Source: an uncultured Jannaschia sp.
GTDB taxonomy: Bacteria > Pseudomonadota > Alphaproteobacteria > Rhodobacterales > Rhodobacteraceae
Length of the DNA: 64,000 nucleotides
NCBI RefSeq assembly: GCF_947494025.1
Contig: NZ_CANLTQ010000002.1
Location: 496,001-560,000, forward strand
Direction of reading: 5' to 3'
Positions 1 to 64,000 of this stretch are shown here, in pieces (positions within the stretch are counted from its first letter, which is position 1; every line of letters begins with the position of its first letter). Position numbers and translations under genes: made by a program. The notes beneath the pieces were generated by a model. It saw only the letters and a program-made list of their open reading frames with translations. It ran no database searches and had not been told where the DNA came from.

Positions 1-320
1 CGAACCTCGACAATGTTGAGATGCAGCTCACTGTCCGTCATCGCGGCGAGCTTCTTGCGAAGAACCTCGATGTCGGCGCCCTTTTTGCCAATGATGACGC
101 CCGGACGCGCGGTGTGGATCGTGACGCGGCACTTCTTGTGCGGACGCTCGATCACGACGCGGCTGACACCGGCCTGCTTGCATTCCTTCTCGATGAACTC
201 CCGCATGCGCAGGTCCTCGAGCAGGAGGTTTCCGTAGTCCTTTGTGTCCGCGTACCAGCGGCTGTCCCAGGTGCGATTGACCTGAAGCCGCATGCCGATC
301 GGATTGACCTTGTTGCCCAT
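1..320 (-). CDS. rpsC: 30S ribosomal protein S3 (partial, N-terminal part)
   Basis: The reading frame begins with ATG at 320 ([12 protein letters not shown]...) and runs off the left edge, giving about 106 residues of a protein usually 210-240 long. The start matches S3, and the [18 protein letters not shown] stretch is the GXXG core of the KH domain that contacts mRNA at the 30S entry tunnel. The ATG shares one base with the rplV stop codon (TGATG), so the two are translationally coupled. It is the last visible gene of the S10 operon. Confidence 0.97.
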
Positions 321-700
321 CAGGCTTGCTCCTCGACTTGCCGCACCTTGATCGTGATCTCCGAGAACGGCTTGATGATCCGTCCGAACCGGCCACGAGC
401 CCGCGGGCGACCGCGCTTCATGGTCAGGTTCTTGCCGACCCAGGCCTCGGCGACGACCAGCTCGTCGACGTCCAGGTTATGGTTGTTTTCGGCATTCGCG
501 ATCGCCGATTGCAAGCACTTGCGCACGTCGATCGCGATCCGCTTCTTGGAGAAGGTCAGGTCGCTCAGGGCGCGTTCGACCTTCTTGCCGCGGATCATCG
601 CGGCGACAAGGTTCAGCTTCTGCGGGCTGGTGCGCAGCGACCGCAGCTTCGCCATGGCTTCGTTCTCAGCCACGCGGCGGGGATTCTTTTCCTTGCCCAT
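320..700 (-). CDS. rplV: 50S ribosomal protein L22
   Basis: 126 residues, full length for the family. L22 is a 23S rRNA-binding protein whose beta-hairpin lines the exit tunnel. The conserved central part ([21 protein letters not shown], then [11 protein letters not shown]) and the tunnel hairpin ([15 protein letters not shown]) are both visible. It lies 3 bp after rpsS and overlaps rpsC by 1 base. Regulation should follow the rpsJ promoter. Confidence 0.98.
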
Positions 701-703
701 GAC

Positions 704-982
704 TTACTTCCTCTTGGCTTTCTTGTCGGCCGCATGCCCGTAATAGGTGCGCGTCGGGGAATACTCGCCGAACTTCTGGCCGATCATGTCCTCGGACACG
801 TTGACCGGAATATGCTTCTGGCCGTTGTAGACGCCGAAGGTGAGGCCGACGAATTGCGGCAGGATGGTGGAGCGGCGTGACCAAATCTTGATCACGTCGT
901 TGCGGCCCGATTCACGAGCGGCTTCGGCCTTCTTCAGGACGAACGCGTCCACAAAGGGCCCTTTCCAGACGGAACGGCTCAT
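704..982 (-). CDS. rpsS: 30S ribosomal protein S19
   Basis: 92 residues, the usual size. S19 pairs with S13 in the 30S head. The [12 protein letters not shown] start, the [19 protein letters not shown] core and the [12 protein letters not shown] tail are diagnostic. It starts one base after the rplB stop and ends 3 bp before rplV. Confidence 0.98.
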
Positions 983-983
983 G

Positions 984-1826
984 TCAGCGGCCTTTCTTCT
1001 TGGCGTGACGCGACCGGACGATCAGCCGGCTGGACGCCTTGTTCGTGTTGCGGGTGCGGGCACCCTTCGTCGGCTTGCCCCACGGCGTGACCGGATGACG
1101 TCCGCCCGAGGTGCGACCTTCGCCGCCACCATGCGGGTGATCGATCGGGTTCATGACGACGCCACGCACGCTCGGGCGAATGCCCTTGTGACGGTTGCGG
1201 CCGGCCTTGCCGATGTTCTGGTTCGAGTTGTCCGGGTTCGAGACCGCGCCGACCGTTGCCATGCATTCCTGTCGCACAAGCCGCAGCTCGCCGGAGGAAA
1301 GACGGATCTGCGCGTAACCGCCGTCGCGACCGACGAACTGGGCGTAGGTTCCAGCCGCACGCGCGATCTGGCCCCCCTTGCCGGGTTTCAACTCGATGTT
1401 GTGGACAATCGTGCCGATCGGCATTCCCTGAAACGGCATCGCGTTGCCGGGCTTGATGTCCGCACGGGCCGAGGCGACGACCCGGTCGCCCACGGCGAGC
1501 CGCTGCGGCGCGAGGATATACGCCTGCTCGCCGTCCGTGTAGCGGATCAGCGCGATGAACGCGGTCCTGTTCGGATCGTACTCGATCCGTTCCACGTTCG
1601 CCTGGACGTCGAGCTTGTTACGTTTGAAATCGACGATCCGATAGAGCCGCTTTGCTCCGCCGCCCTTGCGGCGCATCGTGATCCGTCCGGTGTTGTTCCG
1701 GCCGCCGTGTTTGGTCAGCCCCTCCACGAGGGACTTGACCGGCCGGCCTTTCCACAGCTCCGAACGGTCGATCAGAACCAGCCCCCGCTGGCCCGGCGTC
1801 GTCGGCTTGTACGACTTGAGTGCCAT
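984..1826 (-). CDS. rplB: 50S ribosomal protein L2
   Basis: 280 residues. L2 is a primary 23S rRNA binder needed for subunit association and peptidyl-transferase activity. The N-terminal [15 protein letters not shown] and the C-terminal [20 protein letters not shown] loop, which approaches the active centre, are intact. The 110 bp between rplW and rplB (1827-1936) is the only sizeable spacer inside this part of the operon. It is GC-rich with small hairpins (e.g. GGGCT CAA AGCCC at 1933-1945) and no gene. Confidence 0.98.
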
Positions 1827-1936
1827 GTTACCTGTCTTCCGTTTGCAGTGTCGGCGGGATGTTCCCGCCCGAGGTCAAAGGGCCCCGAAGGTCCCCGTCG
1901 AAACGGCCGGCCCACACGGGCCGACCGGCAATGGGC

Positions 1937-2221
1937 TCAAAGCCCCGTAGTCACGTCGATCGTGTTGCCCTCTTCAAGCGTCACGTACGCCTTCTTCACG
2001 TCTTTCCGGCGGCCCATCTGGCCCCGGAAGCGCTTCGCCTTGCCCTTGGTGATCGTGGTGTTGACCGCGCGTACCTTCACGCCGAACAACTCCTCGACCG
2101 CGGACTTGATTTGCGGCTTGTTCGCATCGATCGCCACTTCGAATACGACGGCGTTGGCCTCGGAGGCCAAGGTCGCCTTCTCGGTGATGATCGGCTTTCG
2201 GATCACGTCGTAGGTGTTCAT
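1937..2221 (-). CDS. rplW: 50S ribosomal protein L23
   Basis: 94 residues, full length. L23 sits at the tunnel exit and docks trigger factor and SRP. The start [17 protein letters not shown] and the core [22 protein letters not shown] are typical. Its ATG overlaps the end of rplD by 4 bases. Confidence 0.97.
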
Positions 2222-2835
2222 TTCAGGCGAGCCTCCAAAGCCTCGACACCCGCCTTCGTGATCACCAGGGTGTCACGCTTGAGGATATCCATGACGTTCG
2301 CGCCGGCGGAGGGAAGGACGTCGACCTGACCGAGGTTCCGCGCGGCCTGCGCGAAGCCGGAATCGATCTCCGCCCCGTCGATGATGAGCGTCCGCTTCCA
2401 GCCGAGATTGGCAAGCTGCTTGGCGAGCGCGCCCGTCTTGCCCTCCGCACGAAGCTCGTCGAGCACGACGAGGTTGCCCGACTGGGCCTTCGACGACAGC
2501 GCGTGCATCAGACCCATCCTGCGGACCTTCTTCGTCAGCTCGTGGGCGTGACTGCGCGGGGTCGGCCCCTTGTAGACGCCGCCCTTGCGAAAGATCGGTG
2601 CCTTGCGGGATCCATGACGTGCGCCACCGGAGCCCTTCTGACGAACAATCTTCTTGGTCGAATAGCTGACCTCGGAGCGCGTCTTGACCTTGTGGGTGCC
2701 TTGCTGCGCCTTGTTCCGCTGCCAGCGGACGACGCGATAGAGGATGTCGCGGCGCGGCTCGAGTCCGAACAGATCGTCGCTCAGCTCGACCGACCCGGCA
2801 GCGTCGCCGTCGAGGGTGATGACATCGAGTTTCAT
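2218..2835 (-). CDS. rplD: 50S ribosomal protein L4
   Basis: 205 residues. L4 is an early-assembly 23S rRNA binder with a tunnel loop; in E. coli it also represses the S10 operon, though no E. coli-like leader is evident here. The basic loop region ([20 protein letters not shown], then [15 protein letters not shown]) is intact. The gene overlaps rplC and rplW by 4 bases each. Confidence 0.97.
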
Positions 2836-3704
2836 TCGTCACCTTCCTTCTTCTCAGGATCCGAATGATCCGTATCGGCCTTGTCCTCGGCAATTTCCGC
2901 CTGGGCTTCCTGCAGCGCGGCTTCCTGAGCAGCGGCTTCCTCGGCCAGACGCGCGTCCTCCGCGGCCTTCGCTTCCGCTTCCGCGGCGGCAGCGGCTTCC
3001 CCGGCGGCCTTCTGGGCTTCGCGTCGCGCCGACATCAGCGCGGCAGGCACGACGGCTGTGTCGGGGAACGGCTTCTTCACCGCGTCCTTTATCGTCACCC
3101 AGCCACCCTTGGAGCCCGGCACGGCGCCCTTGACCATGATCAGGCCACGGTCGGTGTCGGTGCGAACGACCTGCAGGTTCTGCGTGGTAACACGCGCAGC
3201 GCCCATATGACCGGCCATCTTCTTGCCCTTGAAGACCTTGCCCGGGTCCTGACACTGACCGGTCGAGCCGTGCGAGCGGTGGCTGATCGACACACCGTGC
3301 GAAGCACGCAGGCCGCCGAAATTGTGCCGCTTCATCGCGCCGGCGAAACCCTTGCCGATCGAGGTGCCAGACACATCAACAAACTGCCCTTCGAAATAAT
3401 GATCGGCGATGATCTCCTCGCCGACCTCGATCAGGGCGTCGTCATCCACGCGAAACTCGACAATCTTGCGCTTGGGTTCGACGCCCGCGGCCTTGTAGAC
3501 ACCGCGCATCGCCTGGCTGGTCCGCTTGACCTTTGCGGTCCCCGCGCCGAGCTGCACAGCGGTATAGCCGTGCTTGTCGGGCGTGCGCTGTCCCACGACC
3601 TGCAGGCCGTCGAGCTGCAGCACGGTGACGGGCACCTGCTTGCCGTCTTCCAAAAACAGGCGGGTCATGCCCACCTTCTTCGCGATCACTCCGGAACGCA
3701 GCAT
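2832..3704 (-). CDS. rplC: 50S ribosomal protein L3 with an Ala/Glu-rich C-terminal tail
   Basis: 290 residues from [17 protein letters not shown]; an upstream in-frame start at 3743 would run into the rpsJ end and is less likely. Residues 1 to about 220 are ordinary L3, including the [11 protein letters not shown] loop whose Gln150 is the PrmB methylation site in E. coli. Residues 221-290 are a low-complexity, charged, helix-prone extension (repeated [13 protein letters not shown]-type units, acidic end). Similar tails occur in other Rhodobacterales L3 proteins and are not evidence of a fusion. The gene is 13 bp after rpsJ. Confidence 0.96.
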
Positions 3705-3717
3705 AAACGTGCCCTCC

Positions 3718-4026
3718 TCAGACCTTGATCTCGACGTCGACACCGGCGGCGAGGTCGAGCTTCATCAGCGCGTCCACGGTCTGCGGAGTCGGATCGACGA
3801 TATCGAGCATGCGCTTGTGCGTGCGGATCTCCCACTGGTCTCGCGACTTCTTGTCGATGTGCGGACCGCGCAGGACGGTGAAGCGCTCGATCTTGTTCGG
3901 CAGCGGGATCGGGCCGCGAACCTGGGCACCCGTGCGCTTGGCGGTGTTGACGATTTCCTGCGTGCTGGCATCGAGCACACGGTAATCGAACGCCTTCAGC
4001 CGGATGCGGATATTCTGGCTTTTCAT
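3718..4026 (-). CDS. rpsJ: 30S ribosomal protein S10 (NusE)
   Basis: 102 residues from [15 protein letters not shown], the family's normal start; an 8-residue longer in-frame start lacks support. S10 works in the 30S head and as NusE in antitermination with NusB. It is the first gene of the operon, with about 130-140 nt of untranslated leader between it and the promoter at 4166-4194. The leader contains a small hairpin (CGCCC GAAG GGGCG near 4050-4065) that could play a control role, but no known leader class is recognised. Confidence 0.97.
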
Positions 4027-4165
4027 GTCGTTCGTCCGAAAGACGGCCAAACGCCCCTTCGGGCGCTTCGGCTATGCAAGTCGAGAGGAGGAGAGCGGCT
4101 CATCCGGCCCCCTCTTCGGACCTGACGGAAGCGGAACCGCGATGGCGGCTCCGTCCGGATGGGGG

Positions 4166-4194
4166 CCTCTAGACCGAGTCGTCCTAGGTGGCAA
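4166..4194 (-). promoter_or_regulatory. Sigma-70 promoter of the S10 operon
   Basis: On the minus strand TTGCCA (4194-4189) is followed by exactly 17 bp and TAGAGG (4171-4166). The tuf promoter has the same -35 and spacing (TTGCCA-17-TAGACG), and similar elements recur through the window. Transcription should start near 4160. Confidence 0.6.
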
Positions 4195-4920
4195 CCCCCG
4201 GACCGCGCCTTTTCCCTCGGAACCGGCGCCGACGGCGGAAAAGGATAATCCTGCGCCGATATCGAGGCCCAAGGGCGCACAGAGGGTCGGAAAGTTCCAT
4301 GACGTACCGGCTTACGGGTATGACGCCGGCAGTCATGGCGCGCGATCCCGTCGGCAAATCGAGCACCAGAAACAGAGGTGAAAAAACGAAGGAAAAGTCG
4401 AGATCGTGGTTGGTTCGCTCTTCCTGCGCGGAGCGGATTTCGACGCGGATCAGCGTCGGTCGACCCGCCGGCGGGGCGCGCTCCTCGACCGTGCGCCAAT
4501 GCAGGTCCAACCCCCTGGACCGGCGGCTGCAAAAGACGTCGCGCCGCCATGCAATATGGCACCGAAGGATCATCACGATCCATTGCAGACGCATGCCCTT
4601 TATGCGCGATTGAAGCGCGAACCTGACACTGCCAATCGGGTCCTCGACCGAACTTCTGCGGATGTCGGTTTTCGCCTTGGCGCGTTCGGGCACATGGGCT
4701 GCCATCCGGTCGGGCGCGGCGTGCGGCGCTTCGGGATCGACCAGGGTTCTCCAGATCAGCTCTCCCCCGCTAGCGCCGCGCCGCGAGGTTCGCCGTCGAA
4801 TTATATGCCCCCGCAGGCACCGGACAGGACGAAGACGTGACACGCGTCGGGAGCGGTCGGATCCATAGGCTGAGGATGCACGCGCCCCGGATCGACGCAA
4901 GCCGTGCCCCTCATGTGCAA
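4195..4920. other. Intergenic region between tuf and the S10 promoter, no gene recognised
   Basis: About 730 bp without a convincing gene. All open frames are arginine-rich out-of-register translations of GC-rich DNA and resemble no family. There is an isolated TATAAT on the minus strand (4805-4800) but no matching -35 box at 17 bp. No tRNA or rRNA signature is seen. Confidence 0.5.
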
Positions 4921-4942
4921 AGGGCTCCCGTTCGGGAGCCCT
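4921..4942 (-). terminator. Intrinsic terminator of tuf
   Basis: An AGGGCTCCCG / CGGGAGCCCT inverted repeat lies 26 bp after the tuf stop. On the minus strand the stem is followed by a short TTT. The tight stem and its place after a strongly expressed gene make termination likely despite the short U-tract. Confidence 0.7.
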
Positions 4943-4968
4943 CGCATCGTTCGAATCTGCGGAGTGGC

Positions 4969-6144
<1,176 letters not shown>

Positions 6145-6200
6145 GATGGGCCCCTGACTTGTAAGGGGGCCCCACGGACCCCCTGAATTGCATCGGGCGC

Positions 6201-6229
6201 CGTCTAGCCCCATGAACCGGTCTTGGCAA
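6201..6229 (-). promoter_or_regulatory. tuf: Sigma-70 promoter of tuf
   Basis: Minus-strand TTGCCA (6229-6224), 17 bp, TAGACG (6206-6201). A start near 6194 gives a leader of about 50 nt. The arrangement matches the rpsJ promoter. Confidence 0.6.
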
Positions 6230-6661
6230 GGGCATGTGGCTGGGGATCAGGACGGCAGGCCGAGCGGGTCCGGATCGCGCGGTATCCGACTTTGGCTCTC
6301 GCTCGCGATGATTTGCGCGAGCGTCGTCAGCGTCGGCATCCTTCACGGAGCCCGGCGCGAACGGGAGGGCGCCGGCCCCTTCGAAGTCGGTGATGACAGC
6401 GAGGATCGGCTACGGCCTCGACGGGATCGAATTCCGGCGTTGCGACCGCGGAGCCGTCGATGGCGGCGGGAACGACGAAGTCCCCGTCGCCCGGGCAGCG
6501 ACCAAAGCTGCACTCGGTCTCGGAGGTCATCGCGCGCTTCAGGTCGCCCCCGGTGGCCAGACAGCCGGCCGTGATCATAGGATCCGGCTCGCCGTCTCCG
6601 AAACGACGATCACGGAGGCAAACCGAAAATCGCCTATTGGCGTTCGCGAAGACGCGCCGGC
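6230..6661. other. Intergenic region between parC and tuf, no secure gene
   Basis: It holds a perfect 8-bp inverted repeat CGCTCGCG / CGCGAGCG at 6300-6323 (8-nt loop, no U-tract) and a weak CGCC AATA GGCG hairpin followed by ATTTT on the minus strand near 6626-6640, which could end parC transcription. A minus-strand frame 6327-6530 (MTSETECS..., 67 codons) is open but has no Shine-Dalgarno and no recognisable family, so it is not called. Confidence 0.4.
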
Positions 6662-8971
6662 TCAGGCCGGAGCGAAGCGGTTGTCGCGGGGAAAGCCGCG
6701 CGGGGCCATCCGACCCGCCTGCGCCCGTTGCCCGACCCATTCTGCGAGGTCTCGCTCGTGGCGGATGCGCCCGGCGGGATCGGCCCATCGAAGCCCGTCG
6801 GCCAATGTCAGGACGGTCACATCCGAAAGGCCCCCGTCCTTGAACTTCTGCAGCCTCACACCCTTGCCGCGCGGCATTTCGGGCAGCTCCGACAGCGGGA
6901 AGACAAGCATCTTTCGATTGTCGCCGATGCAGGCAACGTGATCGCCCCGAGCCAGGACGGGACGCAGTGCGGCGTCGCCGGACTTGACGGTCAGCACCTG
7001 CTTGCCGGCGCGGCGCATCGCGATCATCTCCGCTTCCGGAACGACGAAGCCGTCGCCCCGGTTGGAGGCGAGCAGCAGCTTGCGGCCCGGCTGGTGGATC
7101 AGGATGTCGACGATGGCGGTCTCGTTGGGGAGGTCGATCATCAGGCGCAGCGGCTCGCCCATGCCCCGGCCGCCCGGCAGCGCGGAGGCCTGCACCGTGA
7201 AGGCCCGGCCGTCGCTGCCCCAGACGATGAGCTTGTCGGTCGTCTCCGCGTGAAACAGGAAGGCCGGTCCGTCGCCGTCCTTGAACTTCAACTCCTTGTC
7301 GAGCGGCTGATGCCCGGACAATGCCCGGACCCAGCCCATCCGCGAGCAGACGACGGTGATCGGCTCGCGCTCGATCATCGCCTCGAGCGGCACGTCGGCC
7401 ACCTCGACCGCGTCGGCGAAGTCGCTGCGCCGGCGGCCGAGCTCGGCGGCCTTGCCGAAGAGCTTGCGCTGCGCGCGGAGCTCGTCGGCGATGGCCTTCC
7501 ACTGCACCTCCTCGTTGGCGAGCAGATCCTCGAGACCGGCCCGCTCCTCCATCAGCGCGTCGCGCTCGCGCAGGAGCGCCATCTCCTCGAGCCGGCGCAG
7601 GGCGCGCAGGCGCATGTTGAGGATCGCCTCGGCCTGCACTTCGCTTAGTGTCGGCGACCGTTCGGTGGGCAGGGGCGATCGGTAGTCGGCCTCGCCCTCT
7701 GCCCGGACGTAGCCCTCGCCCCAGGGCTCGTGCATCATAGCGGCTTTCGGCGCATCGTCGTAGCGGATGATGTCGATCACACGGTCGAGGTTGAGGAAGG
7801 CGAGGATGAAGCCGTCGAGCACCTCCAGCCGGTGATCGATCTTCTGCATTCGGTGGCGGGACCGGCGCAGGAGCACGTCGCGCCGGTGATCGAGAAAGGC
7901 CTGCAGCACCTCGCGCAGCGAGCAGACCCGCGGAGTCACCCCGTCGATCAGGACATTCATGTTCAGCGCGAACCGCGTTTCCAGCTCCGATAGCCGGTAG
8001 AGCGTATTCATCAGGACGTCCGGATCGACGTTGCGCGACTTCGGTTCCAGCACGATGCGGATGTCGTCGGCGCTTTCGTCGCGGATGTCGGCGAGGATCG
8101 GGACGCGTTTCGAGGTGACGAGCTCGGCCAGCTTCTCGATCAGCTTGCCCTTCTGCACCTGATAGGGGATTTCGGTGACGACGATCTGCCACTGACCCTT
8201 GCCCAGCTCCTCCACGTGGTGACGGGCGCGGAGACGAAAGGCGCCACGCCCCGTGCGGTAGGCCTCGAGGATGCTGTCGCGCGGCTCGACGATGATGCCG
8301 CCCGTGGGGAAGTCCGGCCCGGGGACATGCTCGAGCAGGGTCTCGTCGCGCGCGTTCGGCGATTTGATGAGATACAGGCAGGCCGCGATCAGCTCGTCGA
8401 GATTGTGGGGCGGGATGTTCGTGGCCATGCCGACCGCGATCCCCGCCGCGCCGTTGGCGAGCAGGTTCGGCACCGCCGCGGGCAGAACGACCGGCTCCCG
8501 CAGCGTACCGTCGTAATTCTCCCGAAAATCGACCGCATCCTCGTCGAGCCCGTCGAGCAGCGCCTCGGCCAGCGGCGTCATTCGCGCCTCGGTGTAACGC
8601 GCGGCGGCGGGGTTGTCGCCGTCGATGTTGCCGAAGTTCCCCTGCCCGTCCACCAGCGGATAGCGGACGTTGAAATCTTGCGCGAGCCGCGCCATCGCGT
8701 CGTAGATCGCGGCGTCGCCATGCGGATGGTAGTTCCCCATCACGTCGCCGGAGATCTTGGCCGATTTCCGGAACCCCCCGTTCGACGACAGGCGCAATTC
8801 CCGCATGGCATAAAGGATGCGGCGATGCACCGGCTTCAGACCGTCCCGCGCATCCGGCAGCGCGCGATTCATGATCGTGGAAAGGGCGTAGGTCAGGTAG
8901 CGATCGCCGATGGCGCGACGGAGCGGCTCGGAGATCACGGCCTCGGCGGGGGGGTCGTTCGGCTCGTCCAT
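6662..8971 (-). CDS. parC: DNA topoisomerase IV subunit A
   Basis: 769 residues if started at the ATG at 8971 ([26 protein letters not shown]). ParC is the cleavage/re-ligation subunit that decatenates daughter chromosomes with ParE. Seen: the [18 protein letters not shown] quinolone-region helix, the YHPHGD motif, and active-site Tyr in AARYTEARM (residue 126 from this start), then a C-terminal beta-pinwheel. An alternative ATG at 9001 adds 10 residues, but it lies inside the spacer of a consensus promoter (8980-9008), so 8971 is preferred. No Shine-Dalgarno precedes either start. Confidence 0.95.
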
Positions 8972-8979
8972 GGGCGCTG

Positions 8980-9008
8980 CGTCTAGCGGGGCGTCCCGCA
9001 TGGCACAA
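8980..9008 (-). promoter_or_regulatory. parC promoter giving a leaderless or near-leaderless mRNA
   Basis: Minus-strand TTGTGC (9008-9003), 17 bp, TAGACG (8985-8980), then only 8 bp to the ATG at 8971. With the usual 6-8 bp from -10 to +1, transcription would begin within a base or two of the start codon. Confidence 0.55.
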
Positions 9009-9168
9009 GCCGCCGCGCCCGCGACCGGGATCGCTCCACGTTTAACGGCTTCGTTCTACGGGAACAGGGCCGGATGTGTTAACCTCATAGCCTCAACCAT
9101 GGGAACCTCCCCCGCATCCCGCTGTTGAATGTCCATTCGAGATTGAAGATTATGGAAGGCGGTTCCGC

Positions 9169-9723
9169 ATGTTGAAACTTACGCTTACCCTCTGTCTCGC
9201 GGTCTATGCCGGGTTCGTGGTCTGGGGGCAGCCGATCGAGCGGACGGACGGACAGATCCCGGTCCGTCCCGTGATGGCGGCGCAGGCTAGTTCCGGATAC
9301 GACCGTCCCGTCATCCTGTCCGACGCGCAGGACGGCGCAGCCTCCGTCACGCGCACTGCCGTAGCGTCGACAATCGTCCCGGACGCCGCCGCCATTGCCG
9401 CCGCGGCGCCCGCGCCGGACGCGCAGATGCCCCGACGGATCGGCGAGCCGGTCATGGTGCGCTTGTCCGAGACGGACGACGCGGCACCCGCGTCGGACTC
9501 CGACCGCACCGCGACCGAGGCCGAGGCCGCGCTGTTCCGCGTCACCGGATCCCGTGTCAACATGCGCAGCGGTCCGTCGACCGCTTATGGCGTGATCGAC
9601 AGCCTGGCCGAAGGAACACTGGCCGAGCGAGTTGGCGAGGCGGACGAGGGGTGGATGGAGATACGCGTCCCCGACACGGGGCGCACGGGCTACATGTCCG
9701 CACGGTTCCTACAGCCCGCCTGA
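9169..9723 (+). CDS. SH3-domain (SH3b) exported protein
   Basis: 184 residues. An N-terminal hydrophobic stretch (MLKLTLTLCLAVYAGFVVWG) looks like a signal peptide or anchor. A low-complexity Ala/Asp-rich linker covers residues 30-125. The last 60 residues (FRVTGSRVNMRSGPSTAYGVIDSL ... GYMSARFL) form a bacterial type 3 SH3 domain, commonly bound to cell-wall or periplasmic targets. The specific role is unknown. The upstream spacer 9002-9168 may hold its promoter, but no clear -35/-10 pair is seen. Confidence 0.85.
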   Translation: MLKLTLTLCLAVYAGFVVWGQPIERTDGQIPVRPVMAAQASSGYDRPVILSDAQDGAASVTRTAVASTIVPDAAAIAAAAPAPDAQMPRRIGEPVMVRLSETDDAAPASDSDRTATEAEAALFRVTGSRVNMRSGPSTAYGVIDSLAEGTLAERVGEADEGWMEIRVPDTGRTGYMSARFLQPA

Positions 9724-9733
9724 CGGCGAATCG

Positions 9734-10567
9734 ATGCCCAGACCGGCGGCCCGCTCCATCCTCATCACCGGCTGTTCGAGCGGTATCGGCCTCGATGCCG
9801 CCACGACTCTCCGCGAACGCGGCTGGACGGTCTTCGCCGCTTGCCGGAAGCTTTCCGATTGCGAGGCCCTGCGCGCGCAGGGCTTTTCCGCCCCCCTTCT
9901 CGACTACGAGCAACCTGCGACCATCTCCACCGCGCTCGATGAGGTTCTGGCCGCCACGGGGGGCCGGCTCGACGCGCTTTTCAACAATGGCGCCTATGCG
10001 ATCCCCGGATTGGTCGAGGACATGCCGACCGATGCGCTTCGCGCGATCTTCGAAGCCAATTTTTTCGGATGGCACGATTTGACGCGGCGGGTCATCCCGG
10101 CGATGCGGGCCGAAAGATCGGGCCGGATCGTGCAGAACTCCTCCGTTCTGGGCTACGCGGCGGCCCCCTGGCGCGGCGCCTACAACGCGACGAAGTTCGC
10201 GCTCGAGGGGCTGACCGACACGCTTCGCATGGAAATGCGGGGCACCGGGCTGCACGTCTCCCTGATCGAACCCGGCCCGATCACCTCCCGGTTCCGCGCC
10301 AACGCCCGCGCGGAGTTCGAGCGTTGGATCGACTGGCGGGCCTCGCCCCGTCGCGCGGATTACGAGGTGCTGATGCATCGGCTTTACCGGGACGACACCG
10401 CGCGGTTCGAACTGCCGCCCCGCACGGTGACGCGAGCGCTGATCCACGCGGTCGAGAGCCCCCGGCCCCGCGCGCGCTACCGGGTGACGATACCCTCCAC
10501 GCTCGCCATGGCGATGAAGCGCGCCCTGCCGACGCGCGCGATGGACGCACTCGTCTCGAAATCCTGA
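9734..10567 (+). CDS. SDR-family NAD(P)-dependent oxidoreductase
   Basis: 277 residues from ATG 9734; an upstream in-frame start would overlap the SH3 gene. Classical short-chain dehydrogenase/reductase: nucleotide-binding TGCSSGIG (residues 12-19), the FNNGAYAIPG equivalent of the NNAG motif, catalytic Ser in QNSSVLGY and YNATK for the YxxxK pair. The substrate is not predictable. It lies 10 bp after the SH3 gene. Confidence 0.92.
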   Translation: MPRPAARSILITGCSSGIGLDAATTLRERGWTVFAACRKLSDCEALRAQGFSAPLLDYEQPATISTALDEVLAATGGRLDALFNNGAYAIPGLVEDMPTDALRAIFEANFFGWHDLTRRVIPAMRAERSGRIVQNSSVLGYAAAPWRGAYNATKFALEGLTDTLRMEMRGTGLHVSLIEPGPITSRFRANARAEFERWIDWRASPRRADYEVLMHRLYRDDTARFELPPRTVTRALIHAVESPRPRARYRVTIPSTLAMAMKRALPTRAMDALVSKS

Positions 10568-10613
10568 GGTCCCGACCTACCTGAACGCCCGTGACGCGAA
10601 AGAAGGATGCGAT

Positions 10614-10817
10614 ATGCGCGACGATCCCCTCTTCTACATCGTGGCCGGCGCCTGTCTGCTCGTCCTCCTCATCCTGATGACCGGGATCGGCGGCTTCGCG
10701 AAGGGCGGCGAGTTCAACCGCAAGCACGCCAACCGCTTGATGCGCTGGCGCATCTACGCGCAGTTCGCGGCGGTCGTGCTGCTGATCGGGTTCGTCTGGC
10801 TGCGGTCGGGGAGCTGA
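10614..10817 (+). CDS. HIG1-domain / twin-transmembrane protein
   Basis: 67 residues with two membrane helices (about 7-27 and 46-62) joined by a basic loop (GGEFNRKHANRLMRWRIYAQF). The loop followed by helix 2 fits the hypoxia-induced-gene 1 (HIG_1) family, whose members associate with respiratory complexes. A Shine-Dalgarno-like AAGGA precedes the ATG. It ends 2 bp before the adenosyltransferase gene, so they are probably co-transcribed. Confidence 0.85.
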   Translation: MRDDPLFYIVAGACLLVLLILMTGIGGFAKGGEFNRKHANRLMRWRIYAQFAAVVLLIGFVWLRSGS

Positions 10818-10819
10818 GC

Positions 10820-11392
10820 ATGGTCGTCCTGAACAAGATCTACACCCGAACCGGCGATGCCGGCACCACCGCCCTCGGAGACGGCACACGTGTGCCCAAG
10901 ACCTCCGCCCGGGTCGGGACTTACGGCACGGTGGACGAGACGAACGCCGCAATCGGTCTGGCCCGTCTCCATGCGCAAGGCGAGATGGACGCGCGTCTGG
11001 CCCGCATCCAGAACGACCTGTTCGACCTCGGCGCCGACATGTGCCGGCCCGGCATGGCCCGCGACGCAGAGGCCGAATATCCCCCCCTGCGGATGACGCA
11101 GGCGCAGGTGGACCGGCTCGAGGCGGAGATCGATGCCATGAACGCGGCGCTGGAGCCGCTCCGCAGCTTCGTGCTGCCGGGCGGCACCGCCCTCGCCGCG
11201 CATCTCCACCTGTGCCGCACGGTGACGCGGCGCGCCGAGCGGCTCGCGGTGGATCTGGCCGGACGGGAGGACGTCAACGTGGCGACGGTGACCTATCTCA
11301 ATCGGCTCTCCGACTGGTTCTTCGTGGCCTCCCGGATCGCGAACGACGATGGGCACGCGGACGTCCTGTGGGTTCCCGGCGCAAACCGCTGA
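10820..11392 (+). CDS. Cob(I)alamin adenosyltransferase, PduO/MMAB type
   Basis: 190 residues. It transfers adenosyl from ATP to cob(I)alamin to make coenzyme B12. The N-terminal ATP loop YTRTGDAGTTALGDGTRVPK, YGTVDETNAAIGLAR and the C-terminal VNVATVTYLNRLSDWFFV helix identify the PduO-type, as opposed to the BtuR/CobA type. Start ATG 10820 has a GGAG 5-9 nt upstream. Genomic pairing with etfBA and hbd is common in Rhodobacterales. Confidence 0.93.
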   Translation: MVVLNKIYTRTGDAGTTALGDGTRVPKTSARVGTYGTVDETNAAIGLARLHAQGEMDARLARIQNDLFDLGADMCRPGMARDAEAEYPPLRMTQAQVDRLEAEIDAMNAALEPLRSFVLPGGTALAAHLHLCRTVTRRAERLAVDLAGREDVNVATVTYLNRLSDWFFVASRIANDDGHADVLWVPGANR

Positions 11393-11415
11393 GTGGCGCG
11401 AACGGCGCGTCACGA

Positions 11416-11434
11416 GACCCTCCCGGGTCGTTTT
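11416..11434 (+). terminator. Possible short terminator before etfB
   Basis: A GACCC TCCC GGGTC hairpin (11416-11429) is followed by GTTTT. The stem is only 5 bp, so it may be a weak terminator of the SH3-to-adenosyltransferase unit; etfBA would then use its own promoter in 11433-11499. Confidence 0.35.
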
Positions 11435-11499
11435 GACCTGTCGGTGCGTGACCGCATTCGATAAACGGCCCGCAAGACTGTCTGCAGGAGGTGACCACC

Positions 11500-12258
11500 A
11501 TGAAAATCCTGGTGCCCGTGAAGCGGGTGATCGACTACAACGTGAAGGTCCGTGTGAAGGCGGACGGGTCGGGCGTCGACCTCGCGAACGTGAAGATGTC
11601 GATGAATCCGTTCGACGAGATCGCGGTGGAAGAGGCCATCCGCTTGAAGGAGGCCGGCCTGGCCGAGGAGGTCGTTGCGGTCTCGATCGGCGTGAAGCAG
11701 AGTCAGGAGACGCTCCGGACCGCGCTCGCGATGGGCGCCGACCGTGCGATCCTCGTGGTGGCGACGGACGACGTGCATCAGGACATCGAGCCGCTAGCGG
11801 TGGCGAAGATCCTTCGCGCCGTGATCGAGACGGAGCAGCCGGGCCTCGTCCTGGCCGGCAAGCAGGCGATCGACAACGACATGAACGCGACGGGCCAGAT
11901 GCTCGCCGCGCTTCTGGGCTGGAGCCAGGCGACCTTCGCTTCCGAGATCAAGATCGAGGGCGAGCAGGCACGCGTCACGCGCGAGGTCGATGGCGGGTTG
12001 CAGACGATCCAGGTGAAGCTGCCGGCCATCGTGACGGTGGACCTCCGTCTGAACGAGCCGCGCTACGCGTCGCTCCCGAACATCATGAAGGCCAAGAAGA
12101 AGCCGCTCGAGGAGAAAGCGCCGGGTGATTTCGGCGTCGACATCGCACCGCGGCTGGAGATCCTAAAGACGACCGAGCCCGCGTCGCGCAAGGCCGGGGA
12201 AGTGGTCAAGGACGTGGACGAACTGGTGGCGAAACTCAAGGAAGCGGGGGCGGTCTGA
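11500..12258 (+). CDS. etfB: Electron transfer flavoprotein subunit beta
   Basis: 252 residues from ATG 11500, preceded by AGGAGG with 8-nt spacing; a GTG at 11491 is less well placed. EtfB with EtfA accepts electrons from acyl-CoA and other dehydrogenases and passes them to ETF-ubiquinone oxidoreductase. Seen: [16 protein letters not shown], the [16 protein letters not shown] helix, and the [23 protein letters not shown] signature. Its stop shares one base with the etfA ATG. Confidence 0.97.
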
Positions 12259-13184
12259 TGGCGGTTCTTCTGATTGGCGAGGTCTCGAACGGCGAACTCA
12301 ACCTCGACGCCACGGCAAAGGCTCTGACGGCCGCGAAGCAATTGGGGGATGTCACCGTACTTTGCGCCGGCGCGCAAGCCGCCGCCGCGGGTGTGGCGGC
12401 CGCGAAGCTCGACGGCGTGACGAAGGTGCTCGTGGCGGAGGATGCGTCGCTGGGCCATCGACTCGCGGAGCCGACGGCGGCGCTCGTCGTCTCCATGGCG
12501 GGCGATTACAGCCATATCGTCGCCCCCTCCACCACGGATGCGAAGAACGTCATGCCGCGCATTGCCGCGCTGCTCGACGTGATGATCCTGTCGGACGTTT
12601 CGGGCATCGTCGATGCGGAGACGTTCGAGCGGGCGATCTACGCCGGCAACGCGGTCCAGACGGTCCGCTCCTCGGACCCGGTTAAGGTGATGACGATCCG
12701 CACGACGACCTTCGACGCGGCGGGTTCGGGCGAACCGGCCCCGATCGAGACGGTGTCGGCGGTCGAGGACCCGGGCCTGTCGGAATGGCTCGAGGACAAG
12801 GTGGCCGCTAGCGAACGGCCTGAGCTCACCTCGGCGGGCCGTGTGGTCTCAGGCGGTCGCGGGATCGGTTCGGAGGAAAATTTCCGGATCGTGGAGCAGC
12901 TCGCCGACAAGCTCGGCGCGGCTGTCGGCGCCTCGCGTGCGGCGGTCGACTCGGGCTACGCGCCCAACGACTGGCAGGTGGGCCAGACCGGCAAGGTCGT
13001 TGCCCCGGAGCTCTATATCGCGCTCGGCATTTCGGGCGCAATCCAGCACCTCGCGGGTATGAAGGATTCGAAGATCATCGTCGCCATCAACAAGGACGAA
13101 GAGGCTCCGATCTTCCAGATCGCGGATTATAGCCTTGCCGGCGATCTCTTCGACATCGTTCCGGAGCTGATCGAGAAGCTGTAG
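12258..13184 (+). CDS. etfA: Electron transfer flavoprotein subunit alpha
   Basis: 308 residues. It carries the FAD of the ETF heterodimer: the C-terminal FAD domain shows [37 protein letters not shown] and [21 protein letters not shown], all family signatures. It is translationally coupled to etfB (TGATG). A hairpin at 13198-13230 follows. Confidence 0.97.
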
Positions 13185-13197
13185 ACGGCTGACGCTA

Positions 13198-13230
13198 GGC
13201 GGGCCGTCCTGCGAAGGATCGCGGCCCGCC
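13198..13230. terminator. Hairpin between convergent genes (possible bidirectional terminator)
   Basis: GGCGGGCCG (13198-13206) pairs with CGGCCCGCC (13222-13230), with an inner TCCT/AGGA pair. There is no U-tract on either side. It fills the 53 bp between etfA (+) and the DUF6473 gene (-). Confidence 0.45.
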
Positions 13231-13237
13231 CCCCGCA

Positions 13238-14056
13238 TCAGACCGTCAGGCTGTCAGGGCGGCACAGGACGTCAGCCACGGCCTCGGCGATGCGCGCATG
13301 AGCGGCCGGCGTGAGACATTGACGGGCGACCTCCTCCTCGAGGTCGGGAAAGACCATGCCCGTCGTGTCTGCGTCCAGAAAGTCCTGCGTGACATCGCAC
13401 CGGACAATGCCGTCGACCGAGTCGGACAACGCATTTAGCATGTCCGCCGTGACGAAGAGGGGTTCGGGACCCAATCCCAGGTCCCGGCGATCCTCGATCG
13501 AAAGCAGGATGCGGCGGCCCGGAGCGCGCTCGAGGAGCGCACGCATCCGAGCGACCCAGGCGGTCGACAGCTCATCCCTCACAATGTCGAACTTCTCGGG
13601 CGACAGGTCGCACAGGGTCAGCAGCATGTGCCGCGTGAAGGAGAATTCGCTGAAATCCACCTTGGGGTAAAGGTTGTCCATCGCGACGGACCGCTTCAGG
13701 AAGCGGTCGTTTCGCCGTCGGTGCACCGTGTAGAAGCGATTCGACATGTTGGCGGCGCCCAAGGCCTGCAACACGACCGTCTCCGCCCCTTCGATGACCT
13801 GCATGAGGTCGTCGTCCTGGTAGAACGCGTCGATTCCCGCGTTCTGCACCCCGAGATTGACCACCCGCCGGCCCGTTCGTTCGGCGAGTTGCTCGGTGGC
13901 CGGAGCGACGACGTAGCGCCCGTAGATTTCCGAGCCGCCGACGACGACGGTATACGGCTTGTCGAGCGGAACGGCCGGCCCCCGAAAGATCGTGCGAGAG
14001 CTGCCGTAGCAGCAGGGATGATAATCCAGTTCGGTGTCGCGTCCTTCGTAGGTCAT
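13238..14056 (-). CDS. DUF6473-family protein
   Basis: 272 residues with no signal peptide or membrane span. The N-terminus ([18 protein letters not shown], then [15 protein letters not shown]) and the [16 protein letters not shown] stretch match, from memory, the family DUF6473, which resembles GDSL/SGNH-type folds (GGSE in place of GDS, an N-containing second block, and a C-terminal H in [12 protein letters not shown]). Enzymatic activity is unproven. It is a single gene between etfA and hbd. Confidence 0.75.
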
Positions 14057-14157
14057 TGCGTCCGCCCGTGATTCGAGGTCAGGGGATAAGATCGCAGTCT
14101 CGACTTACCGATCGGTTGAACTGCGCATTCACGTCGAATTCGCGACATGCTCCGCGC

Positions 14158-14185
14158 TTGTTCCCCCGACCGACGCTGCTATGGT
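14158..14185 (+). promoter_or_regulatory. Possible hbd promoter
   Basis: TTGTTC (14158-14163), 16 bp, TATGGT (14180-14185). The start would be about 20 nt before the hbd ATG at 14211. Confidence 0.4.
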
Positions 14186-14210
14186 CCGCCCGGGCAAACG
14201 GGGGCGGAAC

Positions 14211-15086
14211 ATGGATATCGAAAGCATCGGCATCGTCGGCGCGGGACAAATGGGTAACGGGATTGCCCATGTCTGCGCGCTCGCAGGCTACGACGTCCTG
14301 TTGAACGACGTTCGGCCCGAAGCACTCGAAGAGGCCGTCGCCCTGATCCGCCGGAACCTTGATCGCCAGGTGTCGCGCGGGAAAGTCGCTGACACGGACC
14401 GGGACGCCGCGATGGCGCGCATCCGGACGACGCTGACGCTTACCGATCTCGGCCCGAAAGACCTTGTTATCGAGGCCGCGACGGAGCGCGAGGACGTGAA
14501 GCACGCGATTTTCGCCGAACTGGTGCCGGCTTTGGGCAAGCAGACGATTCTGACCTCTAACACATCGTCGATCTCCATCACCCGGCTGGCCAGCCGCACC
14601 GACCGGCCGGAACGGTTCATGGGATTCCACTTCATGAATCCGGTTCCGGTGATGCAGCTTGTCGAGCTCATCCGCGGGATCGCGACCGACGACGCGACCT
14701 ATGCGGCGTGCCACGGCGTCGTCGAGCGCCTTGGCAAGACGGCCGCGACCGCGGAGGATTTCCCTGCCTTTATCGTCAACCGAATCCTGATGCCCATGAT
14801 CAACGAGGCGGTCTACACGCTCTACGAGGGTGTGGGGAACGTGAACTCGATCGACCAGGCGATGAAACTCGGCACGAACCATCCGATGGGCCCGCTCGAA
14901 CTCGCGGACTTCATCGGTCTCGATACCTGTCTCGCGATCATGAACGTGCTTCACGACGGGCTCGGCGATACAAAGTACCGCCCCTGCCCGCTTCTCACGA
15001 AATACGTCGAGGCCGGCTGGCTCGGTCGCAAGACGCAACGCGGCTTCTACGATTACCGCGGCGAGACTCCCCAGCCGACACGGTGA
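14211..15086 (+). CDS. hbd: 3-hydroxybutyryl-CoA dehydrogenase
   Basis: 291 residues, the usual length, from ATG 14211; a start 30 bp upstream falls in the promoter. It oxidises or reduces 3-hydroxybutyryl-CoA / acetoacetyl-CoA with NAD(P). Seen: Rossmann [12 protein letters not shown] (residues 10-21), [11 protein letters not shown], the catalytic His in [16 protein letters not shown], and the C-terminal [35 protein letters not shown] next door supports a role in fatty-acid or PHB/ethylmalonyl-CoA metabolism. Confidence 0.95.
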
Positions 15087-15090
15087 GAGG

Positions 15091-15360
15091 CTACATCCCC
15101 TCGCCGAAGTAATCGGCCACCAAAGCCGCCAGCGCATCCATCAACGACTCCGCCTCGGCTCCCGACGTCTCGACCTCGATCGTATCGCCGCGGCCGGCCG
15201 CAAGCATCAGCAGTCCCATGATGGAATCCCCCGTTGCCTCCATTCCGTCGCGCCGGATCCACGCACGGGCATCGAAACGTTCCACCGTTTCGACGAACTT
15301 CGCGGAAGCGCGAGCATGAAGCCCTTTTTCGTTGACGATTTTAAGCTGTCGCGTGGTCAT
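15091..15360 (-). CDS. ptsH: HPr phosphocarrier protein of the PTS
   Basis: 89 residues from MTTRQLKIVNEKGLHARASAKF. It has both phosphorylation sites: His15 (GLHARAS), the site of EI transfer, and Ser46 (ATGDSIMGLLML), the HPr kinase site, matching the hprK gene upstream in the same cluster. It is the last gene of the chvI-chvG-hprK-rapZ-manX-ptsH series and ends 4 bp from convergent hbd. No sugar permease gene is nearby, so the role is likely regulatory. Confidence 0.95.
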   Translation of the reverse strand: MTTRQLKIVNEKGLHARASAKFVETVERFDARAWIRRDGMEATGDSIMGLLMLAAGRGDTIEVETSGAEAESLMDALAALVADYFGEGM

Positions 15361-15385
15361 CGGCCCTCGAGCGGTTATTCCGCTC

Positions 15386-15778
15386 TCACGCGGCTGGTCC
15401 CTGTGCGACGTCCATATACCGCGTACCGGCTGCTTTCGCCAAGGCCACTGCCTCTGCAAGCGGTTTCCTCCGGCAACGTGTAAGCTTGATCAGGGCCGGA
15501 AGGTTCGCGCCGTAGAAGATCACTCGGTCCACGGGACGACAGGCGCATTTGGCGAGGTTCGAGGGAGAGCCGCCGTAGAGATCCGTGACCACGATCACAC
15601 CGTGACCCGAATCGACGCTGTCCGCCGCCGCGCAGATCTCGGCCGCCTTGTTGTCGCGATCGCAGGACGCAGCGACCGAAATCGCACGAAATCCTTCCTG
15701 CGGCCCCATCACATGCTCGACGGCAAGCCGGTACTCCTCTGCAAGCCCGCCATGGGCGACGATGACGATGCCGATCAT
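15386..15778 (-). CDS. PTS EIIA component, mannose family (ManX-like)
   Basis: 130 residues; a stand-alone EIIA-Man domain. MIGIVIVAHGGLAEEY carries the phosphorylatable His9, and the domain continues to ALIKLTRCRRKPLAEAVALAK. With HPr it forms the incomplete, regulatory PTS typical of Alphaproteobacteria (no EIIB/C/D here). It overlaps rapZ by 4 bases and is 25 bp before ptsH. Confidence 0.92.
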   Translation of the reverse strand: MIGIVIVAHGGLAEEYRLAVEHVMGPQEGFRAISVAASCDRDNKAAEICAAADSVDSGHGVIVVTDLYGGSPSNLAKCACRPVDRVIFYGANLPALIKLTRCRRKPLAEAVALAKAAGTRYMDVAQGPAA

Positions 15779-16695
15779 GCGGCAGATACCCCGTGGTCCC
15801 GTGTCCCCGGACCCTTGTCGGTCGCCGCGCTGCCGCGACGATCCAATTCCCGATGCCGTTTAGACACCTGCCACCCATGCTCGGCAAGGGTTTCGCAAAG
15901 CATTTCTGTAACGGCAACCGAGCGATGCCGCCCCCCGGTGCAACCGAACCCGATGCCAAGATGCGCCCGGCCCTCATCCCGGTAGGCCGGCAGCAGCGAC
16001 AGGATCAGGTCGCGTGTCCGTTCGAAAAAATCGCCGAATCGCGGGTCGGCCTCGATATAAGCCCGCACCGGGGTATCCTGCCCGGTCCCGGCCCGTAGAT
16101 CCGCGACCCAGTGCGGGTTCCACAGGAACCGCACGTCCAGCACGATGTCGAGACCCCGCGGAACGGCCCGCTTGTAGCTGAACGATTGCACCGAGATCGC
16201 AAGCCGCCTCTCGTCATGTCCGAACCAGCGCAGGATCTCCGCCTTGAGGTCATGCACCGTCAACGTCGTCGTGTCGATCACGACGTCGGCATGGTCCGGC
16301 ACGTCGTTGAGGAGGGAGAGCTCGCGTGCCACCCCCGTGTCGACATCTTCGAGCGGAGCCAGCGGATGGCGTCGCCGCGTGGAGGAGAACCGCGCGACGA
16401 GCGTGTCGGGCGCGCAATCGAGATAAAGCAGACGCACCGCGAAATCGGGATGGTCACGAAAGCGCGCGGCCAGAGACAGGAGAGCGCCGACGCTGAAGTC
16501 CCGGTTGCGCACATCGATGCCGAGCGCCAGCGGCCGGTCCGTCCCCGCTTCGAGCAGGCGCTCCGTCAGGGACAGCGGCAGGTTGTCGATGACCTCGAAC
16601 CCGGCATCCTCCAACGCATGGATCGCCGTGGTGCGCCCTGCTCCCGAAGGGCCGGTCACGAGAATCAGGTCGGTGGGGTTCTGGGGATGAGTCAT
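15775..16695 (-). CDS. rapZ: RNase adapter / nucleotide-binding protein RapZ (YvcJ family)
   Basis: 306 residues. P-loop GPSGAGRT at residues 15-22 (Lys replaced by Arg in the loop), DxR motif IDVRNRDFS, and the C-terminal IGFGCTGGRHRSVAVTE domain. In E. coli RapZ controls GlmZ decay by RNase E; the alphaproteobacterial target is not known. Position in the PTS cluster suggests a link to carbon or cell-envelope signalling. Confidence 0.93.
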   Translation of the reverse strand: MTHPQNPTDLILVTGPSGAGRTTAIHALEDAGFEVIDNLPLSLTERLLEAGTDRPLALGIDVRNRDFSVGALLSLAARFRDHPDFAVRLLYLDCAPDTLVARFSSTRRRHPLAPLEDVDTGVARELSLLNDVPDHADVVIDTTTLTVHDLKAEILRWFGHDERRLAISVQSFSYKRAVPRGLDIVLDVRFLWNPHWVADLRAGTGQDTPVRAYIEADPRFGDFFERTRDLILSLLPAYRDEGRAHLGIGFGCTGGRHRSVAVTEMLCETLAEHGWQVSKRHRELDRRGSAATDKGPGTRDHGVSAA

Positions 16696-16762
16696 AGCGG
16701 TCTTCCGGCTATGCCATAGATAAGTTTCCGAGAGCTTTCCGGAAGATGTGAGGCATGCGCGC

Positions 16763-17227
16763 TCACGCAGCAGTGAGCCAGAGCGCGACCTTGGCCGCCG
16801 TGTCGTGGCGTGACGGCAGGCGCAGCAAGGGCATTATGTGATCCAGAAGGGTCACGGTCGCCTCGTCCGGCAGTCGGGTCGGAGAGGTTACGAGGTGAAG
16901 AACCGCCGTGATCGGCGTCGGCCTGGCTTGGGAGACCGTCAAGATCCCGAGCCCCCGTAATTCCATCGCGGACGCCGCACCTTCCGGGCGCGCAGCGATC
17001 AGAACCGAACCGTTGGACGTCAGGACGACCAGATCGTCGGACACGAGACCTGCGCCCATTATCATCAACTCCGCCGCCAGACCTGTTTTACCGGATCCCG
17101 CGGGGCCGAGGATCAGCAAGCCCCGACCGCGGAAGGCGATGGCGGTGCCGTGGATCGTGCCGCGATCGGGACGCGTGCGGTGCAATCTCCAGGCCGTGTC
17201 ACCGTCGATCGCGCCGCCGCTCTCCAT
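16763..17227 (-). CDS. hprK: HPr kinase/phosphorylase, short alphaproteobacterial form
   Basis: 154 residues, only the catalytic C-terminal half of Gram-positive HprK. It has Walker A GPAGSGKT (residues 41-48), the LVSDDLVVL motif (catalytic Asp) and a PTPITAVLHLV segment. It should phosphorylate Ser46 of HPr. GGGAGG lies upstream of ATG 17227. It lies 13 bp downstream of chvG. Confidence 0.92.
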   Translation of the reverse strand: MESGGAIDGDTAWRLHRTRPDRGTIHGTAIAFRGRGLLILGPAGSGKTGLAAELMIMGAGLVSDDLVVLTSNGSVLIAARPEGAASAMELRGLGILTVSQARPTPITAVLHLVTSPTRLPDEATVTLLDHIMPLLRLPSRHDTAAKVALWLTAA

Positions 17228-17240
17228 GAGATCGCCTCCC

Positions 17241-18977
17241 TCAGACCGGAAGGCCCACGACGAAGCGCGCGCCGAGGGGCTCGGAGGTGATGTCCATGTC
17301 GGTCGGACGGATGTTCTCGGCCCAGATCACGCCGCCATGCGCCTCGACGATCTGCTTGGAGATGGCGAGGCCGAGGCCGGAATGATTCCCGAACTGTTGC
17401 GCGGGGCGTTCCGAATAGAAGCGGTTGAACACCTTCGTCAAAGCCGCCTCCGGAATGCCCGGTCCGGTATCCTCCACCACGACCAGGACGCGATTGTCGC
17501 GCCGCCGCATCCAGACGCGGACCGCGTCGCCTTCCTCGCAAAACGAAAGCGCGTTGGTTATGAGGTTGACGAAGACCTGCGCGACGCGGGCCTCCAGCCC
17601 CATGATCACGACCGGATCCCGCGGTAGGTCCGTGATGAAGTCGATCCCCCGCGCCTCCGACTCCTGCGCGTGGTAGACGCCCAGATTGGTGATCATCTTC
17701 ACGAGGTCGAAGGATTCCTCTTCTTCCTTTACCAACTCGCTGTCGAGCCGCGAGGCGTTCGAAATGTCGGAAACCAGACGGTCGAGCCGCCGAACGTCGT
17801 GCTCGATCACCTCGAGGAGCCTGTGACGCTGTTCGTCCGTTTTCGTCAGACGCATCGTGCCGACGGCGGAGCGCAGCGACGCGAGCGGGTTCTTGATCTC
17901 GTGTGCGACGTCGGCCGCGAACTGTTCGTTCAGGTCGATCCGGTCGTAGAGCGCACCGACCATCCCGCGCAATGCGCCTGAAAGCCGCCCGATCTCGTCG
18001 GGTCGTGCCGTCAGGTCGGGGATGCGGACCCGCTGGGGCGACATCTTCCGCGCATGCCTGTCGCGGCCGAGCTCTGCGGCGGCCGACAGGTCGGAGAGCG
18101 GATTGGCGATGGTCGAGGCCAGCACGAGGCTCAGGCCGATCGACACAAGAAGCGCGATGACGAACATCTGCAGGAGCTGCTCGCGCTCGACCCTGACGAG
18201 CGCGTCGATCTCGCCCGCCCGCGTCGTGACCGAGATCGTCCCTATCTGGACGCCCGCGCCCGAAATCGGGGTGGCCACGGTGAAGAGCCGCCCGTCGGCC
18301 CCGATATAGCCGCGAATGACCGTCTCGCCCGGCCGCGCCTCGGCCACGAGGTCGCGGGCCATTGCCTCGGGGTTCGGCGCCTCTCTGCTCTCGGGGCTGA
18401 AGGTCGTGGAGATCAGTTCCCAGAGGCGGTTCAGGACCGAAGTGATCACCGTCGTCTTCTGCGGTGTCGTGTTGAGACCCGAGACGGCGACGGGTTCCGC
18501 GTCCCCGACATCGGTGGCGATCAACGATTCGCCCGGATCGAAGACATGCACCGTCACGCCCTGCGGCAACGCGATGCTCTCGAGAACGGCCCCCACATCC
18601 ACGCCATCCCCCGCGCGGAGATCGACCGACGCATCTCGTGGCAGCGAAGCCTCGATCACCTCGGCCAGAAGCAGGGCTTCGGCCACCAGCGCCTGTTCGC
18701 GCTGAACGATCAGGCTGTCCCGAGACGGATTGATGAACAACACGCCGCCCACGAGCATGAGCATGGCAAGCAGGTTGAAGAAGATGATCTTCCGCGCGAT
18801 CGGCGAGCGGTCGAGCGAGAACAGGCCTCTATTGCCCCGGCTCCCGTCCGGCTCGGCCCCGGATGCCTCGCGTTCGGATGCCGGGGTCTCGAAGCGCTGC
18901 GCCGCGCCGCGCCGCCGGCGAAACCTGCCGCGGCCCGCCGTCTCGGCCTCGATTTCGAAATCGGTCGCGGAGGCCAT
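17241..18977 (-). CDS. chvG: Sensor histidine kinase ChvG (ExoS/BvrS-like)
   Basis: 578 residues: basic cytoplasmic N-terminus, TM1 about 65-83, periplasmic sensor domain 85-268, TM2 about 270-290, HAMP, then H-box FAADVAHEIKNPLASLR with His359, N-box NLITNALSF and G-box DTGPGIPEAALTKVFNRFYSERP. ChvG-ChvI responds to acid or envelope stress and controls central carbon and surface genes in Alphaproteobacteria. It follows chvI by 10 bp. Confidence 0.95.
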   Translation of the reverse strand: MASATDFEIEAETAGRGRFRRRRGAAQRFETPASEREASGAEPDGSRGNRGLFSLDRSPIARKIIFFNLLAMLMLVGGVLFINPSRDSLIVQREQALVAEALLLAEVIEASLPRDASVDLRAGDGVDVGAVLESIALPQGVTVHVFDPGESLIATDVGDAEPVAVSGLNTTPQKTTVITSVLNRLWELISTTFSPESREAPNPEAMARDLVAEARPGETVIRGYIGADGRLFTVATPISGAGVQIGTISVTTRAGEIDALVRVEREQLLQMFVIALLVSIGLSLVLASTIANPLSDLSAAAELGRDRHARKMSPQRVRIPDLTARPDEIGRLSGALRGMVGALYDRIDLNEQFAADVAHEIKNPLASLRSAVGTMRLTKTDEQRHRLLEVIEHDVRRLDRLVSDISNASRLDSELVKEEEESFDLVKMITNLGVYHAQESEARGIDFITDLPRDPVVIMGLEARVAQVFVNLITNALSFCEEGDAVRVWMRRRDNRVLVVVEDTGPGIPEAALTKVFNRFYSERPAQQFGNHSGLGLAISKQIVEAHGGVIWAENIRPTDMDITSEPLGARFVVGLPV

Positions 18978-18987
18978 GCGGCGCGCC

Positions 18988-19689
18988 CTATTCCTCGTTG
19001 TAGCGGTAGCCTATGCCGTAGAGCGTTTCGATCGCAGAGAAGTCCGGATCGGTGACGCGCATCTTCTTGCGAAGCCGTTTGATATGACTGTCGATGGTGC
19101 GGTCGTCGACATAGACCTGATCGTCGTAGGCCACGTCCATCAGCTGGTCGCGCGACTTCACGAAGCCCGGCCGCTGCGCCAGAGCCTGCAGGAGCAGGAA
19201 CTCGGTCACCGTCAGCGTGACGTCACGACCCTTCCACTTCACCGCGTGCCGCAGGGGGTCCATCGACAGTTCGCCGCGGATCATGACCTGCGTGTCCTCC
19301 GGCGTGTCGGTCTCGTCGGAGGCGATCGCCTCCTGCCGCCGCAGGATAGCACGGATGCGCTCCACGAGAAGCCGCTGACTGAAGGGCTTGCGGACGTAGT
19401 CGTCGGCGCCCATCCGCAGGCCCAGCACCTCGTCGATCTCGTCGTCCTTGGATGTCAGGAAGATGACGGGCACCGAGGATTTCTGACGCAGCCGCTGCAG
19501 GAGATCCATGCCGTCCATCCGCGGCATCTTGATGTCGAACACGCCCAGATCGGGAAGCTGCTTTCCGAAGGCGTCGAGCGCGCTTTGCCCGTCGTTGTAA
19601 GTGTCGACCTCGAAGCCTTCGGCCTCCAGCGTCATGGAAACGGACGTCAGGATGTTCCTGTCGTCATCGACGAGCGCGATCCGCGACAT
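18988..19689 (-). CDS. chvI: Response regulator ChvI (OmpR family)
   Basis: 233 residues. Receiver domain with acidic pocket VDDD (8-10), phospho-acceptor Asp52 ([11 protein letters not shown]), conserved Thr/Ser and Lys (FLTSKDD), then a winged-helix DNA-binding domain ([19 protein letters not shown] ... [12 protein letters not shown]-like end). First gene of the minus-strand cluster, divergent from pckA across a 310-bp regulatory region. Confidence 0.96.
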
Positions 19690-19819
19690 GCCATCGTCCT
19701 CTGCTTGCCTGTAATTTCTACTGCCGGTGTTTTGCCGCAGGATCCGCGAAAACGACCGACGGGTTCAACTCAATTCGGGATCCGAGTGATTCGCATTCCG
19801 GACTGTGGCCCGTGTGCAA

Positions 19820-19834
19820 TTAAGGCCGGGTTAA
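19820..19834. promoter_or_regulatory. CtrA-type binding site TTAA-N7-TTAA
   Basis: TTAA GGCCGGG TTAA is an exact match to the full CtrA consensus TTAA-N7-TTAA known from Caulobacter and other Alphaproteobacteria. It lies 130 bp upstream of chvI and about 165 bp upstream of pckA in the divergent region. Binding is inferred from the sequence only. Confidence 0.45.
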
Positions 19835-19857
19835 GTCATTGTCCCCGATCGCGCACA

Positions 19858-19893
19858 AGTTTTCGCTAACGCGAGAAGATGGTGGCGCTAACG
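19858..19893. promoter_or_regulatory. Two CceR/LacI-type operator-like sites upstream of pckA
   Basis: AGTTTTCGCTAACG (19858-19871) and TGGTGGCGCTAACG (19880-19893) each share the CGCTAAC half. They resemble the palindrome I recall for CceR of Rhodobacter sphaeroides (TGTTA-N-CG-N-TAACA), a regulator of central carbon metabolism. The sites are 22 bp apart, two helical turns, on the same face of the DNA. The left halves are degenerate. Confidence 0.4.
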
Positions 19894-19919
19894 AGCCCTC
19901 CCCTCCCGCGATCGTCATG

Positions 19920-19948
19920 TTACATGCCTGCGACAGGCCGAATATTTC
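19920..19948 (+). promoter_or_regulatory. Candidate pckA promoter
   Basis: TTACAT (19920-19925), 17 bp, TATTTC (19943-19948). Transcription would start near 19955, about 45 nt before the pckA ATG. The operator-like sites lie just upstream, consistent with activation or modulation. Confidence 0.4.
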
Positions 19949-19999
19949 GCCAGGGGGGCGAATGGCGTCGTCCTGACCCTGTGGTGGAGGAGCCCGACC

Positions 20000-21595
20000 A
20001 TGACCGAACGCGTAAACCCCGAGCGGACACTCGAACGTCAGGGGATCGAAGGGCTTGGTCGCGTCTACTACAACCTGTCCGAACCGGCGATCGTGCAGGA
20101 GGCTCTTGCGCGGGGCGAAGGCACGCTCGGCAAGGGCGGCGCGTTCCTCGTCACGACCGGCAAGTTCACCGGCCGTTCCCCGCTGGACAAGCATGTGGTG
20201 CGCAGCGCCACGACACGGGACACGATCTGGTGGGACGCGAACCGCCCGATGACTCCGGAAGCGTACGATGTGCTGCGCGCCGACCTCCTTGCGCATATGA
20301 AGGGCCGCGACTTTTTTGTTCAGGACCTTTTCGGTGGTGCGGATCCGACGCACCGTCTCGATGTCAGGGTCGTGACCGAACTCGCCTGGCACAGCCTTTT
20401 CATCCGTCACATGCTGCGTCGGCCCGACGACGAAGAGCTCGCGGAATTCGAGCCGGAGTACACGGTCATCAACTGCCCCTCCTTCCGGTCCGACCCGGAG
20501 CGTCACGGCTGCCGTTCCGACGTCGTGATCGCCCTCAACATCGAGGCGAAGGAGATCCTCATCGGCGGCACCGAATATGCCGGCGAGAACAAGAAATCCG
20601 TCTTCACGCTCCTCAATTACATCCTGCCGGAGCGCGGCGTGATGCCGATGCATTGCTCGGCCAACCACGCACCCGCCGATCAGGCCGACGCGGCGGTCTT
20701 CTTCGGCCTGTCCGGCACGGGCAAGACCACCTTGTCGGCCGCGCCCGACCGGGTCCTGATCGGCGACGACGAGCATGGATGGTCGGATCGCGGCATCTTC
20801 AACTTCGAGGGGGGGTGCTACGCCAAGACGATCAGCTTGTCGCCCGAAGCCGAACCGGAGATCTTCGCGACCACCACGCGCTTCGCGACCGTGATCGAGA
20901 ACATGGTCTTCGACCCCGACACGCTCGCTCTCGACTTCGACGACACGAGCATCACCCCCAACATGCGCGCGGCGTACCCGCTCGACTACATCTCAAATGC
21001 CAGCGCGACGGGACTTGGCGGCCATCCGAGGAACGTCGTGATGCTGACCTGCGACGCGTTCGGCGTCCTGCCGCCGATCTCCCGGCTTTCGCCCGCGCAG
21101 GCGATGTATCACTTCCTGTCCGGATTCACCTCCAAGGTCGCCGGGACCGAACGCGGCGTGACGGAGCCGGAGCCGACTTTCTCGACCTGCTTCGGCGCGC
21201 CCTTCATGCCGCGCCGTCCGGAGGTCTACGGCAACCTGCTGAAGGAAAAGATCGCCGCACACGGCTCGGATTGCTGGCTCGTCAACACCGGCTGGACCGG
21301 CGGAGCCTACGGCACCGGTAGCCGGATGCCGATCAAGGCGACCCGCGCGCTCCTCGCGGCCGCATTGAACGGATCGCTCGCCTCCGGCACCTTCCGGCGC
21401 GACCCCAATTTCGGATTCGAGGTGCCGGACAGCTGCGAGGGGGTGCCGGACGACCTGCTCGACCCGCGCCGCACCTGGGCCGACAAGGATGCCTACGACC
21501 GACAGGCCGCGAAGCTGGTGGACATGTTCGCCGCGAACTTCGAGAAATATGTCGACCATATCGACGAGGACGTGAAGGCGTGCGCCATCGGCTGA
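20000..21595 (+). CDS. pckA: Phosphoenolpyruvate carboxykinase (ATP)
   Basis: 531 residues, full length. It converts oxaloacetate plus ATP to PEP, the entry step of gluconeogenesis. Seen: [12 protein letters not shown], the kinase-1a motif [13 protein letters not shown] (P-loop 236-243), the kinase-2 equivalent [22 protein letters not shown], and TNPGWTG-like [19 protein letters not shown] precedes ATG 20000. Divergent from chvI, as in other Alphaproteobacteria where ChvI influences pckA. Confidence 0.98.
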
Positions 21596-22104
21596 TCCCG
21601 GCGATCCTGACCCTGTCCGGTATAGCGCTGCCCGGGGCGGCGCCGGCGGATGTCCGTCTGTTGGAGGCGGGCATCATCTGTCCCCGGGAAAGCACCGGAG
21701 AGCTCGTCGCGGCCCCTCGGACCGAGGCGGGTCAGATCCGGCTGATCGACGAGACGCTGGGCTTCGACCTGCCGAGCCGGACCGTGCCGACGATGGACGA
21801 TCTCAGCTTCGGCTTCCGGACGGAACTCGAACCGGGCGTATCCGCACGGGACGTCACGATCGTCGTAACCCACCCGCCGATGGGAGCGGCCGGGATGGTG
21901 CGCCAGGAATGGGACGACGTGCTGCTGGCCGGCGATGCGAGCCTCAACCTCTTCACCTTCGAGGAGGACTATGAGAAGGTTCCCGGCACCTGGACCTTTT
22001 CCATCGAGATCGAGGGGACGCCGGTCGTGGTCGTCCCCTTCGAGGTGACCGAGACGGACGGCCGTGGCGCGGTGGAGCAGGTCTGCTTCCAGTTCCTGTC
22101 CTGA
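21580..22104 (+). CDS. DUF3859-family exported protein
   Basis: 174 residues from a GTG that overlaps the end of pckA by 16 bp. A hydrophobic N-terminus ending in [10 protein letters not shown] suggests a signal peptide of about 22 residues. The body ([20 protein letters not shown] ... LSFGFRTEL ... [16 protein letters not shown] ... [16 protein letters not shown]) fits, from memory, DUF3859, a periplasmic beta-sandwich family of unknown role. It ends 4 bp from convergent TauE. Confidence 0.75.
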
Positions 22105-22108
22105 CGAT

Positions 22109-22867
22109 TCAGCCGACGAAGCCCTTCTGGATCAGATTTATCCCGGCGACGATCAGGACGACGAGCGTGATTTTCCGGAACAGTGCCTGATCCATCCGGT
22201 CCTGCAGCCTGGACCCGATGGCCATCCCGAGCAGGGCTGTCGGCAAGAGTGCGACCGAGAACCAGATCGTCTCATTGTTCAGGATCCCGGACCTCAGATG
22301 CGCGAGGACGAGCACGATTGAACCGGCGCCGTAGATCACGCCCTGCACGACCATCTGCCGCGCCTTCGGCGTGTCGATCGCGAGGAGGTAGAGCACGGTT
22401 GTCGGACCCCAGGTCCCGGCCAGACCGCCGAGCATGCCAGAAACGAACCCGATCCCCCATTCCGCGGCGATCCGCCGCTTGGGCGGGATCGACAAATGGA
22501 ATCCCGATAACTGCAGGAGCGACAGCGCGATGACCGGAATGCCGAGAACGAAGTAGAACGCGTCGCGCGGGATCGCCGTGACGAGTTGCGCCGCCCCGAA
22601 GATCGCCACCATGACCATCGCCAGATAGCGCCAATGGGTCCGCGCGGCATCGAGCGCCTCCGCCGGCCCTTGCCGGCCGACCTGCCAGAGATTGGTGACG
22701 AGGATCGGGACGAGAATGCCGGCAAGCGAAAGCCACGGATCGAGAAAGTTCGAAAGGCCCGATATGAGGACGAGCGGCAGGGCGAAGCCCACGAGGCCTT
22801 TCACGAGACCGCCGAACATCGCGATCGCAAGTGACAGGGTCCAGGCAAGGGGCGTCAACGTATCCAT
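22109..22867 (-). CDS. Sulfite exporter TauE/SafE-family permease
   Basis: 252 residues with about eight membrane helices and the two repeated TauE halves (N-terminal GLVKGLVGFALPLVLI, C-terminal GFVSGMLGGLAGTWGPTTVLYL). Family members export sulfite, sulfoacetate or other organosulfur anions; the substrate here cannot be told. It stands alone between DUF3859 and recO. Confidence 0.9.
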   Translation of the reverse strand: MDTLTPLAWTLSLAIAMFGGLVKGLVGFALPLVLISGLSNFLDPWLSLAGILVPILVTNLWQVGRQGPAEALDAARTHWRYLAMVMVAIFGAAQLVTAIPRDAFYFVLGIPVIALSLLQLSGFHLSIPPKRRIAAEWGIGFVSGMLGGLAGTWGPTTVLYLLAIDTPKARQMVVQGVIYGAGSIVLVLAHLRSGILNNETIWFSVALLPTALLGMAIGSRLQDRMDQALFRKITLVVLIVAGINLIQKGFVG

Positions 22868-22912
22868 CCGGCTCGCATAGGCCCGCGCAACGGCGGGAGC
22901 CAGCCCCGACGA

Positions 22913-23644
22913 TCAGGAACCGTGCCCGGCGCCCAGCTCGCGTAGAAACCGCGTCCGCGCGGCCGGAACGGGGCGATCACCGAGCGACGGGGCCAGCCGC
23001 TCCGCGAGGAAGTGCCCCGTGAGATTCAGCGCCCCGTGCACCCCTTCAAGGGACGGGACGGCGCCCGCGAACATGGCCGGCATCGGCAGCAGCCGCGGAG
23101 CCCAGTCCCCGGCCCCCGCCCGGCTGACCGCGTGGCCACTTCGCGGCGAAACATAGGCCAGATCCTTCGTCCCCCCGGTCACCGCGCAACAGGAAAGCTC
23201 CAGGCGGAAGCCCGCGACCTCCAGAAGCGCCGCCTCCCAGAAGACGTAATCGTTGAGCCAACCTTCCCCCGACACGATCGCGTCGCAAAGCGATTCGGTT
23301 CGCATCTGGAAGTCCGGCAGAGCCTCGCGTTCGGGAAGCGTGAAACCGCAAAGAGTGCAGACAGCGCTCAGGGCCGACAAGCGGAGCGGATCGGACAGGA
23401 CCGCGCCTGCCCGGCTGCGGCGCAGGTCCACATTCCAAGTACCGAGATGCGCCTCCAGCCGCGCGCGCCATTCGACGTCGAGCTGGTTGCCCGCCTGCAG
23501 CATCGGTGCCTTCCGGCGCGACACGCCGCCGTGGACGACGCCAAGATGCCGCCCGTGCGTCCGCGTGAAAAGCTCGAGGATCACCGAGGTCTCGCCGTGA
23601 GGCCGCGCGGCGAGGACAATGCCTTCGTCGCGCCACTCGATCAC
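22913..23644 (-). CDS. recO: DNA repair protein RecO
   Basis: 243 residues from GTG 23644 (reads MIEWRDEGIVLAARPHGE), overlapping the DUF1491 gene by 4 bp. RecO anneals SSB-coated DNA and loads RecA with RecR. The N-terminal OB fold (ETSVILELFTRTHGRHLGVVHGG) and the C-terminal GRHRLLELGAG-like end are visible. It is the last gene of the lepB-rnc-era-DUF1491-recO set. Confidence 0.92.
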   Translation of the reverse strand: MIEWRDEGIVLAARPHGETSVILELFTRTHGRHLGVVHGGVSRRKAPMLQAGNQLDVEWRARLEAHLGTWNVDLRRSRAGAVLSDPLRLSALSAVCTLCGFTLPEREALPDFQMRTESLCDAIVSGEGWLNDYVFWEAALLEVAGFRLELSCCAVTGGTKDLAYVSPRSGHAVSRAGAGDWAPRLLPMPAMFAGAVPSLEGVHGALNLTGHFLAERLAPSLGDRPVPAARTRFLRELGAGHGS

Positions 23645-23970
23645 GCGAAGCCCTCCGCGTCGAGCAGGTGCCGGCCTGCTCGGTCTTCCACCTCTAGAAC
23701 CCAGATATCGGGGTCGAACCCGGTCTGCCGGCCGATCGCCGCGTCGCAATCGGCCTCCGCCCCCTCGATGAGCACGATCCAAGCCCGCTCACCCGTCATC
23801 AGGTCGAAACTGCGCTGGTAGACCCGTGCCTGCCCGTCGAGCGTGTTGAGCTTGACGAGCACCGCGCCTCCGTCGTCGTCGCCGTGCCGGACCACGAAGC
23901 AGGCGATGTTCAGAAGCTCCAGCCGCTTGCGATAGGCGGAGACCCAGATCGACGCCTTGAGCCGGTTCAC
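23641..23970 (-). CDS. DUF1491-family protein
   Basis: 109 residues; small soluble alphaproteobacterial protein. It opens with RLKASIWVSAYRKRLEL and contains GGAVLVKLNTLDGQARVYQRS and GRQTGFDPDIWVLEVEDRAGRHLL, the conserved blocks of DUF1491. Function unknown; the place between era and recO is conserved in the order. Confidence 0.88.
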   Translation of the reverse strand: MNRLKASIWVSAYRKRLELLNIACFVVRHGDDDGGAVLVKLNTLDGQARVYQRSFDLMTGERAWIVLIEGAEADCDAAIGRQTGFDPDIWVLEVEDRAGRHLLDAEGFA

Positions 23971-23988
23971 GCCGTCATCCCGACTGCG

Positions 23989-24900
23989 TCAGCCATCGCG
24001 GAAGTCGAGGCCGATCGCGTCGAAGCGCTCGCTCTCCTCGAGCCAGTTCGGCCGCACCTTGACCTGCAGGAACAGGTGGACGCGGTGGCCGAGGAACGCC
24101 TCGAGCTCGGTTCGCGCCGCCTGCCCGACCGCCTTGGCCGTCTCGCCCTTCCGGCCGAGCACGATGCCTCGGTGCCCCTCCCGCATCACGTAGATCACCT
24201 GATCGATCCGCGCCGAGCCGTCCTCGCGCTGCTCCCAGCTCTCGGTCTCCACCGTCAGCTGGTAGGGTATCTCCTGATGCAGCCGTAACGTCAGTTTCTC
24301 GCGCGTGATCTCGGCCGCGATCATGCGGACCGGCAGGTCGGCGATCTGGTCCTCGGGATAGAGCCAGGGATGCTCGGGCATGCGCCGGGCGAGATCGCCC
24401 TTCAGATCGTCCACGCCACGGCCCTTCTCGGCGGAGATCATGAACGTCGCGTCGAAGGGGAAGCGCGCGTTCATCGTTTCGGTCAGCTTCAAAAGCCGGT
24501 CGGCCGGCACCCGGTCGATCTTGTTGATCGCCAGCATGATAGGCTGACCCGGCGCGCGTTTTTCCTCGAGCGAGGCGAGGATCGCCTCGACCCCCCCGGT
24601 CAGGCCGCGATGCGCCTCGATCAGGAGGACGACGACATCGGCATCGGCGACGCCCGTCCACGCGGCCGCGACCATCGCGCGGTCGAGCCGTCGCTTCGGC
24701 CGGAACAGTCCCGGCGTATCGACGAACACGATCTGCGAGGCGCCCGCCATCGCGACGCCGCGAATGCGGGCGCGCGTCGTCTGGACCTTGTGGGTGACGA
24801 TCGAGACCTTGGCCCCCACCATCCGGTTGAGCAGCGTGGACTTGCCGGCATTCGGCTCCCCGATCAGGGCGACGAAGCCCGCGCGCGTCACATCATCCAT
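23989..24900 (-). CDS. era: GTPase Era
   Basis: 303 residues. Era is an essential GTPase that binds the 3' end of 16S rRNA during 30S assembly. G1 GEPNAGKST (14-22), G2/G3 region [19 protein letters not shown]4 NKID, then a C-terminal KH domain ([25 protein letters not shown], then [12 protein letters not shown]). It overlaps rnc by 8 bp. Confidence 0.97.
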
Positions 24901-25576
24901 TCGTCACCTCTCCAAGGAGCGACGCGGCCGCCGCCTGTTCCGCCGCGCGCTTCGACGTCGCCTCGCCGCTGCCTTCGCGGCCATCCGCCAGCCGCGCCAC
25001 CACGCGGAAGACCGGCGCGTGATCGGGGCCGGACCGGTCGACCACCGTGTAGGAGGGCGGCGGCAGGCCACGGCCCTGCGCCCATTCCTGCAACGTGGTC
25101 TTGGCATCCCGCGCATCGGGCGCGACGGTCGAGATGCGGTCGCCCCAGAGCCGGAGGACCACACGCCGCGCCGTTTCCATCCCGCCATCGACATAGATCG
25201 CCGCGATCAGCGCCTCCATCGCGTCGCCGAGCAGCGTCATCTTGCGTCGGCCGCCCGTCATCTGCTCCGATTTGCCGAGCTTCAGGACGGCGCCCAGATC
25301 GATCTCCCGCGCGACCTCGGCGCAGGTCTCCTTGCGGACGAGAGCGTTGAACCGGGGGGCAAGTTGTCCCTCCACGGCCTGTTCGTCGCGCTCCATCACC
25401 GCCTCCGCGATAACGAGGCCGAGAACGCGGTCGCCCAGGAACTCGAGCCGCTGGTTGTCGGGCCGCGTGTCGGTGCCGAAGGAGGAATGGGTGACCGCGC
25501 GCATGAGCACGTCCGGCCGCGCGAAGTGGTGGCCGAGCCGCGTCTGGAACGCGATCAGTTCCCGCCCGAGCTTCAA
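24893..25576 (-). CDS. rnc: Ribonuclease III
   Basis: 227 residues from a TTG start at 25576 that overlaps the lepB stop (TTGA); no ATG or GTG fits, and GGAG precedes the TTG. It cleaves double-stranded RNA such as rRNA precursors. Signature [10 protein letters not shown] (41-50) with catalytic Glu45/Asp49, second pair Asp118/Glu121 ([18 protein letters not shown]), and a C-terminal dsRNA-binding domain. Confidence 0.95.
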
Positions 25577-26364
25577 ACGATCTCCTCGAAGAAGCGGTCC
25601 AGACGCCAAGTCCAGACAAAGAACATCTGCGCGCCGGCCGAGGAGAAGACGACCCGGTCCGCCCGGCCGATCAGGTTCTCGTAGGGCACGAAGCCGACGC
25701 CACCGATGGAGCGCGGCACGCGGCTGTCCCGCGAATTGTCGCGGTTGTCGCCCATGAAGAAGTATTCGCCCTCGGGCACCGTGAAGACCGGCGTATCGTC
25801 GGTTCCCGTGCTCGCGATATTGAGGATCGAATGCGGCTCCTCCTCGCCCGGCAGACGTTCCGCGAACCGCTCCTTGATGCAGTCCTCCCCGACCGCCACC
25901 GGATCGTTCGCGCAGCGCGGCGTGAGGCGCTGCGGCCCCTGCGGCTCCTTCGTCTCGACGAAGGGCTCGGTCTCCTCGACCGCGACCGGCTCGCCGTTCA
26001 GATAAAGCCGTCCGTCGCGCATCTGCACCGTGTCGCCGGGCAGCCCGATCAGCCGCTTGATGAAATCCGTGCCGTTGACCGGATGCCGGAACACGATCAC
26101 GTCGCCGCGCTCGGGCTCGCTCCCGAACCAGCGGCCGTCGATAAAGGTGCACATCGAGAACGGGCAGGAATACTGCGAATAGCCATAGGCCATCTTGTTG
26201 ACGAAGAGGAAGTCACCGATCAGGAGCGTGTCCTTCATCGAGCCCGAGGGAATCCAGAACGGCTGGAAGAAAAGCGTGCGGAATACACCCGCGATGACGA
26301 GCGCCCAGACGATCGTCTTGACGGTCTCGAGCAGGCCCTCCTTCTTTTCCTCCGTTACAGCCAT
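25573..26364 (-). CDS. lepB: Signal peptidase I
   Basis: 263 residues. It cleaves Sec and Tat signal peptides on the outer face of the inner membrane. One N-terminal membrane helix (about 14-32), catalytic Ser42 in [14 protein letters not shown], general base Lys103 in [11 protein letters not shown], and [11 protein letters not shown] near the C-terminus. The first of the lepB-rnc-era-DUF1491-recO gene set, with 69 bp separating it from acpS. Confidence 0.97.
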
Positions 26365-26433
26365 TCACGTCGTCCTCGATGCCAGATCGCGCTTCCCCTG
26401 CCCCGTGCCCCGGATGCTGTCAACTGCCGGGGA

Positions 26434-26847
26434 TCAGGCGAAGGGGCGCGCCTCGATCACGACGAAAGCCTGTGCCCAGGGGTGGTCGTCGGTCAGCGAG
26501 ACATGGATCACCGCTTCGTGTCCGTCCGGCGTCATCCGCTCCAGCCGCTCCGCGGCCCAACCGGTCACGGCCATGATCGGCTGCCCGGTATGAAGGTTCG
26601 TCACCGCCATGTCCTTCCAGGCGATGCCCATTCGCAGCCCGGTGCCGAGCGCCTTGGAGCAGGCCTCCTTCGCGGCCCACCGCTTGGCGTAGGTCGACGC
26701 TTCGCCAAGCGCGCCGCCCTTGCGGCTCGCCGCCTTGCGCTGCTCCCGCGGGGTGAAGACGCGGTCGCGGAAGCGGTCGCCGAACCGGTCGAGGACGCCC
26801 TGCACGCGCTCGATGTTCGCGAGATCGGTGCCGATGCCGAGAATCAT
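26434..26847 (-). CDS. acpS: Holo-[acyl-carrier-protein] synthase
   Basis: 137 residues from ATG 26847. It transfers phosphopantetheine from CoA to apo-[18 protein letters not shown] with Mg-binding Asp8, and [14 protein letters not shown] with the second metal-binding Glu, are the two family motifs. It overlaps pdxJ by 4 bp. Confidence 0.96.
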
Positions 26848-27593
26848 TCCGCGGCGTCCCGCGCCAGGACCATCCGCCGCCGCATCTCCGCGATCGCGCC
26901 ATCGAGACCCGCGAACACCGCCTCCCCGATCAGGAAATGCCCGATGTTGAGTTCCACGACCTGCGGGATGGCGGCCAGCGGCCCCACGGAATCGTAGGTG
27001 ATCCCGTGGCCGGCATGGACCTCGAGGCCCGCCTCCGCCGCCAGTCGCGCGGCCTCCGTCAGACGCGTAAGCTCGTCCGCCGCCGCCTCCAGCTCGCCTG
27101 CCGCAACGGCGTCGCAATAGGTGCCGGTATGCAGTTCCACAACCGCAGCGCCCACCCGGGCCGCCGCCTCGATCTGCCGCGGATCGGGCGCGACGAAGAG
27201 CGAGACACGCGCCCCCATCCCGGCGAGCGGCGCGACGAAGTCCGTCAGCCGGTTCGCATCGCCCGCCACCTCGAGCCCGCCCTCGGTCGTCCGCTCCTCC
27301 CGCTTCTCGGGCACGAGGCAAACGGCATGGGGGCGCGTCGCCTGAGCGATGCGCGCCATCTCGTCGGTCGCGGCCATCTCGAAATTGAGCGGAATGGAGA
27401 TCGCCGCGCGGATCGCGGCCATGTCGGCGTCGCGGATGTGGCGACGATCCTCGCGCAGATGAGCCGTGATGCCGTCTGCGCCCGCCGCCTCTGCCGCCAG
27501 CGCGGCGCGCACCGGATCCGGACTGTCGCCGCCCCGCGCGTTGCGAATCGTGGCGACGTGATCGACGTTGATGCCGAGCCTGAGCCTATCCAT
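26844..27593 (-). CDS. pdxJ: Pyridoxine 5'-phosphate synthase
   Basis: 249 residues. It condenses 1-deoxyxylulose 5-phosphate with 3-amino-1-hydroxyacetone phosphate to give pyridoxine 5'-phosphate. Seen: [42 protein letters not shown], and VNIGH-type [14 protein letters not shown]. It overlaps the DUF2062 gene by 8 bp and acpS by 4 bp. Confidence 0.97.
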
Positions 27594-28257
27594 TCGTATC
27601 CCCTTTCGCCGGCGCGGCCGTTTCGGCGGCGCGCTCCGCCGCCTTGCGCCGGATGTCGTCGAGCTTCTTCTTCAACGCGCCCCGGCGGCGGCGTTGATAC
27701 GCCTCGATCAGCGGCAGGCAAACCGTATAGGCCGCGATCCCCGTGAAGATGCCCGGTATCAGCCCGCCCACGAGCCAGGGCAGGAACACGGTGTCGTAGA
27801 ACAGCGCCGTCGCCGTCCAGTCCACCGGGGTCCCGGTCAGCGCGTACCAGCTGTTCCAGAACAGATCCTCCGCGGCACCGAAGATGCGCGCGAAGATGCC
27901 CTCGTCCACCTCCGGGTTCATCTGCGTGCCCAGCATGACGTGTCCGAGATTGAGCGAGACGACCGCGATCGGGACGTAGGTCAGAGGGTTGCCGAAGAAC
28001 GTGCCCAGAAGCGCCGCCATGACGTTGCCCCGCACCATCAAGGCAATCGCCGCGGCCACGAGGAAATGGAGCCCGTAGAACGGCGTGAACGTGGTGAACA
28101 CCCCGACCATGATGCCCCGGCTGATCTTGCGCGGCGTGTCGGGCAGCCTATGGAGCCGGTGCTTGACGTAGGTGGCCGACCGTCGCCAGCCGCCCTTCGG
28201 CCAGAACGTCCGCCCGACGGCCTGCGCGAACGGCAACCTGTCTCGGCGTTTGAACAC
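27586..28257 (-). CDS. DUF2062-domain membrane protein
   Basis: 223 residues from GTG 28257 with a strong GGAGGAGG ahead of it. It begins [24 protein letters not shown] and has three or four membrane segments ([59 protein letters not shown]) and a basic, helical C-terminus. DUF2062 proteins are inner-membrane proteins of unknown activity, here conserved after rsh. Confidence 0.88.
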
Positions 28258-28276
28258 GTGGCCTCCTCCGACGACG

Positions 28277-30430
28277 TCAGGCGGTCGCGCGTTCCGACCG
28301 GAAGGGCACGCGGCGCGTTCCTTCCTCGCGGTGGCGGCGAACCTGCGCCACGTCGCTTTCGGTATCGGCGGCCATGATGACGCCGTGGAGATGTTCGCGG
28401 TCGCGTACCTCGACGTCAATCAGAAGACGGAAGAAATCCGGCTTCCGGTCGACGAAGCGCAGGTCGGCGATGTTCGCGTTCTGCTCCGCGATGAGAATGC
28501 AGATCCGCCCCAGCACCCCCGGCGCGTTGGAGATCACCATCTCCAGCGTCACGGCGTTGCGCGGCGCATGGTGGCCAGGCTGCCATTGCAGGTCGATCCA
28601 GCGGTCGGGCTGATCCTCGAACTCCGCCATCCGGGGGCAGTCGATGGCGTGCACGGTGACGCCGTGACCCTTGTTGGAGATGCCCACGATGCGCTCGCCC
28701 GGAACCGGCTGGCAGCAGGGGGCACGGTCGAAATGCGCTTTCGGGTCCAGTCCCACGATCGCCTCCTCCGGCGCGACGTCGGGCGCCGGCGGGACCTGCG
28801 CGAGCTCGGGATAGAGGTTCGCGACGACGCTCCGCGCGCTGATCTCGGAGGCGCCGATCGCGGCCAGAAGATCCTCGTCGCGGCTCAGGCCGAGCGAGGC
28901 GGCCGCCGTTCGGAGCGCCTTGTCCGTGGCCCGCTTGCCGACCTGCGCGAAAGCCGCGCGCGCCAGCTCCCGTCCGAGGCGGATATGCCCCGAGCGCCGC
29001 TCCGCCTTCAGCGCCCGGCGGATGGCCGACTTCGCGCGACCCGTCGTGGCGATGTCGATCCAGCTGTCCTGCGGCGCCTGCGCCTCGGCCGTCACGATCT
29101 CCACCGACTGCCCGTTGCGCAGGCGCGTCCAGAGCGGCACCCGCATACCGTCGACCTTGGCCGCGACCGTCCGGTGGCCGATCCGGGTATGGATCGAATA
29201 GGCGAAGTCGATCGGCGTCGCGCCCTTCGGAAGCTTGACGACGTCGCCCTTGGGCGTGAAGCAGAACACCTGATCGGTGTACATTTCGAGCTTCACGGCC
29301 TCCATGAACTCCGCGTGGTCGGAGGCTTCCTCGAAGCGCTCGTTCATCATCCGCAGCCATTCGGCGGGATCGACGGCGAAGCGGTTCTCGGCGCGCACCC
29401 CGTCGCGGTAGGACCAGTGCGCGGCCACGCCGCGCTCGGCCACCTCATGCATCTCGCGCGTGCGGATCTGCACCTCGACCCGCTTGCCGTCTCGCCCCGA
29501 AACGGTGGTGTGGATGGAGCGATAGCCGTTCGACTTGGGTTGGCTGATGTAGTCCTTGAAGCGGCCCGGCACGCTGCGCCAGCGCTGATGGATCACGCCG
29601 AGCGCACGGTAGCAATCGGCGTCGGGGCCCACGACGATCCGGAACCCGTAAACGTCCGACAGACGCGAGAAGCCGATCTCCTTCTCCTCCATCTTGCGCC
29701 AGATGCTGAACGGCCGCTTGGCGCGTCCCATGACGCTGGCCTCGATCTTCGCCCGGTTCAGCTCGATCTCGATGTCGTTGGTGATGCGGCGGATCACGTC
29801 GCCGGATTCGCGCTGAAGCACCGCGAAACGCCGCAGGATCGAGGTCCGCGCCTCCGGGTTCAGGACGGAGAAGCTCAGATCCTCGAGCTCCTCGCGCATC
29901 CACTGCATCCCCATCCGCCCCGCGAGGGGCGCATAGATCTCCATCGTCTCGTGCGCCTTCTGCCCCTGCTTGTGCGAGGCCATGTGGCGGATCGTGCGCA
30001 TGTTGTGCAGCCGGTCGGTCAGCTTGACGAGGATCACGCGAAGATCCTTCGACATCGCCATGAAAAGCTTGCGGAAATTCTCCGCCTGCTTGGTCTCCGA
30101 CGAAGTCAGCTCCAGATTCGTCAGCTTGGTGACGCCGTCAACCATTCCGGCGATCTCGGTGCCGAACCGCGCCTCGATCTCGGAATAGGTCGACCGCGTG
30201 TCCTCGATCGTGTCGTGCAGGAGCGCGGTGACGATCGTCGCGTCGTCGAGCCGCTGCTCGGTCAGAAGGCTCGCCACCTCGACCGGATGCGTGAAGTAGG
30301 GCTCCCCCGACCGCCGCATCTGGCCGTCATGCATCGCCGCGCCATAGGCGTAGGCCTGACGGATCAGGGTGGCGTCGGTCCGGGGGTTGTAAGCGCGCAC
30401 GAGCGCAATCAGGTCCTCGACCTCGATCAT
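28277..30430 (-). CDS. rsh: Bifunctional (p)ppGpp synthetase/hydrolase, RelA/SpoT homologue
   Basis: 717 residues. HD hydrolase domain with HDTIEDT (72-78); synthetase domain with SDVYGFRIVV and the RFKD motif (RXKD type, the mark of bifunctional enzymes); TGS domain (VFCFTPKGDVVKLPKGATPIDFAY); and C-terminal ACT domain. Both activities should be retained. It makes and degrades the stringent-response alarmone in response to starvation. It follows rpoZ by 18 bp, which is apt because omega is part of the ppGpp site on RNA polymerase. Confidence 0.96.
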   Translation of the reverse strand: MIEVEDLIALVRAYNPRTDATLIRQAYAYGAAMHDGQMRRSGEPYFTHPVEVASLLTEQRLDDATIVTALLHDTIEDTRSTYSEIEARFGTEIAGMVDGVTKLTNLELTSSETKQAENFRKLFMAMSKDLRVILVKLTDRLHNMRTIRHMASHKQGQKAHETMEIYAPLAGRMGMQWMREELEDLSFSVLNPEARTSILRRFAVLQRESGDVIRRITNDIEIELNRAKIEASVMGRAKRPFSIWRKMEEKEIGFSRLSDVYGFRIVVGPDADCYRALGVIHQRWRSVPGRFKDYISQPKSNGYRSIHTTVSGRDGKRVEVQIRTREMHEVAERGVAAHWSYRDGVRAENRFAVDPAEWLRMMNERFEEASDHAEFMEAVKLEMYTDQVFCFTPKGDVVKLPKGATPIDFAYSIHTRIGHRTVAAKVDGMRVPLWTRLRNGQSVEIVTAEAQAPQDSWIDIATTGRAKSAIRRALKAERRSGHIRLGRELARAAFAQVGKRATDKALRTAAASLGLSRDEDLLAAIGASEISARSVVANLYPELAQVPPAPDVAPEEAIVGLDPKAHFDRAPCCQPVPGERIVGISNKGHGVTVHAIDCPRMAEFEDQPDRWIDLQWQPGHHAPRNAVTLEMVISNAPGVLGRICILIAEQNANIADLRFVDRKPDFFRLLIDVEVRDREHLHGVIMAADTESDVAQVRRHREEGTRRVPFRSERATA

Positions 30431-30448
30431 GACAGGCGCGCCTTTCGA

Positions 30449-30802
30449 TCAGGGCTGGCCCTGCGCCTCCATCAGCGCACGCAGCAGCTTCTCCTCGGAC
30501 ATGTCGTCCTGCGCCGGCGCGTCCTTCTCGACTCCCATCAGAAGGGCCATCGAATCCTCTTCCGGCTCGTCGACCTCGATCTGCGTCTGGTTCGCCTCGA
30601 TCAGCCGCTCGCGCAGATCGTCGGCGTTCTGCGTCTCCTCCGCGATCTCGCGCAGCGCGACGACCGGGTTCTTGTCGTTGTCGCGGTCGACGGTGATCGG
30701 GCTGCCGGAGGCGACCTCGCGGGCGCGGTGCGCGGCGAGCATCACCAGTTCGAACCGGTTGGGAACCTTGTCGACGCAGTCTTCGACAGTGACGCGTGCC
30801 AT
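30449..30802 (-). CDS. rpoZ: RNA polymerase omega subunit
   Basis: 117 residues. [30 protein letters not shown] is the conserved omega core; the C-terminal half is an acidic, variable tail. It stabilises beta' and contributes to ppGpp binding. A GAGG lies ahead of ATG 30802. Promoter at 30835-30863. Confidence 0.97.
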
Positions 30803-30834
30803 GATCGCACCTCATCTGGGGAGTCGGAGAGGCG

Positions 30835-30863
30835 TATCTAGCGGTCGATTTTCCTATTGACAA
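30835..30863 (-). promoter_or_regulatory. rpoZ-rsh promoter overlapping the folK stop codon
   Basis: Minus-strand TTGTCA (30863-30858), 17 bp, TAGATA (30840-30835). The first three bases of the -10 are the folK stop codon TAG. A leader of about 25-30 nt precedes rpoZ. Confidence 0.6.
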
Positions 30864-31440
30864 CCCCGCCCACCGCGCCAAGCGGACGTATCTCGCGCCG
30901 GTCCGCGCCCGACAGGCGCGACACCATCTCCGCGACCCTCCGTCCGGACAGCGGATGACGCCACCCCGCCGCGATCCCGGCCAGCGGGACGAGCACGAAG
31001 GCCCGGTCCTGCAGCCGCGGGTGCGGCAATATCAACTCTCCGGGCGCCTCCTGCGCCTGCCGCTCCGGGTCGAGCCCGATCCAGCCCTTGAGCACGGCCC
31101 GATCCGGCCGCACGATCGCGCCCCTCCCGAGCAGGTCGAGGTCGAGGCTCCGGGCGCCCCAACGGCGGTCGCGACGGCGACCGTGCCGCGCCTCGATCGC
31201 ATGAAGCGCCCGCAGCATCGCGGCGGGCGGCAGCGAGCAATAGGTCGCGAGGACCGCATTCACGAAATCGGGCCCCGCCCCTTTCGGATAGGCCGGCGTC
31301 CGGTAGAGTCTCGACATTCCCGCGACCCGGCCCGGGACCCTGTGCGCCGCCGCAACGATCGCCTGGGCATTGAACGCGACCGCATTGCCCAAGTTCGCGC
31401 CAAGGGCCACAAGGTAGAAGGACGATTCGAAGCGCGCCAT
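30838..31440 (-). CDS. folK: 2-amino-4-hydroxy-6-hydroxymethyldihydropteridine pyrophosphokinase
   Basis: 200 residues. It transfers pyrophosphate from ATP in folate synthesis. YLVALGANLGN at the start, FVNAVLATYCSLPP, and the signature RDRRWGARSLDLDLLGRG are visible. Somewhat longer than E. coli FolK (159) because of a C-terminal extension. Divergent from the NYN-domain gene over an AT-rich 107-bp spacer. Confidence 0.95.
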   Translation of the reverse strand: MARFESSFYLVALGANLGNAVAFNAQAIVAAAHRVPGRVAGMSRLYRTPAYPKGAGPDFVNAVLATYCSLPPAAMLRALHAIEARHGRRRDRRWGARSLDLDLLGRGAIVRPDRAVLKGWIGLDPERQAQEAPGELILPHPRLQDRAFVLVPLAGIAAGWRHPLSGRRVAEMVSRLSGADRREIRPLGAVGGVVNRKIDR

Positions 31441-31547
31441 TGCCTATTGCGTCAATACGAATAATTATATGCTGAGAAAGGGAAACCGCGGCGCAAGTCC
31501 AGACTTATTGCGGTCGGATGGCGGTTCACCCCCGAAAGGATGGCAGA

Positions 31548-32114
31548 ATGTTTTATCGCGACGAGCGACTCGCGCTCTTCATAGACGGGGCGAATTTGTA
31601 CGCTGCCGCGAAGGCTCTTTCCTTCGATATCGATTACCGGCTCCTGCGGCAGGAATTCGTGCGACGGGGCAAGCTCCTGCGGGCGTTCTATTACACCTCG
31701 CTCATGGAGACGGAGGATTATTCCCCGATCCGTCCGTTGGTGGATTGGCTGCAATACAACGGCTTCACCCTCGTCACAAAGCCCGCCAAGGAATTCACCG
31801 ACAGCCAGGGGCGGCGCAAGATCAAGGGGAACATGGATATCGAGCTGACGGTCGACGCGCTCGACACGGCGGAGCATGTGGATCACATCGTCCTGTTCTC
31901 CGGCGACGGCGATTTCCGGCCCCTCGTCGCGGCGTTGCAGCGCAAGGGCGTGCGGGTCTCGGTCTGCTCGACCCTGCGCAGCCAGCCTTCCATGATCTCC
32001 GACGACCTCCGGCGTCAGGCCGACAACTTCATCGAGCTCGACGAACTGCGCGACGTGATCGGCCGGCCGCCCCGCGGAACGGACGCTTCCACCCCCGAGA
32101 ACGCGCAGGCCTGA
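31548..32114 (+). CDS. NYN-domain (LabA/DUF88) protein, putative RNase
   Basis: 188 residues from ATG 31548, with AAGGA upstream. PIN-like NYN fold: ALFIDGANLYAAAK (first Asp), the KGNMDIELTVDAL block and VLFSGDGDFRPLVAALQRKG (Asp cluster), ending ADNFIELDEL. Relatives are metal-dependent RNases or RNA-binding regulators, such as cyanobacterial LabA. The particular target is unknown. Confidence 0.9.
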   Translation: MFYRDERLALFIDGANLYAAAKALSFDIDYRLLRQEFVRRGKLLRAFYYTSLMETEDYSPIRPLVDWLQYNGFTLVTKPAKEFTDSQGRRKIKGNMDIELTVDALDTAEHVDHIVLFSGDGDFRPLVAALQRKGVRVSVCSTLRSQPSMISDDLRRQADNFIELDELRDVIGRPPRGTDASTPENAQA

Positions 32115-32136
32115 GCCCGGGGCCTGTCGCGTCGGG

Positions 32137-32592
32137 TCAGCGCTTCGGTTTGAACGGCGCCATCCCCGCCCGGGCCAGCGCGTCGGCCCGTTCGTTCTCC
32201 GGGTGGCCCGCATGGCCCTTGACCCATGCCCAGACGACGTCGTGCCGCGCCTGCGCCGTGTCGAGCCGGCGCCACAGATCTTCGTTCTTGACCGGCTTGC
32301 GGGTCGAGGTCTTCCAGCCGTTCCGCTTCCAGCCGTGCAGCCACGCGGTGATGCCGCCCTTCACGTAGGCGCTGTCGGTCACGATCCGGAGCGTCGAGGG
32401 CCGCTCCAGCGCCTCCAGCGCGCTGATCGCGGCCATGAGCTCCATGCGGTTGTTGGTCGTCTCGGCCTCGCCGCCCTTCAGCTCGCGCTCCCTGACCACC
32501 GCGCCGTCCTTCGACGCGACAAGCAGCGCGCCCCAGCCGCCGGGGCCCGGATTGCCGGAGCAGGCGCCGTCCGTATAGGCGACGAGCTCCAT
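32137..32592 (-). CDS. rnhA: Ribonuclease HI
   Basis: 151 residues from ATG 32592. It removes RNA from RNA-DNA hybrids. The DEDD active site is complete: Asp8 ([17 protein letters not shown]), Glu51 ([10 protein letters not shown]), Asp73 (IVTDSAYV), Asp137 ([11 protein letters not shown]); the basic-protrusion [13 protein letters not shown] is present. The start overlaps the DUF3429 stop by one base. A 22-bp gap separates it from the convergent NYN gene. Confidence 0.97.
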
Positions 32593-33047
32593 CAGAACGC
32601 CACCGGCAGCAGGCAGAGCACGACCCCCGCCGTCAGGATCATCCGAAGCGTCATCCACCAGGGCGGCGCCAGCCCGTAGCGCCAGAACAGCCAGTCGAGC
32701 CCCAGAAGGCCGACGAACCCCGCGATCAGCGCCACCGCCGCCCCGGTCGGCCCCCCGCCGGTGGTGAAGAACGCCCAAAGCGCCGGCAGGACCGAAAGCG
32801 CGTAGCCCGTCGCGGCCATCGCGCCCTCGGCCTTCGTGGCGAAGCCCCAAAGCACGCCCGACATGAAGGACAGGATCACCGCGCCGTAGAAGAGCCCGAT
32901 ATAGGGCCCCACGAAGCGCGGCCCCACCGTGGCGAGCGTCGCCGCCGCCGCGCCGTCCCACCAAAGCGTCACGACGCCCCAGACGAAGGGTAGCAATCCG
33001 GCCAGACCGAGGACGAGCGGGGCAAGGGGAACACGGGCTGGGATCAT
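32592..33047 (-). CDS. DUF3429-family membrane protein
   Basis: 151 residues from [14 protein letters not shown] (ATG 33047); a longer in-frame start gives an arginine-rich, unlikely N-terminus. Five membrane helices. The segments [14 protein letters not shown] and [17 protein letters not shown] are typical of DUF3429, inner-membrane proteins of unknown role. Coupled to rnhA (1-base overlap). Confidence 0.85.
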
Positions 33048-33675
33048 GCGCGCCACATGCCACGGACGCTTTCCGGACGAAAGCCCCGAGCCGACCCGCC
33101 GCGAACCGGCCCCGGACCCGCTTGGACGGCGCACGTTTCGGGGGGAACCGGGCGGGCGAATCCCGGTAGCTCGACCGATCGGCGGGGCGCATCGCATCCC
33201 GTCCGCCGACGCGCACCGAGGTCCTCATAGCAAACCGCAGGGGGGTCGAGACGAAGAGAGCGATGCTGGCGTCGACGCCAGCGCCGGCAAACCGTAGCTT
33301 TCGAAGACGACGGGGGGGCATCTCCGTGAACACGCCGCCAAACGCCGCAACCCCGGGCGCCACGCTCCGGCGCGCCCGGAAGGAACGGCAGCGGCAGCGA
33401 TCCCGGACAGGTCGGCCGCACCCGCGAACTCGATCACGGCGAAGGGCGCTCCCACGGCTGCGGCACAACCGCGACGAGCGCCGGAACGATCCCGAACGCA
33501 ACCGTGAGCGCTGATCGACGACCGCGGCCCATCGCCAGCGTTTCGACGTTTCCGGCGCCGGGGACGACGGCAAGCGCGCCGAGGCGGTACTGAAGCGTGA
33601 CGACGCTGCGAGACCGGCCGCGCCCCGGCGATCGCACAGACCGAGTAGTCGCCTCCGGCCAAACGTTACCGGAAC
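33048..33675. other. Region between ispH and DUF3429 gene; possible decayed coding sequence
   Basis: About 630 bp without an intact gene. The minus strand shows plausible protein-like pieces in different frames: a TTG-started frame to 33434 with a hydrophobic [20 protein letters not shown] segment, then [17 protein letters not shown] in a second frame (to 33225), then [17 protein letters not shown] in a third. This could be one small membrane/exported protein broken by frameshifts, or chance in GC-rich DNA. Confidence 0.3.
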
Positions 33676-33706
33676 CTTCCGTTAACCCCGCAAGGGTTGA
33701 CGGAAG
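33676..33706. repeat. 13-bp inverted repeat downstream of ispH
   Basis: CTTCCGTTAACCC (33676-33688) and GGGTTGACGGAAG (33694-33706) are separated by 5 nt and pair along their full length with one G-U. It lies 43 bp after the ispH stop. There is no strong U-tract on the minus strand, but ATTTAT follows on the plus strand. Likely an mRNA 3'-end hairpin of ispH. Confidence 0.45.
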
Positions 33707-33748
33707 ATTTATCAACTGGCTTGAGGTATTCCGCGCTTGCCCTGCGTG

Positions 33749-34702
33749 TTACGCCGTCCGCAGCACCCGGGGCACCTTGAACTCCACGTTCTCCTCCGCC
33801 GTCACGACCGGGTTCACGGTCACGGCGAAGCGGTCGCGGAAGGCCGCGACGACTTCCTCGATCAGAACGTCGGGCGCGCTTGCCCCCGCGGTGATGCCGA
33901 CGGATCGGATGCCCTCGAGCGCGCGCCAGTCGATGTCGGCCGCGCGCTGCACGAGCTGCGCATAGGCGCAGCCGGCCTTGGCTCCGACCTCCACCAGCCG
34001 CTTCGAGTTCGAGGAGTTCGGCGCGCCGACCACGAGGATCGCGTCGCAATCGGGCGCCATCGCCTTGACCGCCTCCTGCCGGTTGGTCGTGGCGTAGCAG
34101 ATGTCCTCCTTGTGCGGCCCGACGATCGCGGGGAACCGCGCCTTGAGGGCCGCGACGATGTCCGCGGTGTCGTCGACCGAAAGCGTCGTCTGCGTGATGA
34201 AGGCCAGCCGCCCGGGGTCGCGCGGGGCCAGTCGGACCACGTCCTCCGGCGTCTCGACCAGGAGCACCTCGCCGTCGGGAAGCTGCCCCATCGTGCCGAT
34301 CGTCTCGGGATGTCCGGCATGGCCGATCATCACCATCTGCAGCCCGTTCTCGTTGTGCCGCGCCGCCTCGATATGGACCTTGGAGACGAGCGGACAGGTC
34401 GCGTCCACGTAGATCATCTCCCGCGCAGCGGCGTCGGCCGGGACGGCGCGCGGCACGCCGTGGGCGGAGAAGATCACCGGACGGTCGGCCGGGCATTCGT
34501 CGAGTTCCTCCACGAAGACCGCGCCCCTCGCCCTGAGCCCGTCGACGACGTAGCGGTTGTGGACGATCTCGTGGCGCACATAGACCGGGGCGCCCCATTT
34601 CTCGAGCGCCAGCTCGACGATCTTGATGGCCCGGTCCACGCCCGCGCAGAAGCCGCGGGGGGCGGCGAGGTGGAGTGTCAGCGGGGGTCTCGGTTCGGTC
34701 AT
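33749..34702 (-). CDS. ispH: 4-hydroxy-3-methylbut-2-enyl diphosphate reductase
   Basis: 317 residues. Last step of the MEP isoprenoid pathway, giving IPP and DMAPP; it carries an Fe-S cluster held by three Cys: Cys19 ([13 protein letters not shown]), the Cys in [12 protein letters not shown] and that in [13 protein letters not shown]. The [11 protein letters not shown]-like [13 protein letters not shown] motif is also present. Single gene with an inverted repeat behind it. Confidence 0.97.
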
Positions 34703-34756
34703 GGCATCGCTCCTCGCCCCACCACCTAAGAGCGCGGGGGGCCGGGGTCCAGCCCG

Positions 34757-35677
34757 TCAGCCTGCCAGCGGATCGCCGGGGACGAGCCGGGCGCCGTTGC
34801 GGAACGCGATGCCGCTGTTCGGGCCGCGGCCGGCCTGCTGCACCTCCAGAAGCTCGACCGCGCCGGTCCCGGCGGCGACCACGAGGCCATCCCCTTCGAG
34901 AATCGTGCCGGGCGCCGCGGAATGTTCGACCTCCGGCAGCGCCACCGCGCGCAGGAGTTTCAGCCGCGCGCCGTCGCGCGCGACCCAGGCGCCCGGGAAC
35001 GGCGACAGGCCGTTGATCTGCCGCGCGAGGGTCGCGGCGTCCCAGGCGAAGTCGGCCTCCGCCTCGGACTTGTCGATCTTGGCGGCGTAGGTCACGCCCT
35101 CCTCGGGTTGCGCGACGGGGGACAGGCGGGCGATCTGGTCCACCGCCTGCACGACAAGCCGCGCGCCCATCGCGGACAGACGGTCGTGGAGATCGCCCGT
35201 CGTGTCGCCGGGCGCGATGTCCGTCGCCTCCCGCAGGATGACCGGGCCCGTGTCGAGCCCCGCCTCCATCGCCATGATGCAGATCCCCGTCCGGTCGTCG
35301 CCCGCCATCACCGCGCGCTGGATCGGCGCCGCCCCCCGCCAGCGCGGCAGGAGCGAGGCATGGACGTTGAGACAGCCGTGACGCGGCGCGTCGAGCACCG
35401 CCTGCGGCAGGATCAGGCCGTAGGCCACCACGACGGCGAGATCCGCGTCGAGCGCGGCGAAGTCCTCCGCCGCCCCGCCCTTGAGCGAGGTCGGGGTGCG
35501 CACCTCGATCCCGAGCTCCTCGGCCCGGAGGTGGACGGGCGCGGGGCGATCCCGCCTGCCCCGGCCGGCCGGCCGCGGCGGCTGCGTATAGGCGGCAAGG
35601 ACGTGGTGCCCCGATTCGTGCAGCGCGTCGAGGACGGGGACCGCGAAATCGGGCGTTCCCATGAAGATCAGGCGCAT
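34757..35677 (-). CDS. fmt: Methionyl-tRNA formyltransferase
   Basis: 306 residues. It formylates initiator Met-t[22 protein letters not shown], the folate-binding core with catalytic [24 protein letters not shown] (Asn-His) and a C-terminal OB-fold domain ([12 protein letters not shown]) are present. It overlaps the upstream deformylase-like gene by 10 bp; the deformylases that reverse this modification sit beside it. Confidence 0.97.
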
Positions 35678-36159
35678 TTGGCGGCCCTCCTGAGGAGCAT
35701 GTCGCGCTTCACCTTGGACAGGCGGTGGAAGTACATCCGCCCGTCGAGATGGTCGATCTGGTGCTGCACCGAGGTCGCGCGGAGAAGGACGAACTCCTCC
35801 TCCCGCGCGGCGCCGGTCTCGTCGAGGAAGGCGACGGTGACGGCGCGCGGGCGCGACACGCGGGCCGAGACGCCGGGCAGGTTCGGCGAGGCTTCCTCGT
35901 GGTCGCGCAGCGTGGCGCTCGCGTGGAGGATACGGGGATTGGCGAGGCGAGCGACCCCCTGCCCGTCACCGGCATCGACCACGGCCAGACGGCGCATGAT
36001 ACCGAGCTGCGGGGCGGCCAGACCGACGCCGGGCATCGCATGCATCGCCTCCACCATCTCGTCCCAGATCGTCCGCACCGTGCCGTCCACGGCGTCGACG
36101 GGTTCGGCGGGCATGCGGAGGCGCGGATCGGGCCAGCGCAGGAAAGGGCGGTGCGTCAT
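35668..36159 (-). CDS. Peptide-deformylase-like protein with degenerate active site
   Basis: 163 residues. Motif 1 is intact (GVGLAAPQ, residues 44-51), but motif 2, normally EGCLS with a metal-binding Cys, reads EASPN (Cys replaced by Ser91), and motif 3, normally HEIDH, is HQIDH (133-137) with the catalytic Glu replaced by Gln134. The two His that bind metal remain. It is therefore probably inactive as a deformylase; it may be structural or regulatory. Between fmt and a canonical deformylase-family gene. Confidence 0.88.
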
Positions 36160-36211
36160 CCGGGCTTTCGTGCCGCGTCCGGGCGCCCGGGTCCAGCGGC
36201 AATCGCGTCTG

Positions 36212-36670
36212 TCAGACCGGATCGGCGGGCTCCGCCTCGGGATAGTCGAGGATCAGCACACCGTCCAGATGGTCCATCTCGTGACAGATGCAGGCGGCGG
36301 CGAAGCCCGAGAAACGCTCCTCCCGCCGTCCCGAGGGGCCGTCGAAGGCGAGCGTGATCTCGGCCGGGCGGACCACGCGACGGGGCGTGTCGGGAATCGA
36401 GAGGCAGCCCTCGATGTTCACCTGCCGGCCCTCCCGCGCCACGATCTCCGGGTTCACGAAGACGCGCGGATCGGCCAGGCCGTCCTTCCAGCTCGCGTCG
36501 AGCACGAAGAGCCGTTCGGTCACGCCGACCTGCGGTCCGGCAAGACCCCGGCCCGGCGCCGCGTACATCGTGTCGAGCATGTCCCGCGCGAGCTGCGTCA
36601 CGTCGCCCGCGACCGGACGGCAGACGACGCGGAGGGTCGGATCGGGATGCATGACGATGGGCAGGATCAT
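36212..36670 (-). CDS. Peptide deformylase, second copy
   Basis: 152 residues from ATG 36670 (MILPIVMHPDPTLRVV). All three motifs are usable: GRGLAGPQVG (a variant of GxGLAAPQ), EGCLSIPD with the metal-binding Cys, and HEMDHLDG with the catalytic Glu. It overlaps the canonical def by 4 bp. Likely active, although motif 1 varies. Confidence 0.92.
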   Translation of the reverse strand: MILPIVMHPDPTLRVVCRPVAGDVTQLARDMLDTMYAAPGRGLAGPQVGVTERLFVLDASWKDGLADPRVFVNPEIVAREGRQVNIEGCLSIPDTPRRVVRPAEITLAFDGPSGRREERFSGFAAACICHEMDHLDGVLILDYPEAEPADPV

Positions 36671-37191
36671 CCCGCCTCCCGCGCCCGCTCGCGCTTCAGC
36701 TTCTGCATCCGGCGGGTGATCATCTGCCGGCGCATCGGCTTGAGGTAGTCGATGAAGAGCTTGCCCCGAAGATGGTCGATCTCGTGCTGAACGCAGATCG
36801 ACCAGAGCCCGTCGAACCCCTCCGTCCGCTCGGCGCCGGTCTCGTCGATCCACCGCACCTCGACCTCGCTCGGACGGGTCACGTCGGCATACTGGTCGGG
36901 AATCGAAAGGCAGCCTTCCTCGTAGGTGCCCGTCTCCTCGCTCGCAGCCAGGATCTCGGGGTTGAACATGACGAGGGGGCGCGGCGTCTCGCCCTCCTCC
37001 TTCACGCAGTCGAGCACGATCAGACGCTCCATCACGCCGAGCTGCGGCGCGGCGAGGCCGATGCCCGGGGCGTCGTACATCGTCTCGAGCATGTCCCGCG
37101 CCAGCGAAAGGCGCGCGTCCGACAGGTCGTCGACCGGCGCGGCGACCTGCTTCAGGCGCGGATCGGGGTGAATCAGGATAGGACGTTTCAT
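36667..37191 (-). CDS. def: Peptide deformylase
   Basis: 174 residues from ATG 37191. It removes formyl from nascent N-terminal Met. Canonical motifs [18 protein letters not shown] and QHEIDHLRG. It is the first of three deformylase-family genes followed by fmt. There is no Shine-Dalgarno; the ATG lies 8 bp after the -10 of the promoter at 37199-37227, so the mRNA is probably leaderless. Confidence 0.97.
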   Translation of the reverse strand: MKRPILIHPDPRLKQVAAPVDDLSDARLSLARDMLETMYDAPGIGLAAPQLGVMERLIVLDCVKEEGETPRPLVMFNPEILAASEETGTYEEGCLSIPDQYADVTRPSEVEVRWIDETGAERTEGFDGLWSICVQHEIDHLRGKLFIDYLKPMRRQMITRRMQKLKRERAREAG

Positions 37192-37198
37192 CGCGTCC

Positions 37199-37249
37199 GA
37201 TCTAGTCAGACGCCCGGCGCCTTGCAACCGGCGCCCGCGCGCGTATGCC
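37199..37249. promoter_or_regulatory. Divergent def / malY promoters sharing one -35 element
   Basis: The self-complementary TTGCAA at 37222-37227 can act as -35 in both directions. On the minus strand it is followed by 17 bp and TAGATC (37204-37199) for def; on the plus strand by 16 bp and TATGCC (37244-37249) for the MalY-like gene. The two promoters are thus mutually exclusive in binding of sigma. Confidence 0.5.
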
Positions 37250-37271
37250 TTCCCGGAACAAGGAGACCGAC

Positions 37272-38456
37272 ATGACAGCCGACCCCCGCTTCGACGAGAT
37301 CATCGACCGCCGCGACACGCATTGCGTGAAGTGGGACATGATGGAGTCGATCTACGGGGTCTCGGCCGAGGACGGGCTGGCGATGTGGGTGGCCGACATG
37401 GATTTCCGGCCGCCCGAATGCATCCGCGCGGCCGTCCGGCATCAGGTCGATCACGGCATCTTCGGCTATTTCGGGGACGACCGCGCCTACCGGGACGCGA
37501 TCCGCTGGTGGATGCGGGAGCGCCACGGCTGGGAGGTGGAGGCGGACGCGATCCTGACCACGCACGGCCTCGTCAACGGCGCCGCGCTCTGCGTCGATAC
37601 CTGGACCGCGCCGGGCGACGGCGTGGTGGTCTTCACGCCGGTCTACCATGCCTTCGCCAAGGTGATCCGCGCGAACGACCGGCGGGTCGTGGAATGCGAG
37701 CTGGCCTATGACGGCGAACGCTACGTTCCCGATTTCGAGACATGGGACGCGATCGTCGCGGAGGCGGGCGCGAAGTTGATGATGCTCTGCTCGCCGCACA
37801 ATCCGAACGGACGCGTCTGGACGCAGGCGGAACTGGAGGGCTACGCGGCCTTCGCGCGGCGCCACGACCTGATCCTCGTGTCGGACGAGATCCACCACGA
37901 CCTCGTTTATCCCGGCCAGACGCACATCCCGATGGCACGGATCGACGGCATCGCCGACCGGCTGGTGATGATGACCTCCACCACCAAGACCTTCAACATC
38001 GCGGGCGCCCATACCGGCAACGTCATCATCCACGACGAGGCGCTGCGGGCGGCCTTCGAGAAGCGATTGATGGCGCTGGGCCTGTCGCCCAATTCCTTCG
38101 GTTTGTTCATGGTGACCGCGGCCTATTCGCCCGAGGGGGCGGCCTGGGTGGACCGTCTGATGGACTATCTCGACGGAAACCGGCGGATCTTCGACCGAGG
38201 AATCGACGCGATCCCGGGCCTGAAATCGGTCCCGCTCGAGGCGACCTATCTCGGCTGGGTGGACTTCGCGGGGACCGGCATGTCGGGCGAGGAGTTCACG
38301 CGGCGGGTGGAGACGGATGCCCGGATCGCGGCCAATCACGGGCCGACCTTCGGCAAAGGCGGCGAAAGTTTTCTGCGCTTCAACCTCGCCACGCCGAGAT
38401 CGCGGGTCGAGGCGGCAGTGGAGCGGATGCAGGCGGCGTTCGCCGACCCGCAATAG
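37272..38456 (+). CDS. MalY/PatB-family PLP enzyme (probable cystathionine beta-lyase)
   Basis: 394 residues from ATG 37272, with AGGAG 7 nt upstream. Fold-type I aminotransferase class II: MWVADMDFRPP, HNPNGRVWTQAEL, and the PLP lysine in TTKTFNIAGAHTGN. Relatives cleave cystathionine or cysteine conjugates; a true aminotransferase is less likely from these motifs. Single gene, divergent from def, ending 2 bp from convergent glucosidase. Confidence 0.92.
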   Translation: MTADPRFDEIIDRRDTHCVKWDMMESIYGVSAEDGLAMWVADMDFRPPECIRAAVRHQVDHGIFGYFGDDRAYRDAIRWWMRERHGWEVEADAILTTHGLVNGAALCVDTWTAPGDGVVVFTPVYHAFAKVIRANDRRVVECELAYDGERYVPDFETWDAIVAEAGAKLMMLCSPHNPNGRVWTQAELEGYAAFARRHDLILVSDEIHHDLVYPGQTHIPMARIDGIADRLVMMTSTTKTFNIAGAHTGNVIIHDEALRAAFEKRLMALGLSPNSFGLFMVTAAYSPEGAAWVDRLMDYLDGNRRIFDRGIDAIPGLKSVPLEATYLGWVDFAGTGMSGEEFTRRVETDARIAANHGPTFGKGGESFLRFNLATPRSRVEAAVERMQAAFADPQ

Positions 38457-38458
38457 GA

Positions 38459-40030
38459 TTAGGCGAGCCGGACGACCCGTCCCTCGTTCGGGGCAAGATC
38501 GCCGGTCCGCGCGTCGTCGCCCGTGGTCGAGAACAGCGTCTCCCCCCCGAGATCCATCGGGCGGGCGCGGTCGCTAAAGTTGAGCGCCACGCCGATCCGG
38601 CGGCCGTTCCGCACTCGCTCATAGCAGAAGACCGCGTCGTCCACGGAGAGCGTGCGGTAATCGCCCTGCATCAGCGCCGGTTCCGCCCGTCGCAGGCGCA
38701 GAAGCCGGCGGTGCAGGTTCAGCATGGAGGCCGGGTCACCCTCCTGCGCGGCGACGTTCAGTCCGGGCCGCGTGTCCATCGGAAGCCAGGGCTCGCCCGT
38801 GGTGAAGCCGCCGCCCGCGCCCGCGTCCCAGGCGAGGGGCGCGCGTTCGGGGTCGCGGCCGAGGCCCTGGCCCGGCATGTTGATCTCCCACGGATCGACG
38901 ACGCGGTCGGCGGGAATTTCCACGTTCTCCATGCCGAGCTCGTCGCCCTGGTAGATCGTCGGCGTGCCGCGCAACGTCAGCAGCAGCGTCGCCGCCACCG
39001 CCGCCTGTCCGGGGCCGGCGCGGGTGGCGATGCGGGCGCGGTCGTGGTTGCCCAGCACCCAGTTCGGCCACGCGCCCTCGGGCAGCGCCGCCTCGTAGGC
39101 GTCGACGAGGCCCGCGACGATCACCGGGTTCCACTCGGCGTTGATGAGCAGGAAATTGAACGGCAGCTGGAATCCGTCGAGCTCGGCGCCGTAATACTCT
39201 ATGAACTCGCGGATCTCACCGTAGGCCTCGCCCACGAGGAGCTTCTCCTCGGGATAGGTCCGCGCGAGCGCCCGCATGTCGCGGACCACGTCGAACACCT
39301 CCGGCTGGTGGCGGGAATGCGCGGCCAGAAGGCTCATCGTATGCCCCTCGGGGCCTTCCCACGCCGCGTTGACCGGGTTGTCGCCGCGTTCGGGGTTCGG
39401 CGCCGCATGGTCCACCGCGTCCACGCGGAACCCGTCCACGCCGCGGTCGAACCAGAACCGCATCGCATCGAGCATCGCGGCGCGCGCCTGGGGGTTGCGC
39501 CAGTTGATCGTAGGCTGCTCCGGCAGAAAGGAATGGAGGTAATATTGCCCCGTTCCCTCGTCCCATTCCCAGGTCGAGCCGCCGAACTCCGCGATCCAGT
39601 TCGTGGGCGGGCCGCCACCCGGCAACGGGTCGCGCCAGACATACCAGTCCCGCTTCGGATTGTCGCGGGAGGACCGGCTTTCGAGGAACCAGGGATGCCG
39701 GTCGGAGCTGTGGCAGGGCACGAAATCGAGAAGCAGCTTCAGGCCGCGGGCATGCACCGCCGCGAGGAGTCGCTCGAAATCCGCCATCGTCCCGAAAAGC
39801 GGATCGACATCGGTGTAGTCCGACACGTCGTAGCCGAAATCGACCATCGGCGACGGATAGAAGGGCGAGATCCATATGGCGTCGATGCCGAGCCGGACGA
39901 GATGGTCGAGCCGCGATTCGATTCCCGCGAGATCGCCGATCCCGTCACCGTCGCTGTCCATGAAGGAGCGGGGGTAGATCTGGTAGATGACCCCCGTCTT
40001 CCACCATTCGGCGTTCTTCGCATCGGACAT
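38459..40030 (-). CDS. GH13 alpha-glucosidase / oligo-1,6-glucosidase
   Basis: 523 residues from ATG 40030 with GGGAGG upstream. (beta/alpha)8 alpha-amylase family: DSDGDGIGDLAGI calcium site near residue 26, nucleophile Asp204 (GFRVDAVDH), acid/base Glu268 (LVGEAYGE), transition-state Asp330 (LGNHDRAR). Acts on alpha-1,4 or alpha-1,6 glucosides in the cytoplasm. No sugar transporter gene is adjacent, so the substrate route is not visible. Confidence 0.94.
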   Translation of the reverse strand: MSDAKNAEWWKTGVIYQIYPRSFMDSDGDGIGDLAGIESRLDHLVRLGIDAIWISPFYPSPMVDFGYDVSDYTDVDPLFGTMADFERLLAAVHARGLKLLLDFVPCHSSDRHPWFLESRSSRDNPKRDWYVWRDPLPGGGPPTNWIAEFGGSTWEWDEGTGQYYLHSFLPEQPTINWRNPQARAAMLDAMRFWFDRGVDGFRVDAVDHAAPNPERGDNPVNAAWEGPEGHTMSLLAAHSRHQPEVFDVVRDMRALARTYPEEKLLVGEAYGEIREFIEYYGAELDGFQLPFNFLLINAEWNPVIVAGLVDAYEAALPEGAWPNWVLGNHDRARIATRAGPGQAAVAATLLLTLRGTPTIYQGDELGMENVEIPADRVVDPWEINMPGQGLGRDPERAPLAWDAGAGGGFTTGEPWLPMDTRPGLNVAAQEGDPASMLNLHRRLLRLRRAEPALMQGDYRTLSVDDAVFCYERVRNGRRIGVALNFSDRARPMDLGGETLFSTTGDDARTGDLAPNEGRVVRLA

Positions 40031-40086
40031 GGCACTGCCTCCCACGGGAAATGGTCGCGGATCGTCTCCGCCAGGGGGATGGAGGA

Positions 40087-40163
40087 TGGTACCAGCGCCC
40101 CGGCTTGAACGGGGGACCTCCTGATCCACAATCAGGCGCTCTAACCAACTGAGCTACGCCGGC
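40087..40163 (-). tRNA. tRNA-His (anticodon GUG), alphaproteobacterial type lacking G-1
   Basis: 77 nt with encoded CCA. The acceptor arms GCCGGCG (40163-40157) and CGCUGGU (40097-40091) pair with two G-U; the anticodon arm CCTGA-TTGTGGA-TCAGG has GTG at 40129-40127; the T-arm is CCCCG-TTCAAGC-CGGGG. The base before G1 is T and the discriminator is A73, so the G-1:C73 identity pair of most tRNA-His is absent. Confidence 0.97.
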
Positions 40164-40173
40164 ACTCGAATGC

Positions 40174-40202
40174 CCTCTAGCGAAGCCGTCCCCGGGGTGC
40201 AA
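40174..40202 (-). promoter_or_regulatory. tRNA-His promoter
   Basis: Minus-strand TTGCAC (40202-40197), 17 bp, TAGAGG (40179-40174); 10 bp further is the first base of the tRNA. This gives a 5' leader of only a few nucleotides to be cut by RNase P. Confidence 0.6.
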
Positions 40203-40226
40203 GGGCGCCCGACGCGGCGATCCGCA

Positions 40227-40715
40227 TCACAAGGGAAGCTCCCACGCCTGTTCCAGCGTCGGCCGCCCGTAGGCGACGACCGGCATCTCGCTCAGGAGCG
40301 CGAAACCGTTGCGGGCATAAAGGCGACCGGCGGCGCGGTGGCTCTCGTGGGTCCGCAGGACCACCCTGCGCGCCCCTTCCATGCGGGCATGGGCGATCAC
40401 CGCCTCCAGCATGCGCTGCGCGAGGCCCGTTCCGCGCAGCGCCGGCTCCACAAGGAACATGCGCAGCTTCGCCACCTCCGTCTCCGGCCAGACGCAGAAG
40501 ACGCAGCCCTGCCGCGTCCCCGCGCCGTCCACGGCGATCCAGGCACGGTCGCGCGGGCCGCGATCGGCGATGAATTCCGCGAGGAGTGCCAGCACCAGGC
40601 CCTCGAACGCGATGTCGTAGCCCTCGTCCGTCCAGTAAAGCGCCCCGTGACGCATCGCGACCCAGCCGGCATCGCCCGGCTCGAGGTCGCGAAAGGAGAA
40701 GTCGCCGGGCGTCAT
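40227..40715 (-). CDS. GNAT-family N-acetyltransferase
   Basis: 162 residues. The acetyl-CoA loop is EPALRGTGLAQRMLEAVI (Q/RxxGxG/A type), and the later VVLRTHESHRAAGRLYARNGF is motif B. Small-molecule or protein acetyl acceptor unknown; no antibiotic-modifying subgroup is indicated. Confidence 0.9.
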   Translation of the reverse strand: MTPGDFSFRDLEPGDAGWVAMRHGALYWTDEGYDIAFEGLVLALLAEFIADRGPRDRAWIAVDGAGTRQGCVFCVWPETEVAKLRMFLVEPALRGTGLAQRMLEAVIAHARMEGARRVVLRTHESHRAAGRLYARNGFALLSEMPVVAYGRPTLEQAWELPL

Positions 40716-40724
40716 CGCCTCATC

Positions 40725-40753
40725 TTGCGTGGCCCCCGGGCGAAGTCTAGAGA
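40725..40753 (+). promoter_or_regulatory. Promoter of the DUF6324 gene, probably leaderless
   Basis: TTGCGT (40725-40730), 17 bp, TAGAGA (40748-40753), then only 6 bp to the ATG at 40760. The gene has no Shine-Dalgarno, in agreement with a leaderless mRNA. The overlapping palindrome TCTAGA could also serve a divergent promoter for the GNAT gene. Confidence 0.55.
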
Positions 40754-40759
40754 AAGCGC

Positions 40760-40945
40760 ATGGGTATCAACGACCAATCCGACGCCGAGGCGAACCTGCA
40801 GATCGGGCCGACCGATCAGGGCATGGTGCGCATCTTCATCGAAAGCCGGGGCGCCGAGATCCCGATGGATTTCGAACCCGACGAAGCGCTCGAGATCGCG
40901 GAGGAGATCCGCGCCGCGGCGATGATGGTCAAAGGCTCGAAGTAG
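40760..40945 (+). CDS. Small DUF6324-like protein
   Basis: 61 residues, acidic, soluble: MGINDQSDAEANLQIGP, then QGMVRIFIESRGAEIPMDF and an alpha-helical end rich in Glu and Ala. It matches, from memory, the short alphaproteobacterial family DUF6324. Function unknown. Its 3' end overlaps convergent mmcB by 17 bp. Confidence 0.75.
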   Translation: MGINDQSDAEANLQIGPTDQGMVRIFIESRGAEIPMDFEPDEALEIAEEIRAAAMMVKGSK

Positions 40946-41399
40946 ACCCCCACATCGGATCGCGCAGGCCCTGCATCCGGCCGGCGGCACAGCGCGCGAA
41001 CTTGAGCGTGAGCTTCTTGCGGCGCGCGGAGGCGAGCGGCGTGGCCTCCGGCATGCGGACGACCTCCGCCCCGAAGGCGTCGGCAAGGATCAGGCCCGAT
41101 TCCGCGGGCAGGATCTCCGCCGGGAAATCCGCGTCGACGGCCCAGAAGAACCGGTCGCCCCATTCCAGATAGCCCGTCCACTTCAGGTCGGACATGAAGT
41201 CGGCCCGGCTCGACTTGCATTCCACGATCCAGAATTCGCCCTTCGGGCCGAGCGCCATCACGTCGAGGCGGCGGCCCTGCTCGGGCGAGAACTCCTCCAG
41301 GCACATGAAGTCGTGCTCCCGCAGATGACGGCTGACGCCGCGTGCGAGAAGCTGTCCGGGTTGCGGCTCACAGGCGGGGGGCGGGTCCGGGACGAACAT
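40929..41399 (-). CDS. mmcB: MmcB-family DNA repair protein
   Basis: 156 residues. PD-(D/E)XK nuclease-like core: GRRLDVMAL (Asp) followed by EFWIVECKSSRADFMSDLKW (ExK), then YLEWGDRFFWAVDADFPAEIL. The Caulobacter relative is required for tolerance to mitomycin C. Likely acts in DNA damage repair. Monocistronic. Confidence 0.88.
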   Translation of the reverse strand: MFVPDPPPACEPQPGQLLARGVSRHLREHDFMCLEEFSPEQGRRLDVMALGPKGEFWIVECKSSRADFMSDLKWTGYLEWGDRFFWAVDADFPAEILPAESGLILADAFGAEVVRMPEATPLASARRKKLTLKFARCAAGRMQGLRDPMWGSTSSL

Positions 41400-41461
41400 G
41401 GGCGCGGTTGTGAACGAAGCGTGAACCGGTGTCCAGTCGGGGGAGTCCCTCGCCGGACCCC

Positions 41462-41490
41462 TTGCGGCGATGCGACGGGCGACCTAGCTT
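41462..41490 (+). promoter_or_regulatory. Sigma-70 promoter for a small RNA
   Basis: TTGCGG (41462-41467), 17 bp, TAGCTT (41485-41490), the same architecture seen for rpsJ, tuf, rpoZ and tRNA-His. It points into a stretch with no gene; a start near 41497 fits the RNA at 41497-41694. Confidence 0.55.
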
Positions 41491-41496
41491 CCCTTT

Positions 41497-41694
41497 CGGT
41501 GCTTCTGTGCTTCTCGTCACCACGGCATAATTCCGGTGGCCTTAAGCAATTCCGAGGGAGCTGGCTCTGTCGCGGTCCTGGCCGTGTTACCCGGCGCCCA
41601 CCTGTATATACAGGTCCTCGGGAATACATGCCCGACGGCTGCCACGGTTCACCACGGGCCCGATCCCTCCGGGGGTCGGGCCCGCTTCGTCTTC
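41497..41694 (+). ncRNA. Candidate structured small RNA, about 190 nt
   Basis: It lies between mmcB and a convergent hydrolase gene, with a promoter upstream and a strong hairpin at the end. Stems: P1 41533-41540 with 41641-41647 (one bulge); P2 41549-41557 with 41616-41625 (9 bp, one bulge); P3 41571-41575 with 41582-41586; P4 the perfect palindrome ACCTGTATATACAGGT at 41600-41615; and the terminator 41656-41683. The layout is a closed multi-branched RNA. No known Rfam class is recognised with confidence; 6S RNA has a similar length but its defining rod with central bubble is not shown. A GTG-started frame (41536) is open but runs through the hairpin without Shine-Dalgarno, so coding is unlikely. 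Confidence 0.55.
41656..41683 (+). terminator. Strong hairpin ending the small RNA
   Basis: GGGCCCGA (41656-41663) and TCGGGCCC (41676-41683) pair, extended by CCC/GGG to a UCCG tetraloop, about 12 bp in all. GCTTCGTCTTC follows on the plus strand, moderately T-rich. It also lies 9 bp after the stop of the convergent hydrolase gene, where it could serve as terminator for the opposite direction. Confidence 0.6.
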
Positions 41695-42424
41695 AGACCT
41701 CGGCAAGGGATGCGCGCAGCACGTCCGCCAGCGCCCCGGGCGCCTCCATCGGAATCATGTGTCCCGATCCGATCCGGACGATCCGCATCCCGGCGATCCG
41801 TTCGCGCAGCCCGTCCGCGATCCCGGCGACGATGGCCGGCGGGTTGCGGCGGGTGACGAGCGTGACCGGCGGCGGATCGGCGGGCAGGCGCGGCAGGATG
41901 GCGTGGACGTCCTCCACGATGCCGGGCCCGGCCGCGGCGAGCAGGTGGATGCGGTCGCTCAAGTAGTCCCTGCGTCGGGCCGGAACCGTGTTCCAGTCCG
42001 CCCCGTCACCCCACAGCCTGGCAAAACCCCGCGCGGCGCCATCGCGGTCGCCGGCCCGCAGGGTGGCCTCCACGGATTCCATGGCCGCGCGGTTCGCCGC
42101 CCGCACGCGGCGATCGCCGGCGGCGAACATCACCGGCTCGACAAGCGCGAGGCTGCGGATCCGGTCCGGCGCATCCGCCAGCATGCGCAGCGCGACGCAG
42201 CCGCCGAAGCTATGCCCCAGCAGGTCGAACGGGCCGTCCGGCGCCGTCGCCCAGGCGATCGCGGCGGCCTCGTCCATGAAGTCGCCCGACGGATCCCAGG
42301 CCGTGGCGGCGCCGTGACCCGGCAGATCGGGGCAAACGAGCCGCGCGTCGGGCATCGCCTCCTGCAGGCCGCGCCAGGACGCCCCCGACGCGAGGAGGCA
42401 ATGCAGGGCGAGGATCGTCCTCAC
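41693..42424 (-). CDS. Alpha/beta-fold hydrolase
   Basis: 243 residues from GTG 42424, overlapping the upstream gene by 4 bp (GTGA). Nucleophile Ser in LLGHSFGGCVALRML, oxyanion region ALHCLLASGASW, and the catalytic His near the C-terminus in IGSGHMIPMEAPG. Ester/lactone or thioester substrate unknown. Co-transcribed with the DsbA-family gene. Confidence 0.9.
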   Translation of the reverse strand: MRTILALHCLLASGASWRGLQEAMPDARLVCPDLPGHGAATAWDPSGDFMDEAAAIAWATAPDGPFDLLGHSFGGCVALRMLADAPDRIRSLALVEPVMFAAGDRRVRAANRAAMESVEATLRAGDRDGAARGFARLWGDGADWNTVPARRRDYLSDRIHLLAAAGPGIVEDVHAILPRLPADPPPVTLVTRRNPPAIVAGIADGLRERIAGMRIVRIGSGHMIPMEAPGALADVLRASLAEV

Positions 42425-43011
42425 GCCCGCGACAGGTAGCGGTCGAGGTCGTCGAGCCGGTCCTGCCCCCAGAACGTCTCCTCGCCCGCCACGAAGAAGG
42501 GCACGCCGAATGCGCCGGCCGCCACCGCCTCCTCGAGGTTGCGCGCATAGGTTTCGGCCCCCGCCATCATGCCGCGATCGACGAGGCCCCGGTCGAAACC
42601 GGCCGCTTCGAGACAGTCGGCGATCACCGCGTCCTCGGCGATGTCGCGCTCCTCCGCCCAGCAGGCACGGGTCAGCCCGGCCACGAGCGCGGCCAGATCG
42701 CCGCCGCCCTCCCGCTGCGCGGCGATGATCGCATAGGCGGAGGGGGCCGGGTTCGTCGGCCAATGCGCCGGATGCAGGTTGATCGGCTTGCCCGCCTTCT
42801 CGGCCTGCCGGCGCATCTCCACGAGGCGGTAGGCCTGCCGGCTCTCGTGGCGGTCCTTGGGCGGCGTGCCCCCTGTCCGGGCGAAAAGGTCGAAGACGCC
42901 GAGCGGCTTGTAGACGATCCCCGCGCCGTGCTTCGCGGCGATCTCGGCCGGTCGCGTGCCGGCGAGGTAGGCATAGGGCGACGTCGTGGCGAGATAATAA
43001 TCGATCTGCAT
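42421..43011 (-). CDS. DsbA-family 2-hydroxychromene-2-carboxylate isomerase-like protein
   Basis: 196 residues. GST-kappa/DsbA-type thioredoxin fold with SPYAYLAG in place of the CxxC motif, then VYKPLGVFDLFARTGG, and GAFGVPFFVAGEETFWGQDRL near the end. This matches HCCA isomerases, which are glutathione-dependent and act in aromatic degradation. No other aromatic-degradation genes are nearby, so the natural substrate is open. Promoter at 43042-43070. Confidence 0.88.
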   Translation of the reverse strand: MQIDYYLATTSPYAYLAGTRPAEIAAKHGAGIVYKPLGVFDLFARTGGTPPKDRHESRQAYRLVEMRRQAEKAGKPINLHPAHWPTNPAPSAYAIIAAQREGGGDLAALVAGLTRACWAEERDIAEDAVIADCLEAAGFDRGLVDRGMMAGAETYARNLEEAVAAGAFGVPFFVAGEETFWGQDRLDDLDRYLSRA

Positions 43012-43041
43012 GGCATGCTCCGGGTCTGCGCGTCGCGACGG

Positions 43042-43070
43042 ACGTTAGGCGCGCGGTCGCCCGGGCGCAA
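43042..43070 (-). promoter_or_regulatory. Promoter of the isomerase-hydrolase pair
   Basis: Minus-strand TTGCGC (43070-43065), 17 bp, TAACGT (43047-43042), about 30 bp before the ATG at 43011. Confidence 0.45.
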
Positions 43071-43100
43071 CGATGCGCGCGTCCCGGACCGGGGCACGCT

Positions 43101-43128
43101 TTGCCCGCGCTCCGCCGGATGCTAGGCC
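43101..43128 (+). promoter_or_regulatory. prs promoter
   Basis: TTGCCC (43101-43106), 16 bp, TAGGCC (43123-43128). Transcription from about 43135 gives a leader of about 34 nt with an AAAGG ribosome-binding site. It is divergent from the promoter at 43042-43070. Confidence 0.4.
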
Positions 43129-43168
43129 GTGCGGCAAAGAGGCCGGCGGTGATTCGAAAGGTGCGTGC

Positions 43169-44197
43169 ATGCCAAGTCCCGACCCCAAGGTCATCTCCGG
43201 CACGGCGAACCGCCCCCTTGCCCGCGCCATCATGCGACGCATGGCCATGCATCGGGGCGTCCGCACCGGCCTCGTGGAGGCGCGGGTGGAGCGCTTCAAC
43301 GATCAGGAAATTTTCGTCGAGGTGTTCGAGAACGTCCGCGGCGAGGACATGTTCATCGTCCAGTCGACCTCGAACCCGGCGAACGACAACCTGATGGAGC
43401 TGCTGATCATCTCCGACGCGCTGCGTCGGTCGTCGGCGGCGCGGATCACGGCGGTCATCCCCTATTTCGGTTACGCGCGGCAGGATCGGCGGACCAAGGC
43501 CCGAACACCGATCTCCGCCAAGCTCGTGGCCAACCTGATCGCCAATTCGGGGATCGAGCGGGTCCTGACGATGGATCTGCACGCCGCGCAGATCCAGGGC
43601 TTCTTCGACATTCCCGTCGACAACCTCTACGCCTCGCCGATCTTCGCCCTCGACATCATGCACCATTTCAAGGGCGGGCTGGACGATCTGGCCGTGGTCA
43701 GCCCGGACGTGGGGGGCGTGGGCCGCGCGCGCGAACTCGCGCAGCGGATCAACGCGCCGCTCTCCATCGTCGACAAGCGGCGCGAGCGCGCGGGCGAGGT
43801 TTCGGAGATGACGGTGATCGGCGACGTGGCCGGCAAGACCGTCATCATCGTCGACGACATCTGCGACACGGCCGGCACCCTCTGCAAGGCGGCGGACGTC
43901 CTCGTGAAGGCCGGTGCGAAGGAGGTGCACGCCTATATCACGCACGGCGTCCTGTCCGGTCCGGCGGTCGACCGGATCACCGCGTCGCAGCTCAAGAGCC
44001 TCGTCATCACCGACTCGATCGAGCCGACGGAGGCCGTGAAGAACTGCGCCAACATCCGCATCGTGCCGCTCGCGCCGATGCTGACGCAGGCGATCCTCAA
44101 CATCTGGAACGGCACCTCGGTCTCCTCGCTGTTCGACACCGCCACGCTGGAGCCGATCTACGAACCGCTCTATCCCGGCCTCAACATTGACAACTGA
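43169..44197 (+). CDS. prs: Ribose-phosphate pyrophosphokinase
   Basis: 342 residues from ATG 43169; a start 96 bp upstream is rejected. It makes PRPP from ribose 5-phosphate and ATP for nucleotides, His and Trp. Seen: [41 protein letters not shown], the flexible-loop [13 protein letters not shown], and PRPP motif [13 protein letters not shown]. Slightly longer than E. coli Prs (315). The 3' end overlaps the next gene by 11 bp. Confidence 0.97.
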
Positions 44198-45308
44198 ACC
44201 CACGGGGATCTTCCTCGTCTGCCCGCCCGGCCTCGAGCAGTTGCTGGCCGGGGAAGCGTCCGAGACGGGGTTCGCGAACGTCGCCACCGCCCCGGGCGGC
44301 GTGACGATCACGGGCGGCTGGCCGGAGGTGTGGCGCGCGAACCTGACGTTGCGGGGCGCGGTGCGGGTACTGGCGGGACTCGGCGCGTTCCGGGCGTTCC
44401 ATCTGGCGCAGCTCGACAAGCGGGCGCGAAAATTCCCGTGGGGCGATGTGTTGCGCGCCGACGTTCCCGTGGCGGTCGAGGTCGCGACGAACCGGAAATC
44501 GAAGATCTACCACGCCGGTGCCGCGCAGCAGCGGATCGAGACCGCCATCGCGGAGGAACTCGGCGCGCCGATCGGGCCGGGCGGTGTGACGGTGCGAGCG
44601 CGGATCGACGACAACCTCGTGGAGCTCAGCGTCGACACCTCCGGCGAGAGCCTTCACAAGCGCGGTCACAAGGTTGCGGTCGGAAAGGCGCCGATGCGCG
44701 AGACGATGGCGGCGATGTTCCTGCGCGCCAGCGGCTATCGCGGGGCGGAGCCGGTGCTCGACCCGATGTGCGGCTCCGGCAGCTTCGTGATCGAGGCGGC
44801 CGAGATCGCCGCGGGGCTTCGGCCCGGACGCGGTCGCCGCTTCGCCTTCGAGCGGCTCGCGAGCTTCGACGCGACGGCCTGGACGCAGATGCGCGCGGAC
44901 CCGACGCAACCTCTGCCCGATCTCGCCTTCCATGGCTCCGATCGCGATGCGGGCGCTTTCGCCGCGGCACGGGCCAACGCGAACCGCGCGGGCGTGGGCG
45001 ACCTCGTGTCGTTCCGGAAGGCCGCGGTGAGCGAGATCGCACCGTCCCCGGGTCCGCCCGGCCTCGTCATCGCCAATCCGCCCTATGGCGGGCGCATCGG
45101 AGACCGGAAATCGCTCTACCCCCTCTACGCGGCGTTGGGCCGCGCGCTGGGTACACGGTTCGGCGGCTGGCGGGTCGGGATCGTGACGACGGAGGCCTCC
45201 CTCGTCGGCGCGATGGAGCTGCCCTTCGGCCCGCCCGGTCCACCGGTGCCGCATGGCGGATTACGGGTCCGCCTCTGGCAGACCAGCCCGCTGCCGGGGC
45301 AACGCTGA
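44187..45308 (+). CDS. THUMP-domain class I rRNA/RNA methyltransferase (RlmL/YpsC-like)
   Basis: 373 residues from TTG 44187 inside the end of prs; no better start is seen and the exact start is uncertain. N-terminal THUMP RNA-binding region ([14 protein letters not shown] ... [16 protein letters not shown]), then a SAM-dependent methyltransferase domain with [20 protein letters not shown] (motif I) and [13 protein letters not shown] (N-PPY, N6-adenine or N2-guanine type). Family members modify 23S rRNA guanine. Linked to prs. Confidence 0.92.
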
Positions 45309-45356
45309 CGGCGCGTCCGTGTCCCTATGGCCGGAATCACGGACGCGCCGTCAGCG
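45303..45356. repeat. 19-bp perfect inverted repeat between convergent genes
   Basis: The arms 45303-45321 and 45338-45356 are complementary at all 19 positions, around a 16-nt loop. The left arm includes the stop codon of the methyltransferase gene (TGA 45306-45308). No U-tract follows in either direction. Likely an mRNA-end hairpin for the methyltransferase and possibly for coxM transcription coming the other way. Confidence 0.7.
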
Positions 45357-45451
45357 CCTCAGGTCCGATGACCCTTCTGCCCGACAGCGCCTGGAGAAAG
45401 GCTGGCGGTTCCGAACCGGAGCCGCCGCTTTCGACCCAATCGTCGGCAGGT

Positions 45452-46246
45452 TCAGGCGCAGGCCTTCACCGCCCGTGCGCACATGACCTTGACAAGATGC
45501 GCCCGATAGGCGCCGTCGCCGTGCAGGTCCGAGATCATGCCATCCGCGTCGGGCGCGGACAGGCCCTTCACCGCGTCCTCGGAGAAGTTTCCGGACAGTG
45601 CCGCTTCCGCCTCGTTCCATCGGAACACCCCGTCCGAGGAGGCGCCGGTGACGGCCACGCGCACCGCGTCGGAATACTTGGCCACGAACACCGCGACGAG
45701 CGGAAAGCGGGAGGCGGGCTGGATGAACTTCTCGTAATGCGCCGCTTCCGGAACCGGGAACCGCACTTCGGTGACGATCTCCCGCTCCTCCAGCGCGGTC
45801 GTGAACATGCCGAGGAAGTAGTCGTCGGCCGCGATCTCCCGGTTCTGGGTCACGATCGTCGCGTTACAGGCCAGCGCCGCCGCCGGATAGCAGGCCGAGG
45901 GGTCGTTGTTCGCGAGCGAGCCGCCGATCGTGCCGCGGTTGCGGACGGCCGGATCGCCGATCCGGCCGGCAAGCGAGGCCAGCGCCGGAAAGCTCTCGGC
46001 GCAGTCGCGCTGCACCATGGCGTGGGTCGTCCCGCCGCCGATGCAGAGGCGTCCGTCATCATCGGTGCAGATGCCCTTGATCTCCTCGATGGCCGACAGC
46101 GCCACGAGCGTGTCGGCCATCGCGAGCCGCGCCTTCATCGTCGGCAGGAGCGTCTGCCCGCCGCCGAGGGCCTGCGCGTCCTCGGCCTGCATCGCCTCGA
46201 TGGCCTCCTGCAGGCTCGCGGGCTTGACCAGTTCAAAATCGTACAT
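45452..46246 (-). CDS. coxM: Xanthine dehydrogenase-family FAD subunit (CoxM-like)
   Basis: 264 residues from ATG 46246, with GAGGAG upstream. FAD-binding domain of molybdenum hydroxylases: ALGGGQTLLPTMKARL near residue 30 (FAD pyrophosphate) and TIGGSLANNDPSACYPAAAL, with the second FAD loop RIGDPAVRNRGTIGG. It passes electrons from the 2Fe-2S subunit to the quinone pool. Follows coxL by 10 bp. Confidence 0.93.
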   Translation of the reverse strand: MYDFELVKPASLQEAIEAMQAEDAQALGGGQTLLPTMKARLAMADTLVALSAIEEIKGICTDDDGRLCIGGGTTHAMVQRDCAESFPALASLAGRIGDPAVRNRGTIGGSLANNDPSACYPAAALACNATIVTQNREIAADDYFLGMFTTALEEREIVTEVRFPVPEAAHYEKFIQPASRFPLVAVFVAKYSDAVRVAVTGASSDGVFRWNEAEAALSGNFSEDAVKGLSAPDADGMISDLHGDGAYRAHLVKVMCARAVKACA

Positions 46247-46256
46247 CGCTCTCTCC

Positions 46257-48710
46257 TCAGACGTTCGTCGCCGCGCCGGCCACGGACCGGTCATGCGTCG
46301 TCTCTTCGCTATGCGCTGCCGGTTGCGCGGCGCGCTGGTTCGGCGTGCCGCCGTGCATGGCATGCCAGACCCGCGCCGGCGTGAGCGGCATGTCGATATG
46401 CCCGACATCGTGGCCGCCGGAGGCCAGCGCGTCGATCACCGCGTTGACCACGGAGGGCGGCGAGCCGATCGCCCCCGCCTCGCCGCAGCCCTTCACGCCC
46501 AGCGGGTTGTGGGTGCAGGGAGTCCGGCAGGAGCTGTCCACCGCGAACATCGGAAAATCGTGCGCCCGCGGCATGGCGTAATCCATGTAACTTGCGGACA
46601 GGAGCTGCCCGTCCGCGTCGTAGGCACAGCTTTCGAGCAGCGCCTGCCCTATTCCCTGGGCAAGGCCCCCGTGGACTTGCCCCTCCACGATCATCGGGTT
46701 CACCACGTTGCCGAAATCGTCGGCGGCGGCGAAGGCCAGCACCTCGACCTTTCCGGTCTCGGGGTCCACCTCCACCTCGCAGGCATAGGCGCCCGAGGGA
46801 TAGGTGAAGTTGTTCGGGTCGTAGAACGCCGTTTCCTCCAGCCCGGGCTCGATGTCCTCCAGCGGGTAGTTGTGCGGCACGTAGGCGGCGAGCGTCACAT
46901 CGCCCCAGGCGACCGACTTGTCGGTGCCGGCCACGGTGAACTTGCCGTCCTTCAGTTCGATGTCCTCGTCCGACGCCTCCATGATGTGCGCGGCGATCTT
47001 CTTCGCCTTGGCGATCACCTTCTCGGTCGCGCGATAGATGGCCGAGCCGCCGACCGCGAGCGAGCGGGAGCCGTAGGTGCCCATGCCCATCGGCACCTTG
47101 TCGGTGTCGCCGTGGACGATCTCGACCTGATCCTCCGGAATGCCGATCATGTCGGCCACGACCTGCGGGAACGAAGTCTCGTGCCCCTGTCCGTGGCTAT
47201 GGCTGCCGGTCATCACGACGAGACCGCCGGTCGCGTTCACCCGCACCGTGGCACTCTCGTAAAGCCCCGCCCGCGCGCCGAGCTGCCCGACGAGATGGGA
47301 GGGCGCGATGCCGCAGGCCTCGATGTAGGAATTGATACCAAGGCCGCGTAGCTTGCCCCGCGCCTCGCTCCCGGCGCGCCGGGCCGGGAAGCCGTCGCGG
47401 TCGATGAGCTCCAGAAGCTTGTCCATGGTCGCGTGGTAATCGCCGGTGTCGTATTCCACGGCCACGGGCGTCGCGTAGGGAAACTCGGTGATGAAATTCT
47501 TCCGGCGCAGCTCCACCGGGTCCACGCCCAGCTCCCGCGCCGCCTTGTCGACGACCCGCTCCAGCTGGAACGTGGCCTCGGGCCGGCCGGCCCCGCGATA
47601 GGCGTCGACCGGCACGGTGTTTGTGAAGACCGCCTTCACGTTCACGTAGATCAGCGGCGTCTTGTAGTTGCCGGCCATCAGCGTGCCATGCAGCCAGGTC
47701 GGCACCGAGGGCGCGAACGTCGACAGGTACGCGCCCATATTGGCGTAGGTCTCGGTGCGGAGCGCGGTGAAGTTGTGCTCCGCGTCGAGCGCCAGTTCGA
47801 TCTTCGTGACGTGGTCGCGCCCGTGGGCGTCGGACATGAAGGCCTCCGAGCGCGACGAGGTCCACTTCACCGGCCGCTCCAGCGCCTTCGCCGCGAAGGT
47901 GCAGAACGCCTCCTCCGCGTAGTGGAAGATCTTGGTGCCGAAGCCGCCGCCCACATCGGGCGCCACCACGCGCAGCTTGTGCTCCGGAATGCCGAGCACG
48001 AACGCCCCCATAAGCAGACGGATCACGTGCGGGTTCTGCGAGGTGGTGTAGAGCGTCGAATGATCGTCGTGGGACGTGTAGTCGCCCACGGCCACGCGCG
48101 GCTCCATCGGGTTGGCGATCAGCCGGTTGTTGACGAGTTCCAGCGTGGTGACATGCGCGGCCGCGGAGATGGCACGGTCCACCGCCTCCTTGTTCTCCTG
48201 CACGAGGCCCCAGTCGTAGCAGAGATTGCCCGCGAGCTCGTCGTGCACCTTCGGCGCGCCGGGCTTCACCGCGGCCTTCATGTCGATCACCGCCGGCAGC
48301 GATTCGATCTCGACCTCGATGGCCTCGCAGGCATCCTTCGCCTGGTCCCGCGTCTCGGCGACCACGGCGGCGATCGGGTCGCCCACATGGCGGACCTTGC
48401 CATGCGCCAGCACCGGATGCTTCGGCTCCTGCATGACGGAGCCGTCGATGGAGGTGATCTGCCAGCCGCAGGGAATGCCGCCGACCTCCGCGAAATCCTC
48501 GCCGGTGAAGACCCGGATCACGCCCTCCATCGCCTCCGCCGCGCCGGTGTCGATCGACGTGATCCGCCCATGCGCCACGTCGGAGCGGAGGAACACGACA
48601 TGCGCCTGCCCGGCAAGGTTGATGTCGTCGGTGTAGCGGCCCTTTCCCGTCAGGAAGCGCACGTCCTCGCGCCGCTTGGGGCTTGCGCCAATTCCGGTGT
48701 CCTTCGGCAT
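46257..48710 (-). CDS. coxL: Molybdopterin-binding large subunit, form II CO dehydrogenase-like
   Basis: 817 residues, full length for the catalytic subunit. The active-site loop at 370-376 is AYRGAGR, the form II type; form I enzymes that oxidise CO at low concentration have AYRCSFR with the Cys that binds Cu. MoCo motifs ([13 protein letters not shown] about 248-260; [16 protein letters not shown]; catalytic Glu in [14 protein letters not shown]) are intact. So a molybdenum hydroxylase is certain, but CO as substrate is not. Order coxS-coxL-coxM; GGGAGGA before ATG. Confidence 0.93.
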
Positions 48711-48802
48711 ATCTCGTCCTCCCTGGAGCGCCGGGGGGTCCGCGACCCCGCTCCGGCCTGTCGATCAAACGGTCCGCGCCCTCCCCGACGCGTCCCGGAC
48801 TC

Positions 48803-49288
<486 letters not shown>

Positions 49289-49310
49289 GGTCCGTCTCCC
49301 TCGTTTGCGG

Positions 49311-50330
49311 TCACTCAACCACAGGTCCGGCGGACGTGGAACTGCGATTTTGATCGCGCCGGCGCGGCTCGCGCGGCTGCGGCCGGGTCGGGATCTCGCC
49401 CAGCAGCCCGCCGACGCCGAGGCGCGCGATGTCTTCGTTCGTGACATCGATCCCGCAGACCAGCCGCTCCAGAATCCAGTCCGCACCGTTGAGCTTGGGC
49501 GAGCGCGCGCAGCCCGGCAGGCCCAGAACGTGGTCCCCGCCCAGCCGGCCGAGGAACAGGAGGTTCCCCGGATCGACCGGCATGCCGAACCGCGTGAGAT
49601 GGCCCCCGGCATCGACCAGCGCGCCGGGCCCCACATCCTCCGTGTCGGAGGTGGCCGAGGCCGTCAGGATCAGCCGGAGCGGCGCGTCCCCCGACGCGAG
49701 CGCAGCCCGGATCGCGTCCCGGCGGTGCGGCATGCGGGTGACCTCGCAGGTCAAGTCCAGCCGGTCGAGCCGGTCCAGCACCGCGCGCGCCCCGTCCGGC
49801 GCGCCCTCCAGCACCGTGACGATCAGCTCCGCCCGGTCGATCGCGGGCGGGTGAAGTCGCAAGGCACCCGCCAGCGCGTCGAGCCGCCCCGAAAGGGTTT
49901 CGCCGTCCGTGGCATAGGGGATGATCTTCACCGTCGCGACCATCGTGCCCGCCGCCACCCGTTGCCATTCCGGCAGGGTCGCCACGGTCACGTCCGGCGT
50001 GATCGCGTTCGCCGCGTCGATCTTCGCCCGCGACACTTCCAGCACGCCCGGCCCCGTCGCATGCAGGTTGGCGCGCCCCGTGAAGGGCGGCCGCAGTTCG
50101 AGCCCCGGGGCGAGCAATGCGCGCCCGACCATCTCCGCCACCGCGTCCTCGGTCACGTCGCCGGGATCGAGGCGCGCGACGATCACGTTGTCCCGCCCCG
50201 CTGCGCGCAGCCGCGCCACCGCGCAGGCGTCGAGGCGGCTGCCCTTGCGAAGGCGGCCTTCGGGGGTAGCGACCGAATGGGCGAGGATCGCGCCTTCCGC
50301 CTCGCCGAGCGGCACCGGGCCGAACCTCAC
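49311..50330 (-). CDS. Molybdopterin-binding (MoeA/MoaB-like) cofactor protein
   Basis: 339 residues from GTG 50330, overlapping xdhC (GTGA). It begins [22 protein letters not shown], as in MoCo-handling proteins linked to molybdenum hydroxylase operons, and has a MoCF-like region ([25 protein letters not shown]) and [22 protein letters not shown]. Probably delivers or modifies the cofactor (for example cytidylation or sulfuration) for CoxL. Exact step unassigned. Confidence 0.82.
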
Positions 50331-51295
50331 GGGCGGCGAAGCGTCTGCGTCATCGCCGCGAGGATCGCCACCGCGATCTCCCCCGGCGTGCGCGACCCGA
50401 TGTCGAGCCCGATCGGCGCGTCGATCCGGGCGATCCGTTCCGCGTCGATCCCGACCTCCTTCAACCGCGCCACCCGCTTCGCATGCGTCCGCGTCGAGCC
50501 GAGGGCGCCGACATAGAAGGCGGGTGAGTCGAGCGCGACCGTCAGCGCCGGATCGTCGAGTTTCGGATCGTGCGTCAGAAGCACCACCGCCGTGCGCGCA
50601 TCCGGCGCCAACGCCGTCATCGCCGCGTCGGGCCAGTCATGGGTGAGCGCGGTGTCGGGAAACCGCGCGGGCGACGCGAAAGCCTCGCGCGGGTCGATCA
50701 CCGTCGCCGTGTAGCCCGCGAGCCGCGCCATCGGGATCAGCATCTGCGCCACATGCACGCCGCCCACGACGATCAGGCGCAGCGGCGGCGCGTGCAGCGT
50801 CACGAAGGTCCGCCCGTCCGGCTCGAAATCGCTGCGGTCCGCGCGAAGCCGTTCCGCGACCCGACCGGCGGGCAGCAACGAAGCCGCCCCGCTCTCGACA
50901 TCCACCGCCTGCCCCGCCGCCTCGCCCCGCGCCCGCCGCGCGACCAGATCGGCCAGCATGTCCTCCGGCAGCGTGCCGCCCACCGGCTCGACCAGCACGC
51001 GGATGCGCCCGCCGCAGGCCAGACCGACCGCAAAGGCCTCGTCGTCGGACACGCCGTACTCGAGCACGCGGTGCCGCCGGTCCTCCATCGCCTCCAACGC
51101 CTCGGCCACCACCGCCCCCTCGACACAGCCGCCGGAGACGGAACCCACGATCTCCGCCTCGCCCGACACGGCGAGTTGCGAGCCGCGGGGCCGCGGGGCG
51201 CTGCCCCAGGTCTCGATCACGGTGGCGAGCACCGCCCCTTTGCCGGCGCGATGCCAGTCGAGCGCGGCGCGCGGTGCATCATCGGTTGCTTCCAT
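50327..51295 (-). CDS. xdhC: XdhC-family molybdenum hydroxylase maturation protein (CoxF-like)
   Basis: 322 residues from ATG 51295. N-terminal XdhC/CoxI domain (VLATVIETWGSAPRPRGSQLAV, SVSGGCVEGAVV) and C-terminal Rossmann domain (LRLIVVGGVHVAQMLIPMARLAGY, HDPKLDDPAL). XdhC sulfurates and inserts molybdenum cofactor. The ATG is directly after the T-run of the ompA terminator and has no Shine-Dalgarno. It starts the set xdhC - MoeA-like - coxS - coxL - coxM. Confidence 0.93.
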   Translation of the reverse strand: MEATDDAPRAALDWHRAGKGAVLATVIETWGSAPRPRGSQLAVSGEAEIVGSVSGGCVEGAVVAEALEAMEDRRHRVLEYGVSDDEAFAVGLACGGRIRVLVEPVGGTLPEDMLADLVARRARGEAAGQAVDVESGAASLLPAGRVAERLRADRSDFEPDGRTFVTLHAPPLRLIVVGGVHVAQMLIPMARLAGYTATVIDPREAFASPARFPDTALTHDWPDAAMTALAPDARTAVVLLTHDPKLDDPALTVALDSPAFYVGALGSTRTHAKRVARLKEVGIDAERIARIDAPIGLDIGSRTPGEIAVAILAAMTQTLRRP

Positions 51296-51331
51296 AAAAA
51301 ATGGACCCCCCGCCGGCAGAATGGCGGAGGG
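51296..51331 (-). terminator. Intrinsic terminator of the OmpA-family gene, abutting xdhC
   Basis: On the minus strand a 9-bp GC stem (arms 51331-51323 and 51314-51306) is followed by TCCA and six T (51301-51296). The next three bases are the xdhC ATG. Textbook shape, about 75 bp after the ompA-family stop. Confidence 0.8.
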
Positions 51332-51407
51332 CCGCTCCTTGAACAAGCTCTTCGTAATCACCCACCCCTTCCCGGGACCGGGCATGAATTTCATCGAATG
51401 CCGCGGC

Positions 51408-53339
51408 TCAATTCGCCGCGGCCGTCCGCAGAAGTCCGGTAATCTGACGCACGGTGGCGCGGCGGTTCGCCTGCTCCGCCTCCAGCGTCGAAACCTTCAG
51501 GAACTCCTCGCCGTAGCCCTGCACGACCATGTTCTCGACGGGCACGTCGAAATACTCGTTGAGCGCGAGCGCCAGTGTTTCCGCCCTGCGGTCGGACAGC
51601 GCGAGGTTGTAGGCCGCGTCGCCCACGGCATCAGTATGCCCTTCTATCAGGAACACCTCCTTCGGGTTCTCCCGGATCGCGCCCAGCACCTCGCGCGCCA
51701 GCGAGGTCAGGTTCGCCGCCTGTTCCGGCGAGATCGCAGCGGAGCCCGACGCGAAGGTCACCGTATCCACCTCGTAGGCCGGCGCCAGCGCCCGCACCTC
51801 CGAGATGTTGCGGACCTGCGCCAGGCTGAAGCGACGGTCAATCCCCGCCTCCCGCTCGAGCGCGTCGCGCAGCGGATCGTCGCTCGCCCCGGACCGCGAC
51901 GACACGATGGGTTCGGGCAGCGTCGCGACATCGACCGGCTCCGCCACCTCGGTATCGTCGATCAGGGTGTAGCGCGTGCCGTCCGGGTCGATCCGGTCGC
52001 GCCGCAACACCCGCAGCGAGGCGTCGCGGATGGTGACGATCCGGCTGCCGTCCGGTCGTGTGACCGTCGTGCGGGTCGATCCGTCGTCGAACCGCTCGGT
52101 CCGCACGTCGTCGCCGCTCTGCCGCAGCAGCGCGTCGTCGTCCTTGAAGACCTGCAGCGCACCGTCATCCTGCTGCACGACCACGCGGTCGCCGGAATTC
52201 GACACGACGCGGCTGCGGTTGGCGAGAACGGTGCCGACCGCGAGCGCGCCGAGCGCACCGAGCGCGAGCTTCGCACCGCCGGAGAGGCCCCGATCGTCGT
52301 CGTCGTCATCGTCATCGTCGTCGTTTTCGGTGACGACCGCCTCGGTCTCGAAATCCTCCGAGGACGTGCGGACGTCCTCCTCCCCGATCGTCTGCTCCTC
52401 GACCTCGGCCGCCGCGGCATCGTCAGTCGCCGCCGCCGCCACGCCGCCGCCCGACTGCAATTGTTCGAGCGCGCGCGAAGCTTGGTCGCGGGCCCGGCGC
52501 TGACGCTCCGTCAACTCCGGCTCGGGCTTGGACGCGACCTCGTCGGCGATGGCGCTGTCATTCTCGTTGCGGCGCTCCTCGCGGTTCTGGCGATTGCCCT
52601 CCCCGGCCTCGCGGCGCTCTTTGCGGCTGTCGCGGTCGCGGTCGTTTGTCTCGGCGGTGTCCGCGTCACCGGTAGCATCCTCGTCGGCACGCAGCGCTTC
52701 CGCCTCGTTTCCGTCCTGACCCTCCAACTCCGGACGCTGTCGGGCGCGTTCCTCGTCCACTGCGCCATCGGCCTGCTGATCTTCCCCGGCCTCGTCCGTG
52801 TCGCGATTCCGGCGTTTCCGCGCGCCATCGGCCGGGGCCTCCTCTACCTGTCCGGTTTCAGCGACATCGCTCTCGACGGCCTCCGCCGATGCGGCGGGAT
52901 CTTCGGCCATCTCCGGTTCAGCGGGCTCGACCGGCTCCTCGGCGATCTCCGGCGCGTCGGATTCCGCCGCGGCTTCGGCCTCTGACGCGCGTTCCGTGCG
53001 GCCGGTCCGGTCGCGCTCCTTATCGCGGTCGCCGCGCCCCTCGCGCTCCGCTCCGGCCTCGCGATTGCCCTCGGCATCCGCAGCGTCGCCGTCTTCCTCA
53101 CTCTCGACGTCGGCCTGCGCCTCGGCGGCGGGGGCCGCGCCCCGTTCCGTCAGGCAACGTTCGAGGCGGTTGGGACGATCCGCGAACTCCGCTTCGCAGG
53201 CGGCGACGATCTCGGCGCTGTTCTGCGCGAAGGCGGGCGGAACGAGACCCGGCACAAGCAGCGAGACGCTCGCGGCCAGAGCGGTCGCCTGACGGAATGG
53301 GGCACGCTCACGTGCTTCTTTGCGTTCGGTACGGGACAT
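51408..53339 (-). CDS. Large OmpA-family outer-membrane protein with acidic linker
   Basis: 643 residues from ATG 53339 (AGAGG upstream). Signal peptide about 1-38 (cut at AFA-QN). Residues 40-360 are highly charged, rich in Glu, Asp, Arg and Ala, with repeated REERR/REAGE-type units. Asp runs ten in a row near residue 350. A glycine/alanine-rich hydrophobic segment follows (GGAKLALGALGALAVGTVL), then a beta/DUF1236-like stretch, and a C-terminal OmpA peptidoglycan-binding domain (about 515-640: FLIEGHTDAVGDAAYNLALSDRRAETL). Likely tethers the outer membrane to peptidoglycan. Confidence 0.9.
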   Translation of the reverse strand: MSRTERKEARERAPFRQATALAASVSLLVPGLVPPAFAQNSAEIVAACEAEFADRPNRLERCLTERGAAPAAEAQADVESEEDGDAADAEGNREAGAEREGRGDRDKERDRTGRTERASEAEAAAESDAPEIAEEPVEPAEPEMAEDPAASAEAVESDVAETGQVEEAPADGARKRRNRDTDEAGEDQQADGAVDEERARQRPELEGQDGNEAEALRADEDATGDADTAETNDRDRDSRKERREAGEGNRQNREERRNENDSAIADEVASKPEPELTERQRRARDQASRALEQLQSGGGVAAAATDDAAAAEVEEQTIGEEDVRTSSEDFETEAVVTENDDDDDDDDDDRGLSGGAKLALGALGALAVGTVLANRSRVVSNSGDRVVVQQDDGALQVFKDDDALLRQSGDDVRTERFDDGSTRTTVTRPDGSRIVTIRDASLRVLRRDRIDPDGTRYTLIDDTEVAEPVDVATLPEPIVSSRSGASDDPLRDALEREAGIDRRFSLAQVRNISEVRALAPAYEVDTVTFASGSAAISPEQAANLTSLAREVLGAIRENPKEVFLIEGHTDAVGDAAYNLALSDRRAETLALALNEYFDVPVENMVVQGYGEEFLKVSTLEAEQANRRATVRQITGLLRTAAAN

Positions 53340-53428
53340 AGCGCCTCTGGTGAATGTCTGTGCAATCGGCCAAGCGATCACGTTGTCTTCAAACCCCACC
53401 GGACGGGCGCAGTTCCAAATCGAACGCG

Positions 53429-53443
53429 TGTTATCGGATAACA
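53429..53443. promoter_or_regulatory. Perfect palindrome upstream of the ompA-family gene
   Basis: TGTTATC-G-GATAACA (7-bp arms) lies about 90 bp upstream of the ATG, inside the 137-bp space between the VWA gene and the ompA-family gene. It looks like an operator (LacI/GntR-like). It resembles TGTTA-N4-TAACA but with one more central base. The regulator is unknown. Confidence 0.4.
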
Positions 53444-53476
53444 ACCGACCGCTGACGGATGACCGTTTCCGCAGTG

Positions 53477-54733
53477 TTAAGACTTTGACAAGTCCGGCCT
53501 TCCCGTGTGCCATTCCTGGCCGGTTCCCATCGGTGTCCCGGGGCGCGACAAGGCGTCGGCCAGACCCTCGAGCGCGCCGATCGAATGGCCGGCACGGAAC
53601 GTATCGACATGCGGCAGGAGCGCGCGGATGCCCGCGGCGCGCGGCGCGAAGCCGTCGAAACGCAGCAGCGGGTTCAGCCAGATCACGCGGCGCGCGCTCA
53701 AGCGAAGCCGTTCGGCCGCGCGGGACAGCTGGTCCGGATCGCCGCGATCGAGCCCGTCCGTGATCAGAAGCACCACGGCCCCCGCCCCCGTCACGCGTCG
53801 GGACCAGTCGCGGTTGAAGGCATGCAGGGCCTCGCCGATCCGCGTGCCACCCTCCCAATCCTGCGCCTCTGCCCCCGCGGCGGCGAGCGCTGCGTCGACG
53901 TCGCGCGTGGCCAGATGGCGGGTGATGTTGGTCAGGCGCGTCCCGAACGTGAAGGCGTGGACCTGCGCCCAGCCCTGACCCTTCCGATTGGCCACGGCAT
54001 GCAGGAAATGCAGAAGCGCCCGGGAATAGACCGACATGGAGCCGGAAATATCGCAGAGCGCGACGAGGTTCGGCCAGCGGATACGCGGGGTTGCGTGGCG
54101 AAGTTCATGCAACTCTCCGGTCCGCAACGCGGCGCGCAACGTGGCCCGCCGATCGATCCGGCCCGTGCCTGCAGGGCGGGTCCGTCGCGACGGGATCGGC
54201 GGCACAGGCAGGCGCAAGGTGGCGAGCATCCGCTTTGCCGCCGTCATCTCCGCATTCGACATCTGTTCGAAGTCGAGTGTCCTGAGCCGCTCGCGCCCGC
54301 TCGCCGTCGCCGTCGCGTCGATCTCGAGAACGGGATCCTCCGAGGTCTTGCCCTGTTCCACGGACGGTGCCTGATCGAGCAGCGCCTCGGCCGCCCGTTT
54401 CTCGGCCGGGCGCGGCGCCCGCGCCTCCTGCACGCCGCGGATCGTCGGCGTGAGCAGGCCCATCATGTGTTCGAGAAACCGCGGATCCCGCCAGTAGAGC
54501 CGGAACATCTGCGCGAAGGTCGCGCGGTGTTCCGGCCGGCGCACGAAGACCGCTTCGAGCGTATGGAAGAAGTCCGTACGGTCGGTGAAGCCCGCGGCGG
54601 CGACCGCGCGCGTCGCGAGGATCAGTCGGTCCGGTCCCGCCGGCAGCCCGGCCCGGCGCAGCGCCGCTGCGAAGTGGGCGATGTTGCCCGCGAGGCGCGG
54701 ATCATCGGGTAGGTCGAACGCTGCGTGATCCAT
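53477..54733 (-). CDS. CoxE-like VWA-domain protein
   Basis: 418 residues. N-terminal helical CoxE region (FFHTLEAVFVRRPEH), then a von Willebrand A domain with MIDAS DISGSMS starting at residue 228, the TRIGEALHAFNRDW Thr and LLITDGLDRGD Asp. CoxE acts with the AAA+ ATPase CoxD in maturing the Mo active site. No CoxD gene is adjacent, and an OmpA-family gene separates it from xdhC. Confidence 0.88.
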   Translation of the reverse strand: MDHAAFDLPDDPRLAGNIAHFAAALRRAGLPAGPDRLILATRAVAAAGFTDRTDFFHTLEAVFVRRPEHRATFAQMFRLYWRDPRFLEHMMGLLTPTIRGVQEARAPRPAEKRAAEALLDQAPSVEQGKTSEDPVLEIDATATASGRERLRTLDFEQMSNAEMTAAKRMLATLRLPVPPIPSRRTRPAGTGRIDRRATLRAALRTGELHELRHATPRIRWPNLVALCDISGSMSVYSRALLHFLHAVANRKGQGWAQVHAFTFGTRLTNITRHLATRDVDAALAAAGAEAQDWEGGTRIGEALHAFNRDWSRRVTGAGAVVLLITDGLDRGDPDQLSRAAERLRLSARRVIWLNPLLRFDGFAPRAAGIRALLPHVDTFRAGHSIGALEGLADALSRPGTPMGTGQEWHTGRPDLSKS

Positions 54734-54808
54734 CCGCCTGCCTCCGCGTTGCCGTGCGACCCGATCCGGTCCCGGACCGACGCGGCCCGTGTCTCCCTGT
54801 CGCCTGGC

Positions 54809-55495
54809 TCAGGTCAGCCAGGTCGCGTAGTCACTGACCAGAAGATGCGTTGGCGCCGTATCCTCCTCGATGTCGGAGAAGCGTCCGATCGGATCGCGGA
54901 AGATGTTGTCGGTCTCGTCGTCGTTCACCGTCGAGACCTCGCCGATCAGCACGCCGCCGCCCTCGCCCCAGAAGGCATGCCAGTCGCCGGGACGCAGCGT
55001 GACGCTCTCGCCCGGCGCGAGATGCAGGCGCTCGCCGGGGGCGTAGTCGCGGCGGATTCCGTCGCACCAGACGGTGCCGCCCGCGCACCCGTCGAACCGG
55101 CCCTCCTCGTCGGAGCCGAACAGCTCCACCACCAGCGTCGCGCCGCCGCGGTTGATGATGTCCTCGGCCTTCAGGACGTGGGTGTGCATCGGGCTCAGCT
55201 GGTTCTCGTGCGAGATGAGGAGCTTCTCGGCGTAGCACATGCCGCCGCCCTTCCGCAGGTCCGCGAGGAGGCCGTTGCGGAGCGTGAAGAGGAACAGCCC
55301 CATCTCGTCGTAGCGGCCCCGGCCGAAATCGGTGATGTCCCAGCCGCAGCGCGCGTCGATCACGTGCCGCGCCTCGTCCTTGCGGGCGGCGAACTCCTCC
55401 GGCGTCCAATGCGCGAAGGGCGGCAGGGCGAACCCGTTCGCCGCGATCATGTCCGCGGCCTCCGCCATGATGCGGTTGATGTCGGAACGTTTCAT
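54809..55495 (-). CDS. D-lyxose/D-mannose isomerase-like cupin protein
   Basis: 228 residues from ATG 55495. Cupin with metal ligands in SPMHTHVLKAEDIINRGG (two His and a Glu) and ERLHLAPGESVTLRPGDWHAFWGEGGG (His). This fits the D-lyxose ketol-isomerase family, which converts D-lyxose to D-xylulose and D-mannose to D-fructose. Single gene; substrates in this organism are untested. Confidence 0.85.
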   Translation of the reverse strand: MKRSDINRIMAEAADMIAANGFALPPFAHWTPEEFAARKDEARHVIDARCGWDITDFGRGRYDEMGLFLFTLRNGLLADLRKGGGMCYAEKLLISHENQLSPMHTHVLKAEDIINRGGATLVVELFGSDEEGRFDGCAGGTVWCDGIRRDYAPGERLHLAPGESVTLRPGDWHAFWGEGGGVLIGEVSTVNDDETDNIFRDPIGRFSDIEEDTAPTHLLVSDYATWLT

Positions 55496-55548
55496 GCGCT
55501 GTCTCCCCCGTATGTATCCGCGCTTCCTACCGGGCCGGGAAGCCGGGC

Positions 55549-55923
55549 TCAATCGGCGGTCCCGTTCGCGCAGGGCGCGAGGCGCAGTGGCGCCCCGGCC
55601 GCGGCGCCGATCTCACGACAGGTTCCGTCCGCGCAGAGGGTCCAGCCGCCGCCGGTCTCGCCGGATGCCGCGAGATGGAGCGCCGGCACCTCCAGCCCGC
55701 CGGGGCTCACCCACCAACCGTCCCGCAGGACGGCGTCCGCTCCGGGTTCCATCCCCGCGCCGGAGCCGCGCACCGCCGCATCCCGCAGGCGCAGTCGGTC
55801 GTCCGCGACCGTCCAGCGCTCGACCCAGTCCGTCCGCTCCACCGAATGGGTCCAGCGAAGCGTGAAGTCCGGCGCGGCGAGGTGCAGAAACGTCGCGCCG
55901 AGCATCAGGCAGGCGCCGCTCAC
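55549..55923 (-). CDS. DUF1850-family protein
   Basis: 124 residues from GTG 55923, overlapping the TRAP permease stop (GTGA). A short hydrophobic start (SGACLMLGATFLHL), then LRWTHSVERTDWVERW and a closing beta-rich part. DUF1850 proteins are the standing partner of TAXI-type TRAP permeases. Function unknown, probably accessory to transport. Confidence 0.82.
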   Translation of the reverse strand: MSGACLMLGATFLHLAAPDFTLRWTHSVERTDWVERWTVADDRLRLRDAAVRGSGAGMEPGADAVLRDGWWVSPGGLEVPALHLAASGETGGGWTLCADGTCREIGAAAGAPLRLAPCANGTAD

Positions 55924-58007
55924 GCCGGATGGGCTGCGCGGTTCCGCATCCAGATGAGCCCCCCGGCCAGCGCCGCCAGGGCGAAGCCGATCTCGTCGGT
56001 CAAGGGGAGCGAGGCGATGAGCGTGAAGGCCGCGACCATGGAGAGCGCGCGGACGGGCCAGCCGAGCCGCGCGCCGAGCCAGCCGATCACCGCGACCCCC
56101 CAGAGCGCGATGGAGAGCGCCGTCTTGGCGATCACGTAGGCCACGGCCGGCCAGAACCCGATCGCGTCGGCCAGCGGGCCGCCCGGCTGCAGCATCAGGA
56201 CGGGTGTGTAGACCGCCATGAAGGGGATGACAAAACCGGCGGCGGCGACCTTGATCGCCTCCATGGAGATGCGGAGCCCGCTCGCCTTCGCGATCGGCGC
56301 GGCGGCGAAGCAGGCCAGCGCCACGGGCGGCGTCAGGTCGGCGAGGATGCCGAAGTAGAACACGAACATGTGGCTCACGATCAACGGCACGCCGAGCTGC
56401 AGCAGCGCCGGCCCCGCGATCGAGGAGGTGATGATGTAGTTCGGGATCGTGGGGATCCCCATGCCGAGAAAGATGCAGGTGACCATCGTGAGGACGAGCG
56501 ACAGGAACAGGTTGTCCTGCCCGATGGCGACGATGAACTGCCCGAAGGTGTTGGCCGCCCCGGTCAGCGTCATCGTCCCGATGATCACGCCGACGAGCGC
56601 GCAGGCCACGCCGACGGGCAGCGCGGTGCGCGCGCCCTCGGCCAGGCTGTCGCGACACAGGCGGAGCGTTTCCCGCCCCCCGTGCGACACGGCGCAAACG
56701 GCGATCAGCACCGCGACCGCGGCGACGAGAAGCCATGTCCCGTATTCCAGAAACGCCGCCGCGACGAGGCCGAGCGCGATCCAGAAGACGCCGCGCATGG
56801 CGCGGGACGGCAGGCCGAGCACGATCGAACCGCCGAGGATCAAAAGCACGGTGAGGCCGAGCCCGACCGTCCCGGCGAAGAGCGGCGTGTAGCCCCCGAA
56901 CAGGAGGTAAACGAGCACGCCCAACGGCAGCAGCAGCATCCAGCCGTCCTTCAGCGCCTTGAGCGGCGACGGCAGGTCGGCGTGCGGCAGGCCCTTCAGC
57001 CCGTGGCGCCCGGCTTCCAGATGCACGATCCAGAAGGCCGAGGCGAAGTAGAGGATGGCCGGGACGAGCGCGGCCTTCACGACCTCGACATAGGGCACGT
57101 CGAGCGTCTCGGCCATGATGAAGGCGACGGCGCCCATGACCGGCGGCATGATCTGTCCGCCCATCGAAGCGGTGGATTCGACGCCGCCCGCGAACTCCGC
57201 CCGGTAACCGAACCGCTTCATCAGCGGGATCGTGAACTGTCCCGTCGTGACCACGTTCGCCACGCCGGAGCCCGAGATCGTGCCCATCAGACCGGAGGAG
57301 ACGACGGACACCTTGGCCGCGCCCCCCTGCCTATGACCGAACAGGCCCATCGAGACATCGGTGAAGAGCTTGATCATTCCGGCCCGCTCGAGGAACGAGC
57401 CGAACAGGATGAAGAGGAAGATGTAGGTCGAGGAGACGTAGATCGGAATGCCGTAGATGCCCTCGGTCCCGTAGGCCATGTGGTCGATGACCTGCTCGAA
57501 GGCGTAGCCGCGATGCTGAAGCGGAAACGGCAGATATTGCCCGAACAGGCAGTAGGCGAGGAACACGCCCGAGATGATCGGCAGCGCGATCCCCATCATC
57601 GCGTATCCGGCGGCAAAGACGGTGACGAGCGCCACCACGCCCATCGCGATGTCGGCGGTGAGCGGCCGGCCGGCGCGGAGGATGAGGTCGTTGTATTCGA
57701 TCCACTGATAGGCCGTCACGGCGACCCCGGCCAACGCGAACGCCCAAGCAAGCGCACGTATCGCCGCGCCGCCCTTCGCGTAGGCGACGAGCGGGAAGGT
57801 GAGAAACATCAGGAAGCCGACATGGACCGCGCGGACGATCTGGCTCGGCATGTCGACGAGGTGGCCCGCGGTCGCGATCTGGAACACGGAGAACAGGACC
57901 GCGGTCCAGAACAGCGCGCGGCCAACGAAGCCCTCGGGAAAGCTTACGCCGTGGGATTCCTGTGGAACCGGCGGGGCGGCGGCGTCGGTCATGGCGGGAT
58001 CCGGCAT
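55920..58007 (-). CDS. TRAP transporter permease, fused 4TM-12TM (TAXI system)
   Basis: 695 residues, about 16-18 membrane helices. It carries the small and large TRAP permease subunits in one chain. Motifs GSGVANVVTTGQFTIPLMKRFGY and ASMGGQIMPPVMGAVAFIMAE are the DctM signature. Start ATG 58007 or 57992 cannot be told apart. It moves a solute, often a dicarboxylate or glutamate-like compound, using a Na+ or H+ gradient. It follows the TAXI gene by 47 bp. Confidence 0.95.
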   Translation of the reverse strand: MPDPAMTDAAAPPVPQESHGVSFPEGFVGRALFWTAVLFSVFQIATAGHLVDMPSQIVRAVHVGFLMFLTFPLVAYAKGGAAIRALAWAFALAGVAVTAYQWIEYNDLILRAGRPLTADIAMGVVALVTVFAAGYAMMGIALPIISGVFLAYCLFGQYLPFPLQHRGYAFEQVIDHMAYGTEGIYGIPIYVSSTYIFLFILFGSFLERAGMIKLFTDVSMGLFGHRQGGAAKVSVVSSGLMGTISGSGVANVVTTGQFTIPLMKRFGYRAEFAGGVESTASMGGQIMPPVMGAVAFIMAETLDVPYVEVVKAALVPAILYFASAFWIVHLEAGRHGLKGLPHADLPSPLKALKDGWMLLLPLGVLVYLLFGGYTPLFAGTVGLGLTVLLILGGSIVLGLPSRAMRGVFWIALGLVAAAFLEYGTWLLVAAVAVLIAVCAVSHGGRETLRLCRDSLAEGARTALPVGVACALVGVIIGTMTLTGAANTFGQFIVAIGQDNLFLSLVLTMVTCIFLGMGIPTIPNYIITSSIAGPALLQLGVPLIVSHMFVFYFGILADLTPPVALACFAAAPIAKASGLRISMEAIKVAAAGFVIPFMAVYTPVLMLQPGGPLADAIGFWPAVAYVIAKTALSIALWGVAVIGWLGARLGWPVRALSMVAAFTLIASLPLTDEIGFALAALAGGLIWMRNRAAHPA

Positions 58008-58054
58008 CGAGAAGGGTCGGACGCCGCGGCGGCGGCGCCCGTTGGAGGCTCGGC

Positions 58055-59008
58055 TTACTCGAGGAGGCCCTGTTCGCGGTAGTAGCGTTCCGCGCCGGGA
58101 TGGAGCGGGATCGGCATGCCGTCCAGCGCCGTGTCGGCGGAGATCTGCGAGGCCGTCTGATGCGAGGCGGCGAGGGTGTCGAGGTTCTCGAAGAGCAGCT
58201 TCGTCATCTGGTAGGCCGTCTCGTCGGACACGCCGGCATGGGTGATGAGGAAGTTCGGAATCGACACCGTGGCCACATCCGCCTCCTGCCCGTCATAGGT
58301 GCCGGCCGGAATCGTCGCCGCCTGATAGGGCGCGCCGAGGCTTTCGGCCACGTCGGCGGGGATCTCGACCACGGTGATCGGCACGGAGGAGGAAAGGTCG
58401 CGGATCGACGCCACGCCGAGGCCCGCCGATTGCAGCGTCGCGTCGAGCTGACGGTTCTTCATCAGCTCCACCGATTCGGCGAAGGGCAGGTATTCGACCT
58501 TGCCCAGATCCTCGTAGGACATCCCCGCCGCCTCGAGGATGGCGCGGGCGTTGAGCTCGGTGCCCGAGGCAGGCGCGCCTACGGAAACGCCCATGCCGGC
58601 GAGGTCGGCGAGCGTCGCGGCGCCGCTCTCCTCCAGCGCGACGAGTTGGATGTAGTTCGAGTAGATGCCGGCGATCCCGCGCAGCTGGTCGAGCTTCTCG
58701 GGGAAGCCCGCATCCGCGTCGCCCTCCCAGGCGAGCGCCACGCTGTCGCCGAGCGAGAAGGCGATCTCGCCCCGGCCCTGCTGCAACAGGTTCAGGTTCT
58801 CGACGGAGGCCTTGGTGGACTGCACCTGCGTGCGCGCGCCCTCGATCCCGTTGCCGTAGATGTCCGACAGGCCGACGCCCATCGGGTAGTACACGCCCGA
58901 GGTGCCGCCCGTCAGGACGTTGATGAACTCCTGCGCGGACGCCGCTAGCGGCGCGGCGACGGCCGATGCGATGACGGTGCCGCGCAGCGCGGCTTTCAGA
59001 ATACCCAT
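58055..59008 (-). CDS. TAXI-family TRAP solute-binding protein
   Basis: 317 residues from ATG 59008 (GGAGG upstream). Signal peptide about 1-24 (cut after ASA). TAXI (TRAP-associated extracytoplasmic immunogenic) family: INVLTGGTSGVYYPMGVGLSDIYG, QSTKASVENLNLLQQGRGEIAF, then VGAPASGTELNARAIL. Binds the substrate in the periplasm and delivers it to the 4TM-12TM permease. Confidence 0.95.
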   Translation of the reverse strand: MGILKAALRGTVIASAVAAPLAASAQEFINVLTGGTSGVYYPMGVGLSDIYGNGIEGARTQVQSTKASVENLNLLQQGRGEIAFSLGDSVALAWEGDADAGFPEKLDQLRGIAGIYSNYIQLVALEESGAATLADLAGMGVSVGAPASGTELNARAILEAAGMSYEDLGKVEYLPFAESVELMKNRQLDATLQSAGLGVASIRDLSSSVPITVVEIPADVAESLGAPYQAATIPAGTYDGQEADVATVSIPNFLITHAGVSDETAYQMTKLLFENLDTLAASHQTASQISADTALDGMPIPLHPGAERYYREQGLLE

Positions 59009-59203
59009 GATGTCCTCCCTGTTGCGCGCCCGCCGGGTCCGACCCGATCCGGGGCGCGCGGATCTATTGCGCACATAGTCTCCGCAGATGTTCCGCGTCC
59101 GCAAGGGGTATCTCGCGTCAGCCCCGCAAAGCGTCCGCACAAGCCGGAGCGCGTCGTGGATCGCGACATGGAAGTTCCGTCGAACACGTTGCTATCGATT
59201 CGG

Positions 59204-59229
59204 AAAACCCGCCAGGTTCCGCCCGGAAC
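59204..59229 (-). terminator. Possible terminator downstream of dppF
   Basis: The minus strand has GTTCC GGGC GGAAC (59229-59216), then CTGGCGGGTTTTCC with four T (59207-59204). The stem is 5 bp, so strength is doubtful. Position about 30 bp after the dppF stop is right. Confidence 0.35.
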
Positions 59230-59260
59230 GCGCCGGCAAGCGACGCGATCCCGCGCGGCG

Positions 59261-60217
59261 TCAGTTCTCCGGAAAGAAGCAGGCCGCGGGGTGGTCGCTG
59301 TTGTCGAGCTCCGGGCGGACCTGGCGGCACTTGTCCTGCGTCTTCCAGCAGCGCGGCGCGAACGGGCAGCCATCCGGGATGGCGAGCGGCGACGGCAGCT
59401 CCCCCTTCAGCTGAATGCGGTCCTTCTGCCCCCGGGGATCGGCCTTGGGCGTCGCCGAAAGGAGCGCCTTGGCGTAGGGATGTTTCGGCGCGCCGAACAC
59501 CGCGTCCTTCGAGCCCTTCTCCACCGCGCGGCCGAGATACATGACGATCACGTCATCGGCGACGTGGCGGACGACGCTGAGGTCGTGGCTGATGAAGAGG
59601 TAGGCGAGGTCGAGCCGTTCCTGCAGATCGACGAGGAGGTTCAGGATCGCCGACTGGATCGACAGGTCGAGCGCGGAGACCGGCTCGTCCAGCACCAGAA
59701 CCTTCGGGTCGAGCATCAGCGCGCGGGCCACCGCGATCCGCTGGCGCTGGCCACCGGAGAACATGTGCGGATAGCGGTCGAAATGCTCGGGGCGCAGTCC
59801 GACAAGCCGCAGCATCTCGCGCGCCTTCTCCTCGCGTTCCGCCTTCGACATTTCCCGCCGGTTGATGACCAGCGGCTCCATCAGGATCTGGCCCACCCGT
59901 TGTCGCGGGTTGAGCGAGCCGTAGGGGTCCTGGAAGACGATCTGCACGGACGCGCGCAGGGACGCCCAGTCCTCCGGACGCACCTCCTTGCCGTCGAGCG
60001 TCAAGCGACCCGCCGTCGGCTCCTCGATCATCGTGACGACGCGCGCGAGCGTCGATTTTCCGCAGCCGCTCTCGCCCACCACGGCAAGAGTCTTGCCGGC
60101 ATAGAGGTCGAAGTCGACGCCGCCGAGCGCGCGGAGCGTCCGGCTCTGCCGCAGGAAGCCGCCGCTGACGTCGTAATGGCGCTCCAGACCGCGCGCGGTC
60201 ATCACGGGGGCATTCAC
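59261..60217 (-). CDS. dppF: Peptide/nickel ABC transporter ATP-binding protein (DppF/OppF type)
   Basis: 318 residues. Walker A GESGCGKS (48-55), Q-loop FQDPYGSLNPRQRV, signature SGGQRQRIAVARAL, Walker B VLVLDEPVSALD, and the oligopeptide C-terminal extension with conserved Cys (CPFAPRCWKTQDKCRQ). Starts inside the dppD end (4-bp overlap). Last gene of the operon. Confidence 0.95.
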   Translation of the reverse strand: MNAPVMTARGLERHYDVSGGFLRQSRTLRALGGVDFDLYAGKTLAVVGESGCGKSTLARVVTMIEEPTAGRLTLDGKEVRPEDWASLRASVQIVFQDPYGSLNPRQRVGQILMEPLVINRREMSKAEREEKAREMLRLVGLRPEHFDRYPHMFSGGQRQRIAVARALMLDPKVLVLDEPVSALDLSIQSAILNLLVDLQERLDLAYLFISHDLSVVRHVADDVIVMYLGRAVEKGSKDAVFGAPKHPYAKALLSATPKADPRGQKDRIQLKGELPSPLAIPDGCPFAPRCWKTQDKCRQVRPELDNSDHPAACFFPEN

Positions 60218-61191
60218 GAGGCGATCCTCTCATCGGTGTTGAGCGGGTAAAAGCAGCGCGCGTAGCCAAGGTCGGGACCGAGGGGCGGCGGCGGTTCGGC
60301 CCGGCACTTGGCGTTGGCGAACTTGCAGCGCGGCGAGAACAGGCAGCCCTTGGGCCGGTCGAACTGCCCCGGCACGACGCCCGGGATGGTGGGCAGCCGA
60401 CGGTCCGTCGCCCGCTCGGGCAGCGCATCGAGGAGCGCGGCGGTGTAGGGATGGTGCGGGCTGTCGAAGAGCGGCAGGACGGGCTGCTCCTCGATCTTCT
60501 GGCCGGCATATTGCACGCTCACGCGCTCGGCCGTCTCCGCCACCACGCCCATGTCGTGCGTGATGAGGACGAGGCCCATGCCGGTGTCCTCGCGCAGACC
60601 CGCGAGCAGATCGAGGATCTGTGCCTGGATCGTCACGTCGAGCGCGGTCGTCGGCTCGTCCGCGATCAGGAGTTTCGGGCGGCAGGCGATGGCCATGGCG
60701 ATCATCACCCTCTGGTTCATGCCGCCCGAGAGCTGGTGCGGAAAGGCCGCGAGCCGGCGTTCGGGATCGGGGATGCCGACCTGCTCGAAGAGCTCTACGG
60801 CGCGGGCATGCCGCTCGCGGCGGCCGAGGCCAAGGTGGAAGCGCAGCGCCTCCTTGATCTGCCAGCCGACGGGAAAGCAGGGGTTGAGCGAGGACATCGG
60901 CTCCTGGAAGATCATGGCGAGGTCGTTGCCGACGATCCGGCGCCGCGCCCGCCCGCCGATCCGCAGGAGGTCGTGACCGTCGAAGGTCATCTCGTCGGCG
61001 GTCACCGTCGCCGTCCAGGGCAGCAGGCCCATCAGCGCAAGCATGGAGACCGATTTGCCGGAACCGCTTTCGCCCACGATGGCGAGGATCTCGCCGGCAT
61101 CGACGTCCTGATCGACGGAGTCGACGGCGCGGAACCGGCCCGAGGCGGTGGCGAAGTCCACATTGAGGTTGCGGATGCGGAGTAGCGACAT
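60214..61191 (-). CDS. dppD: Peptide/nickel ABC transporter ATP-binding protein (DppD/OppD type)
   Basis: 325 residues from ATG 61191. Walker A GESGSGKS (40-47), FQEPMSSLNPCF, signature LSGGMNQRVMIAMAIA, Walker B KLLIADEPTTALD, and the C-terminal Cys-containing RPKGCLFSPRCKFANAKCRAE. Pairs with DppF to energise the permease. 5 bp after dppC. Confidence 0.95.
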   Translation of the reverse strand: MSLLRIRNLNVDFATASGRFRAVDSVDQDVDAGEILAIVGESGSGKSVSMLALMGLLPWTATVTADEMTFDGHDLLRIGGRARRRIVGNDLAMIFQEPMSSLNPCFPVGWQIKEALRFHLGLGRRERHARAVELFEQVGIPDPERRLAAFPHQLSGGMNQRVMIAMAIACRPKLLIADEPTTALDVTIQAQILDLLAGLREDTGMGLVLITHDMGVVAETAERVSVQYAGQKIEEQPVLPLFDSPHHPYTAALLDALPERATDRRLPTIPGVVPGQFDRPKGCLFSPRCKFANAKCRAEPPPPLGPDLGYARCFYPLNTDERIAS

Positions 61192-61196
61192 GTCGG

Positions 61197-62102
61197 TCAG
61201 CTCCGTTTCAGCTTGGGGTCGAGCGCGTCGCGCAGACCGTCGCCCATGAGGTTGATGGCGAGCACGGTGACGAGGATGGCAAGGCCGGGGAAGGTCACGA
61301 CCCACCAGGCGCGCAGGATGAACTCCCGTGCCTCGGCGAGCATCGTGCCCCATTCGGGGGTCGGCGGCTGCGCCCCCATGCCGAGGAAGCCGAGCGCGGC
61401 GGCGTCGAGGATCGCCGTGGAGAAGGAGAGCGCCCCCTGCACGATGATCGGCGCAAGGCAGTTCGGCAGGACGGTCACGAACATCAGCCGGAAGTAGCCC
61501 GCCCCGACCACCCTGGCCGAGGTGACGTAGTCCTTCTGCCGCTCGGACATGACGCTGGCGCGGGTGAGGCGGACGTAATGCGGCTGCAGCACGATCGCGA
61601 TGGCGATCATGGCGTTCAGAAGCGACGGCCCCAGCACCGCCACGAGGACGAGCGCCAGCAGGAGCGACGGGAATGCCAGGATGATGTCCATGATCCGCAT
61701 GATGATCGCGTCCAGCCATTTCGGCGCGAACCCGGCCAGAAGGCCCATCAGGATGCCGCCGGTCGCCGCGATGGCAACGACGACGACGCCGACGAAGAAG
61801 GAGAACCGGGCCCCGACGATGAGCCGCGAGAGCAGGTCGCGTCCGAGCGGGTCGGTGCCGAGCAGAAAGCGCCACTCGCCCCCGTCCTGCCAGAAGGGCG
61901 GCTGCAGCGTCGCGCTTCGGAACTGCGCAGTCGGGTCGTGCGGCGCGATCCAGGGGCCGAAGAGCGCGAGAAAGGCGAACACGGCGAAGATCGACAGACC
62001 GATCACGGCGCCCCGGTTCTCGCGGAAGTAGAACCAGAACTCCCGCAGGCGGCCGGGGCGTTCCTCGACCATCGCGGCTTCGGCGGAGAGAGCCTCGTCC
62101 AT
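61197..62102 (-). CDS. dppC: Peptide ABC transporter permease (DppC/OppC type)
   Basis: 301 residues from ATG 62102. N-terminal cytoplasmic tail, then six membrane helices; the WIAPHDPTAQ loop, HFLLGTDPLGRDLLSRLI-like domain start, and the EAA loop EFILRAWWVVTFPGLAI are typical of DppC. Shares one base with the dppB stop. Confidence 0.95.
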   Translation of the reverse strand: MDEALSAEAAMVEERPGRLREFWFYFRENRGAVIGLSIFAVFAFLALFGPWIAPHDPTAQFRSATLQPPFWQDGGEWRFLLGTDPLGRDLLSRLIVGARFSFFVGVVVVAIAATGGILMGLLAGFAPKWLDAIIMRIMDIILAFPSLLLALVLVAVLGPSLLNAMIAIAIVLQPHYVRLTRASVMSERQKDYVTSARVVGAGYFRLMFVTVLPNCLAPIIVQGALSFSTAILDAAALGFLGMGAQPPTPEWGTMLAEAREFILRAWWVVTFPGLAILVTVLAINLMGDGLRDALDPKLKRS

Positions 62103-63109
62103 CAGCGTTTCCTGATCTTGGGGTTGATGACGCCGTAGAGCATGTCGACGGTCAGGTTCACGAGCATCACCATGACGGCGATGAGCAGCAGCCCGCCCTG
62201 CACGACCGGGTAATCCCGCCGGAAGATGGAATCGACCATCCACTTGCCGATGCCGGGCCAGGAAAAGATCGTCTCGGTCAGGATCGCGCCGGCGAGCAGC
62301 GTACCGACCGAAAGGCCGATCACGGTGATCACGGGGATGAGTGCGTTCCGGAGCGCGTGGATGCCGTTGATCCGGCCGGGAGCCAGACCCTTGGCGCGCG
62401 CGGTGCGGATGTAATCCTCACCCAGCACCTCCAGCATCGCCGACCGGGTCTGCCGCGCGATCACGGCGAGCGGGATCGTGCCAAGAACGATCGTCGGCAG
62501 GAGCAGGTGCCGCACCGCCGACAGGAACGCGCCGGACTGGCCCGAGGCGAGGCTGTCGATCAGCATGAAGCCGGTCGGGTCGGGAAAGAAGTAAATGAGG
62601 TCGATCCGACCGGAAACGGGTGTCCATTGCAGGATGCCGGAAAAGACGATGATGAGAAGCAGCGCCCACCAGAAGATCGGCATCGAATAGCCGACCAGCG
62701 CGGTCGACATCAGCGCCCGGTCGAAGAACTTGCCGCGGTTCACCGCCGCGATCACCCCCGCCGGCAGGCCGAGCAGGACGGCGAAGATCATCGCGCAGAT
62801 CGACAGCTCCAGCGTGGCGGGAAAGAGCGCGAAGAACTCGTCCCAGACCGGGCGCTTAGTGACGAAGGACTGGCCCAGATCGCCCTGCAGCACGCCGGTC
62901 AGGTAATCCCAGAACTGGACCCAGATCGGCTGGTCGAAACCGTATTGCGCCGAAAGCTCCGCGTAGCGTTCCTCGGATAGGCCGCGCTCGCCGGCCATGA
63001 CGACGATCGGGTCGCCAGGCAGCGCGCGGATAAAGCCGAAGGAGATAAGCGTGACGCCGATAAAGGTCGGCACGAAGGTCAGGATACGGGCGAGGACGTA
63101 ATTCAGCAT
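62102..63109 (-). CDS. dppB: Peptide ABC transporter permease (DppB/OppB type)
   Basis: 335 residues from ATG 63109. Six membrane helices; RALPGDPIVVMAG after TM1, the Arg-rich EAA loop EDYIRTARAKGL, and FSWPGIGKWMVDSI near the end. 322 bp separate it from the binding-protein gene; that space holds a terminator-like hairpin (63381-63420) and no ORF of note. Confidence 0.95.
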   Translation of the reverse strand: MLNYVLARILTFVPTFIGVTLISFGFIRALPGDPIVVMAGERGLSEERYAELSAQYGFDQPIWVQFWDYLTGVLQGDLGQSFVTKRPVWDEFFALFPATLELSICAMIFAVLLGLPAGVIAAVNRGKFFDRALMSTALVGYSMPIFWWALLLIIVFSGILQWTPVSGRIDLIYFFPDPTGFMLIDSLASGQSGAFLSAVRHLLLPTIVLGTIPLAVIARQTRSAMLEVLGEDYIRTARAKGLAPGRINGIHALRNALIPVITVIGLSVGTLLAGAILTETIFSWPGIGKWMVDSIFRRDYPVVQGGLLLIAVMVMLVNLTVDMLYGVINPKIRKR

Positions 63110-63380
63110 GTCAGCGTCGGGTCCTTCGGGTGATCGTCGAATGGCGTCCGGACCCCGCGTGGAAGGCACGGCCGGTCTTGCCCCGGCGCCGCCGCACACG
63201 AACCCGGGACGCGCCGGGCGAACGTCGCATTACGCAGGGGGAATTGACTCGCACACGCCTGCGCTGAACGCAAGACATGGGACCGGGCGTCGCCTGCGCC
63301 GTCGCGACGGGTTTCCGGCGCGGCCGGGCGGGCAGGCTCGGGATGTAGGGACATTCTTGCCGGCATGGGGAAAGCTCGCG

Positions 63381-63420
63381 AAAAGGGTCCGCCGGCGACG
63401 CGAACGGCGCCGCCGACGGA
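63381..63420 (-). terminator. Attenuator-type terminator between dppA and dppB
   Basis: The minus-strand arms 63420-63408 and 63400-63388 form a 13-bp stem with two G-U pairs and a 7-nt loop, then CCC and TTTT (63384-63381). It begins 12 bp after the dppA stop. Such a hairpin after the binding-protein gene usually lowers expression of the permease genes. Confidence 0.65.
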
Positions 63421-63431
63421 GATGTCGGACG

Positions 63432-64000
63432 TTATTCGGACAGGCCCACCTGGTTGAAGATGTGACCGCCGAGCGGGTGGACGACATAGCCTTCCACCTC
63501 GGGGCGCATCGTCATGAACACGACCGAATGCGCGATCGTGGCCCAGGGCGCCTGCTCCTTGAAGATGACCTGCGCCTCCTCGTAGAGCGCCGCGCGCTCC
63601 TCCTGCGAGGACAGGGTCTTGGCGTCCTGGATGAGCGTGTCGAAGGGCTCGTGGCACCAGTTGGCGCGGTTCGAGTTGCCGACCGCGTCGCAGCCCAGGA
63701 GCACGGCGAGGAAGTTGTCCGGGTCCCCGTTGTCGCCGGTCCAGCCCAGCAGCACCGCGCCGTCACGGTCCTCCGCCTTGGAGCGCTCGAGATACTCGCC
63801 CCATTCGTAGGACACGATCTCGACGTCGACGCCGATCTGCGAGAAATCCTCCTGGATCAGCTCGGCCATGCGACGGGCGTTCGGGTTGTAGGGCCGCTGC
63901 ACCGGCATCGCCCAGACCTTCATCGACAGGTCGGTGACGCCCTCCTCCTCGAGCATCGCGCGGGCGGCCTCGGGGTCGTAGGCATCATCCTCGACGGCGT
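63432..64000 (-). CDS. dppA: Peptide ABC transporter substrate-binding protein (partial, C-terminal part)
   Basis: The reading frame enters from the right edge and ends at 63432; about 189 codons are seen of a protein of about 520. The text (VWAMPVQRPYNPNARRMAELIQEDFSQIGVDVEIVSYEWGEYL ... DRDGAVLLGWTGDNGDPDNFLAVLLGCDA) is the SBP family 5 lobe typical of DppA, with DPDNFL and a lone Cys pair. Periplasmic dipeptide or oligopeptide binding is expected. Confidence 0.92.
   Translation of the reverse strand, partial: AVEDDAYDPEAARAMLEEEGVTDLSMKVWAMPVQRPYNPNARRMAELIQEDFSQIGVDVEIVSYEWGEYLERSKAEDRDGAVLLGWTGDNGDPDNFLAVLLGCDAVGNSNRANWCHEPFDTLIQDAKTLSSQEERAALYEEAQVIFKEQAPWATIAHSVVFMTMRPEVEGYVVHPLGGHIFNQVGLSE

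Follow-up and report, generated by a model that had tools for sequence, protein, structure and literature searches.

What does the gap between mmcB and an alpha/beta hydrolase gene encode? At positions 41462-41694 of the window (the whole 64,000-nucleotide stretch of DNA analysed here), a preliminary description made from the letters alone had placed a free-standing structured small RNA, equipped with a promoter-like motif and a terminator of its own and similar to 6S RNA in size, and had called it undescribed and not assignable to a known class. Our analysis agrees with the first half of this description, as far as the sequence can tell, and overturns the second: by a full-length match to RF00013, the RNA is 6S RNA. 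6S RNA is well known: it is a small RNA that binds bacterial RNA polymerase and holds it back. Its gene stands alone and is usually present once or twice per genome.

Identity of the RNA

With default thresholds, an Rfam scan of the window reported no RNA at the 41462-41694 locus and returned one tRNA and one L2 ribosomal leader in the window as a whole, nothing else. The leader belongs to the L2-Alphaproteobacteria ribosomal protein leader family (RF03142; 1829-1896, minus strand, 62.8 bits), a known cis-regulatory element. The Rfam check suggested in the preliminary description did find RF00013 (6S/SsrS RNA), though only under relaxed thresholds: a permissive scan of 41300-41900 (601 bases searched) gave a plus-strand match at 41499-41654 that spans model positions 1-187 of 187 with 42.0 bits and an E-value of 3.9e-7. 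The same scan returned a mir-59 match at E 6, which we took as chance. The 6S match scores 4.4 bits below the RF00013 gathering score of 46.4 bits, which is why the default scan misses it. This gathering score draws a line for annotation and is not itself a property of the biology. The apparently undescribed status of the RNA stems only from a score slightly under the Rfam cut-off, as in many relatives. In a search of the whole genome (215 contigs), no 6S match other than this locus came up at E <= 10; its E-value was 6.7e-7. Compared with plasmids by blastn, the region had a single match, in Pseudorhodobacter turbinis, covering 38% of the query.

41498-41654, plus strand: 6S RNA gene (ssrS), about 157 nt; RF00013 match, covariation, only 6S match in the genome (E <= 10)

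Taken with the conserved fold and promoter pattern described below, the full-length match makes this locus almost certainly a 6S RNA gene, ssrS, in a single detectable copy. With one match in this genome and a promoter pattern and terminator-like hairpin present, the gene appears to stand alone. The size of about 190 nt given earlier applies if the terminator is included, whereas the RNA up to the end of its closing stem measures about 157 nt.

6S RNA in related genomes

RF00013 matched at E <= 1 in 50 of the 60 genomes searched (own included), and 22 of these genomes were over the Rfam cut-off; within the same family, 33 of 36 genomes had a match and 8 of 36 passed. When the loci of eight relatives were scanned at the gathering score, 6S RNA was reported in three. 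We built a covariance model, R1, from 34 family sequences, the window's own among them. Compared with the 36 family genomes, this alignment is without G014, G005 and G033, has two rows from G027, and excludes other families. R1 recovered three of the ten genomes missed by the RF00013 search, including the same-genus genome G014. In a larger sample of 248 family genomes, searched with Infernal's stricter filters for both models, R1 found 6S RNA in 234 (own included), while RF00013 found it in 214 at E <= 0.001 and only 55 passed the cut-off. The difference between 55 and 234 of 248 is an annotation gap: the cut-off fails most copies in this sample, and gathering-score annotation therefore often misses a global regulator here. 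The window's 6S RNA is a lineage-typical sequence, not a different kind.

For covariation analysis we also used a set of 65 sequences, consisting of the 34, G014 and 30 divergent sequences; the latter were the lowest-scoring new family matches of the R1 search and are not a random sample. The window's copy reached 174.1 bits with R1, second best of the 65 loci, its sequence being among R1's own input. This bears on whether the locus could be a pseudogene or decayed copy of 6S RNA, as a score slightly under the family cut-off might suggest. Against decay stand the high R1 score, the presence of promoter pattern, stems and terminator alike, and the fact that this is the only copy found in the genome, and we regard a pseudogene as extremely improbable.

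Several individual genomes deserve mention. Same-genus G005 gave no 6S match with RF00013 or R1; 352 bases separate the start of its mmcB match from the end of a contig, with the apparent start of another gene upstream, and the absence may reflect loss, relocation or an assembly gap. Family genome G033 likewise gave no match with either model, though mmcB is present. G027, at 82% completeness, carries two different 6S matches, pointing to either a genuine second copy or an assembly of mixed origin. A record titled Nocardioides marinus DP1N28-1, an actinobacterium, contains a typical Rhodobacteraceae-type 6S RNA (156.0 bits with R1); given this title, the record is probably mislabelled or contaminated.

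Promoter, terminator and gene neighbourhood

The following elements flank the RNA.

41462-41467, plus strand: -35-like element TTGCGG; TTG...TA pattern in relatives
41485-41490, plus strand: -10-like element TAGCTT, with a 17-base spacer from TTGCGG; pattern kept in relatives
41655-41684, plus strand: intrinsic-terminator-like hairpin 3' of ssrS; 13 pairs, UCCG loop

TTGCGG and TAGCTT are in place as described earlier, and a TTG-(19 to 21 bases)-TA pattern lies within 45 bases 5' of the RNA in 18/18 genus copies examined and in 11/16 other family copies. Calling this promoter a consensus one was an overstatement, however: its hexamers share 6 of 12 positions with the textbook consensus, and a promoter scan requiring 9 of 12 reported none. 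Judging by the spacing and by where the Rfam and R1 matches begin, we predict a transcription start at about 41497-41498. The terminator hairpin with its UCCG loop was found in the place described, with 13 pairs at 41655-41684. Two terminator-like sites occur in the 2.5 kb scanned, against a shuffle mean of 0.7, and a segment made of the RNA's last 3 bases and the next 60 reaches a folding energy of -24 kcal/mol or lower in 13 of 18 genus copies.

On either side lie the genes named before, one of the MmcB family and one for an alpha/beta hydrolase; the minus strand carries both. mmcB (frame 40929-41399) is divergent from ssrS, while the hydrolase gene (frame ending at 41693) is convergent with it; the hairpin at 41655-41684, lying between convergent genes, may serve both. 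The aligned part of mmcB is divergent and at most 220 nt from the RNA in 17/18 genus copies and 6/16 other family copies. On contigs with at least 900 bases upstream (10 of 119 listed loci had less and were dropped), mmcB is divergent and within 400 nt of the promoter pattern in 58 of 109, among the matches listed; in the other 51 of these listed contigs, an mmcB match lies elsewhere in the locus (40) or there is none (11). A hydrolase match lies 3' of the RNA in 12 of 18 genus copies, several of whose loci reach only 1.5 kb downstream. A small DUF6324 protein adjoins mmcB (40760-40945, plus strand); in 17 of 18 genus loci it has a match that precedes the 6S gene at varying distance.

This arrangement also bears on whether the region might code for protein, or act as leader or attenuator for a gene further downstream. 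A leader is at odds with the next gene lying on the opposite strand. The coding version could point to a 106-codon frame open from 41536, whose first ~30 codons are alike in 18 genus copies; these codons are alike because the RNA is conserved. Among the same 18 copies the frame ends anywhere from codon 31 (3/18) to beyond 120, at least 120 codons being the limit of the stretch translated, the frame has no Pfam family, and the sequence changes follow base pairs. We rejected the coding reading on the variable ends and the lack of a Pfam family, and leader and coding stretch together retain a negligible probability.

Covariation and the 6S rod

The RNA at 41497-41694 folds better than 200/200 dinucleotide shuffles with a z of -3.4, a value that includes the strong terminator hairpin; the minus strand of 41462-41694 gives a z of -2.2, with 4 of 200 shuffles folding as well. 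Good folding, together with a default Rfam scan that reports nothing, could be taken as the mark of a new small-RNA class, unrelated to 6S and built on the two long-range stems drawn in the preliminary description. The relatives tell another story. One of these stems, 41533-41540/41641-41647, has a double change in only 1 of 7 pairs, a count at least as high in 491 of 500 shuffles, and we rejected it for its lack of covariation and its conflict with the covarying closing stem of the 6S rod.

The rod itself, which the preliminary description had left unshown, emerged from RNAalifold on the 34 sequences with no structure supplied, as a closing stem, a helix beside the central bulge, an apical stem and a 3'-side hairpin. 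Its parts are as follows.

41499-41518 (41499-41501, 41505-41508, 41514-41518), plus strand: closing stem, 5' arm; double changes in 4/12 pairs (34 sequences) and 7/12 (65 sequences)
41634-41652 (41650-41652, 41644-41647, 41634-41638), plus strand: closing stem, 3' arm, pairing respectively with the 5' arm segments
41530-41539, plus strand: helix beside the central bulge, 5' strand; partner 41616-41625, 98.9% of cells paired, double changes in 3/8 pairs (34 sequences)
41540-41555, plus strand: central bulge, 5' side; unpaired in the consensus
41556-41599, plus strand: apical stem, within 41556-41564/41591-41599 and 41568-41576/41581-41589
41600-41615, plus strand: hairpin on the 3' side of the central bulge, a 16-base palindrome; 100% of cells paired, double changes in 1/5 pairs (34 sequences)

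The palindrome at 41600-41615 is perfect, as the preliminary description had it. In the 34 sequences, 96.8% of the rod's cells are paired, against 88.9% after shuffling, and double changes occur in 13 of 41 pairs, a number reached by 0/500 shuffles. Sliding the partners by one column lowers pairing to 40-53%. The two segments of the apical stem contribute differently: 41556-41564/41591-41599 has 100% of cells paired and double changes in 1 of 8 pairs, and 41568-41576/41581-41589 has 94.9% paired and double changes in 4 of 8. In the 65 sequences, 24 of 41 rod pairs are doubly changed, although fitting that alignment to the rod tilts it in the rod's favour. Covariation among relatives, proposed earlier as a check, thus supports the rod as the structure of this RNA. 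For the window's RNA alone, the free fold comes to -58.0 kcal/mol and the fold with the helix beside the bulge enforced to -57.5 kcal/mol, with an ensemble probability of 0.13 for that helix. On these predicted energies a single sequence does not favour the helix beside the bulge, and the case for the rod is comparative.

A new class is therefore opposed by the full-length 6S match, by the contrast between a long stem without covariation and a rod with much, and by family homologues that exceed the 6S cut-off in 8/36 and 55/248 genomes; we give it hardly any chance.

A possible alternative helix in the central region

The second long-range stem of the preliminary description had a more mixed outcome.

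41549-41557, plus strand: alternative (collapse) helix, 5' strand; partner 41616-41625, 9 pairs with one bulged base

The complementarity is there and is well supported in the 34 sequences, but the evidence from the 65 is mixed. Because this helix shares its 3' strand with the rod helix 41530-41539/41616-41625, the two are mutually exclusive. In the 34 sequences, 90.8% of cells are paired and double changes occur in 5 of 9 pairs, which 2 of 500 shuffles reached; the covariation score is 0.220, against 0.218 for a one-column slide. In the 65 sequences, pairing falls to 74.6%, and 470 of 500 shuffles have as many double-change pairs; the one-column slide pairs 77.7% of cells and has a covariation score of 0.285 against the helix's own 0.197, a result to which the bulged base and stretches of similar letters may contribute in part. 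Counted by cells, double changes in the 65 number 25 against 14.4 in shuffles, and the covariation score is also above that of shuffles.

In favour of the helix, collapse duplexes formed from a sequence's own strands have a mean energy of -12.2 kcal/mol, compared with -10.9 (sd 0.23) when partners are permuted, with 0/5000 permutations as low; this test used 54 distinct strand pairs and did not control for relatedness. In 12 of 65 sequences, on the other hand, the duplex is weaker than -8 kcal/mol. When 13 template bases were blocked in folding, the rod helix was gone and most of the collapse helix appeared in the lowest-energy fold, and with 16 blocked the lowest fold was another one. Without blocking, the ensemble probability of the collapse helix was 0.09; it was 0.32 when 13 template bases were blocked and 0.20 when 16 were. 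On this base-pairing evidence, a collapse helix in the window's 6S RNA is plausible and unproven. One could go further and read the Rhodobacteraceae 6S RNA as a two-state switch, in which 41616-41625 is complementary to both 41530-41539 and 41549-41557. The second of these pairings would have been lost in some lineages, perhaps with another way of releasing the polymerase. This reading we put forward tentatively, as possible but rather doubtful.

Proposed mechanism

6S RNA is described as a mimic of an open promoter that binds the housekeeping RNA polymerase and is released when the polymerase copies a product RNA from it (PMC4227106). By analogy with the family, the ssrS promoter, divergent from mmcB, would drive transcription of a ~157-nt RNA. 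The rod's central bulge would imitate an open promoter and bind RNA polymerase carrying the housekeeping sigma factor, and the bound polymerase would be restrained in slow growth or stress. The product RNA presumably starts near 41542-41543, a position we propose from the alignment to the 6S model and from E. coli biology, and we propose that 41530-41539 makes up most of its template. When nucleotides return, the polymerase would use the 5' side to make a short product RNA, and the helix next to it would open. Its 3' strand, 41616-41625, now free, could then pair with 41549-41557, as the base pairing suggests, so that the bulge collapses and release is helped.

Comparison with known 6S RNAs

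The RNA resembles RF00013 6S RNA in its full-length match, closing stem, central bulge, hairpin opposite the bulge, apical stem and promoter pattern of its own; it differs in being shorter than the 187-position model and in scoring below the gathering score. A 'central bulge collapse' helix is described for Bacillus subtilis 6S-1 RNA and proposed for Aquifex aeolicus 6S RNA (PMC12005410, PMC4227106), and in E. coli 6S RNA a hairpin reportedly takes its place (PMC12005410). Compared with the B. subtilis and A. aeolicus helices as presented there, the helix considered here is deduced solely from covariation and from folding under constraints, the rod already contains the 3'-side hairpin, and the helix is weak in 12/65 relatives. 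The likeness is that the two sides of the central region would pair in an alternative way once product RNA covers the template strand.

6S RNA was studied in Rhodobacter sphaeroides by Elkina et al. 2017 (as cited in PMC8998176 and PMC8414754), and growth without it is described as slower at 250 mM NaCl (PMC8998176, citing Elkina 2017). A Northern blot detected 6S RNA in Ruegeria pomeroyi, a member of the window's own family, where its level is given as higher under carbon than under nitrogen limitation (PMC4809877). Its listed length of 158 nt in that source compares with ~157 nt for the window's RNA, and R1 gave full-length matches of 157-160 nt in 4/4 tested contigs titled Ruegeria.
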